A stretch of DNA of 64,000 nt, from assembly GCF_027474845.2 (NCBI RefSeq), contig NZ_CP107031.2, forward strand, positions 372,001-436,000, given 5' to 3'. Shown here one piece after another: positions 1-64,000 of this stretch. The notes below the pieces were generated by a model. It worked only from the letters and a program-made list of their open reading frames with translations. It was not told the origin of the DNA and did not search any database. Within the stretch, counting starts at the first letter, position 1, and each line of letters opens with the position of its first letter. Source of the DNA: Maribacter aestuarii. Lineage in GTDB: Bacteria > Bacteroidota > Bacteroidia > Flavobacteriales > Flavobacteriaceae. The position numbers and the translations under genes were made by a program.

Positions 1-2
1 TT

Positions 3-611
3 GATGAAGTCGTTGTTGTCCACAGGAACACGCTCTTTGGCCTGGTTCCAAAATCGCTGTTTAATGCAGATGAAATTTCTAGCTATTTACAGTTCAATGC
101 AAAGATATTGTCAACGGATGTAATGGCTTATGATGAAGTGGAACATCAAGATATCATAAATGTCTATGTTCCCTATATGAATGTGAATAATTACGTGTAC
201 GACCTGTACGGGGAATTCACTTACATGCACAACGGCACCGTCCTCATCCAATCTTTACTATCCAGTCAAGGCAATACCAATACCACGTTTTGCTACGCCC
301 ATGTAAGCAAAAAGCAGTTGGATATTACAGTGATTTCGCAAAAAAAACTGCTTTTATTCAACAGCTTTCAATATGAAACAAAAGAGGATTTCACCTATTA
401 CTTACTTTTTGTCCTAGAGCAATTGGAACTGAATACAGAAGAAGTACCCGTTAAGCTATTTGGTGAAATTAAAGAAGACGATCCTGTTTTTAAACTATGC
501 TACGACTTCATACAGGATATTTCGATTTTCGTTCCGGGGTATCCCCACCATTTTGAGCTCGGAGAACTTGAGGTTGCTTCCATTGATTTCACGGTCCTAA
601 ACACTTTATAA
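3..611 (+). CDS. DUF3822 family protein, 5'-truncated by window edge
   Basis: The reading frame is open from base 3 to the TAA at 609-611, so about 202 C-terminal residues are visible and the true start lies outside the window. The early residues read like the DUF3822 family, with LFGLVPKSLF near the start followed by YLQFNAKIL and NVYVPYMNVNN. That family is typical of Bacteroidota, about 260-280 residues long, and structurally related to the actin-like/ASKHA fold; its function is not established. A TTG at 108 could be mistaken for a start, but the family similarity continues upstream of it. The stop overlaps the ATG of rsmD (TAATG), so the two are almost certainly co-transcribed, as this pair commonly is in flavobacteria. 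Confidence 0.85.
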   Translation, partial: DEVVVVHRNTLFGLVPKSLFNADEISSYLQFNAKILSTDVMAYDEVEHQDIINVYVPYMNVNNYVYDLYGEFTYMHNGTVLIQSLLSSQGNTNTTFCYAHVSKKQLDITVISQKKLLLFNSFQYETKEDFTYYLLFVLEQLELNTEEVPVKLFGEIKEDDPVFKLCYDFIQDISIFVPGYPHHFELGELEVASIDFTVLNTL

Positions 612-1147
612 TGCGCATTATTTCTGGAAAACATAAAGGAAGGCAGTTACAAGCGCCAAAAAACCTGCCTGTTAGGCCTACCAAAGATATGGCCAAAGAA
701 GGCCTATTTAACATATTGAACAACAGCTATTATTTTCCCGATTTAAAAGTGCTGGACCTCTTTGCGGGAACTGGGAACATAAGCTATGAATTCGCCTCTA
801 GAGGGGTTGAAGATATTCTTGCCATAGATACCCATATGGGTTGCATCAACTACATGAACAAAATTTCTGCGGACCTAGAACTGGGCATACGAACCCTAAA
901 AAGTGATGTTTTTTCGTTTCTGGGCCGAAATGCACAACACTTTGATATTATTTTTGCGGACCCCTTCTATGATATGGAGATTTCCAATTTTGAGAAACTA
1001 ACCAAATTGGTCTTTGAGCACGAAATGCTGTTGGAAGATGGCGTCTTGATCATCGAGCACTCCAAACACACCAACTTAGAGCACCTCTCCAATTTTGAGC
1101 GTTCCCGAAAATATGGTGGGAGTGTTTTTAGTTTTTTCAAAAACTAA
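611..1147 (+). CDS. rsmD: RsmD-family 16S rRNA (guanine-N2)-methyltransferase
   Basis: This is a cytoplasmic SAM-dependent methyltransferase expected to modify G966 of 16S rRNA during 30S assembly. The 178 residues match the family length. The N-terminus reads MRIISGKHKGR, and RPTKDMAKEGLFNIL (about 22-36) is the conserved RNA-contacting part. The SAM-binding loop DLFAGTG lies at about 49-55. The catalytic (D/N)PP(Y/F) motif appears as ADPFYD at about 116-121, with Phe in place of the second Pro, which is a departure from the consensus. The ATG overlaps the stop of the DUF3822 gene. Function is assigned by family. Confidence 0.92.
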   Translation: MRIISGKHKGRQLQAPKNLPVRPTKDMAKEGLFNILNNSYYFPDLKVLDLFAGTGNISYEFASRGVEDILAIDTHMGCINYMNKISADLELGIRTLKSDVFSFLGRNAQHFDIIFADPFYDMEISNFEKLTKLVFEHEMLLEDGVLIIEHSKHTNLEHLSNFERSRKYGGSVFSFFKN

Positions 1148-1283
1148 CACCAATTACTTTTTATCGTTCACCAAAACCGGTAATATTTTGCTTGGTATTA
1201 CCAAAAGCATAAAAACGAGTTGATTAAGTTAATTTTCAATCAATTATTCGTTTACATTTATCCCTTTCTTCCTTCCTTAAAAT

Positions 1284-2402
1284 ATGAAAAGAACGCTGGT
1301 CCGGTATAGAAATAGTGCTTTTCGGGCATTTATTAGACGTCATCAAAAATATGCCCCTATCCTATTTTTTATCGGTGGGGTCATATTTGATACACTTACC
1401 CTTGGACGCATAGACCGCACCTATGATCTGGTCATGCTATGTTTACATATGACCAATCTGAGTATTACACTTTACCTGTATAATTTGGCGGACGATGGTA
1501 AATGGACCGATACTTTTTTGGACCGCTATGTAGAATATCTTCCGTTGGCTATTCAATTTTTCTTTGGGGCACTTTCCAGTGCATATGTCATCTATTTCTC
1601 TAGAAGCGTCTCATTGTCCAAAACCGTAGCCTTTTTCGTAATGTTACTGGCATTACTCATTGCAAATGAGTTTCTTAAAAAAAGGATTTCCAACAAGTAC
1701 TTGCAATTTGGAGTCTATTTTTTTCTGAGCTTTACTTTTTTCACTTTTATGATTCCCGTGTTCCTTGCGGAAATGAGCACCAAAGTATTTTTGATTTCCG
1801 GGTTCATAAGCTTGGGCTGTACCTTAACTCTAATCGTAATTATTTACACTAGAAGTCCAAGTACACGGGCCGAGGTACACTTGGGCAAATTATTGGGTCT
1901 TATTGTCGGGATTTACGGCCTGATAAACTCTTTCTATTTCTTTAAACTTATACCCCCTGTTCCGCTGGCATTGGATACCGGAATTGTGGCCCACAATATT
2001 CGAACAGAAAATGGAAACTATTTTGTGCAGTATGAAAGGGATGACTCCTTCGTTTTTTGGAGGGATCACAGGACGGAATTCATTTATCGACCGGGTGAAA
2101 ACGTATATATTTTTTCTTCGATATTTGCGCCAACATCCCTTGAAAAATCGATAGTGCACCGATGGAAACTATACAATGAAAGCCTTGGTGAATGGGAGCT
2201 TGTGGAGGATATTGATTATGAAATAACCGGAGGTCGAGATGATGGGTTTAGAGGATATACGTATAAAAACAATGTGAAACAGGGACAATGGAAAGTGGAG
2301 GTCATAACCACCGATGACGAGCTGGTTTTAGGGGTAATAAATTTTAACATCATCGTGGACTCTTCTCTAGAGGCTTCGCGACTAATAGAAAAAAAGTTCT
2401 AA
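1284..2402 (+). CDS. Membrane protein with C-terminal DUF2914 domain
   Basis: A 372-residue protein of unknown function. Residues about 25-225 contain six or seven hydrophobic segments. The last 130 or so residues are soluble and match DUF2914 as seen in other bacteria: the paired motifs IVHRWKLYNES and GGRDDGFRGYTYKNNV, then GQWKVEV. DUF2914 is usually an extracytoplasmic beta domain attached to membrane anchors or found alone in lipoproteins. The gene stands alone between rsmD and a minus-strand gene. The domain call is firm and the role unknown. Confidence 0.8.
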   Translation: MKRTLVRYRNSAFRAFIRRHQKYAPILFFIGGVIFDTLTLGRIDRTYDLVMLCLHMTNLSITLYLYNLADDGKWTDTFLDRYVEYLPLAIQFFFGALSSAYVIYFSRSVSLSKTVAFFVMLLALLIANEFLKKRISNKYLQFGVYFFLSFTFFTFMIPVFLAEMSTKVFLISGFISLGCTLTLIVIIYTRSPSTRAEVHLGKLLGLIVGIYGLINSFYFFKLIPPVPLALDTGIVAHNIRTENGNYFVQYERDDSFVFWRDHRTEFIYRPGENVYIFSSIFAPTSLEKSIVHRWKLYNESLGEWELVEDIDYEITGGRDDGFRGYTYKNNVKQGQWKVEVITTDDELVLGVINFNIIVDSSLEASRLIEKKF

Positions 2403-2442
2403 TTGTCGTAATTAGATTTCATTTTTAAAAGCTATAATCAAA

Positions 2443-2483
2443 AAACCGAAGTTGACCGGCCCAAGCGGCCTTGGCTTTGGTTT
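2443..2483 (+). terminator. Possible stem-loop downstream of the DUF2914 gene
   Basis: AAACCGAAG at 2443-2451 can pair with CTTTGGTTT at 2475-2483 with one mismatch, and the inner segment holds a GGCC-CAAGC-GGCC hairpin. It follows the DUF2914 stop by 40 bases. There is no clean T-tract, so termination is only a possibility. Confidence 0.35.
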
Positions 2484-2601
2484 ACCTATAGAATGGTATC
2501 CGAGTGTTATTCCGCAGTGACCATAAATTTATAAAATTGGCTTAAGATTCCAAATAGGAATTTCAGCCACAATGTATTATAGTCATTGTTTTGAGTAGTT
2601 T

Positions 2602-3426
2602 TTATTCCGATATATTTTTGATAAAATTATAACAAAACCATCCATCAACATTTTTAAAAACTTGCGGTTTTGCTGTAACACCATCTTTGGTTATTCCAAT
2701 TCCGTCTGAATACGGGTCAATTGTTATAATCTTGTTGTAATTAATTCTAAAATTCTTGATTGAACTTGCAAAATAAATATGCTTTTCTGTCAGCGCAACT
2801 ATTCCAGTCGCAATAGGAACAATTTTAGTTGTTTTAACAGGGTGACCTCTAAAGCTATTTGTCCTATAATAAATTCCTTTCGCGATACGCAAACTCAATC
2901 CTTGTGAACCACCTTTGTAAGTCGTTTTTATTCTTTGCTCAAATAATTCCACGTTCTGAAAAAGCCATATTAGGTTTTCGCTTTTCTGAAATTTGAACGG
3001 TAGATTCCCATTTACTTTAAGTCTGTTCTTTATTTCGTCTCCATTTAACAAGTCTCTTAAAATTGAAGCTCTAACTGTTTTGCTTAACGAATCATTTTTG
3101 TCAAATACCTCTTGAGATAAATTCGAATTTTTCATAAAACTTTCGAGTCTATCTTCTTCCTCTTTGGACAAGACGCCATCGTCTAGATATTGGTCAAGAA
3201 CATTTAAATATGATTCAGAAATTATGTCTTGATATTCAGATTCGGATACGTAAGACTCTTTCGCTAATTCTTTTAATTGGTCAAAATTGAGATTATTCAA
3301 GTCCTCAAAATTTTCTGTTGCAGTTTTTGTGATATTTGCTTTTGCTCTATTGTATTTTTCCTCACACTCTTTGTGATGTTTTTTAAATATTCCTGCACTT
3401 TTATTACAATAAGGACATTTTCCCAT
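2602..3426 (-). CDS. Unrecognised protein: N-terminal CxxC zinc finger, C-terminal PH-like region
   Basis: I do not recognise this 274-residue protein as a named family. The N-terminus, MGKCPYCNKSAG followed by KKHHKEC, has C4, C7, paired histidines and a further Cys, which suggests a small zinc finger. Residues about 35-130 are highly charged and helical. The last 130 residues look like a mixed beta region of the bacterial PH-like type: a basic segment around GLSLRIAKGIYYRT, then LTEKHIYFAS and ITIDPYSDGIGIT. No signal peptide or membrane segment is present, so it is probably cytoplasmic. The coding strand is markedly A-rich compared with its neighbours, and the gene stands alone beside rnpB, which is suggestive of acquired DNA but not proof. 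Confidence 0.7.
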   Translation of the reverse strand: MGKCPYCNKSAGIFKKHHKECEEKYNRAKANITKTATENFEDLNNLNFDQLKELAKESYVSESEYQDIISESYLNVLDQYLDDGVLSKEEEDRLESFMKNSNLSQEVFDKNDSLSKTVRASILRDLLNGDEIKNRLKVNGNLPFKFQKSENLIWLFQNVELFEQRIKTTYKGGSQGLSLRIAKGIYYRTNSFRGHPVKTTKIVPIATGIVALTEKHIYFASSIKNFRINYNKIITIDPYSDGIGITKDGVTAKPQVFKNVDGWFCYNFIKNISE

Positions 3427-3502
3427 TAGTGTTTTTTAAATTACTTAAAACAAGTAAATCGTTTCGATTAGGTAATTGAAAGACTAAACATCTTAATAAA
3501 AA

Positions 3503-3803
3503 AGCAGGCCATAAGCCGGATTCTGTTTCCGCCGGAGCGGATCCTTATCATTTATCTAGGCCTTTGGTTGCCCAAAAGCTCTAACCGCCTACCCATCGGC
3601 TCGGGCGTGCAGCCCTCAAACACCGATTTACATGACGTTTCACCGTATAGAGTTTACCTGATTTCACTACAGCCGAACTGTACTTGCTTTCTGTTGCACT
3701 TGTCCGCGCCTTTCGGCGGACGGGCGTTACCCGCTATACCGCACTATGGTGTCCGGACTTTCCTCATTTCGTAAAAACGAACCGCGATAAGGTGGCCTGC
3801 TGG
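3503..3803 (-). ncRNA. rnpB: RNase P RNA (bacterial type A)
   Basis: The catalytic RNA of RNase P, which cleaves the 5' leaders of tRNA precursors. On the minus strand the 5' end reads AGCAGGCC. The universally conserved GAGGAAAGTCCGGAC follows at about 3755-3770, and the 3' end carries ACAGAATCCGGCTTAT before GGCCTGCT. The 5' AGCAGGCC and 3' GGCCTGCT pair to form P1. A TACATTTG -7 element sits just upstream (3807-3814). An open frame on the opposite strand here is non-coding. Ends are placed from the P1 helix and may be off by a few bases. Confidence 0.95.
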
Positions 3804-3806
3804 TCG

Positions 3807-3814
3807 CAAATGTA
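3807..3814 (-). promoter_or_regulatory. Putative -7 element of rnpB
   Basis: The minus strand reads TACATTTG, which matches the Bacteroidota -7 consensus TAnnTTTG. It is placed to start transcription within a few bases of the RNase P P1 helix. No convincing -33 TTG is visible at the expected distance. Confidence 0.5.
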
Positions 3815-3879
3815 CTGCAATTGTTGATAACTAAGGAGTATTCCCGTTTCAAAAGTATAGTAGACTACACCGCTATTTT

Positions 3880-3887
3880 TATATTTG
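3880..3887 (+). promoter_or_regulatory. Possible -7 element of dnaX
   Basis: TATATTTG fits TAnnTTTG and lies 25 bases before the TTG start of dnaX. A -33 TTG at the usual spacing is not evident, so this is a weak call. Confidence 0.35.
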
Positions 3888-3911
3888 TAGAAGTACATAA
3901 GCTATAACATT

Positions 3912-5804
3912 TTGGAACCATTTATCGTATCGGCGCGTAAGTATAGACCACAAACCTTCAAGGATGTTGTGGGGCAACAGTCCATTACCAATACGTTGCA
4001 GAATGCGATAGAGCAAAATCATTTAGCACAGGCGCTTCTATTTTGTGGGCCAAGAGGCGTGGGCAAGACCACCTGTGCCCGCATATTGGCCAAACGAATA
4101 AATTCCGATGGTACGGAAAGTGCGGACGAAGACTTTGCCTTTAATATTTTTGAGTTGGACGCCGCCTCCAACAACTCCGTTGACGATATTCGTAGTCTTA
4201 TAGATCAGGTTCGTATACCACCACAGGTAGGCAAATACAAGGTGTATATCATTGACGAGGTGCACATGCTCTCGCAATCGGCCTTTAACGCCTTCCTAAA
4301 AACCCTGGAAGAACCGCCAAAACACGCCATATTCATTTTGGCAACCACGGAAAAGCACAAAATTATTCCTACCATCCTTTCCCGTTGCCAAATTTTTGAT
4401 TTTAAAAGGATTACGGTAAAGGATGCGGCCGAATACTTAAAATATATTGCAGAAAACCAAGGTATTGATGCGGAGGAGGATGCGCTGCACATCATCGCCC
4501 AGAAGGCCGATGGCGCCATGCGTGATGCGCTATCCATATTCGATCGTGTGGTGAGTTTCTCTGGGGCATCCCTCACAAGAAAAGCCGTGACCGAAAATTT
4601 AAACGTCTTGGATTATGACACATACTTTGAGACGACAGACCTCATCTTGAATCACGAGATACCTCAATTATTAATACTATTTAATAAAACGCTATCCCTA
4701 GGTTTTGACGGACATCATTTTATATCTGGACTGGCTTCGCATTTTAGGGATTTGATGGTATGTCAACATCAAGATACAATTGAACTTTTAGAGGTCGGTG
4801 AAGCAGCCAAAAAAGAATTACTTGGAGCAATCCAAGAAAACCTCCGTAAATTTCTTAATGACGGCACTGGAAATTACCAATGATTGTGACCTGAAGTATA
4901 AGACCAGCAAAAACCAGCGACTATTGGTGGAGCTTACACTGATGAAACTTGCCTCCATCGATTTTGATGGTGAAAAAAAAATCCTGAATCCGTAGCGTTT
5001 CACCATCATACTACTGATTTTATAGCTCCTGCCGCCTTTTACAAAAATGCCCCGGATAAAATAAATACGATATCCGAGGCTTCTGGGAGCGTTTCCGAAC
5101 CTGCTAGCGGAATAAATTCCGTCCCCGAACAAAGAGCCGAGAAATTTAAAAAAATAGCTGAACAGCACGCTCCTATCGTTAAAGAAAGGCAAGAAGGGAA
5201 AGAGACCGTAAAAGAAGATGCATCCCATCCTGTGAGCTATGCAAGTGAACCCGTAAACAAGTCTAAGACCACCACTACTACTGAAAAAGTAATAGCAAAG
5301 GAAGCGTTAGCTGAACCAAAAATTAATATCTCTGCGCCCTCCAAACGAGTTTCCGGCTTGTCCATCTCCAGTTTGAAGGCAAAAAAGGAGCATGAGCTAA
5401 ATAAAATCGAGGTCGTTTTAAACGAAGAAGACCTACCTAAGGATGAGTTCGATGAGGAGGCTTTGCAAACGCATTGGTCAGATTTTGTGAAGCAGATTGA
5501 CGATAAGGGGCAAAAGATTTTGGCTTCTAATTTAAATACAGATATTCCTAAACTTAAGGAAAACTTTACCATATGTATCGAATTACCAAACGGTACTATG
5601 AAAAAGGAAATAGAACGTGAAAGTTTTGAATTGATGAAATACTTGAGAACAAAGCTCAACAACCACTTTATTCAACTAAAAATCTCGGTGAATGAAGAGA
5701 GTGCCAAAAAATTCGCTTTCACTCCAGAGGAAAAATACGAAAAACTGCGGGAGAAGAATCCGGCAATAGATTTACTACGCAAAGAATTTGACCTAGATCT
5801 TTAA
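3912..5804 (+). CDS. dnaX: DNA polymerase III gamma/tau subunit, interrupted by two opposite frameshifts
   Basis: This is the clamp-loader ATPase of the replisome. Translation starts at TTG 3912 (MEPFIVSARKYRPQ, the expected family N-terminus). Walker A GPRGVGKTT is at about 46-54, Walker B IIDEVH at about 113-118 and sensor SRC at about 157-159. The zinc-binding insert of proteobacterial DnaX is missing, as in other flavobacteria. The initial frame stops at 4881-4883 after 323 codons. Family similarity instead moves to the +1 frame at the A6 run 4809-4814 (KKNYLEQSKK, then NDCDLKYKTSKNQRLLVEL) and returns to the original frame at the A9 run 4973-4981. From there it reads PESVAFHHTTDFIAPAAF and continues to 5804. 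Restored, the product is about 630 residues, a normal tau length. Because dnaX is expected to be essential, recoding or base-calling errors are likelier than true loss. Confidence 0.85.
4809..4814 (+). other. A6 frame-change site 1 in dnaX
   Basis: The in-frame codons are GCC AAA AAA GAA. Homology requires AAA AAG AAT TAC, so one A is surplus, or a +1 shift is needed. The heptamer A AAA AAG, the known E. coli dnaX slippery site, is present, but the E. coli event is -1, which is the wrong direction here. Confidence 0.75.
4973..4981 (+). other. A9 frame-change site 2 in dnaX
   Basis: In the frame used after site 1, GAA AAA AAA ATC leads to a stop at 4993-4995. A -1 shift, or one extra A, gives GAA AAA AAA AAT CCT and restores the tau frame. 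The site lies near the expected domain III boundary after ASIDFDGEKK. Thermus thermophilus dnaX is known to slip at a run of nine A residues in a similar role. Confidence 0.75.
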
Positions 5805-6152
5805 CTTGCCTCTTAGGCGAAGTGCATACCAGAAAAAGACCAACGCAATAATTAAAAGTCCAAAAGCTTCCCTACCGAGCTCTACGGTTTTAATATCACC
5901 ATCGTTCAAATCAAAGCCCTGAAAATTAGACGGGTATAAATAGGTGAACCCGATAAAACATAAGATACCCAGAAGTAAAGGCACCTTGTTGTTAATCTTA
6001 TTCATTGCGAAAAGAAGAGATACTACAGCTGCGGAAGTGTAAATAACAATCCATAAAATAGGGTCAGGGTCATTATATTGCAGTACAGCGCTTAAACCGA
6101 ACAAGCCTGTAAATACGAATCCTAATATCTTATCAAAGGTGGAAATCTGCAT
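5793..6152 (-). CDS. TMEM220-like small membrane protein
   Basis: A 119-residue protein with four predicted membrane helices and short loops. The conserved early segment QYNDPDP followed by LWIVIY is the hallmark of the transmembrane family 220 proteins found in bacteria and animals; the function is unknown. Its 3' end overlaps the 3' end of dnaX by 12 bases in convergent orientation, so no terminator separates them. Confidence 0.8.
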   Translation of the reverse strand: MQISTFDKILGFVFTGLFGLSAVLQYNDPDPILWIVIYTSAAVVSLLFAMNKINNKVPLLLGILCFIGFTYLYPSNFQGFDLNDGDIKTVELGREAFGLLIIALVFFWYALRLRGKLKI

Positions 6153-6260
6153 CAGCTGAAAATAAATTAAAAGTTCATTTTATCCTTAATCGTGCATTAC
6201 AATCGTAATCTAAAATACTTTAAAATATTTACAGGCAGTGTATTCTATAAAATTTATCGC

Positions 6261-6289
6261 TTGCATTACTATGTTTCTTTCTAATTTTG
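6261..6289 (+). promoter_or_regulatory. Bacteroidota-type promoter of the miaE-like gene
   Basis: TTG at 6261-6263 is followed by an 18-base spacer and then TAATTTTG at 6282-6289, matching the flavobacterial -33/-7 consensus. It ends 13 bases before the ATG at 6303, which implies a very short leader. Confidence 0.7.
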
Positions 6290-6302
6290 AAAAAAAGAAA
6301 AC

Positions 6303-6884
6303 ATGCTGGGCTTAAAACTTCCTACGGACCCTAGGTGGGTGAATATCGTTGAAAAAAATATTGATGAAATCCTTACAGACCATGCCTATTGTGAACAAAA
6401 GGCGGCAAGCACAGCCATATCGCTAATTGTATCCTTCCCGGAATATACCGAGCTGATTGAAGAAATGATTGCCTTATCCCGAGAGGAAATGGCACATTTT
6501 AAAATGGTTCATGATAGAATTATTGCTCGTGGCAAGACCTTGGGCAGGGACAGGAAAGATGAATATGTCCTGGAGCTCATCAAATTCTTCCCCAAGGGCG
6601 GTAGTAGATCTACGCAACTAGTGCACAGGCTTTTATATGCAGCTTTGATAGAGGCCCGCAGTTGCGAACGCTTCAGACTATTATCCGAAGAGTTAAAGGA
6701 TAAAGAACTGGCGAATTTTTACTACAAGCTTATGGTGAGTGAAGCGGGCCATTACACTATGTTCTTAAAGTTTGCCCGCAAATACGGAGACCGTGAAGAA
6801 GTGGATGCCAAATGGCAAGCCCTATTGAACTTCGAGGCCGAAATCATGAAAAAACTAGGCAGCCAAGAAAGTATTCACGGATAA
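6303..6884 (+). CDS. miaE: tRNA-(ms2io6A)-hydroxylase (MiaE-like)
   Basis: A non-haem diiron monooxygenase of the ferritin-like fold that hydroxylates the isoprenyl group of ms2i6A37 in tRNA. The 193 residues match the family length. Carboxylate and histidine ligands are visible in EEMAH (about 61-65), EARSCE (about 117-122) and SEAGH (about 146-150), the expected helix-bundle pattern. The start is supported by a promoter immediately upstream. The gene stands alone, convergent with ppk1. Assignment is by family; substrate specificity is inferred. Confidence 0.88.
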   Translation: MLGLKLPTDPRWVNIVEKNIDEILTDHAYCEQKAASTAISLIVSFPEYTELIEEMIALSREEMAHFKMVHDRIIARGKTLGRDRKDEYVLELIKFFPKGGSRSTQLVHRLLYAALIEARSCERFRLLSEELKDKELANFYYKLMVSEAGHYTMFLKFARKYGDREEVDAKWQALLNFEAEIMKKLGSQESIHG

Positions 6885-6905
6885 AAGAGCATTTTAATGC
6901 TTTGT

Positions 6906-8972
6906 TTATTGTTTCAACTTTTCAAGATAATAATCATAAGTTGCAAACTGTGACCTGTATTTTGGTCCCTTTGTCTTTCGGTAAGCATTATCCTGTTTCT
7001 CCGTAAACAGCCGTGCCTTCATATTGTCCTTCCAACATATTTCAAAGGTGTCCATCAACTCTTGCTTTATATCCTCATCATATATTGGGCAGCCTACTTC
7101 TACCCTGTAGTCCAGATTACGTGTCATCCAGTCAGCGGAAGAAATATAAACCTTTGGATTACCATCATTGGCAAAAACGAAAAGTCGTGTGTGCTCGAGA
7201 AATTTATCTACGATACTTATGGCCTCTATATTTTCGCTCATGCCCTTAACTCCAGGTACTAAACAACAGATACCCCTAATAATGAGCTGAATCTTAACTC
7301 CGGCCCTGCTGGCTTCGTACAATTTGTCTACCATTTTATAGGAAGTAAAGCTGTTCATTTTGATTTTAATGTAAGCTTCCTTTCCAACAATGGCATTAGA
7401 TATTTCATTATCGATAAGCTTCGTAAAAGTGCTTTTGGTATAATGTGGAGAAACGATTAAGTGCTTGTACTTATTAATTTTATAAGTAGTCTCGAAAAAA
7501 TCGAACACCTTGTTCAATTCCTTCATTATTGGCACATGGGCCGTAAATAAGGTATAATCCGTATAGATTCTGGCCGTAGATTCGTTAAAATTCCCCGTAC
7601 TTATAAATCCGTACCTCTTTATTTCGTCATCCTCTTCACGCTCAATAACGCATATCTTGCTATGTACTTTTAATCCAGGCACGCCGAAAATAAGTTTTAT
7701 GCCCTCGGCCTGGAGCTGTTCTGCATACTCAATATTTGCTTGTTCGTCAAAACGGGCCTGAAGTTCTATTTGCACCGTGACCTGCTTACCATTCTTTACT
7801 GCGTTGATTAAGGAAGCTGCAACTTGGGAATCATTAGCAAGGCGGTAAACAGTGATTTTAATGCTCCTTACCTTTGGATCTAAGGCGGCTTCTCTCAGAA
7901 ATTTAAGGATGTAAGCAAAAGTATGATAAGGCGTATATTGAAGATAGTCTTTTTTAGCAATCTCTTCGAGTATACTTCCCTCCATACTTAAGCCCTTTAT
8001 TGGCAAAGGCACTATTCTGTCATAAAGTAAATCTTGCCTTCCCAAACTTGGAAATCCCATATAATCACGTCGGTTGTGATATCGTCCACCCGGTATAACG
8101 CTATCTGTATCCTCAATGTGCATTTTCTCTTGAAGGAAGAGAAGCGTGTCCTTACCTATACTCTTATCATAAACGAAACGTACGGGATCGCCAACTTTTC
8201 GATGCTCTACACTTGAAGAAATTTTTTCTATAAAGCTCTTGCTCAGGTCGTTATCCATGTCCAATTCGGCATCCCTTGTAATCTTAATCATATGAGCAGA
8301 AATAGCTTCGTACTCGAACATGGTAAAGATACTGTCCAGACAATAGCGAATAAGGTCGTCCAAAATAATTATATAGTTCCTGTCCCCTTCCTTTGGTAGA
8401 ACGATAAAACGATCAATTCCTTTGGGAATTTCTATTAGTGCATAACGCTTTTCCTTTTTGCCACTACCGCTCTTTAAGACCATACGCACCGCGAGATAAG
8501 CGGCCGTATCTTTCAACGTTGGGAAACGGGTAAGATCGTTTAGGATTATGGTCATCAATTGTGGGCTAACCCGCTGCAAAAAGTAGTTCTTAACAAACTC
8601 TTTTTGATTATCGGTAAGTTCAGTTTCCTGAAGAATGAAAATATTCTGTTCCTCAAGCTCTTCTCCGATTTGCTTTAAAATATCTAAGCTCTTAGTTTGC
8701 TGATCTATACAAATTTTTGTGATTTCCTCCAGCAAATCCTTGGCTTTCTCTCCTCCAAGTACGCTTTTACCGTTTTTTCCGGCCTCGACGATGCGCTTCA
8801 CTGTGGCATAACGCACCTTAAAGAATTCATCCAGATTGTTAGAAAATATACCTAAAAACCGAAGTCTTTCTATTAAAGGAACATTCTTATCGGCGCTCTC
8901 CTGCAAAACCCGTTCGTTAAACCATAACCAACTTATTTCTCTATTTATGTACTGATTATTATGCTTTACCAT
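6906..8972 (-). CDS. ppk1: Polyphosphate kinase 1
   Basis: Reversibly transfers the gamma-phosphate of ATP to polyphosphate. The 688 residues match PPK1. The N-terminus reads NREISWLWFNERVLQE. The phosphohistidine motif lies in GVPGLKVHSKICVI, with His near residue 436, followed by GFISTGNFNEST. The second PLD-like half carries YISSADWMTRNLDYRVE. The ATG overlaps the stop of sixA by one base (TAATG), so the two form an operon. SixA-type phosphatases next to ppk1 are common in Bacteroidota; a functional link is not established by the sequence. Confidence 0.95.
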   Translation of the reverse strand: MVKHNNQYINREISWLWFNERVLQESADKNVPLIERLRFLGIFSNNLDEFFKVRYATVKRIVEAGKNGKSVLGGEKAKDLLEEITKICIDQQTKSLDILKQIGEELEEQNIFILQETELTDNQKEFVKNYFLQRVSPQLMTIILNDLTRFPTLKDTAAYLAVRMVLKSGSGKKEKRYALIEIPKGIDRFIVLPKEGDRNYIIILDDLIRYCLDSIFTMFEYEAISAHMIKITRDAELDMDNDLSKSFIEKISSSVEHRKVGDPVRFVYDKSIGKDTLLFLQEKMHIEDTDSVIPGGRYHNRRDYMGFPSLGRQDLLYDRIVPLPIKGLSMEGSILEEIAKKDYLQYTPYHTFAYILKFLREAALDPKVRSIKITVYRLANDSQVAASLINAVKNGKQVTVQIELQARFDEQANIEYAEQLQAEGIKLIFGVPGLKVHSKICVIEREEDDEIKRYGFISTGNFNESTARIYTDYTLFTAHVPIMKELNKVFDFFETTYKINKYKHLIVSPHYTKSTFTKLIDNEISNAIVGKEAYIKIKMNSFTSYKMVDKLYEASRAGVKIQLIIRGICCLVPGVKGMSENIEAISIVDKFLEHTRLFVFANDGNPKVYISSADWMTRNLDYRVEVGCPIYDEDIKQELMDTFEICWKDNMKARLFTEKQDNAYRKTKGPKYRSQFATYDYYLEKLKQ

Positions 8973-9457
8973 TATTTTAATGCCTTTGGAATAATTGTTT
9001 TTATCGTTGACCCCTTCTTTATCATTTCCCAGGATTCTTCCTCAAATTTTATATGCACAAGGCCACTTGTGGGTACATTCTCTATATGCTCATTTCCAAA
9101 GGAATTAGCGATTTGTGTAAATGCATGGTTATGCCCAAAAATTAAGATAGTAGTTAAGTTATTTGGGCGACTACGAACAAAATCGACTACCTGATTACCT
9201 GAAAAATCATAGAGTTCCGGTGCAACCTTAAATTTATCCATCGGATATTTTAAATTCCTAAGACATATCATAGCGGTATGTAATGCCCTATTGGCTGGGC
9301 TGGAAAAAGCAAAATCGACTGCTAAATTTTCCTTGGCTAAATGGGAGCCCACTAGATGTGCATCCGTTATACCCCTTTGTTTCAAAGGTCGATCAAAATC
9401 ACTTACGTTAAGTTCCCAAGAGGACTTTCCATGTCGCATTAAAAGTAAGTTCTTCAT
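8972..9457 (-). CDS. sixA: SixA-type histidine phosphatase
   Basis: A 161-residue member of the histidine phosphatase (phosphoglycerate mutase-like) superfamily. The nucleophile motif RHG is at residues 8-10, SSPANRALHTA at about 52-62 supplies the second Arg, and GHN at 108-110 the second catalytic His. E. coli SixA removes phosphate from phosphocarrier histidines, but the substrate here is unknown. It is upstream of and translationally coupled to ppk1. pdxH ends 15 bases upstream, so it may belong to the same transcript. Confidence 0.85.
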   Translation of the reverse strand: MKNLLLMRHGKSSWELNVSDFDRPLKQRGITDAHLVGSHLAKENLAVDFAFSSPANRALHTAMICLRNLKYPMDKFKVAPELYDFSGNQVVDFVRSRPNNLTTILIFGHNHAFTQIANSFGNEHIENVPTSGLVHIKFEEESWEMIKKGSTIKTIIPKALK

Positions 9458-9472
9458 AGTAGCGGTAATAGA

Positions 9473-10120
9473 TTATGGAGCTAGACGTTCTATTTTCCAA
9501 TCAAAATTTTCTTCAAGCGTATATCGTATGCGATCATGGAGTCTATTAGGCCTACCTTGCCAAAACTCAATAGAGACCGGTTTGACGATATATCCCCCCC
9601 AGAAATCAGGTCTTTTTATTTCTTGATTTGCATATTTCTTTTCAAGGTTTTTCAGGTTCTCTTCCAAAACTTTGCGTGATTGGATTACACTGCTTTGGTC
9701 CGATACAATGGCTCCAAGTTTACTGCCTTCGGGTCGGGATTCAAAATATCCATCGGAAATATTCTCAGGCACTTTTTCAGCTTTCCCTTTTATTATAATT
9801 TGACGTTCCATGTTGGGCCAAAAGAATGAAATACATACGCTAGGATTTTCAGCTATGGCCTGCCCCTTTTCACTTTGGTAATTGGTATAAAAGATGAAAC
9901 CCTCATGAGTGTACTTTTTCAATAAAACCACCCTGCTTTTTGGAAAGCCATCTTTACCAATTGTGCTAACGGTCATGGCATTGGGTTCATCTACCCCCTC
10001 TGAATCTTCCACCTCATAAAACCACTTTTGAAAAAGTTGCATCGGATTGTCCGATATGGAATCTTCCATCAACGCACTTTTTTCGTAAGATTTTCTGTAA
10101 TTCCCTAAGTCTTTCTGCAT
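9473..10120 (-). CDS. pdxH: Pyridoxamine 5'-phosphate oxidase
   Basis: An FMN enzyme that oxidises pyridoxine or pyridoxamine 5'-phosphate to pyridoxal 5'-phosphate, the last step of B6 salvage. The 215 residues match the family. The FMN-binding core is SRVVLLKKYTHEGFIFYTNY, followed by SEKGQAIAENP. The C-terminal signature GRPNRLHDRIRY ends in IERLAP, as usual. It is first in a likely pdxH-sixA-ppk1 transcript, insulated from the upstream lipoprotein gene by a terminator hairpin. Confidence 0.95.
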   Translation of the reverse strand: MQKDLGNYRKSYEKSALMEDSISDNPMQLFQKWFYEVEDSEGVDEPNAMTVSTIGKDGFPKSRVVLLKKYTHEGFIFYTNYQSEKGQAIAENPSVCISFFWPNMERQIIIKGKAEKVPENISDGYFESRPEGSKLGAIVSDQSSVIQSRKVLEENLKNLEKKYANQEIKRPDFWGGYIVKPVSIEFWQGRPNRLHDRIRYTLEENFDWKIERLAP

Positions 10121-10168
10121 CTATTTGTCTAAGAAAGTAAGATACTCAAAGTTCTGTAAAAAAATAAC

Positions 10169-10203
10169 AAGACCCCAAAGATTTTGGCAACCTTTGGGGT
10201 CTT
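10169..10203 (-). terminator. Rho-independent terminator after the lipoprotein gene
   Basis: AAGACCCCAAAG (10169-10180) pairs with CTTTGGGGTCTT (10192-10203) in a perfect 12-base stem with an 11-base loop. On the minus strand it is followed by a T-rich stretch, and it sits between the lipoprotein stop and the pdxH start. Confidence 0.85.
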
Positions 10204-10240
10204 TATATATAGAAATCTTGTGGACTCAAAGTCTATTTTG

Positions 10241-10735
10241 TTAGTCCACTCTTTGATAACTCATTTGCTTAGCCACTGGTGCATCCGCCGGATAGGAAAT
10301 ATAAAATAAAGTTAGGGTTTTGCCATTAATTTCGAACCTACTTCCATAAGTTTCCCCTGTTAAAATTGTAGTCGTAGGCTCTGAGCTAAATCCACTTTCC
10401 CATGAGGTATTCTCAAAAGCCCTAATAAAAACACTATCCGATTTAACTTCAAAAGATCCCGTATTTTCCGTTTGTCCTATAATTTCATTTGGATTTTCGT
10501 CTTTAAATCCATAAAAATCTACCTTGTAGGAATGGCTTCCATCAATTCTAAAAATTTGTGTGGTTTTCATATCAAAATACCTGAAATCTGCCTCTGAGAG
10601 CCCACTAGGTATTTCATCTACTCTACTCCATGTGCCTACGAGAGCTTTACCACTAAAGTTTGCAACAACATTATCTTCCTTTTCGCAAGAAATGAGGGAA
10701 ATGCTGAAAACGCTTATGAATAAAATAATTCTCAT
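10241..10735 (-). CDS. Lipoprotein of unknown function (lipocalin-like)
   Basis: The 164-residue product starts at the ATG preceded by AAAGG, not at the longer in-frame ATG at 10870, because the longer form would run into rnz and destroy the signal peptide. MRIILFISV leads into the lipobox LISC with Cys at residue 17, so export and lipidation are expected. The mature part has ALVGTWSRVDE early and alternating beta strands. This resembles the small lipocalin-like lipoproteins common in flavobacteria, but no function can be assigned. It lies downstream of rnz in the same direction and ends at a clear terminator. Confidence 0.75.
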   Translation of the reverse strand: MRIILFISVFSISLISCEKEDNVVANFSGKALVGTWSRVDEIPSGLSEADFRYFDMKTTQIFRIDGSHSYKVDFYGFKDENPNEIIGQTENTGSFEVKSDSVFIRAFENTSWESGFSSEPTTTILTGETYGSRFEINGKTLTLFYISYPADAPVAKQMSYQRVD

Positions 10736-10787
10736 CCTTTGTTTTTTAAATAGATGGATGATCTGGAATAAGGTTGCGCAAGACTGA

Positions 10788-11696
10788 TTACCAAAAGTCA
10801 AAAGATTTACCATCTTCCGCCAAAAGGGTATTTGGAAAAATAACTGATGCCTCTTCTTTAAACAATTCAATCGACTTGTATCTAGTAGAGTAATGACCTA
10901 GAATCAGGTTTTCTACACTCGCAGCATTAGCAATGGTAGCAGCCTCTTTTGCAGTTGCGTGTTTGGTCTTTGCGGATAAATGTGCTTCGGACTCTAAAAA
11001 AGTTGCTTCGTGGTAAAGTACAGTAGCTTTCTCTATCTGCGGAACAATATCCGGTTTATAGGCCGTATCGCTACAAAAAGCATAGGATTTGGGCTTAGGT
11101 GGATCAAAAGTAAGATTCGCGTTAGAAATCACCTCACCTGTATCGAGTACTACATCCTTACCATTTTTAATATTTTGAAAATAAGCCTTATCAATCTTGT
11201 ACTTTACAGCTGCATCAACATTCAGTTTACGCTCCCCGAGCTTTTCTTTAAATAGAAAACCGTTTGTGTAAATTCTATGATCCAAGGGAATTGTTTCTAC
11301 ACTTACCTTTGTGTCCTCATAGATTACCTCGCCGTCCTTGGAGGTGAGTTCATGAAAGCGGAGCGGATAATTCGTCCAAGAATCCCCCAACTTTAACAAT
11401 AAGGTAATGGCTTCCTTAATTCCCTTGGGCCCATAAATATGCATCTCTTTCTCCCTGCCCAAAAGCCTAAATGTTGATATCAGACCAGGAAGTCCAAAAA
11501 AATGGTCTCCATGAAGGTGGGAAATGAAAATATGGTTGATTCTAGAAAATTTTACTTTATGCTTACGTAGTTGAACCTGGGTGCCCTCTCCACAATCCAC
11601 AAGAAACATGTGGTTCTTGATTTCCAAGACTTGGGACGTCGGGTTGGTCAAGGTTCTTGGTGTAGCTGCGTAACAACCTAGAATAGTTAATTTCAC
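10788..11696 (-). CDS. rnz: Ribonuclease Z
   Basis: A metallo-beta-lactamase-fold endonuclease that matures tRNA 3' ends. The 302 residues match the short RNase Z form. The zinc motif HLHGDH lies at residues 60-65. Further expected elements are AFCSDTAYKPD (motif with the metal-bridging Asp), YHEATF and the late LGHYSTRY. The start overlaps the stop of the upstream 110-residue gene by four bases, so it is translationally coupled within the pyrR-pyrB-rnz operon. Confidence 0.95.
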   Translation of the reverse strand: MKLTILGCYAATPRTLTNPTSQVLEIKNHMFLVDCGEGTQVQLRKHKVKFSRINHIFISHLHGDHFFGLPGLISTFRLLGREKEMHIYGPKGIKEAITLLLKLGDSWTNYPLRFHELTSKDGEVIYEDTKVSVETIPLDHRIYTNGFLFKEKLGERKLNVDAAVKYKIDKAYFQNIKNGKDVVLDTGEVISNANLTFDPPKPKSYAFCSDTAYKPDIVPQIEKATVLYHEATFLESEAHLSAKTKHATAKEAATIANAASVENLILGHYSTRYKSIELFKEEASVIFPNTLLAEDGKSFDFW

Positions 11697-12025
11697 AGGT
11701 CCAAATCCCTTTCAATCTCCTCCATCTCAATAATATCCTTTGCCTCTTGAAGAGTCGGCGCTATTGCGATTTGCTCTGGCACCTCATCATAAGAAACCCT
11801 TTCTGTTACCAGAACAAAGGATTTATCATTAGCCCTATGTTGGTTGGAAATCTGAAGAAATTCCATTACATCATTGGAAGTTAGTTGTTCAAAAGAAAAA
11901 AGATTAATAATAAGATTATCGTTCTTAAGTTTTGGATATTCCTTTTCTAAATTTTTAAGAAAAATTGTTAGGTCCTTTTTTTCCTGATAAACTATCGTGG
12001 TATTGCCATCTCTATCAAAAATCAT
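11693..12025 (-). CDS. Conserved small protein upstream of rnz (STAS-like fold suggested)
   Basis: A 110-residue soluble protein lacking a signal peptide. It begins MIFDRDGNTTIVYQEK, has a central NLIINLFSFEQL followed by DVMEFLQISNQHR, and ends in acidic EMEEIERDLDL. The hydrophobic strand followed by a helix resembles a STAS-type layout, but I cannot confirm it. Genes of this kind sit directly before rnz in other flavobacteria (established context). It overlaps rnz by four bases and follows pyrB by four, so co-expression is expected. Function unknown. Confidence 0.7.
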   Translation of the reverse strand: MIFDRDGNTTIVYQEKKDLTIFLKNLEKEYPKLKNDNLIINLFSFEQLTSNDVMEFLQISNQHRANDKSFVLVTERVSYDEVPEQIAIAPTLQEAKDIIEMEEIERDLDL

Positions 12026-12029
12026 AATA

Positions 12030-12959
12030 CTATTGTTTGATTTTAGAAGCTAATAAATAAATCACGGCCATGCGAATAGCGACTCCGTTTTCTACTTGGT
12101 TCAATATAATGGATTGCTTGGAATCGGCCACATCACTGGTTATTTCCACCCCTCTATTTATCGGACCTGGGTGCATGATAACAATCTCCTTCTTTAAGCT
12201 GTCCAATAACGCCTTATTGACACCATATTGTTGGGTATACTCCCTAGTCGTGGGGAAATAGCTAATATCTAACCTTTCATTCTGTATCCGCAGCATATTT
12301 GCCACATCGCACCACTCCAAAGCCTTTCTCAAATTGGTCTCCACTTCCACACCTAAAGAAGTTACGTGTTTAGGTAAGAGGGTTTTTGGTCCACAAACTT
12401 TTACATTAGCACCCTGAAGAAGCAAAGCGAAAATATTGGACAATGCTACTCGCGAATGTAGGATATCTCCAACGATAACCACATTCTTTCCAGAAACATC
12501 TCCCAATTTCTCCCGGATACTGTACGAATCCAACAAGGCCTGGGTTGGATGTTCGTGTGCCCCATCCCCAGCATTTATGATAGAAGCCTTAACATGTTTC
12601 GCCAAGAAAATACCTGCTCCCGGGTTTGGATGGCGCATAACCACCATATCTACTTTCATGGAGAGTATATTATTGACCGTATCTATTAAGGTTTCTCCTT
12701 TTTTAACCGAAGACTGACTTGCCGAAAAATTAAGCACGTCTGCGGACAGCCGCTTTTCTGCTAATTCAAAGGAAAGTTTGGTCCTGGTACTGTTCTCAAA
12801 AAATATATTTGCTATAGTGATATCCCTTAAAGAGGGGACTTTTTTTATAGAACGATTAATAACTTCTTTAAAGTGGTCCGCAGTTTCAAAAATGAGTTGA
12901 ATATCCGACTCCTTTAAATATTTTATACCCAGCAAGTGATTTACACTTAATTCGCTCAT
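12030..12959 (-). CDS. pyrB: Aspartate carbamoyltransferase catalytic subunit
   Basis: Catalyses carbamoyl phosphate plus aspartate to carbamoyl aspartate, the committed step of pyrimidine synthesis. The 309 residues match the family. The carbamoyl-phosphate motif appears as FFENSTRTKLSFE near residue 55. HPTQALLD, VVIVGDILHSRVA and MHPGPINRGVE are all present. No regulatory pyrI is adjacent. It follows pyrR by three bases, so PyrR-linked control of the operon is plausible. Confidence 0.96.
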   Translation of the reverse strand: MSELSVNHLLGIKYLKESDIQLIFETADHFKEVINRSIKKVPSLRDITIANIFFENSTRTKLSFELAEKRLSADVLNFSASQSSVKKGETLIDTVNNILSMKVDMVVMRHPNPGAGIFLAKHVKASIINAGDGAHEHPTQALLDSYSIREKLGDVSGKNVVIVGDILHSRVALSNIFALLLQGANVKVCGPKTLLPKHVTSLGVEVETNLRKALEWCDVANMLRIQNERLDISYFPTTREYTQQYGVNKALLDSLKKEIVIMHPGPINRGVEITSDVADSKQSIILNQVENGVAIRMAVIYLLASKIKQ

Positions 12960-12962
12960 TAT

Positions 12963-13502
12963 CTACCTATTAACCAAATATATGACATCTTTACCATCGT
13001 TTTCTTTCCAAAGAACCTTCACTTTTTCGTCATCAATTGCATCTACCTGCCTTCCCCTGTAATTGGGTTGTATGGGCAAGTGTCTACTAAACCGGCGATC
13101 TATCAATATCAATAATTCTACTTCGGAAGGTCTCCCGAAGGACTGCAAAGCGGTTAAAGCGGCATTGATGCTTCTCCCGGTGTAAAGGACATCGTCCACA
13201 AGTACAACTTTCTTATCTTCAACTAGAAAATTTATTTTGGTCTTGGTCGCCTCCAGAGTCTTATCGCCCCTTCTAAAATCATCCCGATAAAAAGTGATAT
13301 CCAGAAAGCCTAGGTCTATTTTCTTTATACCGTATTCCTCTTTTAAGATTTTACACAGTCTATCGGCTACATAAATTCCTCTTGGTTGAATTCCAATGAT
13401 AACCGTATTTTTAAAATCCAAGTGATTTTCAAGCAGTTGGCAAGCCAAACGATGTAGGATGATATTGATTTCTTTTGAGGAAAGTAGTACTTTTTGACCC
13501 AT
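12963..13502 (-). CDS. pyrR: PyrR: pyrimidine operon regulator / uracil phosphoribosyltransferase
   Basis: In Firmicutes PyrR binds pyr mRNA in response to UMP, and it also has uracil phosphoribosyltransferase activity. The 179-residue form starting MGQKVLLSSKEINIILHRLA is chosen because family members start there; an upstream ATG at 13550 adds 16 unrelated residues. The PRPP-binding loop is VVLVDDVLYTGRSI at about 96-109. The family elements LDITFYRDD and DRRFSRHLPIQP are present. No obvious attenuator hairpin lies in the 61 bases between this start and the rpsA terminator region, so the mode of regulation is unclear. Confidence 0.93.
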   Translation of the reverse strand: MGQKVLLSSKEINIILHRLACQLLENHLDFKNTVIIGIQPRGIYVADRLCKILKEEYGIKKIDLGFLDITFYRDDFRRGDKTLEATKTKINFLVEDKKVVLVDDVLYTGRSINAALTALQSFGRPSEVELLILIDRRFSRHLPIQPNYRGRQVDAIDDEKVKVLWKENDGKDVIYLVNR

Positions 13503-13580
13503 ATTAGTCCATCCACATTTTAGCAAGACAAAAATAGGGAATTCTCTCAAATAATGTTCAGTAACTTCCCAGAAACAAAA

Positions 13581-13605
13581 AGCCCCAACCTTATCGGTCG
13601 GGGCT
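13581..13605 (-). terminator. Rho-independent terminator of rpsA
   Basis: AGCCCCAACC pairs with GGTCGGGGCT across a short TTATC loop, with one G-A mismatch. On the minus strand the stem is followed by TTTTTGTTTC. It lies 35 bases after the rpsA stop. Confidence 0.88.
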
Positions 13606-13639
13606 CTGTAATCATATTAGATTATTGGATATTATCGAA

Positions 13640-15508
13640 TTACTTTTTCTTTTTCTTAGAATCAGCAGCTTCCATTTTATCCTTTAATGCTTGTAAAGCA
13701 TCGTTAGCATCACCTAAAGTTGGTTTAGCCTCATCCGCCGAAGCAGCTTGTCTTTTAACGGCTGCCTTTACATTACGCTTTTCTTCCTCTCGGAAAATGG
13801 CGGTATGACTGGCAACAACACGCTTAAAGTCTTTATTGAATTCAATAATCTTGAATTCCGCTTCTTCGCCTTTTGCTAGCTTTTTACCATCTTCTTTTTC
13901 CAAGTGACGTTGAGGAACGAATGCCGTAATATCCTCGTTAAAGTCTATCGTAGCTCCTTTATCCACAATTTCTGTGATGCTAGCAGTATGAACCGTATCC
14001 AAGGCAAACTCCTTTTCGTATTTGTCCCAAGGATTTTCAGTGGTTTGCTTATGGCCTAAACTTAATTTACGGCCTTCTACATCCAATTCCAATACCTCAA
14101 CCTCTAAAGTATCACCTACATTGGTGAACTCAGATGGATGTTTAATCTTCTTGGTCCAAGAAAGGTCCGAGATATAAATTAATCCATCAATACCTTCTTC
14201 CAATTCTACAAAGACACCGAAGTTGGTGAAATTCCTGACGATACCTTTATGTCTAGAACCTACAGGATATTTAGTGGTAATATCCGTCCATGGGTCTGGC
14301 GTCAATTGTTTGATACCTAGCGACATTTTGCGGTCTTCACGATCTAAGGTCAATACCACTGCATCTACTTCATCACCAACCTTCACGAAATCCTGAGCGG
14401 AACGCAAGTGCGTAGACCAAGACATTTCAGATACGTGTATCAAACCTTCAACACCTTCTACAACCTCGATAAATGCACCGTAGTCAGCAATTACGACTAC
14501 CTTACCTTTAACCTTATCTCCAATTTTTATTTCATCGCTTAGGGCTTCCCAAGGATGTTTTTCCAATTGCTTAAGACCTAATTGTATTCTAGATTTATTT
14601 TCGTCAAAATCAAGGATTACAACGTTTAATTTCTGGTCTAGTTCAACAACCTCGTTCGGGTGGTTGATTCTACTCCAAGAAAGGTCCGTAATATGTACAA
14701 GACCATCAACACCTCCAAGATCGATAAAGACACCATAGGAAGTAATGTTTTTAACAATACCTTCCAGTACCTGTCCTTTTTCCAATTGGCTGATAATCTC
14801 CTTTTTCTGCTCTTCAATATCCGCTTCAATAAGCGCTTTATGAGATACAACAACGTTTTTGAATTCATGGTTGATTTTCACCACCTTAAATTCCATTGTT
14901 TTATTTACATACTGATCGTAATCACGAATAGGCTTAACATCTATCTGTGAACCTGGTAAGAATGCCTCGATACCGAAAACATCCACAATCATACCTCCTT
15001 TGGTTCTACATTTTACAAAACCAGTTACGATTTCTTCCTTGTCATGCGCAGCATTCACACGGTCCCAAGCCATAATCGTACGAGCTTTTCTGTGTGAAAG
15101 TACTAATTGACCGCTTTTATCCTCACGTATGTCGATAAGAACCTCAACTTTGTCACCAACCTTTAAATCTGGATTGTAACGAAATTCGTTCAAGGAGATA
15201 ACTCCTTCTGATTTTGCGTTGATATCGATGATGGCTTCCCTCTCAGTAAGATATACCACTGTACCGGTTACTACTTCCTCATCTGCAGTATCAACAAAAT
15301 TCTGGGCAACCAACTCCTCGAATTCTTTAAGTTTGGAATCATCAACACGCTCAATACCTTGCTCGTATTTTTCCCAATTAAAGTTTTCTAGAAATTCTTT
15401 TGGATCTTGAACAGGAGCCTGTTCTTTTGTTTCTTGAACTACTTCCGTAGTTTCAGTTGTTGCCGTTGCAGTTTCTACCGCTTCAGCTTCTTTTTTTTCT
15501 TCAGCCAT
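13640..15508 (-). CDS. rpsA: 30S ribosomal protein S1
   Basis: A multi-domain mRNA-binding ribosomal protein. The 622 residues comprise an acidic, Glu/Thr-rich N-terminal extension of about 50 residues and then six S1 (OB-fold) repeats. The repeats can be followed by their recurring cores: GVISLNEF, GFLPG-type AFLPGSQID, GVFIDLGGVDGLVHITDLSW, GAFIEVVEGVEGLIHVSEMSW, GVFVELEEGIDGLIYISDLSW and AFVPQRHL. The C-terminus is a lysine tail. Bacteroidota have weak Shine-Dalgarno use and long S1 proteins. The gene has its own promoter (15630-15659) and terminator, with a leader of about 115 bases. Confidence 0.97.
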   Translation of the reverse strand: MAEEKKEAEAVETATATTETTEVVQETKEQAPVQDPKEFLENFNWEKYEQGIERVDDSKLKEFEELVAQNFVDTADEEVVTGTVVYLTEREAIIDINAKSEGVISLNEFRYNPDLKVGDKVEVLIDIREDKSGQLVLSHRKARTIMAWDRVNAAHDKEEIVTGFVKCRTKGGMIVDVFGIEAFLPGSQIDVKPIRDYDQYVNKTMEFKVVKINHEFKNVVVSHKALIEADIEEQKKEIISQLEKGQVLEGIVKNITSYGVFIDLGGVDGLVHITDLSWSRINHPNEVVELDQKLNVVILDFDENKSRIQLGLKQLEKHPWEALSDEIKIGDKVKGKVVVIADYGAFIEVVEGVEGLIHVSEMSWSTHLRSAQDFVKVGDEVDAVVLTLDREDRKMSLGIKQLTPDPWTDITTKYPVGSRHKGIVRNFTNFGVFVELEEGIDGLIYISDLSWTKKIKHPSEFTNVGDTLEVEVLELDVEGRKLSLGHKQTTENPWDKYEKEFALDTVHTASITEIVDKGATIDFNEDITAFVPQRHLEKEDGKKLAKGEEAEFKIIEFNKDFKRVVASHTAIFREEEKRNVKAAVKRQAASADEAKPTLGDANDALQALKDKMEAADSKKKKK

Positions 15509-15629
15509 TCTATTAGCCTAAAATTTGTATTCTGTAAATGTATTGGAGTTAGACAATTGTTACAGAAGTAGTTATTACGTCTTTTTATCAATCCTTTTTC
15601 TCTCCAAATAGTTTGCCAAAAAAGGAGTG

Positions 15630-15659
15630 CAAAAATACAACTAAATTTTTTATTAACAA
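15630..15659 (-). promoter_or_regulatory. Bacteroidota-type promoter of rpsA
   Basis: On the minus strand TTG (15657-15659), a 19-base spacer and TATTTTTG (15630-15637) match the flavobacterial consensus. It implies a long leader before the rpsA ATG, which could host S1 autoregulation (inference). Confidence 0.75.
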
Positions 15660-15774
15660 ACAATTGAATGACTAGCCCGATTCAGCGTATAGACTTTACC
15701 ACATTTTTAATTGAAATCATTCCAAATATGATTATCTTTCACTCATTAAAATATTAACCATTAAAAACAGTATT

Positions 15775-16155
15775 ATGAGCGTTAAAGCAAAGTACCAAGG
15801 GGTTTTGGACCTTGGTGAGCAATTAGGTATAAAAGACGGAAAGGTTACCGAAGAAGGTGGTGTACTAAAAATTAAAGGAGAAGCAAAAACACCTTATGAA
15901 AAGGATTTAATTTGGGATAAAATTAAAGCTGTTGGAGGTGAAAATCCATCTGATATAAAAGCAAATATAACCGTTGAGGATAGTTCTGTTTATCACAGGC
16001 ATGTAGTAAAAAGTGGTGAGTCACTCAGTAAAATAGCTAAACACTATTATGGAGACGCTATGAAGTATAAGCAGATTTTCTCATCTAACACCAATATCCT
16101 GAGTAATCCAGATGTTATTCATCCTGATCAAGTGTTGGTGATTCCAAATCCATAA
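15775..16155 (+). CDS. BON and LysM domain protein (YgaU/Kbp-like)
   Basis: A 126-residue protein without a signal peptide. Residues 1-70 form a BON-like region (VKAKYQGVLDLGEQLG, then VLKIKGEAKTPYEKDLIWDKI). Residues about 74-124 are a LysM domain (HVVKSGESLSKIAKHYYG, then VIHPDQVLVIPNP). This is the architecture of E. coli Kbp/YgaU, a potassium-binding protein; whether this one binds potassium is inference. It is a single gene on the plus strand followed by a strong terminator. Confidence 0.88.
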   Translation: MSVKAKYQGVLDLGEQLGIKDGKVTEEGGVLKIKGEAKTPYEKDLIWDKIKAVGGENPSDIKANITVEDSSVYHRHVVKSGESLSKIAKHYYGDAMKYKQIFSSNTNILSNPDVIHPDQVLVIPNP

Positions 16156-16178
16156 GAAGTTCTAAATTAGACATAGAA

Positions 16179-16204
16179 AATGTCGCTGATTATTCAGCGG
16201 CATT
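16179..16204 (+). terminator. Rho-independent terminator after the LysM gene
   Basis: AATGTCGCTGA pairs with TCAGCGGCATT across a four-base loop and is followed by a run of T residues. It lies 24 bases after the LysM stop. Confidence 0.9.
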
Positions 16205-16246
16205 TTTTTATATGCATTTCCAATAAAGGCACGCCTAAGAAGAATT

Positions 16247-16942
16247 TTATTCTTGCTTTTCAATTACTCTTAATGCATAATTGTGGATACGCTCAAATTG
16301 CTCCTTCAGCCCCATATCACTATTATCAAATTCAATGGCATCCTCGGCTTTTTTTAGCGGTGAAAACTCTCGGTTGGAGTCTATATAATCCCTTTTTTCG
16401 ACATTTTCCAATACATCCACATATTTTACATTTTCACCTCTATCCAATAACTCTTTGTACCTTCTGTGAGCCCTTTTTTCTGGAGAAGCGGTCATGAAGA
16501 TTTTAAGTTCAGCATCAGGAAAAACAACGGTACCTATATCACGACCATCCATTACTATTCCTTTTTCCTTGCCCATTTTCTTTTGCATATCTACAAGCTT
16601 ATAGCGCACTTGTTCAATTTCAGCAATCCTACTCACGTTTTTGGAAACATCCAAAGTTCTAATTTCTTTTTCAACATTTTCACCGTTGAGATACATCTCC
16701 GAAAATCCCAATGCTTCGTTGTACTTAAATTTTAATTGAATTTTAGGTAATAGTTTTATCAAAGCGCTAATATTATCCCGCTCCCCTCCAATTAAACCGT
16801 TGCGCATGGCGAATAAGGTAACGGCCCTGTACATAGCCCCTGTATCCACATAGACATATCCCAGAACTTTTGCTAGTTGCTTGGCAAGGGTACTTTTTCC
16901 CGTAGAGGAAAAGCCATCAACAGCTATAGTTATTTTCTTCAT
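16247..16942 (-). CDS. cmk: Cytidylate kinase
   Basis: Phosphorylates CMP and dCMP with ATP. The 231 residues match the family. The P-loop is GFSSTGKSTLAKQLA at about 10-24, followed by YVDTGAMYRAVTLFA. MDGRDIGTVVFPDAELK and FMTASPEKRAHRRYKEL (NMP-binding and lid elements) follow. It is downstream of lon in the same orientation with a 78-base gap. Confidence 0.96.
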   Translation of the reverse strand: MKKITIAVDGFSSTGKSTLAKQLAKVLGYVYVDTGAMYRAVTLFAMRNGLIGGERDNISALIKLLPKIQLKFKYNEALGFSEMYLNGENVEKEIRTLDVSKNVSRIAEIEQVRYKLVDMQKKMGKEKGIVMDGRDIGTVVFPDAELKIFMTASPEKRAHRRYKELLDRGENVKYVDVLENVEKRDYIDSNREFSPLKKAEDAIEFDNSDMGLKEQFERIHNYALRVIEKQE

Positions 16943-17020
16943 TTATGCTGAATTTATTTCAGTTTTAATAAAAGTAGGGAGAATTAACACTTATCCACAC
17001 GGGGACAGGCTCTAATTTCA

Positions 17021-19471
17021 CTATAGTTTTTTGGCATTCTTGACTTTGCGATCGGTCAGCGCTATATCTATGACCTCGTGCATGTCTTTTACGTAATGAA
17101 AAGTCAAACCTTTTAGATAGGATTCCTTAATCTCTTTTACGTCCCTTTCGTTATCCGCACAAAGTATAATTTCCTTTATTCGAGCTCTCTTAGCAGCCAA
17201 AATTTTCTCCTTTATACCTCCTACGGGCAAGACCTTGCCACGTAGGGTTATTTCCCCTGTCATGGCCAAGCTTTTCTTTACTCTTCGCTGTGTGAACAGA
17301 GACACCAATGAGGTGAGCATGGTTATCCCTGCACTAGGGCCATCTTTTGGAGTAGCTCCTTCCGGCACATGGATATGGACGTTATATTTTTCGAAAATTG
17401 AAGAATCTAAACCAAATCGGTCCGCGTTGGATTTTATATATTCCATGGCAATGGTAGCGGACTCCTTCATTACCTTACCTAGATTACCGGTAATGCTCAA
17501 GGTACCCTTACCCTTGGATAAAATAGATTCTATAAAAAGGATATCTCCCCCAACACTGGTCCATGCCAGTCCGGTTACAACTCCAGCTACTTGATTGTTC
17601 TCATACTTATCGCGTTCCATCTTAGGCGAACCTAAAATTTTAACAACATCCTCATTCGTGATTTTAATATTATATTCTTCCTCAATAGCGATGGATTTTG
17701 CCGCGTACCTTACCATTTTAGCAATCTGTTTCTCCAGAGAACGTACACCTGATTCGCGTGTGTAACCTTCAACGATTTTTTCCAACTGCGGTTTTCCTAT
17801 TTTAATATGCGAGGTGTCCAACCCATGTTCCTTAAGCTGTTTCGGCAATAGGTGTTTTTTAGCGATTTCCACTTTTTCCTCAATCGTGTAACCACTCACA
17901 TTTATAATTTCCATTCGATCCCTTAAAGCAGGTTGTATGGTCGAAAGATTATTGGCCGTTGCAATAAACATGACCTTAGAGAGGTCGTAGCCCATTTCCA
18001 GGAAATTATCATAAAACTCTTTATTCTGCTCTGGGTCCAAAACTTCCAACATGGCGGAAGAGGGGTCACCTTGATTGCTACTTGAAAGTTTGTCAATTTC
18101 ATCCAAGATAAAAACAGGATTAGATGTACCCGCCTTTTTTAGACTCTGAACAATCCTCCCTGGCATGGCACCGATATATGTTTTTCGATGGCCTCTAATT
18201 TCTGCTTCGTCACGAAGCCCTCCGAGTGAAATACGGACATATTCCCTTCCCAAAGCTTCCGCCACCGATTTGCCCAAAGAAGTTTTACCCACACCAGGAG
18301 GGCCATATAGACAAAGAATTGGAGATTTCATATCGTTCCGCAACTTCAAAACCGCCAGGTATTCAATAATTCTTCGCTTTACATCTTCTAGACCATAGTG
18401 GTCACGGTCCAAAATTCTTTCCGCACGTTTCAGATCAAATTTATCCTTGGAGTACTCGTTCCATGGCAAGTCCAGAATTAAATCCAAGTAGTTACGCTGA
18501 ATGGAATACTCCGCTACTTGCGGATTCATCCGCTGCATTTTTGCCAATTCGCGGTTAAAGTGTTCTTTAACTTTCTTGCCCCATTTCTTTTTCTTGGCCT
18601 TAGCACGCATCTCCTCTAGCTCATCATCATAAGAAACCCCACCCAATTCCTCTTGGATCGTTTTCATTTGTTGGTGTAAGAAATATTCCCGCTGTTGTTG
18701 GTCTAAATCGCTACGAACTTTCGATTGTATGTCGTTCTTCAATTCCAACTTCTGCATCTCCACGTTCATATACTTCAGTGTGGCCAAAGCCCGCTCCTGG
18801 AGATTTCCAATTTCCAGCAGTTCCTGCTTGGCCTTGACATCCAAATTAAGATTGGAAGAAACAAAGTTGATAAGAAAGGAATCGCTTTGAATATTTTTAA
18901 TGGCGAAAGAAGCCTCACTTGGAATGTTGGGATTATCTCGGATAATTTTGAGTGCCAAATCCTTAATTGACTCGATTATCGCTGAAAACTCCTTACTATT
19001 CTTATCTGGCCTTATCTCCTTCGTCTCTCTCACAGTAGCCGTCAAATAAGGTTTTTTAGTAAGCACTTCAGCCACTTCAAACCTCTTTTTGCCCTGAATG
19101 ATTACGGTAGTATTACCATCTGGCATTTGTAATACCCGCAGAATGCGAGCGACGGTTCCCAAAGTATTTATATCCTTAACATCTGGGTTTTCGGTTTCCT
19201 CATCCTTTTGGGAAACTACGCCAATTACCTTGGAGCCATTGTTGGCATCCTTTATCAAACGAATAGATTTATCCCGCCCCGCTGTAATAGGAATTACTAC
19301 CCCGGGAAACAAAACGGTATTACGCAAAGGTAAAATCGGTAAGGTTTCCGGTAATACTTCACTATTCATTTGTTCTTCGTCCTCCGGAGTTAACAATGGA
19401 ATCAACTCGGATTCTTCATCAATTCCTTGTAAGGACATATTGTCAAAATTTGCAAATTTAGAATCTCCCAT
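17021..19471 (-). CDS. lon: ATP-dependent protease Lon
   Basis: A cytoplasmic AAA+ serine protease of 816 residues. The N-terminal LON substrate domain ([18 protein letters not shown]) is followed by a coiled-coil region and the ATPase domain with Walker [29 protein letters not shown] supplies Walker B. The C-terminal protease domain has [11 protein letters not shown] with the catalytic Ser near 713, and [19 protein letters not shown] with the catalytic Lys about 43 residues later. The N-terminus carries a 40-residue acidic extension typical of Bacteroidota Lon. Confidence 0.97.
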
Positions 19472-19748
19472 CTACTATATATCGGTCATTCTGTCATTAA
19501 AACAACAGATGAGTTCATTTTATAAAAATTAAAAAAATAAGTTTAAAGCCCTACGCACAGAACATATTGGCAAATAGCACTTTTTATCATACTCTATATT
19601 TCAATTCTTGTGCCAACCTTGATTGAAAGTGAAATTCATTCCATCAGCTCCAATAAGCTATGCACATAAAATGATTAACATCAAATCTTTTTCATCAAAC
19701 TGTAACAATCTGTAAATTGGGTTATCTCTAAGACAAACCAATCGCTTT

Positions 19749-20303
19749 TTGAGCCAGAAAAAAGTACATATTGATGCATTATTGCAATCGTGCATGGACG
19801 GAAATCAAAGTGCACAGCTAGAAGTTTACAACAGGTATTACAAGGCCATGTACAATACGGCCTTACGCATTGTAAAGAATAGCGCCGAAGCGGAAGATGT
19901 TATGCAGGAATCGTTTTTAAACGCGTTTACGAAACTGGATACTTTCAAAGGTGAAGTTGCATTCGGGGCCTGGTTAAAACGGATTGTGGTAAACAGAAGT
20001 ATTTATCATTATAGAAAGCAACGTAAAAAAAACGAAGTTGCCCTCGAAGATATAATGTACAAGGTCGAAGATAATGACGGAATTACTTCGGATCATGTGT
20101 TTACTGATCAAAAGGCTCAAAAAGTGATGGAAACCATGAAACGTTTAAAAGATAATTACAGAATTTCTTTGACCTTACATTTAATAGAGGGGTATGATTA
20201 TGAGGAAATTGGGGCCATTATGAATATGAGTTATGCAAACTGCAGAACCACCATTTCTAGGGCAAAAGAAAGTTTAAGAAAAAAAATGTTAATTGAAAAC
20301 TGA
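19749..20303 (+). CDS. ECF-type RNA polymerase sigma factor
   Basis: A 184-residue sigma-70 family factor starting at TTG (MSQKKVHIDALLQSCM). Region 2 spans about 20-90 (YYKAMYNTALRIVKNSAEAEDVMQESFLNAF) and region 4 about 125-180 (LHLIEGYDYEEIGAIMNMSYANCRTTISRAK). No region 3 is present. The stop overlaps the start of the next gene (TGATGG), a membrane protein that probably restrains it. Two secreted repeat proteins follow in the same direction, likely part of its operon or regulon (inference). Confidence 0.9.
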   Translation: MSQKKVHIDALLQSCMDGNQSAQLEVYNRYYKAMYNTALRIVKNSAEAEDVMQESFLNAFTKLDTFKGEVAFGAWLKRIVVNRSIYHYRKQRKKNEVALEDIMYKVEDNDGITSDHVFTDQKAQKVMETMKRLKDNYRISLTLHLIEGYDYEEIGAIMNMSYANCRTTISRAKESLRKKMLIEN

Positions 20304-20869
20304 TGGAAAAAGATAATTTAGAGAAATTATTCGCTGAACTGAGAGGCAGCTTTGACACCGAAGAGCCGAATACGGGACACCAGCAAAGGTTTTTGGAAAA
20401 ACTTAAAAGCTCTAATGGTGTTGTCCAGATTAACCGTAAGAAGTTTATTTGGTGGAAACCACTCTCTATAGCCGCATCCATCGCCCTTTTGTTGGGAGTC
20501 GTTTTTGGCCAATTGTTTTCGGAACCAACTATTGAGGAGCGCTTAGCGCAAATTTCTCCGGAGGTATCCAATGCACAATTCTATTTTGCCAGCCTTATCG
20601 AAGAACAGGTAAAGGAGTTGGAAGCCGAAAGTTCTCCGCAAACACAAAAAATAATTTCGGATACTATGGCACAGCTTGCGGATTTGAAATTGGATTATAA
20701 TAAACTTGAACAGGAACTTTTAAAAGGAGGTAATAGCAAGCTCATCCTGAGTGCAATGATTACCAATTTTCAAACAAGAATCGACTTATTGAACGATGTT
20801 TTAAGTCAAATCGAAACAATTAAAAATTTAAAAAATCATAATGATGAAATGAGCCAGGAGATAATTTGA
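20303..20869 (+). CDS. Putative anti-sigma factor, single-pass membrane protein
   Basis: A 188-residue protein coupled to the upstream sigma factor by an overlapping stop and start. The first 48 or so residues are cytoplasmic and acidic, one membrane helix lies at about 52-72 (KPLSIAASIALLLGVVFG), and the rest is a long Glu/Lys/Leu-rich helix likely to form a coiled coil. It has no HxxxCxxC zinc anti-sigma motif, so the anti-sigma role rests on position and topology only. Confidence 0.7.
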   Translation: MEKDNLEKLFAELRGSFDTEEPNTGHQQRFLEKLKSSNGVVQINRKKFIWWKPLSIAASIALLLGVVFGQLFSEPTIEERLAQISPEVSNAQFYFASLIEEQVKELEAESSPQTQKIISDTMAQLADLKLDYNKLEQELLKGGNSKLILSAMITNFQTRIDLLNDVLSQIETIKNLKNHNDEMSQEII

Positions 20870-20929
20870 TCCCTTATAGCAAACAGATTTATGGCGAATT
20901 ACATTTGACCAATTAAAAAAAATATACAA

Positions 20930-22021
20930 ATGAAAACTTTACTATTTAAATATACCCTTCTATTATTGCTAATCAGTCCGGCATTGATAACGGCAAATGA
21001 TGGAAAAATCAGAGGGAAGTACACCAAGGAAAAAACGATTAAAAAAGAGTTTAACGTAAATTCCGATGCACTTCTAAAAGTGAACAACAATTACGGTAAT
21101 CTCACCCTAACTTCTTGGAATGAAAATAGAGTGGTCATCGAAGTACATATTAAGACCAATGGCAACAACGAAGAAAAAGTCCAAAATAAGCTGGATGAAA
21201 TTTCTGTAGATTTTGAGGCCTCTAACAGTATGGTCTATGCCAAAACCACCTATGGTGAAAAGAACAGAAGTTGGGGATGGAATTGGGGAAAGAACAATAA
21301 TGTAAATATGCAGATCAATTATACCATAAAGGTGCCCATTAAAAATAGTTTAAACCTCAATAATGATTATGGCAATATCATATTGGACCGCATAGATGGC
21401 CACGCAAAAATAAATTGCGACTATGGAAGATTGGAGATTGGGGAACTGCAAGGCAGAAACAATCAACTTAATTTTGACTATACTTCCAAATCAACCATTG
21501 GTTATATAAATAGTGGAGAAATCAAGGCCGACTACTCCGGTTTTACTATTGACAAAGCGGGAGATTTAAAGGTGAATGCCGACTATACCAATGCGAGCAT
21601 AGGAAAAATGGAAAACCTGGATTATAGTAGTGATTACGGCACTATGGAGGTCGAAGAAGCGAATAATGTTAAAGGAAATGGCGATTATATTACGATTAAA
21701 TTGGGCACTATTCATGGTAATGTGGACATTGTGGCGGATTACGGATCCATTAGAATCGATGAACTCGCCCCAGATGCAGGAAACGTATCTATAAGAACCG
21801 ATTATACCGGAGTAAAAATTGGTTACAATCCCGACTATCATTTTAACTTTAATATATCAACGGATTATGCTGGGGTTAGCGGCAAAAACGATTTTGAGAT
21901 GAACATAAGTACGGAAAAATCATCTTCCAAACATTACGAAGGTTATTATGGAAGCAATGGAAGTGGAAATATGATTACATTAAATAGCGAATACGGAGGA
22001 ATAACTTTTACTAAAAAATAA
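20930..22021 (+). CDS. Secreted DUF4097-like protein with DYG repeats
   Basis: A 363-residue protein with a cleavable signal peptide (LLLLLISPALITAND). Residues about 45-80 (VNNNYGNLTLTSWNENRVVIEVHI) resemble DUF4097-type putative adhesins. The body has about a dozen repeats of Asp-Tyr or Asn-Tyr turns, such as NDYGNIIL, CDYGRLEI, SDYGTMEV and ADYGSIRI, spaced 17-25 residues apart. This predicts a beta-solenoid. The role is unknown. It lies between the sigma/anti-sigma pair and a second repeat protein in one direction. Confidence 0.75.
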   Translation: MKTLLFKYTLLLLLISPALITANDGKIRGKYTKEKTIKKEFNVNSDALLKVNNNYGNLTLTSWNENRVVIEVHIKTNGNNEEKVQNKLDEISVDFEASNSMVYAKTTYGEKNRSWGWNWGKNNNVNMQINYTIKVPIKNSLNLNNDYGNIILDRIDGHAKINCDYGRLEIGELQGRNNQLNFDYTSKSTIGYINSGEIKADYSGFTIDKAGDLKVNADYTNASIGKMENLDYSSDYGTMEVEEANNVKGNGDYITIKLGTIHGNVDIVADYGSIRIDELAPDAGNVSIRTDYTGVKIGYNPDYHFNFNISTDYAGVSGKNDFEMNISTEKSSSKHYEGYYGSNGSGNMITLNSEYGGITFTKK

Positions 22022-22042
22022 CAATCTAAAACAATTAACACA

Positions 22043-22768
22043 ATGAAAAATTTAGGAGCCTTAACACTATTATTATTAGTCACCATTTCCTGCTCGGCAC
22101 AATGGGGAAAAACCATAAAAGGTAACGGGGATAAAGTAACGATTGACCGTACTACAGGAAATTATGATGCTGTTTCTGTATCAGGTTGGTTTGATGTTGA
22201 CTTGGTGGATGGTCAAGAAGGAGAATTGACCTTGGAAGGGGAATCCAACTTATTGGAATACATAAAAACTGAAGTAAAAGATGGTAAGCTGGTCATTAAG
22301 ACCGAAAAAGGAGTTAATCTTAAACCTTCAAATTGGAACAGTGGTATTCGAATTACGGTACCCGTAGAAAGCATCAATTCCGTTGCGCTATCTGGCTCAG
22401 GGGATATTGTGGGCAAGACCACCATCAAAACTGATAGACTCAGCACAGCGATGTCCGGTTCCGGCGATATAACGTTAGATGTGAATGCAAATTCTGTAGA
22501 GGCCAGTATGTCGGGATCAGGTGATATTACCTTTTCAGGAAGAACAAAAGACTTTGAAGCTACTATTTCAGGAAGCGGAGATATAAAAGCTTTCGATATG
22601 GAAGCGGACAATGTAGATGCTACGGTTTCCGGTTCCGCGGATATCAAAGTAACCGCAAATAAAATGCTAAAGGCAAGAGTTTCCGGTTCAGGCGATATTA
22701 CTTACAAGGGAAATCCAGAAAAATTGGATACCAAAACTTCCGGTTCCGGAGATATATCAAAAGGATAA
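22043..22768 (+). CDS. Head GIN domain protein (DUF2807)
   Basis: A 241-residue exported protein. The N-terminus LLLLVTISCSAQ could be read as a lipobox or a type I signal site. Residues about 40-120 (VSVSGWFDVDLVDGQEGELTLEGESN) match the DUF2807 putative auto-transporter adhesin head GIN domain. The rest contains seven SGSGDI-type repeats (one is SGSADI), forming a right-handed beta-helix according to solved family members. It follows the DUF4097-like gene by 21 bases. The function of the family in Bacteroidota is not established. Confidence 0.9.
   Translation: MKNLGALTLLLLVTISCSAQWGKTIKGNGDKVTIDRTTGNYDAVSVSGWFDVDLVDGQEGELTLEGESNLLEYIKTEVKDGKLVIKTEKGVNLKPSNWNSGIRITVPVESINSVALSGSGDIVGKTTIKTDRLSTAMSGSGDITLDVNANSVEASMSGSGDITFSGRTKDFEATISGSGDIKAFDMEADNVDATVSGSADIKVTANKMLKARVSGSGDITYKGNPEKLDTKTSGSGDISKG
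22387..22755 (+). repeat. Seven SGSGDI-coding DNA repeats
   Basis: The motif tcnGGnnCnGGnGATAT recurs near 22387, 22454, 22509, 22569, 22628, 22681 and 22738, with spacings of about 53-67 bases. It encodes one beta-helix coil per repeat in the GIN protein. Confidence 0.8.
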
Positions 22769-22801
22769 TAATCAAAATAGCGAACAATCAGCAACTGGAA
22801 T

Positions 22802-22831
22802 GCCTCTTTTTTTAAAGGGGCTTTTTTATTT
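22802..22831. terminator. Bidirectional-looking terminator between convergent genes
   Basis: GCCTCTTT pairs with AAAGGGGC across a T-rich loop and is followed by TTTTTTATTT on the plus strand. It sits after the GIN gene and at the very end of the convergent MFS gene. Confidence 0.75.
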
Positions 22832-24143
22832 CCTTCACTCGAATCAACAGTAACATTCCGACCAAAAAAAACAAGCCCAGAAATATAATGGCGTTTCGCA
22901 TGCTACCTGTAAATTGTGCCACAAAACCGTACAGAAAAGTTCCGATGACAATACCTATTTTTTCGGCAACATCGTAAAAGCTAAAGAATGAGGTCGTATC
23001 CGTTGTTTTGGGCAAAAACTTAGAGTAAGTAGATCTGGAGAGTGCTTGAATGCCCCCCATAACGATTCCCACACAACCAGCAGCTATATAAAAGTCAGTT
23101 GGGGTTATTAAAAAATAAGCATAAATACAAATGACTATCCATAAGGCATTGACCACAATCAATGTCTTAACGTTACCAAAACTCTTTGATGCCCAGGCCG
23201 TAACCGTTGCTCCTCCAATAGCGACTAGCTGTATGACCAAGATACTTATAATAAGACCCGTGGTACGTTCGCTATCAGAACCCCAGGCTATTTCCTCTTC
23301 ACCAAAATAAGCGGCAATCAGCATAACCGTCTGTACCGCCATACTGTAGACGAAAAAAGCAGCTAAATATCTTTTTAATTTTATTTCTTCGCCTAATTGA
23401 AACCATACTCCCTTTAGTTCTTTGAATCCATTCAGTATAATATTCTTTCTTGCGCCATCCTTCTTATAACCCTTGGGTAAATGGTAAAATGAATACTGTG
23501 CAAAAATTATCCACCAAATACCCACCGATATGAACGAGTATTTCATTGCCTTGATTTCTGCCACGCCAGCTTCATCCGTAGTAATTCCAAAAACTTCCGG
23601 CTTCATTACCATGGCTAAATTGAAAAGTAGTAGGATAACACTGCCTATATATCCAAGGGAAAATCCTTTTGCGCTTATGCTGTCTTGCTGTTCCGGAAAA
23701 GCTACATCAGGCAAATACGAATTATTAATTGCAAAACTGACCCAAAAACCCACTAGACCGAAGAAATAACAAACCAAACCAAAATAAATGTTCTCCAAGG
23801 AAAACCAATACAGGCCAATACAGGAGATTCCGCCTAAATAGCAGAAGAACTGCATGAATATTTTCTTATTCCCTAAATAATCTGCCACTCCCGACACCAA
23901 AGGTGTGATTATGGCAATGAAAACAAATGCAAGTGATGTAACATAACTGATTAATGGTGCCCGAGCAATCTCTCCTCCAAAAACGGTTACTTTTTCAATT
24001 TCTGAAATCCGAAATAAGGCGCCATAGAAAATTGGAAAAATAGCGGAGGCTATGACCAAACTATATACAGAATTTGCCCAATCATAAAAGGCCCAAGCGT
24101 TCAAAAGCTTTTTACTACCCTTTAGGGCAATTGTTTTGGTCAT
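22812..24143 (-). CDS. UMF1-type major facilitator transporter (Atg22-like)
   Basis: A 443-residue inner-membrane protein with about 12 hydrophobic segments. The start region LNAWAFYDWANSVYSLVI is the signature of the UMF1/Vps22-Atg22 family. The central motif GGIQALSRSTYSKFLPKT is also typical. The substrate is unknown; fungal Atg22 exports amino acids from vacuoles, which cannot be transferred to this protein. It is a single gene with terminators on both sides. Confidence 0.9.
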   Translation of the reverse strand: MTKTIALKGSKKLLNAWAFYDWANSVYSLVIASAIFPIFYGALFRISEIEKVTVFGGEIARAPLISYVTSLAFVFIAIITPLVSGVADYLGNKKIFMQFFCYLGGISCIGLYWFSLENIYFGLVCYFFGLVGFWVSFAINNSYLPDVAFPEQQDSISAKGFSLGYIGSVILLLFNLAMVMKPEVFGITTDEAGVAEIKAMKYSFISVGIWWIIFAQYSFYHLPKGYKKDGARKNIILNGFKELKGVWFQLGEEIKLKRYLAAFFVYSMAVQTVMLIAAYFGEEEIAWGSDSERTTGLIISILVIQLVAIGGATVTAWASKSFGNVKTLIVVNALWIVICIYAYFLITPTDFYIAAGCVGIVMGGIQALSRSTYSKFLPKTTDTTSFFSFYDVAEKIGIVIGTFLYGFVAQFTGSMRNAIIFLGLFFLVGMLLLIRVKEIKKPL

Positions 24144-24152
24144 CTAAAAAAA

Positions 24153-24184
24153 TTAAAGCCGCGGTCAGTTGACCACGGCTTTAA
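24153..24184 (-). terminator. Terminator of the M48 protease gene
   Basis: TTAAAGCCGCGGTC and GACCACGGCTTTAA form a 14-base stem with one mismatch and a four-base loop. On the minus strand a TTTTTTT tract follows. It lies 25 bases after the M48 stop. Confidence 0.88.
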
Positions 24185-24208
24185 ATATACGATTAATAAG
24201 AAAAATGT

Positions 24209-25018
24209 CTACTGAAATTTAGTGACCCCAAATTTCTCCGCCTCTGCCTTTGCTTCGGGAGCCCATACCGTCAAATTGTTGATCCGTGTATCGTTAGACG
24301 GGTGAGTACTTAAGAACTCAGGAGGTGCTTGCCCCCCACTTTGAGCCTTCATACGCTTCCAAAGCTCAGCTGCCTCAGCAGGGTCATATCCTGCGATTGC
24401 CATAATCTGCAATCCAATACGGTCTGCCTCCGTTTCGTGACTTCTACTAAAAGGTAACATTAGCCCTACCTGCGAACCGATACCGTACGCTTGATTGAAC
24501 ATATTTCTTTTTTCAGGATCCTTTATGGCAACGTTCCCCGCTACCGCACCAATCTGCTGTAAGGTACCTGCACTCATGCGCTGCGCACCGTGATCCGCTA
24601 AAGCATGCGCCACTTCATGGCCCATAACCACCGCGACCCCGGTTTCGGTCTGCGTAATAGGAAGTATTCCGGTATAAAAAACAATTTTACCTCCCGGCAT
24701 ACACCAAGCGTTCACCGTTTCATCCTTTACCAAATTATATTCCCATTTGTAATCGCTCAAATAACCAGGATAGCCGTTAGCTGATAACCAACGTTCGGCA
24801 GCCGAAGAAATGCGCTGCCCAACTTTGGTAATCATGTGCGACTCCTTCGTACCCGTAATTACTTTGTTTTCCTGCAGGAATTGATCATATTGGGCAAAAG
24901 CCATTGGGAAAACTTGACTATTTGGATAAAAATTCAGTGTTCTTTGTCCCGTAAAGGGATTTGTTTTACAAGCCGCTACTCCAATAAAAAGCAGGGTTAT
25001 AATAAATAACTTTCTCAT
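24209..25018 (-). CDS. M48-family metallopeptidase lipoprotein
   Basis: A 269-residue secreted zinc protease. MRKLFIITLLFIGVAAC gives a lipobox with Cys at 17. The zinc motif HEVAH is at about 134-138, with the third ligand in ETEAD at about 195-199. The family includes E. coli LoiP and BepA, which act on outer-membrane proteins. A role in envelope quality control is therefore plausible but inferred. GPGGQ-type loops and PPEFLSTHPSNDTR are typical of the LoiP/OMA1-like subgroup. It lies 36 bases downstream of GH31 in the same direction and ends at a terminator. Confidence 0.92.
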   Translation of the reverse strand: MRKLFIITLLFIGVAACKTNPFTGQRTLNFYPNSQVFPMAFAQYDQFLQENKVITGTKESHMITKVGQRISSAAERWLSANGYPGYLSDYKWEYNLVKDETVNAWCMPGGKIVFYTGILPITQTETGVAVVMGHEVAHALADHGAQRMSAGTLQQIGAVAGNVAIKDPEKRNMFNQAYGIGSQVGLMLPFSRSHETEADRIGLQIMAIAGYDPAEAAELWKRMKAQSGGQAPPEFLSTHPSNDTRINNLTVWAPEAKAEAEKFGVTKFQ

Positions 25019-25054
25019 TTTAAATAGTATTTAGCATCGAAAATTACAAAATAA

Positions 25055-27454
25055 TTATTTCGCCGTTATGTGCAATACAGTAAAGTTTTTGTCTATATGT
25101 AAACTATTGTCGCCATTGGGCCTCACTGACTTTAGAGCGACTTCTTCATTATCCACTTCTATTTTTCCAATTTTGAAAGGAAGCCCGTGAAAAACAAATT
25201 TAAAGGTTTCATAATCCGTCATATATGTGCCGTCCTTAAATTGCTGTACCGTTAAAGAATTTTCTTTCCCTGTCAATTTGAAATTACGCAATGAATATCT
25301 TCCTTTTTTGTAATCATATCCATCTTGGGCATCCTCATAAACCTCCGACGTTTCAACACCCATTTTATAATAGGTATCCAACACAAGTTCCTCTATCGTC
25401 AATTCACCGATGTATTGTTGAACCGGATATTTTGGAATGATGGCTCCCTCTTTAATATAAATTGGAAGCTTGTCCAAACCAGCCTCTACCCATTTTTCCT
25501 TGCCGCCAGTCGTAACCTCATCGGTCCAATAATCATACCATTTCCCTCTCGGAATATACATTCTACGGCCTTGGGCGTTGGGTTCCTGAATTGGGCAGAC
25601 CAAAATTTTCTCGCCAAAGATAAACTCATCGGTCCTGAAATGCGTCTGCGTATCCTCTTGATCAAAAAGGACCAAGGCCTGTAGCATCGGTTTTTGCTCT
25701 TTGCTGTACTTATAGAACATAGTATACAAATACGGCATCAATTGGTATCTAATCTCTATAAATTTCCTTACGATATCGGTTATCTCCGTTCCAAAAGACC
25801 AAGGTTCCTGATCTCCGTGATCACCACTTGAGTGAACCCGACAGAAAGGGTGGAAAACACCCAATTGTACCCATCTGGCGAATAGTTCGCCATTAGGCTG
25901 TTCGGCAAAACCTCCGATGTCTGAACCAACAAACGAATAACCACTCATACACATACGTTGCATTTGGACATTGGCTATCCAAAGATGTTCCCATGTCGCC
26001 ACATTATCTCCAGTCCAGGTGGACGAATAGCGCTGGGTACCGGCGTAGGCCGCTCTCGTAATTACAAAAGGTCTTTTGGGATATACATATTTCTTTACCC
26101 CTTCATAGGTTGCCCTTACCATTTGCATACCATAAACATTATGTGCCTTTCTATGCGTACATGGGTGACCATCATAATTATGTCTTGTGTCCAAAGGGGC
26201 TGTTTTGGAAGGGACTTCCATAACCGCCGGTTCGTTCATATCGTTCCAAACGGCATGGACGCCTATGTCCGACATAAATTCTTTGTACAACTCCGCCCAC
26301 CATTCGCGTACTTCCGGATTCGTAAAATCGGGGAAATTACATTCACCAGGCCATACTTTCCCCTGCATTAAGGGTCCGTCCCCACGTTTACAGAAGTAAT
26401 CATTTTCTAGGGCTTCTTGATAAATCCAGTAATCCCTATCAATTTTAATTCCCGGATCGATCATAACGACAGTTTTGAAACCATCTTCTTCCAACTCATC
26501 AATCATTCGTTTTGGATTCGGAAAGTGGTTCTTGTCCCAAGTAAAACATCGAAATCCATCCATATAATCTATATCCAGGTATATGGCGTCACAGGGAATA
26601 TCTAAATCCCTAAATTTTTTGGCTATTTCCTTGACATTGCTCTCCGGGTAATAGCTCCATTTTGATTGGTGGTATCCTAATGCCCACATAGGAGGAAGTT
26701 CAGGGGTTCCGGTCAAATTAGAATAACTAGAAACCACCTTGGACATTTCGGGGCCATATATGAAATAATAATTCATCTCACCACCGTCCGCCCAAAAACT
26801 AGTAGTATTCCTTCTTTCATGTGCAAAATCAAAATGAGTCTTAAAACTGTTGTCAAAGAAAACACCATAGGCCGTTCCTTTGGTCAATCCCACGTAAAAC
26901 GGAATGGCTTTATACAGCGGGTCCTGATCCTTGCCGTAAGCATACTGATCCGTAACCCAGTTGTGCATTCTCTTGCCTTTCAAGTTACTGTGGGTAGCTT
27001 TGTCCCCCATCCCGTAGAAGCTTTCTCCGGTCTGGGTAATTTTGCTCATTTTTACGGTATTCCCTCCGTATTCATAATTCTCCTCCCAATGAAATCCAAT
27101 TTCGTCCTCATTAATTATGGTTCCATTTAAATCGGATATTTGTGTGCGCAAGGTTTTCTTATCGACCAAAATATGAACGCGTGCCGTTTGCACGACGTAT
27201 TCCGTATCGTTCTCTACAATCTCCAATATACTATAACCTAAAGTAGCCTCAGGGTCTATGGCATAGGAAAAATCGGGTTCGAATACATAGTTTGTAGCGT
27301 ATCTGAAGCGAATAACGCTTCCCCTAAGAACGGTAATCTCCAAAATAACTCCGTTCTCCGTGGTGAAGTAAATTTTGTTCGTGTCCTGCTTAAACTTTAC
27401 AATATGGTTAGGGGATAAGTTCCCCTTATATTCCAGTTCGGTATTTGTAATCAT
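25055..27454 (-). CDS. Glycoside hydrolase family 31 (alpha-glucosidase)
   Basis: A 799-residue hydrolase with no signal peptide, so likely cytoplasmic. After an N-terminal beta-sandwich the catalytic barrel begins near PPMWALGYHQSKWSYYPE. The GH31 nucleophile motif WNDMNEPA has Asp near residue 405. The acid/base Asp is near 483 in STWTGDN, and GSDIGGF follows. Family members cleave terminal alpha-1,4 or related linkages. It follows glgB by about 100 bases in the same direction, which suggests a role in intracellular alpha-glucan metabolism. Confidence 0.93.
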   Translation of the reverse strand: MITNTELEYKGNLSPNHIVKFKQDTNKIYFTTENGVILEITVLRGSVIRFRYATNYVFEPDFSYAIDPEATLGYSILEIVENDTEYVVQTARVHILVDKKTLRTQISDLNGTIINEDEIGFHWEENYEYGGNTVKMSKITQTGESFYGMGDKATHSNLKGKRMHNWVTDQYAYGKDQDPLYKAIPFYVGLTKGTAYGVFFDNSFKTHFDFAHERRNTTSFWADGGEMNYYFIYGPEMSKVVSSYSNLTGTPELPPMWALGYHQSKWSYYPESNVKEIAKKFRDLDIPCDAIYLDIDYMDGFRCFTWDKNHFPNPKRMIDELEEDGFKTVVMIDPGIKIDRDYWIYQEALENDYFCKRGDGPLMQGKVWPGECNFPDFTNPEVREWWAELYKEFMSDIGVHAVWNDMNEPAVMEVPSKTAPLDTRHNYDGHPCTHRKAHNVYGMQMVRATYEGVKKYVYPKRPFVITRAAYAGTQRYSSTWTGDNVATWEHLWIANVQMQRMCMSGYSFVGSDIGGFAEQPNGELFARWVQLGVFHPFCRVHSSGDHGDQEPWSFGTEITDIVRKFIEIRYQLMPYLYTMFYKYSKEQKPMLQALVLFDQEDTQTHFRTDEFIFGEKILVCPIQEPNAQGRRMYIPRGKWYDYWTDEVTTGGKEKWVEAGLDKLPIYIKEGAIIPKYPVQQYIGELTIEELVLDTYYKMGVETSEVYEDAQDGYDYKKGRYSLRNFKLTGKENSLTVQQFKDGTYMTDYETFKFVFHGLPFKIGKIEVDNEEVALKSVRPNGDNSLHIDKNFTVLHITAK

Positions 27455-27553
27455 GCAGTTTTATTTTTAGCAATAGCAAAAAAAACACATTCAGTCCTAA
27501 TTGCGAAATATTACCAGCGCAATTACAAACTATAACGATTTAGGCAAGCAATA

Positions 27554-29449
27554 CTACTTTAAAATAACAATTCCGAGTGGAGGAATGGTGATTTCTATGG
27601 ACTTTTTATGCCCATGCCATGCCTTGGTAGAAGATTTTACGCTTGGGTTCAGATTGCCGGCGCCACCATATTGCGCCGCATCACTATTTAAAATTTCCTT
27701 GATTCTTCCTTTTTTAGGTATGCCAATTCTATAATTTTCCCGCAATACCGGAGTAAAATTGCAGGCTACGATTAAATCGTTTTTAGCATCGTGGCCTTTT
27801 CTGATATAAGTTAACACCGAATTTTCATGGTCGCTGTAATCTATCCATTGAAATCCTTCCTGACTGAACTGCTTTTCATAAAGCGCGGGTGAGTTCTTAT
27901 AAATTTGGTTCAAATCCTTTACAAATTGCTGAATACCTGCGTGACCGTCATATTGTAGCAAGTGCCAATCCAAGCTTTTTTGAAAATTCCATTCTGAGGT
28001 TTGCCCAAATTCACCTCCCATGAACATTAGTTTGGTTCCCGGGTGCGTAAACATATATCCAAAAAGCAATCTTAGATTAGCAAAGCGCTGCCATTCATCG
28101 CCTGGCATTCTGTAAACTAAAGATTGTTTGCCGTATACTACCTCATCATGTGAGAACGGGAGCATAAAGTTTTCCGTAAAAGCATAGGTCATACTAAAGG
28201 TAAGGTCGTTCTGATGGTATTTTCTATTAATTGGGTCTTCTTTAAAATACTGTAAGGTATCATGCATCCAACCCATCATCCATTTCATCCCAAAACCCAA
28301 TCCCCCAAACTCTACCGGTCTAGAAACCCCGGTAAAAGCGGTGGATTCCTCCGCAATTGTCTGTACACCTTCAAAGCTAGAATAAACTTCTTGGTTCAGC
28401 TCCCTTATAAAGGACATTGCCTCCAAGTTTTCATTATTACCGTACATATTAGGTTCCCATTCACCATCCTCACGGGAATAATCCAGATAAAGCATAGACG
28501 CTACGGCATCCACACGAAGGCCATCTACATGGAATTGTTCCAACCAGAACAAGGCATTACTGATCAGGAACGCCCTAACCTCATTGCGCCCATAATTAAA
28601 AATTAAGCTTTTCCAATCCTGGTGATATCCCTTTCTTCTGTCCGGATGCTCATAAAGATGCGACCCATCAAAAAATCCAAGCCCATGGGCATCTTCTGGA
28701 AAATGGGAAGGTACCCAGTCTAAAATTACCCCTATATCATTTTGATGAAAGGTATCTACTAACAATTTAAACTCCTCTGGAGAACCGAATCTTGACGTCG
28801 GCGCAAAATATCCCGTTAGCTGGTATCCCCAAGAGGGATCATAGGGATATTCCATAATGGGCATGAACTCCACATGGGTATAGCCCATTTCTTTTACATA
28901 TGCAACAAGGTCCTTTGACAACTCTTTATAACTCAAGAAATTATTATCCTTGTCCCTTTTCCAAGAACCCAAATGCACTTCATATACGGAATAGGGCCTA
29001 TCCAGACCGTTCTTTTCTTTACGATATCCCATCCAATCTTTGTCCTTCCACTTGTATGCTGCATTCCAGACTACGGAAGCCGTTTTTGGGGGATGTTCAC
29101 ATAATCTGGCAAAAGGGTCGGCCTTCTCGGTCCATATATCATTATTATGCGACTGTATCTTATACTTGTAAATCTCACCATGTCCTACTCCTGGAACAAA
29201 ACCTTCCCAAATACCACTAGAATCCCATCTTACATTGAGTTTGTGCTCATTTTCGTTCCAACTATTAAAGTTCCCTACTACAGATACACCCTTTGCTGAA
29301 GGAGCCCAAACCGCAAAGTAGGTTCCTTTCTCACCATCTATTTCTATGGGGTGGGAACCTAATTTATCATACAATCGATAGTGTTTTCCACCTTTGAAGA
29401 GGTTAATATCAAAATCTGTGAACAGTGAGTGTACTATAACTTTGGACAT
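27554..29449 (-). CDS. glgB: 1,4-alpha-glucan branching enzyme
   Basis: Introduces alpha-1,6 branches into glycogen. The 631 residues comprise an N-terminal CBM48 (TYFAVWAPSAKGVSVVGNFN), a GH13 barrel and a C-terminal beta domain. The nucleophile Asp near 314 lies in GLRVDAVASM and the acid/base Glu near 367 in AEESTAF, with the usual 53-residue spacing. The GH13 region I motif appears near VILDWVPSHFP, and FSHDEVVYGKQSL is the substrate-binding His-Asp. No glgA or glgC is adjacent. Confidence 0.96.
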   Translation of the reverse strand: MSKVIVHSLFTDFDINLFKGGKHYRLYDKLGSHPIEIDGEKGTYFAVWAPSAKGVSVVGNFNSWNENEHKLNVRWDSSGIWEGFVPGVGHGEIYKYKIQSHNNDIWTEKADPFARLCEHPPKTASVVWNAAYKWKDKDWMGYRKEKNGLDRPYSVYEVHLGSWKRDKDNNFLSYKELSKDLVAYVKEMGYTHVEFMPIMEYPYDPSWGYQLTGYFAPTSRFGSPEEFKLLVDTFHQNDIGVILDWVPSHFPEDAHGLGFFDGSHLYEHPDRRKGYHQDWKSLIFNYGRNEVRAFLISNALFWLEQFHVDGLRVDAVASMLYLDYSREDGEWEPNMYGNNENLEAMSFIRELNQEVYSSFEGVQTIAEESTAFTGVSRPVEFGGLGFGMKWMMGWMHDTLQYFKEDPINRKYHQNDLTFSMTYAFTENFMLPFSHDEVVYGKQSLVYRMPGDEWQRFANLRLLFGYMFTHPGTKLMFMGGEFGQTSEWNFQKSLDWHLLQYDGHAGIQQFVKDLNQIYKNSPALYEKQFSQEGFQWIDYSDHENSVLTYIRKGHDAKNDLIVACNFTPVLRENYRIGIPKKGRIKEILNSDAAQYGGAGNLNPSVKSSTKAWHGHKKSIEITIPPLGIVILK

Positions 29450-29616
29450 AGGTATTATAATTTTGGCGTAAATCTAATCAACTTTGAATTAACTACTGTA
29501 TTTTGGTTTCCTCAACTCCATTGATTGTTACATAATTTCTAAAATACTAAAAATTGGAACGCTTTTTGAAATGAAGTCCATAATAAACATCTGTAAATCC
29601 GAAAAATCAATATAAC

Positions 29617-30183
29617 ATGAAAAAATTCAATTTAATCTTAGGTGCATTCGTAACTCTATTTCTACTGTCCTGTGAAGGACCTCAAGGCCCTCCGGGGTTT
29701 GACGGTTTTGACGGTCGCGATGGTATAGATGGCGAAGACGGTATTAATATATTAGGGAAAGTAATAGACATTGAAGGAACCTTTGATATTTCGAACGAAT
29801 ATTCGATTTTTTATGAATTCCCACAAACCGTAGAAGTTTTTGAAACCGACGTAGTGTTAGTCTATCTATTATGGGACCAAACAGAAGATGGTAACGGGGA
29901 GCCTGTGGATATATGGAGACTACTGCCACAGACAAGAATTCTGGACCAAGGATTACTACAATATAATTACGACTTCACATTTTTTGATGTTAATATTTTC
30001 TTGGAGTCCGATTTTGACTTGGAGACTTTACAACCGGGCGATACGGATAATCAAGTCTTCCGTATTGCGGTTCTTCCGGCAGAATCGGCGCAATCCGGTA
30101 AATTGGATACGTCCAATATAAATTCTGTTATGGGTGCTTTAGGCATTTCAGAAGACCAAGTGAGTAAAATTAAGTTGGACTGA
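29617..30183 (+). CDS. Lipoprotein with short collagen-like segment
   Basis: A 188-residue lipoprotein. MKKFNLILGAFVTLFLLSC gives a lipobox with Cys at 19. Directly after it lie about nine Gly-X-Y triplets (GPQGPPGFDGFDGRDG, then IDGEDG) at residues 22-45. The remainder is acidic with beta strands and no recognised domain. Similar short collagen-like lipoproteins occur in many flavobacteria; function is unknown. A single gene, ended by a strong terminator. Confidence 0.8.
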   Translation: MKKFNLILGAFVTLFLLSCEGPQGPPGFDGFDGRDGIDGEDGINILGKVIDIEGTFDISNEYSIFYEFPQTVEVFETDVVLVYLLWDQTEDGNGEPVDIWRLLPQTRILDQGLLQYNYDFTFFDVNIFLESDFDLETLQPGDTDNQVFRIAVLPAESAQSGKLDTSNINSVMGALGISEDQVSKIKLD

Positions 30184-30205
30184 TAAAAAAGTCTAGAACG
30201 ATTTC

Positions 30206-30236
30206 AGCCCCGCTTTAAGACGGGGCTTTTTTTTAC
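30206..30236 (+). terminator. Terminator of the collagen-like lipoprotein gene
   Basis: AGCCCCG and CGGGGCT pair across TTTAAGA, and the stem is followed by a run of eight T residues. It starts 23 bases after the stop. Confidence 0.93.
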
Positions 30237-30341
30237 GCTATCCTCTCATATTTGGTAAACCTTAACAGAATCTTTTGTGTAAGTAGTCTAAATTTGAAAT
30301 GATTACTCTGCAAAAACGTCTAAAAAGAAAAAAATACGATT

Positions 30342-30842
30342 ATGATTTTGAGAATTTTAACAGTGATTTTGATAGTACTGACCAGTTGTAAGGGAGTATC
30401 CCAAGAAAAGGATATGGCTTCCGAAAGTAATACGGAAACGACTAAAGAATTTCCAGTTCAAAAAACTGAGGCCGAATGGAAGGCACAACTAACGGATGAA
30501 GAATTTTATGTACTAAGAAAGGCAGCGACTGAAAATCCGTTCACTAGTGAACTGCTGGATAATAAAAAGAAAGGTACTTATGTATGCGCAGCATGTGGCG
30601 CACCAGTTTTTGAAAGTGATACAAAATTCGATTCAGGTACTGGATGGCCCAGTTTCTACCAGGAAATTGAGGGCAATGTTGCATATGATGTGGATTATAA
30701 AATTGGATATAAGCGAACCGAAGAGCATTGCGCCACCTGTGGTGGACATTTAGGGCATGTTTTTGACGACGGCCCTGCCCCTACTGGAAAAAGACATTGT
30801 ATCAATGGAGTGGCACTAGATTTTGTGCCAGATTCAAAGTAA
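30342..30842 (+). CDS. msrB: Peptide-methionine (R)-S-oxide reductase, lipoprotein form
   Basis: Reduces methionine-R-sulfoxide in proteins. The 166-residue product has a signal peptide with the lipobox LTSC (Cys about 16), so it acts outside the cytoplasm. The MsrB domain starts around EAEWKAQLTDEEFYVLR. Zinc pairs CAAC and CATC are present, as is FDSGTGWPSFY. The catalytic Cys is near residue 153 in RHCINGVAL. The envelope location suggests repair of oxidised surface or periplasmic proteins (inference). Confidence 0.94.
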   Translation: MILRILTVILIVLTSCKGVSQEKDMASESNTETTKEFPVQKTEAEWKAQLTDEEFYVLRKAATENPFTSELLDNKKKGTYVCAACGAPVFESDTKFDSGTGWPSFYQEIEGNVAYDVDYKIGYKRTEEHCATCGGHLGHVFDDGPAPTGKRHCINGVALDFVPDSK

Positions 30843-30864
30843 ATTACAAAAACTAATATTTTGA

Positions 30865-30915
30865 CTTCCAAATGGGTAGTCCGCTAGGGATTATCGTTTG
30901 GAAGTTTTATTTTTT
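30865..30915 (+). terminator. Probable terminator of msrB
   Basis: CTTCCAAA (30865-30872) pairs with TTTGGAAG (30897-30904); the inner part allows further imperfect pairing. TTTTATTTTTTAG follows. It is 22 bases after the msrB stop. Confidence 0.65.
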
Positions 30916-30931
30916 AGGAATTATTTAAAAT

Positions 30932-31465
30932 ATGTTAGACCTAGAGAATTATATCCAAAGTGTCCGGTTGGAATTTGAACGTTACAAAACCCTAGGCGAT
31001 AAAACATTCCAACAACTCTCCGATGAAGAATTATTATGGAAATATTCCTCAACGGATAACAGTATTGCCCAAATCGTAAAGCACATGGCGGGTAATATGT
31101 TGAGCAGATGGACCAATTTTTTGACAGAGGACGGCGAAAAACCGTGGCGACAAAGGGAAAATGAGTTTTCCGAACCTTCAACTAAAAAATCGGAAATCAT
31201 TACGTCTTGGGAACAGGGTTGGGATTGTCTTTTCAATGCCTTAAATCAAATCGATAGTAAAAATTTCAATACTGAAATAAAAATTAGAAATGAATCGCAT
31301 ACCATAGTTGAAGCTTTGAATAGGCAGTTGGCCCATTACCCCAACCATGTTGGTCAAATTGTACTATTGGGTAAAATGATAAAAGGAGGCGAATGGAGGT
31401 CCTTATCCATTCCAAAAGGCGAATCAGAGGCCTTTAATCGCATGAAATTTGGAGGTAAAGAATAA
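30932..31465 (+). CDS. DinB-like / DUF1572 protein
   Basis: A 177-residue cytoplasmic helical protein. The metal-ligand pattern of the DinB superfamily is visible: His in IAQIVKHMAGNMLSRW (about 51) and the late pair in LAHYPNHVGQIVLLGK. DUF1572 is the closest match by feel. DinB-like proteins are four-helix bundles that often use low-molecular-weight thiols, but the substrate cannot be predicted. It lies between msrB and lpdA, each apparently with its own promoter. Confidence 0.8.
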   Translation: MLDLENYIQSVRLEFERYKTLGDKTFQQLSDEELLWKYSSTDNSIAQIVKHMAGNMLSRWTNFLTEDGEKPWRQRENEFSEPSTKKSEIITSWEQGWDCLFNALNQIDSKNFNTEIKIRNESHTIVEALNRQLAHYPNHVGQIVLLGKMIKGGEWRSLSIPKGESEAFNRMKFGGKE

Positions 31466-31511
31466 GTTCGTATAAATCTACAAAAGCAACTTTTTAAATT
31501 TAGGATGATTC

Positions 31512-31541
31512 TTGCCCTTCAACTCCTATTTTGTATTTTTG
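31512..31541 (+). promoter_or_regulatory. Bacteroidota-type promoter of lpdA
   Basis: TTG (31512-31514), a 19-base spacer and TATTTTTG (31534-31541) fit the consensus. The -7 element ends 45 bases before the lpdA ATG. Confidence 0.72.
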
Positions 31542-31586
31542 CACCGCTCCCGAGGAAGTTGGGGTTAACAACATAAAAATAGAAGT

Positions 31587-32978
31587 ATGAGCACTTTTGA
31601 TGTTATTGTTTTAGGTAGTGGCCCAGGTGGTTATGTTACAGCGATTAGAGCTTCTCAGCTTGGACTAAAAACCGCTATCATTGAGAAAGAAAGTCTTGGT
31701 GGTGTATGCCTAAACTGGGGATGCATCCCAACCAAAGCATTACTTAAATCTGCTCAGGTTTTTGAGTATTTGCAGCATGCGGAAGATTATGGACTAAAAG
31801 CAGATGGTGTTGATAAGGATTTCAATGCCGTTGTGAAGAGAAGTAGAAGCGTGGCCGATGGGATGAGCAAAGGCGTTCAATTTCTGATGAAGAAAAATAA
31901 AATAGAAGTCATAAATGGATATGGGACTTTAAAATCGGGGAAGAAGGTTTCCGTAAAGGCTGAAGACGGGAAAGAAACCGAATACAGCGCAGAACATGTC
32001 ATTATTGCTACAGGTGCCAGAAGCAGAGAATTACCTAGTCTACCCCAGGATGGGAAGAAAATAATCGGTTATAGGAAAGCCATGACCTTGGAAAGTCAAC
32101 CCAAAAAAATGATCGTTGTCGGTAGTGGTGCCATTGGGATTGAGTTCGCTTATTTCTACAATTCTATGGGAACGGAAGTAACCGTGGTCGAATATCTTCC
32201 AAATATTGTTCCCGTAGAGGATGAGGACGTATCCAAACAATTGGAACGAAGCTTTAAAAAGTCGGGAATAAAAATAATGACCTCTGCAGAGGTGACTTCG
32301 GTCGATACCTCAGGGAGTGGTGTAAAGGCTACTGTAAAAACCTCTAAGGGTGAAGAAATTTTAGAAGCGGACATCGTATTATCTGCGGTTGGCATTAAGT
32401 CCAATATCGAAAATATTGGATTAGAGTCTGTTGGAATAGCAACGGATAGGGATAAGATTTTGGTAAACGATTATTACCAAACAAATATTCCCGGGTATTA
32501 TGCGATTGGGGATGTTACTCCAGGTCAGGCCTTGGCGCACGTAGCTTCCGCAGAGGGTATTCTTTGTGTGGAAAAAATTGCAGGAATGCACGTTGAGCCT
32601 TTGGATTACGGAAATATTCCTGGATGTACCTATTGTTCGCCGGAAATTGCCTCTGTCGGACTTACTGAAAAACAAGCCAAAGAAAAAGGTCTGGATATTA
32701 AAGTAGGCAAGTTTCCTTTCTCAGCAAGTGGTAAGGCAAAAGCCTCTGGAGCTTCAGATGGTTTTGTAAAAGTAATTTTCGATGCCAAGTACGGGGAATG
32801 GTTGGGTTGCCATATGATTGGCGCTGGTGTGACCGATATGATTGCTGAGGCTGTTTTAGGTAGGAAGCTTGAAACTACAGGACATGAGGTCCTAAAAGCT
32901 GTTCACCCGCACCCAACAATGAGCGAAGCGGTTATGGAGGCCGTTGCCGATGCCTATGACGAGGTAATTCATTTGTAA
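31587..32978 (+). CDS. lpdA: Dihydrolipoyl dehydrogenase (E3)
   Basis: A flavoprotein that reoxidises lipoyl groups of 2-oxoacid dehydrogenase complexes and the glycine cleavage system. The 463 residues match E3. FAD loop GSGPGGYVTAIRA is at about 10-22. The redox pair is C41 and C46 in GGVCLNWGCIP. The NAD loop is VVGSGAIGIEFAYF, and the dimer-interface catalytic motif is HPHPTMSEAVMEA near the C-terminus. No E1/E2 genes are adjacent. Confidence 0.96.
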   Translation: MSTFDVIVLGSGPGGYVTAIRASQLGLKTAIIEKESLGGVCLNWGCIPTKALLKSAQVFEYLQHAEDYGLKADGVDKDFNAVVKRSRSVADGMSKGVQFLMKKNKIEVINGYGTLKSGKKVSVKAEDGKETEYSAEHVIIATGARSRELPSLPQDGKKIIGYRKAMTLESQPKKMIVVGSGAIGIEFAYFYNSMGTEVTVVEYLPNIVPVEDEDVSKQLERSFKKSGIKIMTSAEVTSVDTSGSGVKATVKTSKGEEILEADIVLSAVGIKSNIENIGLESVGIATDRDKILVNDYYQTNIPGYYAIGDVTPGQALAHVASAEGILCVEKIAGMHVEPLDYGNIPGCTYCSPEIASVGLTEKQAKEKGLDIKVGKFPFSASGKAKASGASDGFVKVIFDAKYGEWLGCHMIGAGVTDMIAEAVLGRKLETTGHEVLKAVHPHPTMSEAVMEAVADAYDEVIHL

Positions 32979-33084
32979 GGTGTTCATAGGGCTTGGAAGT
33001 TGATAGGATTATTCAGATACTGTCACATCCAAACCCTTAACAAGCTTATTAACTTTATTCACATTTATAAAATTCTTTCAAAAT

Positions 33085-33366
33085 ATGCTTAAGGCGTTCA
33101 GAGTAACCGCGATTTTAGAGGGAATTTCTTATTTAGCCCTTTTCGGTATTACAATGCCCTTAAAATACTGGGCGGAAATTCCGGGACCAAATAAGGTGGT
33201 CGGTTACGCTCATGGGGTACTCTTTATTGCATTTATAGCCCTTGCGCTAATCGTTTGCTTTCAAAAAAAATGGGGCGTTAAGCGCTTTATCATATTTGGT
33301 ATCGCTTCCCTCCTACCGTTTGCGACCTTTTATGTGGAAGAAAAATACCTTCGGCCTGCATCTTAG
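33085..33366 (+). CDS. DUF3817 membrane protein
   Basis: A 93-residue protein with three membrane helices, beginning MLKAFRVTAILEGISYLALFG. The charged GPNKVVGYAHGVLFI between helices 1 and 2 is the family hallmark of DUF3817 (YdzA-like). Its function is unknown. A single gene ending one base before the convergent GSDH gene, with no terminator between. Confidence 0.85.
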   Translation: MLKAFRVTAILEGISYLALFGITMPLKYWAEIPGPNKVVGYAHGVLFIAFIALALIVCFQKKWGVKRFIIFGIASLLPFATFYVEEKYLRPAS

Positions 33367-33367
33367 C

Positions 33368-34540
33368 TTACTCTATTTTTTCTTCAAATCGATAAATATT
33401 TCCGTCAAAGCTACACACAAAAAGCTCGTTGTTGTCGTCGGTACCAAACGATGAAATATTAAGTCCGGTCTCCAGCAACAGTTGATTATTTAGATTACCA
33501 CCTAGGTTCGTGCTGAGTGCCCATATACGTCCCGAAATAAAATCTCCATAGATGTAAAACCCTTTCAAAGAAGGTACCAATGATCCTCGATAAACATAAC
33601 CACCGGTTACCGACTTGTCGTTTGAATCGTGATTGTATTCAAATACAGGAGCTATGGTCCCCTCGCTTTCACAGTTGACAGCATTATAACACCTAGTTCC
33701 CTCTAAAATATTCCAACCGTAGTTACCGCCGTTTTGTATAATATCGATTTCCTCTAATTCTCCTTGACCAACATCCCCAGCCCACAGCCGCCCGCTTTGA
33801 ACATCAAAGCTAAAACGCCACGGGTTTCTGAGACCATAGGCAAAAATCTCAGCTCTAGCATCTTGTGTATCTACAAATGGGTTTTCCGCGGGGATGCTAT
33901 ATTCCAACCCATTCTCGAGTACATTTACATCAATTCTAAGAATTTTACCGAGAAGGTTATTCAGATTCTGGGCATTTCCGTTCGGGTCACCTGCACCACC
34001 TCCGTCTCCGGAGGAAATGTATAAATATCCGTCCGGACCAAAAGCTAATTGCCCCCCGTTATGATTATCAAAAGGTTGAGGAATACGTAATAAAACAGTC
34101 TCACTAGTAATATCTGCCAAGTTGGGATTGGTCGCAGAAACTTTAAAGCGAGAAACTAAGGCTAAGTCGTTTGAAGGGGTGTAGGTGACATAAAAAAAAC
34201 CATTAGTCCCAAAATTTGGATGAAATGCAAGACCTAATAACCCCAACTCCCCAGAACTGGCAATTCTATTTCCTATATCAAAAAAAGTAGTAGTATTCTC
34301 TACTGATTCGTCATTTTCAAAAACTTTTATTGCCCCACCCTGCTCAACGACGAATAATCTATTTGAGCCATCTTCTGGGCTTTGTAGATCTAAAGGTCTA
34401 GAAAAATCCAAATTCGGAAATGCATTTACAAGACTTATAGTGTCTTCCGGAATCGGTGCAGGTGAATTATTGTCGTCATTACTGCACGAGATGAATAACA
34501 AGAAAATAATACCAAATGGCAATAGGAAAGGCCTTTTCAT
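33368..34540 (-). CDS. PQQ-type glucose/sorbosone dehydrogenase-like lipoprotein
   Basis: A 390-residue exported beta-propeller. The lipobox is LFISC with Cys near 19, followed by an Asp/Asn spacer. The GSDH-fold signature elements are FVVEQGGAIKVF, LGLLGLAFHPNFGTNGFFYVTYT, PFDNHNGGQLAFGPDGYLYISSGDGG and GLRNPWRFSFD. Known family members use PQQ to oxidise aldose sugars, while others are of unknown activity (such as HHIP-like). PQQ biosynthesis genes are not nearby, so the cofactor is inferred. Confidence 0.9.
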   Translation of the reverse strand: MKRPFLLPFGIIFLLFISCSNDDNNSPAPIPEDTISLVNAFPNLDFSRPLDLQSPEDGSNRLFVVEQGGAIKVFENDESVENTTTFFDIGNRIASSGELGLLGLAFHPNFGTNGFFYVTYTPSNDLALVSRFKVSATNPNLADITSETVLLRIPQPFDNHNGGQLAFGPDGYLYISSGDGGGAGDPNGNAQNLNNLLGKILRIDVNVLENGLEYSIPAENPFVDTQDARAEIFAYGLRNPWRFSFDVQSGRLWAGDVGQGELEEIDIIQNGGNYGWNILEGTRCYNAVNCESEGTIAPVFEYNHDSNDKSVTGGYVYRGSLVPSLKGFYIYGDFISGRIWALSTNLGGNLNNQLLLETGLNISSFGTDDNNELFVCSFDGNIYRFEEKIE

Positions 34541-34614
34541 AGCAATGGGGTTTACCTATATACGGTAAAACTGGCTCCTTTAGATTCAAAGAAGAACCAA
34601 GGTGACTAAAACTT

Positions 34615-35028
34615 CTATAGAAAACTTTTTATCGCCAAATCGTAGCTTTGTAGACCAAAGCCCAATATAACACCCTTTGCACCAGCTGAAATATAGGAAA
34701 CATGCCGAAACTCTTCTCTTTTATACGTATTGGATATATGTACTTCTACAACGGGAGTTTCTATAGCTTTTACTGCATCGCCTATACCGACCGAAGTATG
34801 CGTGTAAGCGGCCGCATTTAGAATGATACCGTCATGCGAGAAACCAATTTCTTGAATCTTATCGATGAGCTCTCCTTCAATATTAGATTGGAAGTATTCC
34901 AACTGAACATCCTTGTACTTAAATTGAAGTTCCGAAAAATAATCTTCAAAGGTTTTGTTCCCATAAACTTCTGGCTCTCGCTTCCCGAGAAGGTTGAGAT
35001 TAGGGCCATTTATTATAATCAACTTCAT
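34615..35028 (-). CDS. aroQ: 3-dehydroquinate dehydratase, type II
   Basis: The third step of the shikimate pathway. The 137-residue form starting MKLIIINGPNLNLLG is chosen because family members start there; an upstream ATG adds ten unrelated residues. The active-site loop GKREPEVYG carries the catalytic Tyr. AAAYTHTSVGIGDA and PVVEVHISN (catalytic His) follow. The position directly upstream of xerD, on the opposite strand and several genes away, is a flavobacterial arrangement I recall only loosely. Confidence 0.95.
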   Translation of the reverse strand: MKLIIINGPNLNLLGKREPEVYGNKTFEDYFSELQFKYKDVQLEYFQSNIEGELIDKIQEIGFSHDGIILNAAAYTHTSVGIGDAVKAIETPVVEVHISNTYKREEFRHVSYISAGAKGVILGFGLQSYDLAIKSFL

Positions 35029-35062
35029 AAGGTAAAAATAGCGATAAAATAAAAGCATAAAA

Positions 35063-35088
35063 AAAGCGAAAACAATTGTTTTCGCTTT
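35063..35088 (-). terminator. Terminator of the beta-barrel gene upstream of aroQ
   Basis: AAAGCGAAAACAA pairs with TTGTTTTCGCTTT as a perfect palindrome. On the minus strand it is followed by TTTTTATGCTTTTATTTT. It lies 25 bases past the stop of the beta-barrel gene. Confidence 0.85.
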
Positions 35089-35112
35089 TATACTATGGTA
35101 TGCTACGGACGT

Positions 35113-35616
35113 TTAGTTAAAACGGTAACCCGCACCAATTGTCAATGTGTTATAATCAACTGCGTCACCGAAATCTCCTCCTCTACTGATTTCAAATCCG
35201 TAACGAGCTTCTACGAACCAATTTTCATTGAATTGGTATCCACCACCAACGGCTAAATCAATTCCCAATGCACCATCTGGAACATCTTCCAATAAATAAT
35301 TCACTTGTGGTCCAGCCTGTACGTTAAACGATTCTACAACTTCATATTTGAACATTACAGGAATATATAATGATGTTAAATCACTTACTATACTTAACAA
35401 GGCAGAGGGTTCCAAATCAATCTTATCGCTAAGCTCAAAATTATATCCACCACCAACGTAGAATCCTAATTCACTATCGGAAGCATCTCCAAATGATCCT
35501 AAATCTACCTTAGCGGTTACGTTGTTAATACCTGCTTTAACTGCAAAACCTTGCTGTGCACTTACCGAAAAAGTAACTCCTAGAACGAAAAATGCAATTA
35601 CTCCAAATTTTTTCAT
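35113..35616 (-). CDS. Outer-membrane beta-barrel (porin-family) protein
   Basis: A 167-residue protein with signal peptide MKKFGVIAFFVLGVTFSVSAQ. The mature part has alternating hydrophobic strands and recurring Gly-Tyr turns (FYVGGGYNFEL, AVGGGYQFNENWFVEARYGFEI) and ends GAGYRFN with the terminal aromatic needed for barrel assembly. It belongs to the broad PorT/OmpX-like small barrel group; no specific ligand can be named. A related decayed copy lies at 36382-36735. Confidence 0.85.
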   Translation of the reverse strand: MKKFGVIAFFVLGVTFSVSAQQGFAVKAGINNVTAKVDLGSFGDASDSELGFYVGGGYNFELSDKIDLEPSALLSIVSDLTSLYIPVMFKYEVVESFNVQAGPQVNYLLEDVPDGALGIDLAVGGGYQFNENWFVEARYGFEISRGGDFGDAVDYNTLTIGAGYRFN

Positions 35617-35674
35617 AATTATTGTTTTTGATTTGTTCTAAAACGTTAGTATGTATTTTATATTGTTTTTAGCA

Positions 35675-36193
35675 CTAGAATAAAAACAAGACTCCGAGTA
35701 GCGCACTGGAAAAGGTAACCTCATCATTTACAGCAAAGTAGGATACGTTGATCTCTGTGGTTCCACCACTAATGTCAAAACCTATAGTCGGTCTATAATA
35801 AAATCCACCTTCATTTCCTTTGTTTATACCTACGGCATAGCCTACGTCTCCACCAATTTTAAAACCGGAGGTAGGATATATTCTTAAGGATCCAGCAATG
35901 GGTATAAACTGAACATTATCAAACTCGGTCTCTATTGTGAGCCCACCATTAGAAACGGTCTGCTTTTCACCGAATGCATTTGAAAATCCGGTTGCGATTC
36001 CCAAATCGATCTCCCTAGAAACGCCCCAATGTTGATATACATCCAGTCCTAAATTAAGACTGTAGGCTTCGGAAAAATCCCCAACTACTAAACCTACATT
36101 GATTCCAGCTCTAAAATTAGTCCTGTCAACTTGAGCTTGAAGTCCCAAAGAAGCAAGGAAAAGTGCGCACAAAAATACAAACTTACTCTTCAT
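35675..36193 (-). CDS. Outer-membrane beta-barrel protein
   Basis: A 172-residue secreted protein. The signal peptide is MKSKFVFLCALFLASLGLQAQ. The mature sequence alternates strands (NLGLDVYQHWGVSREIDLGIATGF) and ends in LLGVLFLF, consistent with a small barrel. It is similar in type to the neighbouring 167-residue barrel but divergent in sequence. The order on the minus strand is this gene, then the 35113 gene, 58 bases apart, so co-transcription is possible. Confidence 0.78.
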   Translation of the reverse strand: MKSKFVFLCALFLASLGLQAQVDRTNFRAGINVGLVVGDFSEAYSLNLGLDVYQHWGVSREIDLGIATGFSNAFGEKQTVSNGGLTIETEFDNVQFIPIAGSLRIYPTSGFKIGGDVGYAVGINKGNEGGFYYRPTIGFDISGGTTEINVSYFAVNDEVTFSSALLGVLFLF

Positions 36194-36381
36194 AAAATTA
36201 TATTGGTTTGGTTATTAGCGTAAAAGTAGAGGCTTGATAATACTTCTAGCAATCTTTGTTGTAAACCTACCAAAGAGCGTTGTGGAAAGGGATATAGTAG
36301 TAGTGATTGACTTGATACAACATAATGTAAACAAAAAAAGTGGAAAACTTCCTTTTGCACTTCCATATCATTTTGTGGTTC

Positions 36382-36735
36382 TTATAGAAAATAAACCGCT
36401 GAAACTTTAAATACTCTGTTCTTTGAGGTTACATCCTCAATAGTATTGATAAGGCCGACAGTAAATCTAGCTTGGAAGTAAAAAATCTCGTTACAGCGGT
36501 AATTGGCTTCAAAAGTAAGACCTATGTCCAAGCTGTTACGATCTTAGAAAACGATTTATGGTATTGTTTCCCTCTTAATTATCAGATAAAAAAAGACCAA
36601 TTTGGTATCATAACTGAACCCTGCATCCTCTCCTAAGGAAGATACGTTTAGACCGGCTTTGGCACCAAAGCTCTATGCCTGCATGGAAATACATCCGAAA
36701 ACTGAAGCACTCGCTAAAAAGACAAATTTTTTCAT
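36382..36735 (-). pseudogene. Decayed outer-membrane beta-barrel gene
   Basis: From the ATG at 36733-36735 the minus strand reads MKKFVFLASASVFGCISMQA, then a TAG where CAG (Gln) would complete the usual signal-peptidase site, then SFGAKAGLNVSSLGEDAGF. Two further in-frame stops follow. After them comes a recognisable barrel C-terminus in the same frame: LDIGLTFEANYRCNEIFYFQ, later VFKVSAVYFL and a TAA at 36382. At about 118 codons it is shorter than its neighbours (167-172), so an internal stretch is probably lost. The remains belong to the same family as the intact genes at 35113 and 35675. Confidence 0.7.
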
Positions 36736-36862
36736 ATCATATGTATTAGTACTTATATTCCGAAGATATAAATCTTGACAAATTCCATTATGTTTCAGTT
36801 TAATTTCTTCGTGAGAAGCATTAAGGAAGTAATTCTTATAGGAGATAATGTATATTTAAAGT

Positions 36863-37759
36863 ATGGATTGGAGACATGCCTTGAGAGATTACGAACATTA
36901 TTTAAAGTTGGAACGCGGGTTGGCTACTAACTCCATAAAAAACTATCTATGGGACGTCTCTAAACTCATTTCATTTTTAGAAATTAATCAGATAAGGGAA
37001 AGCCCCATAGAAATCAATAAGGATACCGTACAGCGTTTTGTATACGAAGTTGCCAAGGTAGTAAACGCTAGGTCACAGGCGCGTATCATATCTGGCTTAA
37101 AGAGTTTTTTCAACTATTTGGTATTTGAAGATTTTAGAAAGGACAACCCTTTAGACTTAATAGAATCTCCTAAAATAGGTCGAAAACTACCGGATACACT
37201 TTCTGAAAATGAAATAAACAAATTAATTGCGGCCATTGATCTAAGCACACCAGAGGGCGAACGTAATAGGGCCATGCTAGAAACTCTTTATGGCTGTGGG
37301 CTAAGAGTTTCGGAATTGGTAGGTTTAAAAATATCGGATCTGTACTTTGAGGAAGATTTTATTAAAGTGACCGGCAAGGGAAATAAACAACGTTTTGTTC
37401 CTATAAGCAACATCAATAAAAAGTACATTAATATCTACCGCAAAGAAATCCGGGTCCATCAAACCGTAAAGGAAGGTTTTAAAGATATCCTATTTTTGAA
37501 CCGGAGGGGAAGACAACTTACAAGGGCAATGATTTTTACCATTGTCAAAGACTTAGCTGAGAAAATAGACCTCAATAAGACCATAAGTCCACACACTTTC
37601 CGGCATTCCTTCGCCACCCATCTATTGGAAAATGGGGCAGACCTCAGGTCTATTCAACAAATGCTGGGTCATGAAAGTATAACTACCACGGAGGTATATA
37701 TGCATGTAGACCGTACCCATTTGGCAGATGTCATGAACAAGTTTCATCCAAGAAATTAA
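36863..37759 (+). CDS. xerD: Tyrosine recombinase XerD/XerC type
   Basis: Resolves chromosome dimers at dif. The 298 residues match the family. The N-terminal SAM-like DNA-binding domain (1-105) precedes the catalytic domain. All catalytic residues are present: R148 in CGLRVSELV, K172, H244 and R247 in HTFRH, H270 in LGHES and Y279 in EVYMHVD. No phage or integron genes are nearby, supporting a housekeeping role. The gene overlaps the convergent outer-membrane gene by four bases. Confidence 0.93.
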   Translation: MDWRHALRDYEHYLKLERGLATNSIKNYLWDVSKLISFLEINQIRESPIEINKDTVQRFVYEVAKVVNARSQARIISGLKSFFNYLVFEDFRKDNPLDLIESPKIGRKLPDTLSENEINKLIAAIDLSTPEGERNRAMLETLYGCGLRVSELVGLKISDLYFEEDFIKVTGKGNKQRFVPISNINKKYINIYRKEIRVHQTVKEGFKDILFLNRRGRQLTRAMIFTIVKDLAEKIDLNKTISPHTFRHSFATHLLENGADLRSIQQMLGHESITTTEVYMHVDRTHLADVMNKFHPRN

Positions 37760-38271
37760 AACTTGAATTTACCGCCAAGAGTATAAACCTGAGGCATGGG
37801 TATGAAATATTCACCATAGGCACCCATGGGGGAATTGTTCAATTGAAAATTGCCCTTAGCCTCAATGGAAAAGTTATCGTTTATATCATAACCCATTCCA
37901 CTAATAAACCCGACGCGTGGCGTCATTGGTTTGGATTCAGGATTTTTGTTAGTTTCCATTTCTATCTCTAGCCCTGAAAAAATATACAAGTTTTTGTTCA
38001 TGTACCATTTACCTGTCAGGTTTGTCCGGATTCTGTTGGTCATTAAATAGGTATCGTAAAAACCGTTTAAATCTAATTTTAATCTTTCGGAAATATTATA
38101 ACGTATTATAAATGCACTATGTTCTTCGCCATTTAAAAATATTGGATAGGAACGCCCTTCAATCATTAATTTCTTCTGAGAGACCCCATTGTCGTTCGGG
38201 CGCTCTTCCGTAAGCTGGCCAGAAAGAATTTGAACGAAAGCTAAACAGACGCATACTATAATCTTTTCCAT
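37756..38271 (-). CDS. Exported outer-membrane beta-barrel-like protein
   Basis: A 171-residue protein with signal peptide MEKIIVCVCLAFVQILSGQ. Strand-like segments (RLKLDLNGFYDTYLMT, NLTGKWYMNKNLYIFSGLE, FSIEAKGNFQLN) and a C-terminal TLGGKFKF indicate a small outer-membrane barrel of unknown function. It is convergent with xerD and overlaps it by four bases. Confidence 0.75.
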   Translation of the reverse strand: MEKIIVCVCLAFVQILSGQLTEERPNDNGVSQKKLMIEGRSYPIFLNGEEHSAFIIRYNISERLKLDLNGFYDTYLMTNRIRTNLTGKWYMNKNLYIFSGLEIEMETNKNPESKPMTPRVGFISGMGYDINDNFSIEAKGNFQLNNSPMGAYGEYFIPMPQVYTLGGKFKF

Positions 38272-38476
38272 AGCCCGAGGTGTTTAATAAAGTTGAAAAA
38301 CTAGTATAAGATATTTTAATTTTTAGCAATTTGAAAGTCACTTGGGAGGACTTTAACGGTTAAGACCGATTGAAGTCCCAAAAAAATAAAACCTCTAACG
38401 TTATAGTGCCACTAAAACCTTTTCACGTTCTTTTTTTATTAGCCAAAGCAATATATTTAGCGTTAAAATAGAAGGA

Positions 38477-40171
38477 TTGGAAAACAATTTTAAGAGAACA
38501 TGGTGGAAGGAGGGTGTTGTATATCAAATTTATCCTAGAAGTTTTCAAGATACGACGGGTAATGGTATAGGCGATATTAAGGGTATCATCCAGCGTTTAG
38601 ATTATATAAAAAGCCTAGGGGTAGACATAATTTGGTTGAATCCGGTCTACGAATCTCCCAATGATGATAACGGCTATGACATAAGTGATTACCGCAACAT
38701 AATGTCAGAATTTGGGACTATGGAAGACTTTGACGTTCTGCTTACCGGGATGAAGGAAAGAGGTCTTAAGCTGGTCATGGACCTTGTGGTAAACCATAGT
38801 AGTGACGAGCACTTTTGGTTTAAGGAATCGCGGAAGTCCAGAGAAAACCCGTATCGCGATTACTATCATTGGTGGCCAGCTGAAAAAGGAACACCACCGG
38901 AGCGATGGAGCTATTTTGATATTGAGGGCAACGCTTGGAAATATGACAAGCCTACAGATTCCTATTACCTTCATTATTTTTCCGTGAAGCAGCCCGACCT
39001 AAAATGGGAGAATTCCAAACTGAGGGAAGAAATTTATGAAGCTATGAGTTTTTGGTTCGATAAGGGTGTGGATGGATTTCGTATGGACGTCATCCCGTTC
39101 ATCTCAAAAGACACCACCTATCCCGAACTCCCGGAAAAATATAATGGGAATTTTATTCCTTTTTATGCCAATGGCCCGAGTTTACACGAATATTTGCATG
39201 AAATGTATACCCAAGTGTTATCCAAATACGATGTTATGACCGTTGGCGAAGCACCCGGTGTAGGTTTGGAGGATGCTCTTAAATTTGTAAATGAAGATCG
39301 AGAAGAATTGAATATGTTCTTCCATTTTGATTTAATGAGTTTGGATAGAGATGGCGACGAGGTTTTTAAAATGAGGAAGGATAAATGGAAGCTGACAGAA
39401 TTTAAGAAAATACATACGGAGTGGGATACGGTTTTCGCTGAAAAAGGTTGGGGAAGCATGTACTTGAACAACCATGATTTTCCTAGAAGCGTAAGCAGAT
39501 GGGGGGACGATTCCAAAACCCACTGGTACAATTCCGCCACAATGTTACAGACCTTCTTATTGACCATGCGGGGAACACCTTATTTTTATTATGGAGAAGA
39601 AATAGGAATGACCAATATCCGGTTTAGTGATATTGCTGATTACAAGGATATTAACACCCTAAACCGGTACGAAATTATTCAGAACGAGGGTGGAGATTTA
39701 CAGTCCTTTATAGAAAACGAAAAGGACGCGAGCAGGGATAATGCCAGAACCCCAATGCAATGGGATATGACAAAAAACGCTGGATTCTCCTCAGAAAAAC
39801 CGTGGATACAAGTAAATAATAATTACCAAGAAGGTATTAATGTGGCGTCCCAAGAAAGTGATAAAGGCTCGGTCCTCAACTATTTTAGGGAAATGGTTCA
39901 ACTGCGCAAGAATCACATCACTCTGGTATATGGCCGTTATAGATTATTAGCTCCGGACAACGAAAAAGTATATGCGTATACACGAACATTGGAGAAGGAG
40001 TCCTACCTCATACTACTGAGTTTTTCTAAGGAACGCGAAATGCTATTTTTAGAAGAATTGGAAAATACCCAAGCAAAATTATTGCTCTCCAACGATGATG
40101 CCGTCTCCCATGTAAAGGATGGTCTTTTTAAAGTACGCCCCTATCACGCGATGGTGTACAAATTGGAATGA
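38477..40171 (+). CDS. GH13 alpha-glucosidase (oligo-1,6-glucosidase type)
   Basis: A 564-residue cytoplasmic enzyme starting at TTG just after GAAGGA. The start region WWKEGVVYQIYPRSFQDT is typical of subfamilies 17/23/31. Region I is DLVVNHSSDEH, the nucleophile Asp near 204 lies in DGFRMDVIPF, the acid/base Glu near 258 in VGEAPGV, and the stabiliser is NNHDFPR. Family members hydrolyse terminal alpha-glucosidic bonds in maltose or isomaltose-type oligosaccharides. No SusCD pair or transporter is adjacent. Confidence 0.92.
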   Translation: MENNFKRTWWKEGVVYQIYPRSFQDTTGNGIGDIKGIIQRLDYIKSLGVDIIWLNPVYESPNDDNGYDISDYRNIMSEFGTMEDFDVLLTGMKERGLKLVMDLVVNHSSDEHFWFKESRKSRENPYRDYYHWWPAEKGTPPERWSYFDIEGNAWKYDKPTDSYYLHYFSVKQPDLKWENSKLREEIYEAMSFWFDKGVDGFRMDVIPFISKDTTYPELPEKYNGNFIPFYANGPSLHEYLHEMYTQVLSKYDVMTVGEAPGVGLEDALKFVNEDREELNMFFHFDLMSLDRDGDEVFKMRKDKWKLTEFKKIHTEWDTVFAEKGWGSMYLNNHDFPRSVSRWGDDSKTHWYNSATMLQTFLLTMRGTPYFYYGEEIGMTNIRFSDIADYKDINTLNRYEIIQNEGGDLQSFIENEKDASRDNARTPMQWDMTKNAGFSSEKPWIQVNNNYQEGINVASQESDKGSVLNYFREMVQLRKNHITLVYGRYRLLAPDNEKVYAYTRTLEKESYLILLSFSKEREMLFLEELENTQAKLLLSNDDAVSHVKDGLFKVRPYHAMVYKLE

Positions 40172-40175
40172 CGGT

Positions 40176-41468
40176 TTAATCTTTAAACTGACTGTAATTT
40201 CTCCTGTAGGGTCTGATAATCAAACGCGCCTCACGATCAAATTTTATGTAATTGTAGACCCAGTTTACGAATACCACTACCCTATTTCTAAAACCTATCA
40301 AGAAAAATAAGTGGACGAACATCCAGACGAACCAAGCAAAAACCCCTTGGAACTTAAAATTCTTCAAATCACAGACCGCTTTGTTACGCCCCACAGTGGC
40401 CATACTCCCCTTATCCCTATAAACAAAAGGTTCTAAGTCTTTCCCATCGATTAATCGGACTAAATTCTCACCCAAAAGCTTTCCCTGCTGTATGGCCGGT
40501 TGCGCCATCATAGGATGGCCTTTTGGATTTTCATCGGTCTGCATACAAGCGATATCCCCGATGGCAAATATCTCAGGAAAACCCATAACTTGATTAAATT
40601 CATTAACATTGAGCCTATTACCTCTGGCAATAATTTCTTCGGCATCCAAACCTCTAATAGTAGCCCCCTTTACACCTGCTGCCCATACCAGGGTAGCAGT
40701 TTCAAAAGTAAGATCGGTTTTTGTAGTGACCGTTTTACCGTTATATCCAGTGACCCGAACATTCTTCCAGACCTGAACCCCCAATTTTTCCAAAAATTCC
40801 TCTGCTTTTGTAGAAGCTTGTTCGCTCATGGCATCCAATAATCTGTCAGAGCCTTGAACCAGATTTATTTGAGCCTTTCGTGTGTCCAAATCAGGATAGT
40901 CCTTTGGTAAGATTCCTTTTTTAATTTCTGCCAAGGCTCCTGCTAGTTCTACTCCAGTGGGTCCTCCACCAACAATGACAAAATTCATTAATGCGTCCCG
41001 CTCATGATAATCATCGGTCAGCAAAGCCTGCTCAAAGTTTTCCAATATTAAACTTCTCAGGTTCAGGGATTGGGGAATGGACTTCATCGCCATCGCATTT
41101 TTCTCCAATTCAGTATTACCATAAAAATTGGTCTCTGAACCCGTAGCTAGCACCAGATAATCATAAGTAAGTTCTCCTATGGATGTTTTAATCGATTTGC
41201 TCTCAGGCAGAATTTTCTTTACCTCTGCTAACCGAAAGAAAAAATTGTCATAACCAATAAGTACTTTTCTTAGGGGATAGGCAATGGAATCCGGCTCCAA
41301 TCCCCCGGTCGAAACTTGATATAACAAAGGTTGGAATGTGTGATAGTTGTTCTTGTCTATCAAGACAACTTGAACTTCTTTTTTACTTAGTTTCTGGGCA
41401 AGAGCAATGCCCCCAAAGCCACCACCTATGATAACAATTCTAGGTGCGCTAGTGCGTGGTATGTTCAT
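40176..41468 (-). CDS. ndh: Type II NADH:quinone oxidoreductase (NDH-2)
   Basis: A single-subunit, non-proton-pumping NADH dehydrogenase on the inner face of the membrane. The 430 residues match. FAD loop IIGGGFGGIALAQ is at about 13-25 and NADH loop IVGGGPTGVELAGALAE at about 165-180. FAIGDIACMQ is the FAD-phosphate motif. The C-terminal region FAWFVWMFVHLFFLIGFR is a hydrophobic membrane anchor. The gene ends five bases from the convergent GH13 gene. Confidence 0.9.
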   Translation of the reverse strand: MNIPRTSAPRIVIIGGGFGGIALAQKLSKKEVQVVLIDKNNYHTFQPLLYQVSTGGLEPDSIAYPLRKVLIGYDNFFFRLAEVKKILPESKSIKTSIGELTYDYLVLATGSETNFYGNTELEKNAMAMKSIPQSLNLRSLILENFEQALLTDDYHERDALMNFVIVGGGPTGVELAGALAEIKKGILPKDYPDLDTRKAQINLVQGSDRLLDAMSEQASTKAEEFLEKLGVQVWKNVRVTGYNGKTVTTKTDLTFETATLVWAAGVKGATIRGLDAEEIIARGNRLNVNEFNQVMGFPEIFAIGDIACMQTDENPKGHPMMAQPAIQQGKLLGENLVRLIDGKDLEPFVYRDKGSMATVGRNKAVCDLKNFKFQGVFAWFVWMFVHLFFLIGFRNRVVVFVNWVYNYIKFDREARLIIRPYRRNYSQFKD

Positions 41469-41568
41469 ACTTTAAATCTATCCGGTAAAATTAAACAATC
41501 AAAGACCATAAGGAAAAAAATAGGTGGTTTATTAGTATATTTAAAAACTAACTATAATAGTCCTTAAA

Positions 41569-42996
41569 ATGAAAAATACGATATTCTTAATGCTATCCAT
41601 ACTAATTTCCAATTACACTATAAATTCCCAGACAAACGAAAAAAAAGTATTGGAAAACCTTGATGAAAAAAGTAAGGAATATAGTGCCATAGCACAGGAA
41701 ATATGGAATTTGGCCGAAATGGGATATCAAGAGCAACAAAGCTCCGCACTATTGCAAAAAACATTGTCCGACGCCGGATTTTCAATAAAAAAAGGTGTTG
41801 CCGGTATTCCCACAGCATTTATTGCGGAATACGGAAGTGGAAGTCCAATAATTGGTATTATGGGAGAATACGATGCCTTACCCGGTTTATCACAAGAAGC
41901 GGTGACTGAGAAAAAATCGGCAGGTAAAGCTGCAGGTCATGCCTGTGGACATCATTTGTTTGGAACTGCCTCTACAGCAGCGGCTATAGCAACAAAAGAC
42001 TGGTTAGCAGCGAATAATAAGCGGGGTACAATACGATTTTATGGAACCCCGGCGGAAGAAGGCGGCGGAGCTAAAGTATATATGTCGCGTGAAGGACTAT
42101 TTGACGATGTGGATGTTGCCTTACATTGGCATCCAGGTGCTAAGAATGCTGCTAGTGCTGCGGCGGCCTTATCAAATATTTCTGCAAAGTTTCGTTTTTA
42201 TGGTGTATCTGCACATGCGGCCGGGGCTCCTGAAAAGGGAAGGTCATCATTGGATGGCGTAGAAGCCATGAACAATATGGTAAATATGATGCGGGAGCAT
42301 ATCCCTCAAGAAACCCGTATTCACTATGTCATTACCGATGGAGGAAAAGCGCCGAACGTGGTCCCCGATTTTGCTGAAGTTTATTATTATGCCAGACATA
42401 ATCGTAGGGATGTGGTGAAAAGCATTTTCGATCGCATCGTAAAAGCCGCGGAGGGTGGAGCTTTAGGGACTGGTACCACGATGGACTATGAAATTGTAAA
42501 TGGAGTACACGAGCTCTTACCAAATCTAACATTGCAAAAAGTGGTACACGATAACTTATCTGAAGTTGGTGGTGTAGCCTATTCTGCGGAGGAAAAAGAG
42601 TTTGCCGATAAAATTGCCAAAAGCTTAGGTCAAGAAAAGGCAGATTTGAATACGGCAAAAAATATTCAACCCTACAAAACCGAAGCCAGAGCTTATGGAT
42701 CAACCGACGTTGGAGATGTTAGTTTTGTGGTTCCAACTGTTGGATTTAGTACTGCTACTTGGGTGCCAGGTACATCTGCCCATAGTTGGCAAGCCGTTGC
42801 CGCCGGAGGAACAAATATCGGAAATAAGGGTATGATGGTCGCGGCTAAAACCTTGACCTTAACGGCAATCGATTTATTCAGCAACCAGAACCTCATCGCT
42901 GAGGCCAAAAAGGAATTCGAGGAAAAAAGAGGGGCTGACTTTAAATATATTCCCTTGCTAGGAGACCGTGCGCCCGCACTGGATTACAGGAATTAA
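41569..42996 (+). CDS. Exported M20-family amidohydrolase (AbgB-like)
   Basis: A 475-residue metallohydrolase with signal peptide MKNTIFLMLSILISNYTINS. The zinc motif GHACGHHLFG, GTPAEEGGGAKVYM and the late TATWVPGTSAHSWQAVAAGG match the M20D group that includes p-aminobenzoyl-glutamate hydrolase subunit B. Family members cleave N-acyl amino acids; the substrate is unknown and the periplasmic location suggests scavenging. A single gene followed by a terminator-like hairpin. Confidence 0.9.
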   Translation: MKNTIFLMLSILISNYTINSQTNEKKVLENLDEKSKEYSAIAQEIWNLAEMGYQEQQSSALLQKTLSDAGFSIKKGVAGIPTAFIAEYGSGSPIIGIMGEYDALPGLSQEAVTEKKSAGKAAGHACGHHLFGTASTAAAIATKDWLAANNKRGTIRFYGTPAEEGGGAKVYMSREGLFDDVDVALHWHPGAKNAASAAAALSNISAKFRFYGVSAHAAGAPEKGRSSLDGVEAMNNMVNMMREHIPQETRIHYVITDGGKAPNVVPDFAEVYYYARHNRRDVVKSIFDRIVKAAEGGALGTGTTMDYEIVNGVHELLPNLTLQKVVHDNLSEVGGVAYSAEEKEFADKIAKSLGQEKADLNTAKNIQPYKTEARAYGSTDVGDVSFVVPTVGFSTATWVPGTSAHSWQAVAAGGTNIGNKGMMVAAKTLTLTAIDLFSNQNLIAEAKKEFEEKRGADFKYIPLLGDRAPALDYRN

Positions 42997-43008
42997 AAAA
43001 TAAAAGCT

Positions 43009-43060
43009 AAAAGTTCAAGTTCTTAACCAATGCTGGTAAAGGATGTGAACTTTTCTTTTG
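43009..43060 (+). terminator. Terminator of the M20 amidohydrolase gene
   Basis: AAAAGTTCA (43009-43017) pairs with TGAACTTTT (43046-43054), with partial pairing inside, followed by CTTTTG. It starts 13 bases after the stop. Confidence 0.65.
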
Positions 43061-43224
43061 TAACTACCTTAGGGTAAGCCCGCGATTCATTGAAGGGAAA
43101 CTTAATAATAAAATTCTACGCAGGCGTCGAAGCTTATTAATCTCGATTATCGAGTAAAAAATTAAAAATAGGTGTAACAAATAGAACCTATTCCACACTC
43201 ATTACGTAGAACTACCAACCACTA

Positions 43225-43719
43225 GTGAACAAAGAACTGGAACATCAATTTGTGACGGAGCTTCAGGACAATCAAAATATTGTTCATAAAGTATGTACAC
43301 TCTATACCAATGACCGAGATTCCCACAATGATCTGTTTCAGGAAATAACAATTCAACTATGGAAAGCTTATCCTAAGTTTAGAGGTGAGGCGAAGTTCAG
43401 TACTTGGATGTATCGTGTAGCGTTGAATACCGCTATAACACTTTACAGAAAATCCAAAAGAAGAATTGATACACAGGATTATGAATCGGTTATTTTTAAA
43501 ATAAAGGCCGACGAGTATGATGACACAGAAGAGCAACAATTAAAGCTGATGTATAAGGCGGTACGACAATTGGGAGATATAGACAAGGCGTTAGTATTTA
43601 TGTACCTAGAGGATAAGAATTATACAGAAATAGCTGAAACTTTAGGTATTTCTGAAGTAAATGCACGTGTTAAGATGAACCGCATAAAAACAAAATTAAG
43701 AACCATATTGAATCCTTAG
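43225..43719 (+). CDS. ECF-type RNA polymerase sigma factor
   Basis: A 164-residue sigma-70 family protein starting at GTG (MNKELEHQFVTELQ). Region 2 is at about 20-85 (SHNDLFQEITIQLWKAYPKFRGEAKFSTWMYRVALNTAI) and region 4 at about 108-160 (MYLEDKNYTEIAETLGISEVNARVKMNRIK). It is followed after four bases by a four-helix membrane protein that may act as its partner. It is distinct from the sigma factors at 19.7 and 58.2 kb. Confidence 0.9.
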   Translation: MNKELEHQFVTELQDNQNIVHKVCTLYTNDRDSHNDLFQEITIQLWKAYPKFRGEAKFSTWMYRVALNTAITLYRKSKRRIDTQDYESVIFKIKADEYDDTEEQQLKLMYKAVRQLGDIDKALVFMYLEDKNYTEIAETLGISEVNARVKMNRIKTKLRTILNP

Positions 43720-43723
43720 TATT

Positions 43724-44374
43724 ATGACGGATGAATTGGAATTATTAAAAAAGCATTGGCAAAAGGAGGAAAAGGATTTACCAAAACTATCCTATGCCGA
43801 AATTCATAAGATGATTTGGAAAAAGTCGTCTTCTATTGTAAAATGGATTTTGATTATCAGTATTTTGGAATTCACCCTTCCACACCTACTGTATCTATTG
43901 CCCTCCATGAGAGATGGTATGGAGCTGTATGAAAACATTGGTGTCTCCAATTACCTCTTGGGTCTATCAATTTTGACATACGCCGTGGCCCTTTATTTCA
44001 TTTTTCAGTTCTACCAACGTTTTAAGGAAATCTCGGTATTGGATGATTCCAAAAAACTGATGCAAAAAATCATCAAGACAAGAAAGACGGTAAAACACTA
44101 TGTCATCTTTTCTTTGTCCATGATAATGGTAACCGTGATCATCATGGTAATCGGCATCTACCTCAACGAAGATATCACCAATTCGTTCCCGGAACTGAAG
44201 AGTAGTTTAGAAAACATATCCGAAGATAAGCTCAGAATCACCCTGATGCTTACTATAGGAATATTTGGGGTACTGTTAACCCTCTTTATGGGTGTCGTGT
44301 ACTTCTTGCTTTATGGATTGCTTCTCCGCAAATTGAACAAAAACTACGCGGAGCTAAAGCATTTGGAGTTTTAA
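43724..44374 (+). CDS. Membrane protein, possible sigma-factor partner
   Basis: A 216-residue protein with an N-terminal cytoplasmic segment of about 35 residues (LELLKKHWQKEEKDLPKLS) and four hydrophobic segments (about 38-60, 72-95, 125-148 and 175-205). It resembles flavobacterial proteins that follow ECF sigma genes. Without a zinc motif the anti-sigma role is an inference from position. It overlaps the convergent plsC-like gene by four bases. Confidence 0.65.
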   Translation: MTDELELLKKHWQKEEKDLPKLSYAEIHKMIWKKSSSIVKWILIISILEFTLPHLLYLLPSMRDGMELYENIGVSNYLLGLSILTYAVALYFIFQFYQRFKEISVLDDSKKLMQKIIKTRKTVKHYVIFSLSMIMVTVIIMVIGIYLNEDITNSFPELKSSLENISEDKLRITLMLTIGIFGVLLTLFMGVVYFLLYGLLLRKLNKNYAELKHLEF

Positions 44375-45177
44375 GTCTTCCGCCATTTACGCTGCTTGTT
44401 TTCCTCTTCATAGGCTAAAAGTTCTTTCTCCGATATAACTTTTAGGAAAGATGGATGCTGCTCAATAGCATATTCCAATTTTTCTATGATAGCCTCCGTG
44501 GACTCATTATCGTAATCTATTTCCAAAGGCTCTTTTATGACCATGGATTGTAAAATTCCTTTCTTCTTAACCCTTAGTCCCTTTTTATCGAACGAACGCC
44601 TAAAACCATCGATAACCACGGGAACGACTATGGGTTTGTATTTTTTGATGATATGGGCGGTTCCCTTACGCAATGGTTTCCATGGTGTAGTGGTACCTTG
44701 GGGAAAGGTAATTACCCAACCGTCATTCAGGGCTACACCAATGTTGGAAATATCGCTCATCTTTACCTGTCTGTTTACGTCCTTACCCTCCGCACGCCAT
44801 GTACGCTCGACACTTATGGAACCTGCATACGCTAAAATTTTAGTCAGCAAGCTCTTTTTCATCGTTTCGGCTGCAGCTATATAGTACATATTCAATTTAG
44901 GTTGCCAGATGTAGCCCAAGTTCTTGATGGAATCCTCACGACCGCTCAAACTAGCATTGAATACGTGAAACATGGCTACAACATCGGCAAAATAAGTCTG
45001 ATGGTTGCTTACGAAGAGTACATTGGTATCGGGTAGGCTTCTAATAATTTCAGAGCCGTCAATCTCCAATTTGTTAAATCGCTTATAACGCTGATGGGAG
45101 AGCACCGCAAGAATACGGATGAGCCATTTCTTTAAAAATAAATTATGCCCAAAAGGGTTTGTCTTAAATAATCCCAT
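44371..45177 (-). CDS. PlsC-like 1-acylglycerol-3-phosphate acyltransferase
   Basis: A 268-residue membrane-associated acyltransferase of phospholipid synthesis. The first motif reads SNHQTYFAD: His59 and Asp65 are separated by five residues instead of the four of the canonical HX4D. The third motif reads FPQGTTTPW in place of FPEGTRS. Both variants occur together in a flavobacterial subgroup as far as I recall. No clear membrane helix pair, but a hydrophobic N-terminal helix (KKWLIRILAVL) is present. Substrate is inferred. Confidence 0.85.
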   Translation of the reverse strand: MGLFKTNPFGHNLFLKKWLIRILAVLSHQRYKRFNKLEIDGSEIIRSLPDTNVLFVSNHQTYFADVVAMFHVFNASLSGREDSIKNLGYIWQPKLNMYYIAAAETMKKSLLTKILAYAGSISVERTWRAEGKDVNRQVKMSDISNIGVALNDGWVITFPQGTTTPWKPLRKGTAHIIKKYKPIVVPVVIDGFRRSFDKKGLRVKKKGILQSMVIKEPLEIDYDNESTEAIIEKLEYAIEQHPSFLKVISEKELLAYEEENKQRKWRKT

Positions 45178-45201
45178 AAAAGCTAAAATAGTAAATCTGC
45201 T

Positions 45202-45843
45202 TTACAACGCTTGTTTCAAAAGCTCTTTAATCTCGCTCAACATCATTGCGGTAGCACCCCATACAATATAACCATTTAATTCAAAGGCAGGTACGTCTAT
45301 TTCCTTTGCGTAGGAAGTACTCAATTTTTTGGTGACCACATTCGTATCTTTCAGAAAATCCGTTAACGGAATTTCTATAAAACGCTCTACTTCCGTTTCT
45401 TGGATAACAAATGGGCGAGGCTCCCTATACAGTCCAATATAGGGCTGCACCTCAAAATTACTGGGTGGAATATAGATTTCACTAATTTCTCGGATTACCG
45501 TTACATCTTTTGGGTGCACCCCGACCTCTTCATGCGTTTCCCTTAAAGCGGTGGCCCTTAAATCCTTATCTTCCTGCTCCACCTTTCCTCCAGGAAAACC
45601 AACCTGATTTGAATGTACGCCGTTATAGGTCTTGCGAAGAATACATAGCAATTGTGTTTTGTTTTCAAAACTCGGGTAAAACAAGGCTAGAACCGCGGCC
45701 TTTCTGGGGTTTTTCATTTTAATTTTCCCTTCCAAAAGTTCACGGATACGGATTTCCGGAGCCATTTTATAATGCGATGCTTCGCCCGGAAGCGGTAAAT
45801 CTTTTATTTTTGAAATTCGTTGTTCAAAAATGTTGAAATCCAT
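45202..45843 (-). CDS. NUDIX hydrolase, CoA pyrophosphatase type
   Basis: A 213-residue protein. The NUDIX box can be read from GFPGGKVEQEDKD through RATALRETHEEVGV, and LLCILRKTYNGVHSNQVGFPGG before it matches the CoA pyrophosphatase (NudL/PCD1) signature. Such enzymes split CoA into 3',5'-ADP and phosphopantetheine. The N-terminus (KIKDLPLPGEASHYKMAP) fits family members, supporting the start. That start codon overlaps the start codon of the divergent cyclophilin gene. Confidence 0.9.
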   Translation of the reverse strand: MDFNIFEQRISKIKDLPLPGEASHYKMAPEIRIRELLEGKIKMKNPRKAAVLALFYPSFENKTQLLCILRKTYNGVHSNQVGFPGGKVEQEDKDLRATALRETHEEVGVHPKDVTVIREISEIYIPPSNFEVQPYIGLYREPRPFVIQETEVERFIEIPLTDFLKDTNVVTKKLSTSYAKEIDVPAFELNGYIVWGATAMMLSEIKELLKQAL

Positions 45844-46552
45844 GAGTAGAATTAAAATCTTTTGTTATCTCTTAATTGGCTTTATTTGGTTCTCCGCCTG
45901 CAAAGATAGTCCGAAGAAATCAAAAACTTCCGATGCTCCAATGGAGAAGGTAATAGATACTGCTATGACCATCACAGAACCAGAAGAGGAGAAAGAAAAA
46001 TTTGAGCTGACCGAGGATAATGCCATAGACTTCTTCTTTGATTATCAACAAGATTTAGAGGTCAATAAGGTCCGGATGACCACTAAGTTCGGGAGTTTTG
46101 TCATTCAGTTGTACGACAACGTCCCCTACCATAAGGCCAATTTTATCTACTTAACACGGAAGGGCTATTTTGACAATACCCAGTTTCATAGGGTCGTCAA
46201 AGATTTTATTATACAAGGGGGAAATTCCGATGATAAAAGAACCGCTGAGAAAAGAGGTGACATTGGTAGGTATTTATTACCACCGGATACAAGAAAAGGA
46301 TATAGACACCACCGGGGAGTTGTATCCATGCCCAGTAGTGAAATCAACAACCCCCATATGCTGGCCTCACCTTATGAATTTTTTATTGTAGTTACGGACC
46401 CGGGCTCCTACCATTTGGACGGGGACTTTACCCCTTTTGGAAGGGTTATAGAGGGAATGGATGTGGTGGACGAAATAAATAGACAGCCCGTTGGTAAGGG
46501 CGACTGGCCCTCACAGAATATTTATATTCAAAAAGCAGAGGTGGTTGAGTAG
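45842..46552 (+). CDS. Cyclophilin-type peptidyl-prolyl isomerase lipoprotein
   Basis: Catalyses proline isomerisation of exported proteins. The 236-residue form starts MSRIKIFCYLLIGFIWFSAC, giving a lipobox with Cys near 20; an ATG four codons earlier is possible. The cyclophilin domain begins at VRMTTKFGSFVIQLYD, with FHRVVKDFIIQGG containing the catalytic Arg. It is shorter in the substrate loop, as in other bacterial cyclophilins. It is divergent from the NUDIX gene with overlapping start codons. Confidence 0.9.
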   Translation: MSRIKIFCYLLIGFIWFSACKDSPKKSKTSDAPMEKVIDTAMTITEPEEEKEKFELTEDNAIDFFFDYQQDLEVNKVRMTTKFGSFVIQLYDNVPYHKANFIYLTRKGYFDNTQFHRVVKDFIIQGGNSDDKRTAEKRGDIGRYLLPPDTRKGYRHHRGVVSMPSSEINNPHMLASPYEFFIVVTDPGSYHLDGDFTPFGRVIEGMDVVDEINRQPVGKGDWPSQNIYIQKAEVVE

Positions 46553-46640
46553 TTGATGGTTGATGATATAAATTGTCCTCAAAATTATGATTCGAAATCA
46601 ATGAACTATTTGGTCTCCATCGCTTTTTTTTTGGAAAACT

Positions 46641-47246
46641 CTAACTCCTGTAAATATTCGGTAGTGAAATCCGGAACTTTACCGCGACCAATCGCATGAT
46701 TATAATAGCTGCAATAGCAGCGATGTAGGCAAACGTTTCATCAATTGGAAATTGAATCAAAATGAAATAGATCGTACCCCCTAGAATACAAACGGTGGCA
46801 TACACTTCCTTCCTAAAAATTACTGGAATTTCATTGCAAAGAATATCACGTATGACCCCTCCAAAACTTGCGGTAATCGTACCCAAGGCTATACACATTA
46901 CTGGCAAGAGTTCTGCACTAATTCCCTTCTCTATACCGACCATGGTGTATAGACCAATCCCGATAGTATCGAACAAGAACAGGGATTTTCTAAAGTGTTT
47001 TAATTGGTTTACGAACAGTATGGCAACGATTACGGTAGCCAATATCACAAAGAGGTAAACAGGGGTCTGCATCCAACCTACCGGTGTATTCCCAATCAAC
47101 AAATCCCGTAACGTTCCTCCACCCACTGCGGTTACAAAAGCAATGATAAAAACCCCGAACAGGTCCAATTTCTTCTCCATGGCAACCAACACCCCGGAAA
47201 TGGCGAATGCCACCGTGCCTAAAATATCAACTACAAAGTATAACAT
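46641..47246 (-). CDS. TRIC-type cation channel family protein (UPF0126)
   Basis: A 201-residue protein with seven membrane helices in two repeats. The repeats carry the family motifs GTVAFAISGVLVAMEKKLDLFG with GGGTLRDLLIG, and IGLYTMVGIEKG with FGGVIRDILCNEIP. The family is homologous to trimeric intracellular cation channels, so potassium conductance is likely but untested here. It follows the RDD gene by three bases in the same direction. Confidence 0.92.
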   Translation of the reverse strand: MLYFVVDILGTVAFAISGVLVAMEKKLDLFGVFIIAFVTAVGGGTLRDLLIGNTPVGWMQTPVYLFVILATVIVAILFVNQLKHFRKSLFLFDTIGIGLYTMVGIEKGISAELLPVMCIALGTITASFGGVIRDILCNEIPVIFRKEVYATVCILGGTIYFILIQFPIDETFAYIAAIAAIIIMRLVAVKFRISLPNIYRS

Positions 47247-47249
47247 GCG

Positions 47250-47966
47250 CTACAGCTGTTGGGTGTAAAAATTATAGTCCTTAATTACGATATCCACAAA
47301 TTCGATAGGTTTTAACTCGGTTGAAATGTCCGTTACCTTTTTTATCCGTTCGCTAAGTGAGAGGATTACGTTGTGGTTACCGTTTCTTTTTGCGCCATCG
47401 TAGAGTTCCTTTATCGTTTGCATTTCGCTATCCCTAAAAACGGTCACTTGTGGAAATTTTGGAATATAATCGGAAGGTAGTTCACGTAACAGTGTATCCC
47501 TTAAGAAAACACGTTTTTTTTCACTTATCACGGTGGTTCCGGCAGCAATATCCCCCACACGCTGCCCCTGACCACGAATTAATATCGTAAATACCGCAAT
47601 TCCCCCTGAACTTAGCGAGACGTCTATAATTCGTAAAATCCACCGAACAAAATAATTAGCAAAGCTAGGTTTGGTGCCATCCAGCTTTACAACGCGTATT
47701 TGCATGAAACTCTTACCAATGGTCTTACCATCCATAAAAGTTTCCAATAGGAGGTAATATAAAAAAGCCGGTAAGGCCATCACCATATAAATAGCCCATT
47801 GATCCCCAGGCTCCACGTCCAATGCCAGCAAAAACCAAAACATTAAAACGTAATAAATAATGATGATCAGCGTATCGATTATGAAGGCCAACATACGGTC
47901 ACCCAAATGTGCCGTATTTTGGTCAATGCTTATATTTTGGGCAGTTTCTATTTGAAATTGTTCCAT
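47250..47966 (-). CDS. RDD-family membrane protein
   Basis: The 238-residue form starting MEQFQIETAQNISI is chosen because the longer in-frame version lacks family similarity and would overlap the divergent SpoIIM gene. Three membrane helices carry the RDD signature: GDRMLAFIIDTLI, TIGKSFMQIRVVK and RWILRIIDV. The C-terminal 90 residues are soluble. RDD proteins are of mixed function, in some cases sodium/proton antiport. It is divergent from the SpoIIM-DUF58 cluster with which it is commonly associated. Confidence 0.88.
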   Translation of the reverse strand: MEQFQIETAQNISIDQNTAHLGDRMLAFIIDTLIIIIYYVLMFWFLLALDVEPGDQWAIYMVMALPAFLYYLLLETFMDGKTIGKSFMQIRVVKLDGTKPSFANYFVRWILRIIDVSLSSGGIAVFTILIRGQGQRVGDIAAGTTVISEKKRVFLRDTLLRELPSDYIPKFPQVTVFRDSEMQTIKELYDGAKRNGNHNVILSLSERIKKVTDISTELKPIEFVDIVIKDYNFYTQQL

Positions 47967-47999
47967 TGTTTCGTTTCTTTGGTATAAACCCTGAAGCTT

Positions 48000-48977
48000 A
48001 TGCGCGAAGCCGCTTTTGTGAAGCAAAATAAGGACAAATGGTCTACTTTTGAAAGCGCTTTGGCTAACAAAACGAATATTGCTCCAAATGTATTGTCCGA
48101 CCTGTACATTGAAATTACAGATCATTTAAGCTACGCCAAGACCTTTTATCCAAAAAGCAATACGGAATTCTATTTAAACTCTCTAGCCTCACAGGCGCAT
48201 CAAAAAATTTATAGGACCAGAAGGGAGCCCAAAAACCGAATTATTAGTTTTTGGAAGACGGAATTTCCTACCATGTTCGCCCAACATCACCGTGAGCTTT
48301 TGATAGCCTTTCTTGTGTTTTCATTTTTTAGTTTCGTCGGGGCGTTTTCCGCGGCCAATGAGGGCGATTTTGTACGGTCAATTTTGGGAGATGGCTACGT
48401 GAACATGACATTGGAAAATATAGAAAAAGGTGACCCCATGGCAGTATACAAACAAATGGGTGAATTTAATATGTTTTTAGGTATTACCATAAACAATATC
48501 CGTGTTGCCCTTATGGCGTTTGCCTTTGGGATTATGTTCGGTGTCGGCACGTTAATGGTCATGCTGCAGAACGGAATAATGCTGGGCAGTTTTCAGTACT
48601 TCTTTTACGACCAAGGATTGTTATGGGAATCTGTTCGGACTATCTGGATTCATGGCACTATCGAGATTTCCGTCATCATCATTGCCGGATGCGCAGGTTT
48701 GGTCATGGCCAATGGTATGTTGTTCCCTGGAACGTACACCAGATTGGAATCGTTTAAAAGAGGCGTTAAGAACGGGTTGAAAATAATGGTGAGTACCGTG
48801 CCCTTTTTTATTGTTGCCGGATTTCTAGAAGGTTTTGTTACCCGACATACTGAAATGCCGGACTGGCTGGCCATTCTGATTATTTCAGGTTCCTTGGCAC
48901 TAATTTTATTTTATTACGTAATTTATCCAAATCAATTAAACAAGAAACTAAAATTACATGAAGACCGATTATATTGA
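48000..48977 (+). CDS. SpoIIM-family (stage II sporulation protein M) membrane protein
   Basis: A 325-residue inner-membrane protein beginning MREAAFVKQNKDKWSTFE, the usual start in Bacteroidota. About 100 soluble residues precede five or six membrane helices. The family motif NNIRVALMAFAFGIMFGVGTL and IWIHGTIEISVIIIAG are present. These bacteria do not sporulate; the homologue sits in the DUF58/MoxR cluster. Its 3' end overlaps the next gene by 20 bases. Confidence 0.88.
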   Translation: MREAAFVKQNKDKWSTFESALANKTNIAPNVLSDLYIEITDHLSYAKTFYPKSNTEFYLNSLASQAHQKIYRTRREPKNRIISFWKTEFPTMFAQHHRELLIAFLVFSFFSFVGAFSAANEGDFVRSILGDGYVNMTLENIEKGDPMAVYKQMGEFNMFLGITINNIRVALMAFAFGIMFGVGTLMVMLQNGIMLGSFQYFFYDQGLLWESVRTIWIHGTIEISVIIIAGCAGLVMANGMLFPGTYTRLESFKRGVKNGLKIMVSTVPFFIVAGFLEGFVTRHTEMPDWLAILIISGSLALILFYYVIYPNQLNKKLKLHEDRLY

Positions 48978-49842
48978 GTTTAAAAAACAACGGGAGTTAG
49001 GGGATATACTCTCGGATACTTTTGGATTTCTTAGGAAAGAATTTAAACCCTTTTTTACCACTTATTTTAAGATAGTTGGCCCTTTTCTTCTGGTGATGAT
49101 ATTGGCCATGGTGTTTTACATGTTTTACGCCGGAAATTCCTTTAGTTTATTGTTCATAGGAAATGAACCAGAAATAGATAACCTAGCCGTAATTTTTGTC
49201 ATTGCCTTAGTCTACCTTTTCTCGGTTGTAGCGGTTTACACCATTTCTCAATCCACAGTCCTCCATTACATCAAGTCATATGCGAACGGAGGCGGTACCA
49301 TAAATTTTGAAACCATTCAAAAAGAAGTGTATGCAAGTTTTTGGAGTTTTTTGGGTCTCGGTATCATGGTGGGGCTATCGGTGGGTGTGGGGTTAATTTT
49401 TTGCATAATTCCAGGAATATACCTTTACGTACCCCTAATGTTGTCCTTTAGTGTTCTAGTGTTCAATAGGATGGGGGCGTCAGATGCCTATAGTTATAGT
49501 TTTAAGCTGGTTAAGGACGAGTGGTGGATAACGTTTGCCACCCTTTTCGTTATTGGAATCATCGTAGTGATCGCCACCTATGCGTTCGCTATACCTACCG
49601 CCATTTATCAATGGATGAAGATGGGTATTTTTTCCGGGGAGGTAGATGCGGAAAGCATGATGAATATCTTTAAGGACCCTATCTATATCCTACTGAATAT
49701 CATAGGTACCCTAGGCCAATTTTTGTTGAACCTTATCAGTGTTGTTGCCGGTGTTTTCATCTATTTCAATTTAAACGAGAAAAAGAACTTTACCGGCACA
49801 TACGAACGTATAGAACGCTTGGGTCAATCCCCCGAAAATTAA
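48958..49842 (+). CDS. Multi-pass membrane protein of the MoxR/DUF58 cluster
   Basis: A 294-residue protein with about six hydrophobic segments. It starts MKTDYIEFKKQRELGDILSDTFGFLRKEFKPF, recalling the glycerophosphodiesterase membrane-domain type of helical bundle. No enzyme motifs are visible. Its 20-base overlap with spoIIM and three-base gap to the DUF4129 gene show that it belongs to one operon. Confidence 0.75.
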   Translation: MKTDYIEFKKQRELGDILSDTFGFLRKEFKPFFTTYFKIVGPFLLVMILAMVFYMFYAGNSFSLLFIGNEPEIDNLAVIFVIALVYLFSVVAVYTISQSTVLHYIKSYANGGGTINFETIQKEVYASFWSFLGLGIMVGLSVGVGLIFCIIPGIYLYVPLMLSFSVLVFNRMGASDAYSYSFKLVKDEWWITFATLFVIGIIVVIATYAFAIPTAIYQWMKMGIFSGEVDAESMMNIFKDPIYILLNIIGTLGQFLLNLISVVAGVFIYFNLNEKKNFTGTYERIERLGQSPEN

Positions 49843-49844
49843 AT

Positions 49845-50585
49845 ATGCTATATCGGTTAAAGTTTTTATTAATTTTTAGTCTTTTCTGTAAGACGATGGT
49901 CGCTCAAAATGATACCATTAGCGTAAAACTTGATACCGCATCCCTTATCCAAAAAACAATTGATGAACGGGAGCTGGAAACGTTTAGGGAAAATCCGGAC
50001 TTCAATTATGAAGTCGCCAAAAATTCCGCTCCAGAGTGGTGGATAGCCTTCAAAAATTGGCTGTCCAATCTAATAATTCAATTTTTTGAATGGCTTTTTG
50101 GTGTAGAACAGGCCGTTGGTGCTTTCAATACATTTTTAAAAGTTTTGCCCTATTTGTTACTACTGATTCTCGTTTTTATCCTAATCAAATTTTTCATCAA
50201 CGTAAATGCTAGGGCAGTGAGCTTCAATAAGAAGAACCAAGCACTGGTTACACTTTCTGAAGAGGAACACATAATCAAAAATGAGGATGTCCAAAAATTG
50301 ATTCAACAAGCTTTGGAAGAGAAAAACTACCGTCTGGCCATAAGGTATTATTACCTGTACATTTTAAGGCTGTTGAACGAAAAGGAGCTTATTAGTTGGG
50401 AATTGCAGAAAACCAATGCCGATTACAACAGGGAGCTGGAGAAAACAGTCCTGAATAAACCCTTCGCCCAAATTACCCGATTGTACGAATATATATGGTA
50501 CGGCGATTTTCCTATCGATGAAAGCACTTATCGGAAAGCGGAAATCAATTTTTCATCCTTAAAAGTAGCGGTACAAAATGGGTAA
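49845..50585 (+). CDS. DUF4129 domain protein
   Basis: A 246-residue membrane protein. A signal-like N-terminus (LKFLLIFSLFCKTMVAQ) precedes a periplasmic segment, one membrane helix near 100-122 (FLKVLPYLLLLILVFILIKFF) and a C-terminal DUF4129 region. The family signature is LAIRYYYLYILRLLNEKELISW, followed by RLYEYIWYGDFPI. DUF4129 is typically found with transglutaminase or MoxR/DUF58 genes. It overlaps the DUF4350 gene by eight bases. Confidence 0.85.
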   Translation: MLYRLKFLLIFSLFCKTMVAQNDTISVKLDTASLIQKTIDERELETFRENPDFNYEVAKNSAPEWWIAFKNWLSNLIIQFFEWLFGVEQAVGAFNTFLKVLPYLLLLILVFILIKFFINVNARAVSFNKKNQALVTLSEEEHIIKNEDVQKLIQQALEEKNYRLAIRYYYLYILRLLNEKELISWELQKTNADYNRELEKTVLNKPFAQITRLYEYIWYGDFPIDESTYRKAEINFSSLKVAVQNG

Positions 50586-51798
50586 AAAGGCAGCCATCTA
50601 TATCGTCATAGCCTTAATCACTGTGGGAGCTTTAATGTTACTTCAATACAACAAGCCCAAAGAAATCAACTGGTACGAATCTTACGTGTCCACACATAAA
50701 ATTCCGTATGGTACTTACGTCTTTAATCAAATCATCCCCAAACTGTTTGGAGATAAGGCACAGCAAGTAAACATACCCCCGTTCGAATACTTACAGAAAA
50801 ACAAAGGCTTAGAGGGAACGTACTTTTTTGTGAACAATACCATTATCTTCAATAAGGCCGAATTGGAATCACTTTTGGAATGGACCTCCCAAGGAAATAC
50901 CTTATTCATAGCCTCAAAAACCTTCGAAGAGCAGTTATTGGACACCCTTAACCTTGATCTTGGTAGTATTTATGGGGGGTTTGAAGTAGGTCAAAGCCAA
51001 AACCACAATCTGTTAAATCCGAATTTAGTGCATGCGGATAGCGTAATTTTTAATAAAGCTACCTATACACCCTATTTCAATAAAATTGATACTCTAAAGA
51101 CCGTTGTGCTAGGAAAGGTAGTCACTGAACTTTCTAACAAGGAAGAAATTGATAAATCAAACATTAACATCATTACACAACCCTTTGGAAAAGGAAAAGT
51201 CATCCTTTCCACTTTTCCGGAAGCTTTTACCAATTATTTTATTCTCAAAGACAGCAATAAAGATTATACGACAGGCATTCTCTCCTATTTGGATGATTCC
51301 AAGAATATTTATATCGACAATCATTATAAAAGTGGTAAATCTTTTTATACCTCGCCAATGTATCTATTCCTGAACACGAAGGAACTAAAATGGGCCTATT
51401 ATACCGCTTTAATCGGAGTCCTAATCTACATCGTTTTTGAGGGCAAGCGCAAGCAAAGAGCCGTTCCGGTAGTTGTTCCTTTGCAAAATCAGACCCTTGC
51501 CTTTACACGGACCATTTCGGATATGTATTTTGAAAAGGGCGACCAAAAATCGATAGTGGAGCATAAAATCAACTACTTTTTAGATGGGTTGCGTTCGGAA
51601 TTCTATTTAGGAAATATCGTAAAGGAAGATGACTTTTATACCCACTTAGCGGCTAGAAGTGGGCAATCTTTTGAGTCCGTTAAATCGCTCTTTAATTACA
51701 TGGAGCAATTGCGTAATAAAGAACAAGTGACCGATAGTGAACTCATAAAACTGAATACCCTAATACAAAAATTTAAAGCCAAAGCTGATGGAAAATAA
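50578..51798 (+). CDS. DUF4350 domain protein
   Basis: A 406-residue protein with membrane helices near residues 5-22 (AIYIVIALITVGALMLLQ) and about 275-290 (AYYTALIGVLIYIVF). The region between them is extracytoplasmic and matches DUF4350 (ThuA/GATase-like fold), with FFVNNTIIFNKAELESLLEW and GKGKVILSTFPEAFTNY. The C-terminal cytoplasmic part is helical. It is part of the operon, overlapping the MoxR gene by 11 bases. Confidence 0.85.
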   Translation: MGKKAAIYIVIALITVGALMLLQYNKPKEINWYESYVSTHKIPYGTYVFNQIIPKLFGDKAQQVNIPPFEYLQKNKGLEGTYFFVNNTIIFNKAELESLLEWTSQGNTLFIASKTFEEQLLDTLNLDLGSIYGGFEVGQSQNHNLLNPNLVHADSVIFNKATYTPYFNKIDTLKTVVLGKVVTELSNKEEIDKSNINIITQPFGKGKVILSTFPEAFTNYFILKDSNKDYTTGILSYLDDSKNIYIDNHYKSGKSFYTSPMYLFLNTKELKWAYYTALIGVLIYIVFEGKRKQRAVPVVVPLQNQTLAFTRTISDMYFEKGDQKSIVEHKINYFLDGLRSEFYLGNIVKEDDFYTHLAARSGQSFESVKSLFNYMEQLRNKEQVTDSELIKLNTLIQKFKAKADGK

Positions 51799-52783
51799 AG
51801 AAGAAACCAATGATTTTAATTTTGACAACCGTATTCCGTTGGAAGGGCTACAAAAGGCAGTCTCCGATATAAAATCGGAATTGGCAAAAGTCATTATTGG
51901 TCAGGAGAATTTTATTGAACTCTTAATCGTGTCGCTATTGGTGGACGGCCATGTACTAATAGAAGGTGTACCCGGCATTGCTAAGACCATCACTGCCAAA
52001 CTTTTTGCCAAAACCTTAAAGACCGATTTTAGCCGTATACAGTTTACCCCGGATCTGATGCCCAGTGATATTTTGGGAACCTCGGTTTTCAATGCAAAAA
52101 CTACGGAGTTCGAATTTAAGAAAGGGCCCATATTCTCTAATATCATATTAATCGATGAAATAAACCGTGCCCCGGCAAAAACGCAGGCGGCCATGTTTGA
52201 AACCATGGAAGAACGGCAGGTCACCATGGATGGGACAACCTATGCAATGGATGCGCCCTTCATGGTATTGGCAACACAGAACCCTATAGAACAGGAGGGC
52301 ACCTATGCGCTACCTGAAGCCCAATTGGACCGTTTTATTTTTAAGATTAAGGTAGATTACCCTAAACTTGATGAGGAGATTCTGATCCTTAAAACCCATC
52401 ATGAACGTAAAGGGAAACTTCCACAAAGTGAAATTAAGGATGTAGTAAAACCGAAAGAATTACTAGAGTTCAAACAGCAAATACAGGAAATCATAGTAGA
52501 GGAAAAGATTTTCAAATATATAGCGGAGGTGATTTCCAAGACCCGCAACCATCCGCACCTCTATTTGGGTGGCTCCCCTAGGGCGTCTATTGCTGCGCTG
52601 AACAGTGCAAAAGCCTTCGCGGCTATCAATGGGCGTGATTTTGTGACTCCGGAAGATGTTAAAAAAGCGATGATTCCTGTCTTGAACCACAGGGTAATCC
52701 TTACCCCGGAACGTGAAATGGAAGGAGTGACCACGGAAAGCGTGGTACAAATGATAACGGAAAGCGTAGAAATACCTAGATAA
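51788..52783 (+). CDS. MoxR-family AAA+ ATPase
   Basis: A 331-residue cytoplasmic AAA+ protein. Walker A GVPGIAKTITAKLFAK is near 63-78. Walker B and sensor elements are IILIDEINRAPAKTQAAMFETMEE, split here as IILIDEINRAP and AMFETMEERQVT, then LATQNPIEQEGTY. MoxR proteins act as chaperones for VWA-domain or DUF58 partners. The next gene is DUF58, starting one base after this stop. Confidence 0.94.
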   Translation: MENKEETNDFNFDNRIPLEGLQKAVSDIKSELAKVIIGQENFIELLIVSLLVDGHVLIEGVPGIAKTITAKLFAKTLKTDFSRIQFTPDLMPSDILGTSVFNAKTTEFEFKKGPIFSNIILIDEINRAPAKTQAAMFETMEERQVTMDGTTYAMDAPFMVLATQNPIEQEGTYALPEAQLDRFIFKIKVDYPKLDEEILILKTHHERKGKLPQSEIKDVVKPKELLEFKQQIQEIIVEEKIFKYIAEVISKTRNHPHLYLGGSPRASIAALNSAKAFAAINGRDFVTPEDVKKAMIPVLNHRVILTPEREMEGVTTESVVQMITESVEIPR

Positions 52784-54115
52784 ATGCAGTTCTTACGGTC
52801 TTTCTATATCAATAATACCTTTTTCAAGTATCTGGCGCTATTATGTGCTTGTTTTGTGCTATCCTACTGGTTTAAAGTCTTGTACCCCATTGCTTGGTTA
52901 TTACTGCTTCTATTGATAGCTCTTTTTCTTTTTGATGTGGTTCTCCTATATGCCACAGGAAAGGGTGTTATGGCCTATAGGGATACGCCACGAAAATTAT
53001 CCAATAGCGATTTTAATCCCATTGCCGTTCATTACGAGAGCTTCTATCCTTTTAAGACGTTTATGATGATAATCGATGAGCTTCCGGTACAATTTCAAAA
53101 AAGGGACTTTTTATATAAAACGGCTTTGTTCAAAGGACAAAGGGGTGAGTTCACATACAAGGTACGTCCCGTTGACCGTGGCGAATATGTATTTGGAAAT
53201 TTAAATGTCTTTTGCTCCTCCCCTTTACGAATAATCAAAAGAAAGTTTGTTTTTCAGAAGGACGAAATGGTTCCCGTCTACCCCTCAATAATTCAAATGC
53301 AGCAATACGACTTTCTAGCCATTAATAATCGACTGTCGGAAATTGGACTAAAAAAAATTCGTAGGATAGGACATACCCAAGAATTTGAACAAATTAAGGA
53401 CTACGTGCGGGGGGATGATATCCGTACTCTTAATTGGAAGGCCAGTGCCAAACAAAACAGGCTAATGGTCAACCAGTACCAAGATGAAAAGTCGCAGCCC
53501 GTGTATTCCATAATTGATACGGGAAGGGTAATGAAAATGCCCTTTAACGGACTTAAATTGTTGGATTATGCTATCAATAGCTGCCTGGCGTTCTCCAATG
53601 TTGCCCTAAAACGAAATGATAAGACCGGCCTTATCGCTTTTTCCAAAAATTTGGAAACCTACGTTCCCGCCGTTCAAAAAATTACCCATTTAAATACCAT
53701 TTTAGAAAAACTATATAGTATCAATACCGATTTTACAGATGCTGATTTTGGCCTGCTCTACGGCCATGTTAAGCAAAAAATAAACCATCGGAGCCTATTA
53801 TTGTTCTATACGAACTTTGAACATATCTCAGCGTTAAGGCGGCAACTCCCCTACTTGTTGGCACTTTCCAAAAAACACGTTTTAGTAGTCATATTTTTTG
53901 AAAACTCAGAGCTGGAGGAATTAATCGTTACCGATGCCGAAAACCTGCAAGCCATTTATCATAAGACGATTGCAGAAAAGTTTGCATTGGATAAAAAATT
54001 GATGCAAAAGGAACTTCAGAAATATGGCATACAGACCATATTAACCAAACCAGAACAGCTAACCATCAATACCATCAATAAATATTTAGAAATTAAGGCC
54101 AGGGGGTTGTTGTAA
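52784..54115 (+). CDS. DUF58 domain protein
   Basis: A 443-residue membrane-anchored protein with two adjacent N-terminal helices (about 15-50). A beta region is followed by the DUF58 motif DYVRGDDIRTLNWKASAKQN and then a VWA-like fold (QPVYSIIDTGRVMKMPF). This is the usual partner of MoxR. It is the last gene of the cluster; no BatA/BatB-type VWA genes follow, as the downstream 445 bases are non-coding. Confidence 0.9.
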   Translation: MQFLRSFYINNTFFKYLALLCACFVLSYWFKVLYPIAWLLLLLLIALFLFDVVLLYATGKGVMAYRDTPRKLSNSDFNPIAVHYESFYPFKTFMMIIDELPVQFQKRDFLYKTALFKGQRGEFTYKVRPVDRGEYVFGNLNVFCSSPLRIIKRKFVFQKDEMVPVYPSIIQMQQYDFLAINNRLSEIGLKKIRRIGHTQEFEQIKDYVRGDDIRTLNWKASAKQNRLMVNQYQDEKSQPVYSIIDTGRVMKMPFNGLKLLDYAINSCLAFSNVALKRNDKTGLIAFSKNLETYVPAVQKITHLNTILEKLYSINTDFTDADFGLLYGHVKQKINHRSLLLFYTNFEHISALRRQLPYLLALSKKHVLVVIFFENSELEELIVTDAENLQAIYHKTIAEKFALDKKLMQKELQKYGIQTILTKPEQLTINTINKYLEIKARGLL

Positions 54116-54509
54116 TCACTTTTAAAAGTATACTGGAGTATTGCGTTTTATAGGTACGTATTACAAAACCTTGTTTCCCTTCGTCTAGCAAAACAGAAGA
54201 TTTATGGGACTTGCATCTCTGTAATCACCTTTTCAAAAGCTGTTATTTTTGAGGTAAGGACAAACTCTCCTCACAATATAACAAGACAGCTATCCCGAGA
54301 GATGAGCCTTGACTAAATAAAACTCTTCAACAATTGGCTTAGATTATATTTGACTAATTAAGTATTAGGTAGCCAACCAAAATAAGACCACATAATTGAG
54401 CCTAAATGTATCTAGCGTTTCAATACCATACTCTTAAGGTTTTATATTCTTACCCTTTTGCAAGAATTCGGAACTTCAATTTTATTATTTAAAATAAATC
54501 ATTTTTTTT
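54116..54509. other. Non-coding region
   Basis: About 400 AT-rich bases between the DUF58 stop and the first ECF-type promoter element. I see no open frame of note, RNA gene or clear terminator. Scattered short repeats only. Confidence 0.6.
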
Positions 54510-54538
54510 CAGGAGATTTTAAAAGTAGATTGTTCTAT
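54510..54538 (+). promoter_or_regulatory. Putative FecI-sigma promoter, site A (small membrane peptide)
   Basis: CAGGAG (54510-54515), 14 bases, TTGTTCTAT (54530-54538). The same elements with identical spacing occur at three other sites around the FecI/FecR genes. It ends 22 bases before the ATG at 54561, giving a leader of about 15 bases. Confidence 0.7.
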
Positions 54539-54560
54539 AAGTGTAACTCAAATTTTTATT

Positions 54561-54704
54561 ATGAAAAATTTACACTCAACAAAGACAATTAACATAGAAG
54601 ATGACAAAGACATTAAAAAAATGTTTGATAATTACAATAAGAACCTCATCGCCATTGGTGTTTTTAGTACTATACAATTCGTCTTCCTGATTTCAATTCT
54701 ATAA
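54561..54704 (+). CDS. Small membrane peptide (47 residues)
   Basis: MKNLHSTKTINIEDDKDIKK begins a 47-residue reading frame ending in TAA at 54702-54704. The first 28 residues are charged and the last 18 (IAIGVFSTIQFVFLIS onward) form one membrane helix. This suggests an inner-membrane peptide with a cytoplasmic N-terminus. It would be unremarkable but for its position directly after a promoter motif shared with the neighbouring FecI-type regulon. No family recognised. The frame is short, so coding status is inferred. Confidence 0.5.
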   Translation: MKNLHSTKTINIEDDKDIKKMFDNYNKNLIAIGVFSTIQFVFLISIL

Positions 54705-54731
54705 GCCTTTTTCCCCAAGTCTTATATTAGC

Positions 54732-57244
54732 TTAGTCAAAGAAAAATTTGATTGAAAGATTGGGCGTTAAGCCCAATGAACTCTGACCAATTTTTTGAAC
54801 CTCCTCCTGAGAAGTAATACGATAAAAAGTATTCAGCGTATTATTTTGGTCAAGTAAATTCCATATAGAAGCCCCGATTTGCGCTTTATTATTTTTGCCC
54901 CAATTAAATTGATAATTGGCAGAAATATCTAGGCGCAAATAATCTTTTAAGCGGTTCGCGTTAACACCGCTATAATTAATTTCCCCATTTTCCAATTCGT
55001 TGTTTGCTTCGGGTGCGGTAAAAGGTCTTCCTGTTCTCCAGTTTAATCCGGCCGCCAAGAGAACCCGTCCCAAATGATAATTGATTCCTGCGGTTAAACC
55101 ATGGGTAATATCAAAATTGTTTGGAAAGGTGGTTTCCGGTAATTGTTCAAAAAGATAAGTACTATTAAGATAGGAGTAACTTATCCAGAACGCATTGTTA
55201 TCTTGAAATTGCTTTCGCAACAAAAGATCAAAACCCAAAGCATCATACGCTCCCGATGTTCTTACAAATTCGAAAGGACCTTGAAAACCTTGGCTTTGCG
55301 TAGTAATACCCTCTACTCTTTTCACAAAGGAAATTGCGTTAATAAGCCAACTAGATTTTTTATAATTTAGACCAAGAGAGGCCTGCTTACTGGTAATAAC
55401 CGGAATTGCCCCATCATTTGAAAGCTGCCACCTCCTCTTTTCAATTCCCAAAAAATCATTTTGAAAGTTGATTATCTGAGAGGTACTCTGATGTTTGAAT
55501 TCACCTAGCGCTTCAAGGTTCAAATGCTTCCCCAACCGTTGGTTAAAACTCAAACGGGGTTCCCACAGTTGTTTATCAAAATCATCCAAATGGTTGAAGC
55601 GTAGACCAAGGTTCATTTGTGTAGCTGAATTCTTGGACGAAAACCCCATCTCCGTAAAAACACTGTGTGTACGGAGTACTTCACCCTCTAAGCGTAAAAA
55701 ACGGGGATCATCCACGTCATCTAAATTGGTGACTTTGGTCTCAATAAAATGATAGCCGTTCGTCCAACTGAATTGGGAATCCAATCGGTTACGGGCCAAA
55801 AATTTTACGCCCGTTTCGGAAACTTTATTTTCCTGAAGAAAACGTTGGTCTTCAAGGATGTTAGCGTTAATGGCTTTTAATTTATAATCGGTATTGTAAA
55901 CGGAAAATTCGGTAATGAATTTTTCCGTCCAGAATCTTTTATGATAAATTCCTGCCGCTATGCTTGTTTGGCTCAGATTACTATCACGAATTACTTCTTC
56001 ATCCTCAACTTCTGCACTTTCATTAAACGTTACCTGATTTGCGGTATGAATAAAGTTGAGTCGTATGCGGTCTTTTTCCGACGGATTAAAAAGCAAACGA
56101 AAGGCCGCGTCATAAAAATCGAAACTGATGTCCGAATTGGTCACTGTACCAGAATTTCTATCAATTTCTGTTTCCTGTGATATCCGGTCAAAATAATTGG
56201 CATAGGTGGGAGTTTCGACAAAATCGCTTATTGACTTGCGAGCAGCAACCTGTAAGGAGGCTTTCTTTCCCAATGGAGCATCCGCAGAACCATTGACATC
56301 GATAAGATTAGCACCAAGGCTTGCCTTTAGACTTGAGTTGAGGTATTCATCGGTTTTCATGGCTATGGTGCCTGAAACACCATCGGTTTCCGACGCACTA
56401 CTCCCATTCTTTCGAAGTTCTACCTTTTGTGTGATTTCCGGGTTGTACATGGATATTAAACCAAAAAAATGTCCGGATTGATACATTTTTATGCCATCCC
56501 AAGAAATGTAATTTTGGTCGTTACTACCTCCTCTAATATTGATATTGGAAACAGTTTCGTCAATACTCATGACGCCGGGTAATGCTTGAACGGATTGTAG
56601 TACATCATCATCGACCAATCCAGGAAGAATATTGAACCTTTCAAAATCTAATTGAACGGCACCATTGTTGAGCTGATCGATACCACGTATCAAAAAATCG
56701 TAAACTATGACTTCCGCGAGCTTTTCTTGGTGAGGTACCAGATATAGGGTGCTGCAATTTGAGGTGTTGAAGTATTGTATTTGCCTAATCAGAGGTTTAA
56801 AGCCCAGATGCTTTATCGTAATCAAATCGTTCTTGCGTAAGCCTTTAAGTTCAAAATAGCCTTCTTCGTTTGCTATTGTGGCCGTTGTGCCATTTTCTAC
56901 GGTAACATAGGGTAGCGCCTCACCGGTATCCTTGTCTTTTAGGTATCCACAGAACATGATACTTTTCAGCTTAACTGAAATTGTTTTGTCTGAAATGATA
57001 ACGAAGTTTAAGTCGGTTTTTTCGCTAAGCGTATCAAGAGAGGCATCTAGGCTCAGCGATGTATCCAGAGCACTCAAGGTGATTCCCTCTACTAAGGAGG
57101 AGGCGTAGTTGAATTGCACGCCGAAACGTTCTTCTAAAGCCTTTAAAACAGTGATGAGTGTTTGGGTAGCATCTTTTTGCGCAAAGCTAGGTACGCTATA
57201 AAGCGATACGAATAGACAAACGCTAAAAAAAATTTCTTAGTCAC
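54732..57244 (-). CDS. TonB-dependent receptor/transducer with STN domain; start frame disrupted
   Basis: An outer-membrane receptor. Domains in order: signal peptide, STN transducer domain (about 25-95: ATQTLITVLKALEERFG onward), carboxypeptidase-like repeat (GYLKDKDTGEALPYVTVENG), plug (LPGVMSIDETVSNINIRGGS) and a 22-stranded-type barrel ending LTPNLSIKFFFD. The receptor frame is continuous with fecR, separated only by its TAA at 57237-57239, and has no ATG, GTG or TTG before residue 40 of the expected protein. A GTG at 57242-57244 overlapping the fecR stop would give MTKKFFFSVCLFVSLYSVPS, an ideal signal peptide, if the A8 run at 57225-57232 had nine bases. STN domains signal to FecR-type regulators. 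It lacks a SusD partner. Confidence 0.85.
57225..57232 (-). other. A8/T8 run where the receptor start loses frame
   Basis: With eight bases the GTG start at 57242-57244 leads to a short dead-end peptide (MTKKFFLAFVYSY). With nine it joins the receptor frame with a proper signal peptide. The site is a homopolymer and could be a base-calling error or a slippage point. Confidence 0.65.
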
Positions 57245-58145
57245 CTTTACTAAAACGCACCTCGGTGCCCTTTAGTATCTCAAAGTCAAGACTCATAGGC
57301 TCGCTGATTGCCTTCAGGGCATTGTCAAGATCGCCATGTACAAAACCTCCTGTGAAAAGTTGGTCGGTATCTACATTGTCAACAGTTATTTTTATGGCGT
57401 ATTGTCTCTGTAGCTCATCTAGAACCTCAGAAACGGGCACACGTTGAAAATAACTGGTATTATTGGTCCACTGAGGTTCATTGTAGCTATTTTTACCCGA
57501 GGTCTTAATACCGTTGACTATTTTAAAATTATCTCCCACTTGTAGGATTTCAGTATGTCCATCGGAAACAACACGTACAGTACCTTCAAAACAGGCAACT
57601 TCAAAAAAACCGTTCCTTTGCTTCACATTGAACTCTGTTCCCAGCACGCTTACCGTACCTTCTGGTGTGATTACGTCAAACTTTGCACCTTTCGCTACAT
57701 CAAAGAAAGCTTCTCCCTTTAATCTTATTTCTCTTTTATTGTCCCACTTGCCTTTATCATAACTCACCTCGGAAAGGGCATTGATCACCACTTTTGATGC
57801 GTCGGGCAATTCAATGGTCGTTTTCTCGGCTACCAAAGTTTGTACTTCGGTTAGTTGGTTGGACAAAAAGAAAAAATATACCCCGATAGCAATAACAACT
57901 ATACTGGCTATACGCAACATTGGTTTGATCCATTCCAATTTTCTGACCTTGGTGTCCGGTACCATGTTTCGCTTCTTGAAAGTTTCAAAATCATCGACTG
58001 TAGAAAAATTGGACGCTTTGAAACTTGAAGCATCACTTATTATGTTTTTATAGAACGAAGCATCTTCTAGCGCATCAAATTTCTTGCTTTCTTCTTCGGA
58101 AAGTTCGTCTAAAAGCCACTTTTGTATCAAATTGTCTTTGTCCAT
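57237..58145 (-). CDS. FecR-family anti-sigma/transducer protein
   Basis: A single-pass inner-membrane regulator. The 302-residue form starts MDKDNLIQKWLLDELSEEES; an in-frame ATG at 58172 lies inside the promoter motif and is rejected. The cytoplasmic N-terminal part (1-70) would bind the sigma factor, the membrane helix is near 77-97 (IASIVVIAIGVYFFFLSN), and the periplasmic FecR domain carries REIRLKGEAFFDVAKGAKFDV and VLGTEFNVK. The C-terminal DUF4974 (FQRVPVSEVLDELQRQYAIKI) is typical of Bacteroidota. It lies between the sigma gene and the receptor, and has its own predicted promoter (site B). Confidence 0.92.
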   Translation of the reverse strand: MDKDNLIQKWLLDELSEEESKKFDALEDASFYKNIISDASSFKASNFSTVDDFETFKKRNMVPDTKVRKLEWIKPMLRIASIVVIAIGVYFFFLSNQLTEVQTLVAEKTTIELPDASKVVINALSEVSYDKGKWDNKREIRLKGEAFFDVAKGAKFDVITPEGTVSVLGTEFNVKQRNGFFEVACFEGTVRVVSDGHTEILQVGDNFKIVNGIKTSGKNSYNEPQWTNNTSYFQRVPVSEVLDELQRQYAIKITVDNVDTDQLFTGGFVHGDLDNALKAISEPMSLDFEILKGTEVRFSKGD

Positions 58146-58163
58146 GATTTCGGATCTTTGTCT

Positions 58164-58192
58164 ATATAACAATGAAGTATTGAATTCTCCTG
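58164..58192 (-). promoter_or_regulatory. Putative FecI-sigma promoter, site B (fecR and receptor)
   Basis: On the minus strand CAGGAG (58187-58192), 14 bases, TTGTTATAT (58164-58172). It occupies the gap between the sigma stop (58194) and the fecR ATG (58145). The elements and spacing equal those of sites A, C and D. Confidence 0.72.
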
Positions 58193-58193
58193 A

Positions 58194-58718
58194 CTATTTA
58201 ATCTTAAAATTTTCCAATTCTTTTTTTAATTGATCAAAAGCACTGTAAATACGGTACTCCACAACCTTTTGGGTTACTCCCAATAATTCTGCAATTTCTT
58301 GGTGCTTTTTACCTTCTACTTTGTTCAGCATAAAAGCGGTGCGCTGATCGTCGGACAATTTTGAGAGGGCGGCTTGGTACTTTTTGTAGTACTCATCCTT
58401 TTCCAGCAGAAACTCAGGATTTTCATTCGTGTATCCTTTTGGGGACTCACTTTTATATTTTAAAACTACTTTTTGGTGCTTTGTCTCATTGAGCATCAAA
58501 TTATTGGCCACGGTAAACAAAAAGGACTTTGCTTTTTCCGTCGAAACATTTTTACAGTTTTCCCAAAGTTTAACAAAAGCATCCTGAGCTTTATCACTGG
58601 GGTTTAATCGGTCACCGTATTTATAGTAGAGAAAATCGTTAAGGCTTTTGGCATATTTGTTATAGATATTGGCAAACAAAGTTTCGTCACAAATATCTTC
58701 ATGTAAGGCTTTTTCCAA
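58194..58718 (-). CDS. FecI-type ECF sigma factor
   Basis: A 174-residue ECF sigma factor. Region 2 at about 10-80 (FANIYNKYAKSLNDFLYYKYG, then SDKAQDAFVKLWENC and FLFTVANNLMLNE). Region 4 at about 115-168 (LSDDQRTAFMLNKVEGKKHQ, then EIAELLGVTQKVVEYRI). It precedes fecR and the TonB receptor on the minus strand, the standard cell-surface signalling order. No CAGGAG-type promoter lies upstream of it, so it may be expressed independently of its own activity. Confidence 0.93.
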   Translation of the reverse strand: MEKALHEDICDETLFANIYNKYAKSLNDFLYYKYGDRLNPSDKAQDAFVKLWENCKNVSTEKAKSFLFTVANNLMLNETKHQKVVLKYKSESPKGYTNENPEFLLEKDEYYKKYQAALSKLSDDQRTAFMLNKVEGKKHQEIAELLGVTQKVVEYRIYSAFDQLKKELENFKIK

Positions 58719-58768
58719 GTGGTTCTAAGTTTACTGTTTAAAAGTAACGATCTTTTTTTGAAATTTTT

Positions 58769-58797
58769 CAGGAGTTTTTAACGTTTAGTTGTTTTAT
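58769..58797 (+). promoter_or_regulatory. Putative FecI-sigma promoter, site C (repeat lipoprotein)
   Basis: CAGGAG (58769-58774), 14 bases, TTGTTTTAT (58789-58797). It lies between the divergent sigma gene and the lipoprotein, 36 bases before the ATG at 58833. Confidence 0.72.
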
Positions 58798-58832
58798 TCA
58801 TAATGAGAGTATTTCTAGAAACCATAACTATT

Positions 58833-60263
58833 ATGAAATTCACAACTAAATTTTTCACATTTCTTCTACTTATTCTAATATCCACCCTCACCTCTTGTAG
58901 GGAAGAAGAGTTTGCTTTTGAGGGCGTTGCCCCAGAGCAAAGCTTAAGCGCAGGTTCAAATGTAGCGAACTTGTTGGTAAGAACTTCATATAACGATGGT
59001 TCTAAAGACAATATCATTGACCAAGCAAGCTGTATTTCTGTTCAACTACCAGTAAACGTAATCGTTAATGGTACGGAGGTTATGGTTAATACTGAAGATG
59101 ATTTTGACCTTATCGAGGATATATTTGAGCAAAATGATGACGACGAGGATACCTTGGATATTGTTTTTCCGGTAACTATCATATTTCCTGACTTTTCGGA
59201 AGAAGTAGTTTTAAATGCAACTGAGCTACAAGAATTTGTAGCCGATTGCTCAGGAGAAAACCAAGTTGACGAGGATATTGAGTGTATTGATTTTGTTTAC
59301 CCCGTTTCGATTTCAATATTCAACTCCAATACGGAAGAAATTAAAACTATGACCCTGCCGAATGATAAGGCGTTATTTAATTTTGTTTCCGCTCTGGAAA
59401 ATACCGACGTTGTCAACATCAAGTTTCCAATTTCATTGGTACGTGCCGATGGTATGGAGTTGACAGCAACCGATCTTGAATCACTTGAAAACCAAATTGA
59501 AAATGCAAATGGAACTTGTGATGAGGATGACGACAATGACTATAATGACGATGATTGCGGCGACTGCGACCCCACTCAATTGGAAGATGTATTCGCGAGC
59601 TGTACGGAATGGGTGGTTGATGGAATAATCAGAAATGACACTAATCTTACAAACTTGTATAACGACCTTTCTTTCAGCTTTCAGGTCGATGGCACCTTAG
59701 TGGTCAACTCTGCAACGGAAACTCTAATTGGTAATTGGACTGCTAGCGGTTCAGGAAATCTCATTAATGTGGAAATTTCAGTTCAAGGATTGGACGATTT
59801 CAACGATATCTGGTTACTGAACGAAATAGCCTCCGAAAATAGTCAAGGTAGGGTAAACCTGATAATTGGCGAAGACGTACTGCGTTTTGACAATGCCTGT
59901 TTAAGTGGCAACGGTAATGGACATATTCCCCAAGATATCAGTCAGGTTCTAACGGACGGAAATTGGACAGTAGATTCATTTATGGAAGGAGATACGGACA
60001 GAACCGTTGATTTTAATGCCTATGTCTTGACTTTTGATATTGATGGAAATGTAATTGCAGATAATGGCACACCTACTAATGGTACCTGGAATGAACAAAA
60101 CGGTGGTCCCTTTATAGAATTTGATTTTGGTATGGTACCGCCTATTGATCAGATCAACAAAGACTGGACAATAGTTTCGGTTTCTGACACTCGTGTAGAA
60201 TTAAGTTTTATAGATTCTCAAGATTTTGGAAGAAAGGATACCTTGGTTTTAGGTAAGCAATAA
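58833..60263 (+). CDS. Large acidic lipoprotein with two pairs of internal repeats
   Basis: A 476-residue lipoprotein. The ATG at 58833 gives MKFTTKFFTFLLLILISTLTSC with Cys at 22; an ATG at 58803 would fall at the predicted transcript start and is disfavoured. Residues about 60-135 and 145-220 are two similar units, each starting at a Cys: CISVQLPVNVIVNGTEVMV / CIDFVYPVSISIFNSNTEE. Both continue with a VFPVTI or KFPISL strand, an ELQEF or DLESLE helix and a closing Cys. An Asp/Cys-rich linker follows (CDEDDDNDYNDDDCGDCDP). The C-terminal half holds two lipocalin-like units, CTEWVVDGII... and GNWTVDSFM.... No known function. Confidence 0.82.
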   Translation: MKFTTKFFTFLLLILISTLTSCREEEFAFEGVAPEQSLSAGSNVANLLVRTSYNDGSKDNIIDQASCISVQLPVNVIVNGTEVMVNTEDDFDLIEDIFEQNDDDEDTLDIVFPVTIIFPDFSEEVVLNATELQEFVADCSGENQVDEDIECIDFVYPVSISIFNSNTEEIKTMTLPNDKALFNFVSALENTDVVNIKFPISLVRADGMELTATDLESLENQIENANGTCDEDDDNDYNDDDCGDCDPTQLEDVFASCTEWVVDGIIRNDTNLTNLYNDLSFSFQVDGTLVVNSATETLIGNWTASGSGNLINVEISVQGLDDFNDIWLLNEIASENSQGRVNLIIGEDVLRFDNACLSGNGNGHIPQDISQVLTDGNWTVDSFMEGDTDRTVDFNAYVLTFDIDGNVIADNGTPTNGTWNEQNGGPFIEFDFGMVPPIDQINKDWTIVSVSDTRVELSFIDSQDFGRKDTLVLGKQ

Positions 60264-60292
60264 AACTTCACTTTAGTTCTAAAACTTTAAAA

Positions 60293-60350
60293 GACCTTTT
60301 TTGAGGTAGGATTTAAACAGGATCCACCTTAAAAAAGGTCATTTTGTTTT
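60293..60350 (+). terminator. Terminator of the repeat lipoprotein gene
   Basis: GACCTTTTTTGAGGT and ACCTTAAAAAAGGTC (60293 to 60340) pair as a long stem with one mismatch, followed by ATTTTGTTTTTAG. It lies 30 bases after the stop. Confidence 0.85.
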
Positions 60351-60437
60351 TAGTAAATACGCTAAGGATGAACTGCATTGGGTATAATAATTCAGATTTA
60401 CCTTTATCGAATAAAATGACCGTTCATCTTTTTGGTT

Positions 60438-60466
60438 CAGGAGTTACTTAAGCGTCCTTGTTTTAT
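60438..60466 (+). promoter_or_regulatory. Putative FecI-sigma promoter, site D (receiver protein)
   Basis: CAGGAG (60438-60443), 14 bases, TTGTTTTAT (60458-60466). It ends 25 bases before the ATG at 60492 and shares elements and spacing with sites A-C. Confidence 0.72.
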
Positions 60467-60491
60467 ACCTATAAACCAAACTGACTCAAAC

Positions 60492-60917
60492 ATGACTCTA
60501 ACTACAATGGTAATCGATGATTCTTCCCTTCAACAATTGGCAACCTGCAAATTGATAAAAGACAACCCCAATCTTAAACTTATCCAGACCTTTAAGGATC
60601 CGAAAGCAGGATTAGAGGCCGTTAACCATTTACGACCGGACATTTTGTTCCTTGATGTTGAAATGCCCAATTTAGATGGCTTTGGCGTACTAGAAGGTCT
60701 TAAGCACGATTGCCATGTAATACTCAACTCCACCAAATCACAATTTGCATTAAAGGCGTTTCAATATAATCAAGTAAAAGATTACATGACTAAACCTATG
60801 AACAAGCCTCGTTTCGAAAAATCTATCGAAAGAGTGTTAAAGAATCTTTCCAAGAGTTCAGGAGCACACATTTTTAATGAAGCCACTAACTCAAGAGTTC
60901 TTTCTATGGCTAGTTAA
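60492..60917 (+). CDS. Receiver-only response regulator (LytTR-type receiver)
   Basis: A 141-residue cytoplasmic receiver domain. The start MTLTTMVIDDSSLQQL is chosen because the longer frame from 60432 would include promoter site D. The acidic pair is in VIDDSS, the phospho-acceptor Asp in ILFLDVEMPNLDG (about 57) and the Lys in DYMTKPMNKPRFE (about 105). The sequence around ALKAFQYNQVKDYMTKP resembles receivers normally attached to a LytTR DNA-binding domain, which is absent here. No histidine kinase is encoded nearby. It may act by protein-protein contact or as a phosphate sink. Confidence 0.88.
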   Translation: MTLTTMVIDDSSLQQLATCKLIKDNPNLKLIQTFKDPKAGLEAVNHLRPDILFLDVEMPNLDGFGVLEGLKHDCHVILNSTKSQFALKAFQYNQVKDYMTKPMNKPRFEKSIERVLKNLSKSSGAHIFNEATNSRVLSMAS

Positions 60918-61331
60918 ATAATTCTTTTAATTATTGAAAAAATAGTGCGCATAACTCAAGATTATATAGCATAGGTCGTATGGAAACTGTACTTCATTAT
61001 TCGAAAATGCTCGGGTAAGCCTATAATGGTTGGTTAGTTTCCCATGAAAGCTTCAGTTATGGCAATTAGTACAATCCGGAAAGCAGGAATTCTGGAGTAT
61101 TAAGGGTGTTAAACGATGAGGTGGTTTCTGGTGGTAGAGTATTCTGTACTCATCCCCATAATAATTGAGAAATCACATAGATACCCTAAAAGGTCAATTA
61201 CCAAAACTACTATGTGAGATCAAGAATGAGACACCTTGGTAAAAGAAAAGCGGTTTTCGTATAACCCTTAAAATGCCCCTTTTTTAGGCTCTATTTTACT
61301 TTAACAAGCATCTTTAATGGTAATGGAAGAT
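60918..61331. other. Non-coding region
   Basis: About 410 bases between the receiver gene and the 3' end of the AraC gene. No coding frame, RNA gene or LytTR remnant is apparent. GCCCC...TTTTTTAGGC near 61273-61291 might contribute to AraC termination but does not form a convincing stem. Confidence 0.5.
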
Positions 61332-62237
61332 TCAATTTAACATCCGATATTCATTAGGGGTCTTCCCCATTTTCTTCTTAAAGAGCCTTGTAAAATGTTG
61401 TGGATATTTAAAACCTAGCTCATAGGCTATTTCGCTTAGCGTTTTCTCCGGATCAAAGATTTTCTGTTTGGCTATCTCAATCAACTGGTCTTGAATATGG
61501 TCGTTGGCGCTTTTGCCAGTTTCTTTTTTGACCAGGTCGCCGAAATAATTGGAAGACAGCTTTTGTTCCTCGGCAAAATAGCTGACGGAAGGAGTTCCCA
61601 GCTCTATGGCTTTTCCTGTTTGGATGTAGGAATTCAAGGAAATCTCAAACTTTTGGATTACACCTAGGTTTTCCTTTCCCCTGGTAATGAACTGCCGATC
61701 GTAGAACCGCATACAGTATTTCAAGAATAGTTCAATAGTGGCTACTACGACTTCTTTACTGTGCTTGTCTATTCCATGGGAAAGTTCAGTTCGTATCGTA
61801 TCAAATAAGTCCAACACCAATTGCCGTTCCTTTTTTGAGATATGGAGTGCTTCATGGGATAGATAGGAGAAAAAACTGTAGTCGCTAATCGTTTTGGCCA
61901 AATGGGTTCCATAAAGCAGATCTGGATGAAACAAAAGCGCATGACCGGACGGTTTAAAACTAGCATCGATATGCTCCACCTGCACTACCTGTCCAGGTGC
62001 TAAAAACACCAAGGTCCCATCTTGGTAATCATAGTTCTGCCGGCCATATCTTAAAATACAACCTTCGCCTTGTTTCAAGAAAATTCCATAAAAATGATAG
62101 CGGACGGCATCGGCAGGCTCCCGCCCATCCAAGGTACCTTCCGAAAGGTCATGGACGCTGACCAAGGGGTGCAAGGTTGACAGATTGAATTTGGAGCAAT
62201 AGTCATCTACCTTTACCAAGTCTTTCGCTGAAGCCAT
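61332..62237 (-). CDS. AraC-family transcriptional regulator
   Basis: A 301-residue DNA-binding regulator. The first 200 residues form a cupin-like sensor (GTLVFLAPGQVVQVEHI). The C-terminal 100 residues are the two helix-turn-helix motifs of AraC proteins: SVSYFAEEQKLSSNYFGDLVKKETG, split as SVSYFAEEQKLSS and NYFGDLVKKETGK, then KTLSEIAYELGFKYPQHFTR and KKKMGKTPNEYR. It is divergent from the two NTF2-like genes and the flavodoxin, a typical arrangement for a local activator. The effector is unknown. Confidence 0.93.
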   Translation of the reverse strand: MASAKDLVKVDDYCSKFNLSTLHPLVSVHDLSEGTLDGREPADAVRYHFYGIFLKQGEGCILRYGRQNYDYQDGTLVFLAPGQVVQVEHIDASFKPSGHALLFHPDLLYGTHLAKTISDYSFFSYLSHEALHISKKERQLVLDLFDTIRTELSHGIDKHSKEVVVATIELFLKYCMRFYDRQFITRGKENLGVIQKFEISLNSYIQTGKAIELGTPSVSYFAEEQKLSSNYFGDLVKKETGKSANDHIQDQLIEIAKQKIFDPEKTLSEIAYELGFKYPQHFTRLFKKKMGKTPNEYRMLN

Positions 62238-62450
62238 ACGTTTTTTTCTTATTCCGAATTTAGTTAAAGTTTTGTGAATAAGACTAATAGCACATCCAAA
62301 TCAGTAAAAGTGGTAAGTAAATCTGTAAATCAGGTAACCCGACTATCTTAAATTTTCCATAGGTTTGGGAAACGTGTTAATAAACCATTAAAAAGTTCAC
62401 CTCATTTCAATAAATAATAGTATTCAGTAGTAACTTTTAAACACTTAAAA

Positions 62451-62903
62451 ATGAAAAATCTAGTATTCGGAATCTTTTTAACCCTAATTAGTGTATCATC
62501 TTTCGCTCAAGGTACGGGCATCGAGGCCGAGATTAAGGAACTCTCCAAACAAAAATGGCAATGGATGGCCGATAAAAATGTGGATAAACTGGCAACCCTT
62601 TTCCATGATAAATCAAAATTCGTCCACATGAGCGGTTCTTGGAAAAAGGACAGGGAGCTGGAAATCATAGAAACGGGAAGCATTTGGTATAAAAATGCCG
62701 AGGTACATGATGTTGCGGTAGAGACATTTGGAGACGACACCGCCGTACTCTGGAACCGTATTACGCTCACAGCGCACGTGAGAGGAAACGATGTTCAAAA
62801 TGAATTTACGGTAACGGAATTCTATAAAAAAGAAGCAGACGATTGGAAATTGTTGGACCTAACCTTTAGCAGTGTACGCGACACCCATGAAATCGAACAT
62901 TAA
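62451..62903 (+). CDS. Exported NTF2-like protein (copy 1)
   Basis: A 150-residue protein with signal peptide MKNLVFGIFLTLISVSSFAQ. The mature part is a DUF4440/SnoaL-type NTF2-like fold: AEIKELSKQKWQWMADKNVD (helices lining the pocket), LFHDKSKFVHMSGSW, and the strands AVLWNRITLTAHV and NEFTVTEFYKKEADDWKLLD. Such folds bind small molecules or act as isomerases; no specific ligand is evident. It is followed 16 bases later by a paralogue. Confidence 0.9.
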   Translation: MKNLVFGIFLTLISVSSFAQGTGIEAEIKELSKQKWQWMADKNVDKLATLFHDKSKFVHMSGSWKKDRELEIIETGSIWYKNAEVHDVAVETFGDDTAVLWNRITLTAHVRGNDVQNEFTVTEFYKKEADDWKLLDLTFSSVRDTHEIEH

Positions 62904-62919
62904 GTAAAATAAAAACATA

Positions 62920-63369
62920 ATGATAAACGGTAAATTGATTTTAGGCGTACTGATTGCTTTTTTAAGCATCCCAATGGTCATGGCGCAATCTACAGAAATT
63001 GAAAAGAAAATCAAGGAACTCTCCCAGCAAAAATGGCAATGGATGGCCGACAAGGATGCGGACAAGCTGGCGGAACTATTTCATGATAAGGCCAAGTTTG
63101 TGCACATGGGTGGTACCTGGGGCAAAGACCGCGAAGTTGACGTGATCCGAAGCGGCAGAATCCATTACAAAAAGGCTGACGTTCATGAAGTGATGGTCGA
63201 AGTGTTGAATGAAAATACCGTAATTCTTTGGAACCAAATTACTTTGCTGGCGGACGTAGGCAGTAATGAAGTAACCAACCCCTTTATGGTCACGGAGGTC
63301 TATGTGAAGCAACATGAGGCATGGAAATTGGCGGATTTAACTTTTAGCAAATTGCTAACCAGAGATTAG
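62920..63369 (+). CDS. Exported NTF2-like protein (copy 2)
   Basis: A 149-residue paralogue of the preceding protein with signal peptide LILGVLIAFLSIPMVMAQ. It shares KIKELSQQKWQWMADKDADK, LFHDKAKFVHMGGTW and AWKLADLTFSKL, an obvious tandem duplication. The DNA is nearly identical in the early helix. It is in the same operon and precedes the flavodoxin by 14 bases. Confidence 0.9.
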   Translation: MINGKLILGVLIAFLSIPMVMAQSTEIEKKIKELSQQKWQWMADKDADKLAELFHDKAKFVHMGGTWGKDREVDVIRSGRIHYKKADVHEVMVEVLNENTVILWNQITLLADVGSNEVTNPFMVTEVYVKQHEAWKLADLTFSKLLTRD

Positions 63370-63383
63370 AAGAAATCGATAAC

Positions 63384-64000
63384 ATGAAATTTGTTGCCTA
63401 CACATGGTATTTGTTTATTTCAGTTGTCTTAGTTGACTTGCAGGCAGAAAAGTTCGTCTCAATAGCAAATTGCCAAAATCCAAAAAGAACAGTAATAATA
63501 TACCTCTCCCGAACCAGTAATACCAAGGCCGTGGCCGAGATGATTCAAAACGAAGTCGGGGGCGATTTAGTGGGAGTAGAATTGGAAAACCCCTATCCGG
63601 AGGATTATGATGCCATTGTAAAACAAGTAGCCGATGAAAATGCAAGCGGGTTTTTACCTCCTTTAAAAACGAAGGTGGATATGGTGCAATACGATACCAT
63701 CTTCTTCGGGTTCCCGACATGGGGCATGCAACTGCCACCGCCCATGAAAAGCTTTTTGAATGAAAACGATTTGAAGGGTAAAACGCTCATTCCCTTCAAC
63801 ACAAATGCCGGATACGGATTGGGCAGTAGTTTGAAAACCATAAGACAACTGAGCCCTAATAGCAAGATGCTGGAAGAATTTTCCGTAAAGGGAGGAGTGG
63901 AAAGGGACGGTATTCTATTTGTGATGGAAGGAAAACGTAAAGTCGAGGTTAGGAAGGCATTGCAAAAATGGTTGAAACGAATAAAGGTAGTAAGGGATTA
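63384..64000 (+). CDS. Flavodoxin family protein, 3' end at the window edge
   Basis: Reads from ATG 63384 to the last base without a stop; 205 codons are visible and the next begins TA, so it may end there. The N-terminus KFVAYTWYLFISVVLVDL is hydrophobic and could be a signal anchor. The flavodoxin core follows: VIIYLSRTSNTKAVAEMI (FMN phosphate loop), TIFFGFPTWGMQLPPPMKSF and IPFNTNAGYGLGSSL. This is the long-chain flavodoxin_4 type found with AraC regulators and small exported proteins. It belongs with the upstream NTF2-like pair by spacing. Confidence 0.85.
   Translation, partial: MKFVAYTWYLFISVVLVDLQAEKFVSIANCQNPKRTVIIYLSRTSNTKAVAEMIQNEVGGDLVGVELENPYPEDYDAIVKQVADENASGFLPPLKTKVDMVQYDTIFFGFPTWGMQLPPPMKSFLNENDLKGKTLIPFNTNAGYGLGSSLKTIRQLSPNSKMLEEFSVKGGVERDGILFVMEGKRKVEVRKALQKWLKRIKVVRD

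Follow-up and report, generated by a model that had tools for sequence, protein, structure and literature searches.

A FecI-type sigma factor gene of Maribacter aestuarii flanked by a pair of promoter-like elements, and variation of their -35 half with the sigma factor across the Flavobacteriaceae

Which factor reads the four near-identical promoter-like elements that surround a fecI gene in the window, the 64,000-nucleotide stretch of Maribacter aestuarii DNA analysed here, and what do these elements control? An initial annotation made by eye had reported CAGGAG-N14-TTGTTnTAT at four places, each immediately upstream of a gene. A pattern scan bears this out. There are four exact copies at the positions and on the strands given in Table 1, every spacer is 14 bases long, and the gap from the end of the element to the start codon is 22 bases for the peptide, 18 for fecR, 38 for the lipoprotein and 25 for the receiver. 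That the window holds no fifth copy was also correct, even when up to two mismatches were allowed (the same four sites and no others; 100 shuffles gave a mean of 0.60 and a maximum of 3). In the complete genome (3,864,851 bases) the exact sites are these four alone, all inside 6 kb around fecI. Near-matches number 2 at one mismatch and 26 at two mismatches, and the total of 32 compares with 25 for the reversed pattern, so that beyond the exact four the genome holds little above background.

Table 1. Putative promoter elements and genes of the fecI cluster; coordinates are those of the window.
Feature	Coordinates	Strand	Basis and remarks
Element 1 (peptide)	54510..54538	+	exact CAGGAG-N14-TTGTTnTAT; a CAGGAG element also precedes similar peptides in L191, L201, L308 and L309
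Element 2 (fecR-receptor)	58164..58192	-	exact match; in the fecI-fecR gap
Element 3 (lipoprotein)	58769..58797	+	exact match; divergent from fecI
Element 4 (receiver)	60438..60466	+	exact match
47-codon peptide, charged N-terminus, one C-terminal membrane segment	54561..54704	+	translation
TonB-dependent receptor/transducer	54732..57236 (frame, stop to stop)	-	CarbopepD_reg_2, Plug
FecR-type anti-sigma/transducer	57237..58145	-	PF04773 FecR and PF16344 FecR_C above cut-off
FecI-type ECF sigma factor, 174 aa	58194..58718	-	Sigma70_r2, Sigma70_r4_2; start codon uncertain, TTG
Repeat lipoprotein, lipocalin-like C-terminal domain, probably a second one before it	58836..60263	+	
Stand-alone receiver protein, 141 aa	60492..60917	+	PF00072
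AraC-family gene	61332-62237		adjoins the cluster

Short motifs are in general easily spotted by eye, and this is all that speaks for taking the four matches as chance or as a functionless dispersed repeat. The shuffled and reversed controls and the conservation at homologous places described below oppose such an explanation, and because the N14 sequences between the boxes differ among the four elements, these are not copies of one repeat; we consider it scarcely credible. A run of T at 54502-54509 immediately precedes the -35 half of element 1, and likewise at L191, L201, L308 and L309. It may have an UP-element-like role.

The fecI product has sigma regions 2 and 4 above cut-off and no match to region 3, the composition of an ECF sigma factor, and scores 103 bits against TIGR02985, under the cut-off of 126.4. 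The FecR-domain gene adjoins the sigma gene, as in FecIR systems. Residues 25-87 of the receptor, whose start region is in a different frame, bear a weak likeness to FecR_C (22.8 bits versus a cut-off of 24.4) and are read here as a putative signalling domain. At 57119-57244 (-) the likely receptor start, a GTG overlapping the end of fecR, is out of register with the main frame at an eight-T run; at two related loci (L191 and L308) the frame is open at the same place. The break may reflect a sequencing error, slippage or a broken gene. The annotated length of the membrane peptide was right on translation, with one membrane segment. Fold matches of the lipoprotein cover chiefly residues 361-475, and its sequence profile matched one solved structure weakly (4zgf, E 0.00038); the predicted lipocalin-like fold does not by itself imply a function. 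The sole Rfam match in the window at gathering scores is RNase P RNA, bacterial class A, at 3497-3803 (-).

The sigma gene does not lie downstream of a promoter of this type, as it does in an autoregulated ECF operon. No fifth exact element is present in the genome for fecI, and the element upstream of fecI faces away. In the 400 bases upstream of the gene the sole TAnnTTTG on its strand is about 245 bases off, within the lipoprotein gene.

Related loci have the same layout. Relatives of fecI are present in 51 of 60 genomes, its own included, and at a stricter cut in 137 of 199 Flavobacteriaceae genomes. At 80 named loci found in one scan, fecR lies downstream in all 80, a receptor in 78 and a homologue of the lipoprotein in 73; in 68 of these 73 the lipoprotein match starts about 100-410 bases upstream on the opposite strand. 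The nearest named relative is that of Pelagihabitans pacificus, with a FecI identity of 82%. In six relatives inspected by eye, a pair of matching elements occupies the two gaps on either side of fecI; the -10 is similar to that of the window and the spacer equal, but the -35 differs (TGGGAC, TGGGAT, GCGTAA or TAGGGT). True pairs at homologous loci score higher than re-paired ones, with 42 of 80 reaching at least 6.5, compared with 7-16 in five random re-pairings. The elements are conserved in homologous intergenic regions, in the same two gaps at related loci, and the regulon is no peculiarity of this genome but an example of a layout that is widespread in the Flavobacteriaceae. Some genus members (L040, L044, L049, L052) have short tandem repeats in the fecI-fecR gap, which may put the fecR promoter farther from fecI.

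Across sigma paralogues the -10 half stays the same, and the -35 half varies with the paralogue. This variation was compared with the recognition helix of sigma4, where X denotes the middle residue of E-X-R and x4 the residue five positions earlier; in the FecI of the window these are Tyr and Gln. Pairs of elements were chosen for their similarity across the two gaps at each locus, near TTGTTnTA and with a 14-base spacer only, blind to the sigma factor. Seven of 30 genus loci were left out (three at contig ends, four with a match running past a stop). The helix was readable at 105 loci, of which 86 gave a pair at threshold (172 hexamers) and 19 none; the counts below and the mutual information use the 86. 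Among 58 hexamers with X = Tyr, CAGGAG occurs 28 times and CAGGAA 13 times, and base 1 is C in 50. His goes with a TGGGA type (30 hexamers, base 2 G in all 30 and base 1 T in 27), and Lys with Ile-Tyr goes with a TAGGA type (52 hexamers, base 1 T in all 52 and base 2 A in 51). Where Lys is combined with Met-His, 28 of 28 hexamers are TAGGGT. The two hexamers of Asn are AAGGAA and AAGGAG, and the two of Ser are GCGTAA. Residue X shares 0.97 bits of mutual information with base 1 and 0.64 bits with base 2. Within the Tyr class, x4 goes with base 6: Gln with G (26 of 26), Arg with A (11 of 16) and Lys with no single base. This is a match of the -35 half to the sigma4 helix of the kind expected of an ECF promoter, in the form of a correlation among loci that share descent.

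By alignment to the sigma-E sequence, X presumably occupies the position of sigma-E Ser172. In the available part of a published account, sigma-E Ser172 and SigW Thr171 contact base -34; the correspondence between the hexamer and the bases of the sigma-E promoter is inferred from the spacing to the -10. Because the -35 half shifts with the helix by which the sigma factor reads DNA, it points to FecI as the reader. The initial annotation had named the FecI-type factor encoded between elements 2 and 3 as the likely reader, and the tracking of its recognition helix by the -35 half across loci supports that proposal.

The class patterns from this first set were applied to the best 70 loci, in list order, of another search. 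After removal of 11 repeats of the first set and one unread helix, 58 loci with 116 regions were held out. The predicted class was found in 95 regions, another class in 2 and no class in 19. Both off-class regions have TAGGGT beside Lys-type sigma factors. The predicted class is present in the fecI-fecR gap at 47 of the 58 loci and in the fecI-lipoprotein gap at 48, and on the opposite strand an element of any class is present in none of 118 regions. When the predicted -35 was allowed a spacer of 9-19 bases, 14 bases fitted 95 regions, 11, 13 and 19 bases fitted one each, and the rest fitted none. As in ECF promoters, the two boxes stand at a fixed spacing. Since the held-out loci are kin to the first set, the test bears on the rule and not on independent descent.

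These results also bear on whether the elements are instead operators of a separate regulator, for example the AraC-type protein encoded at the edge of the cluster. Two half-sites with a fixed spacer would suit a transcription factor too, and the gene is close at hand. An operator reading does not sit well with a first half that tracks the adjacent sigma helix (as in 95 of the 97 held-out regions that contain a class element), with an orientation fixed toward the gene (none of the 118 on the wrong strand), or with a second half that agrees with the TGTT box put forward as the -10 of Bacteroides ECF promoters in the available text of PMC12596196. We judge it very improbable.

A different question is whether a paralogous sigma factor reads these ECF promoters as well as, or instead of, the FecI encoded among them. 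The genome has 12 FecI-like matches, and one paralogue (G000:C1:2648335, 45% identical) shares the -10 half. Its own promoter type is GTAGGGTnTT-N11-TTGTTnTA, with three exact sites in this genome, none of them among the four. Members of its family have TAGGGT at their own loci, in all 28 hexamers of the first set and in 24 of 24 class elements among 30 held-out regions, the other 6 having no element. Judged on this one paralogue, such reading is improbable, if slightly less so than an AraC operator. It is very probable that the four elements act as promoters for the FecI-type sigma factor whose gene lies among them.

The sister promoter type is genus-wide, with matches in 32 of 36 genomes and none for the reversed control. 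The sites of this type that were read away from the paralogue's locus include some before a 55-residue membrane peptide, some before lipoproteins and nine before a non-coding stretch. The 55-residue peptide stands behind a TAGGGT-type promoter in three genomes (L174, L185, L188), much as the window's 47-codon peptide stands behind its element. The non-coding stretch ends in a strong terminator and was found by terminator search alone in 16 of 36 genomes; TAGGGT-N14-TTGTT lies upstream of it at all 16 loci. We regard it as a candidate small RNA, sigma-dependent and about 86-115 bases long (L173, at G000:C1:483810, -, and L408-L423). A second similar copy follows at 10 of the 16 loci by a strict pattern, and Rfam gave no match at gathering scores in the five candidate loci that were scanned. 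Extra TGGGAG/TGGGAT elements, the type of the His-type sigma factor, were seen at G022:C5:956513 and 956922 (L068); a thioredoxin-like gene follows one of them, and the other precedes a gene that appears Rieske-like by eye.

To see how far the correlation can be separated from kinship, a tree was built from an alignment with the helix columns removed. It has 8 changes of sigma class, where 7 is the possible minimum, and its well-supported branches yield only one independent pair for Tyr and one for His. The tree could not show independent class switches, and it is likewise without power for the link between Gln and G at base 6. With shared descent and so few independent pairs, the association of helix and -35 half cannot be corrected for kinship, and the -35 code is best described as a strong correlation that has a structural basis but falls short of proving parallel switches.

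A scan of 299 Flavobacteriaceae genomes gave 46 exact sites, spread over 34 of them, and for the reversed control 5 sites in 3 genomes. The distribution is not random, either in the family or in the genome itself, where the exact sites cluster around fecI. Six of the 42 exact sites in other genomes are deep within long reading frames (L280, L285, L293, L297, L298, L332) and look like background. Thirty regions were taken from 27 of the 33 other site-bearing genomes. Five genomes with dissimilar sites and G322 were left out; the five were read afterwards, and finally all 46 sites were covered. Twenty of the 30 regions contain fecI; each site there is followed by fecR, by the lipoprotein gene or, in two of the genomes, by the gene of the small peptide. 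In the 10 regions that lack fecI the site stands before a secreted-looking protein, mostly a lipoprotein (signals judged by eye); these include L332, background-like as it is.

Peptides of 47-49 residues and like make lie behind a CAGGAG element, beyond the receptor gene, at L191, L201, L308 and L309. They are 22-34% identical to the peptide of the window, so that the case for homology leans equally on length, make-up, place and promoter. L309 has three peptide copies in a row beyond one receptor gene, at 6848, 5853 and 5134 (-), the first with CAGGAG, the second with CAGGAA and the third with no evident element. A large protein search for the peptide returned 7 proteins including the window's own; one shares 83% identity and one comes from Saonia flava.

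Among 37 related genomes none has a close relative of the receiver. The best-scoring matches are 38% identical and lie within longer response regulators, and among the matches listed none besides the receiver itself is more than 40% identical. Near fecI at the 80 named loci there is one weak match only (L236). The assignment of the receiver to the regulon is therefore a prediction from sequence. The initial annotation had suggested a small regulon in which fecR and three other transcripts share one signal. The elements of fecR, the lipoprotein and the peptide recur in relatives, in keeping with that suggestion, and the arrangement is not confined to this genome.

These features suggest the following scheme. 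A ligand at the receptor would send a signal through FecR that frees FecI, and FecI with RNA polymerase would then transcribe fecR and the receptor gene, the surface lipoprotein, the small membrane peptide and the receiver, with fecI itself excluded. The sigma factor would thus raise its own sensor and restrainer and not itself. The CAGGAG of the -35 half would be set by the sigma4 helix, with Tyr at the Ser172 place of sigma-E and Gln five residues earlier. The TTGTTnTA -10 is common to the sister FecI factors, and the -35 half would keep paralogous circuits apart in one cell. The lipocalin fold suggests a surface ligand binder for the lipoprotein, the small peptide may be a membrane partner of FecR or of the receptor, and the receiver may be a link to a two-component system.

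FecIR signalling as such is already known. In E. coli FecI-FecR-FecA, as here, an ECF sigma factor, a FecR-domain protein and a TonB receptor/transducer are encoded in one cluster. The E. coli fecIR transcript is Fur-controlled and not FecI-driven according to the available part of PMC9249621, whereas here the element between fecI and fecR would drive fecR and the receptor gene, and the cluster further includes a lipoprotein gene in divergent orientation, the gene of a small membrane peptide and a receiver gene. The Serratia HasI-HasS-HasR system is closer in one respect. As described in the same portion of that paper, its sigma gene is not autoregulated and HasI expression raises the anti-sigma gene hasS (PMC9249621), so that there, as proposed here, the sigma factor raises the gene of its restrainer and not its own. 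Has is a heme-receptor system; in the window the order is sigma gene, promoter, fecR and receptor, and the accessible account mentions no lipoprotein or small peptide like those of the window (PMC9249621).

The ECF -35/-10 specificity code of Todor et al. (2020, PNAS), according to a review (PMC8103513), relates sigma residues position by position to promoter bases and drew on autoregulated ECFs with known promoters. Here, by contrast, the sigma gene is not among its own targets and has a probable promoter on each side. In B. thetaiotaomicron two promoters (SigW-1 and SigH-1) have TGTT near the -10 as a proposed ECF element, the SigW-1 motif not being significant in that paper's own test (PMC12596196), and the PM2 promoter has -10 and -30 boxes (PMC7366714); the available parts of these accounts hold no CAGGAG class with a fixed spacer and no helix correlation. 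SM6 of Flavobacterium psychrophilum, an ECF-type promoter motif from the same bacterial family, is described in the accessible text of PMC9723704 as having CGT in its -10 region, with genes that include T9SS components. The CAGGAG-N14 motif is not described in the literature that was searched by title and abstract, which is no proof of absence, and the layout, the local regulon and the family-wide -35 code were likewise not seen there.

The locus is best read as a FecI circuit that has a local regulon and whose sigma gene lies between a pair of promoters; the finding is real and its reading sound. Of more interest is the wider -35 code. Predicting ECF promoters is difficult where the sigma gene is not among its own targets. 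Because most loci carry their own promoter pair, and kin of FecI are so widespread in the family, these loci form a natural series of -35 bases set against sigma4 residues. With this series one can test directly how specific the promoters are, how paralogues are insulated and which genes orphan FecI factors control, and the outputs indicated for such circuits include small membrane peptides and a small RNA. A broader picture can be offered tentatively, as one that we hold to be possible but not yet probable. Duplicated FecI circuits of the Flavobacteriaceae would be insulated by a -35 code in which bases 1-2 are set by the residue at the Ser172 place, base 6 by the residue five positions before it and bases 5-6 by the choice between Ile-Tyr and Met-His, the -10 being fixed. 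Their core output would be their own restrainer and receptor and a lipocalin-type surface lipoprotein, joined in some lineages by a very small membrane peptide with a feedback effect on the sensor, and the genus-wide sister circuit would also drive a small RNA. If this is true, swapping the one helix residue would redirect the factor to a sister promoter.
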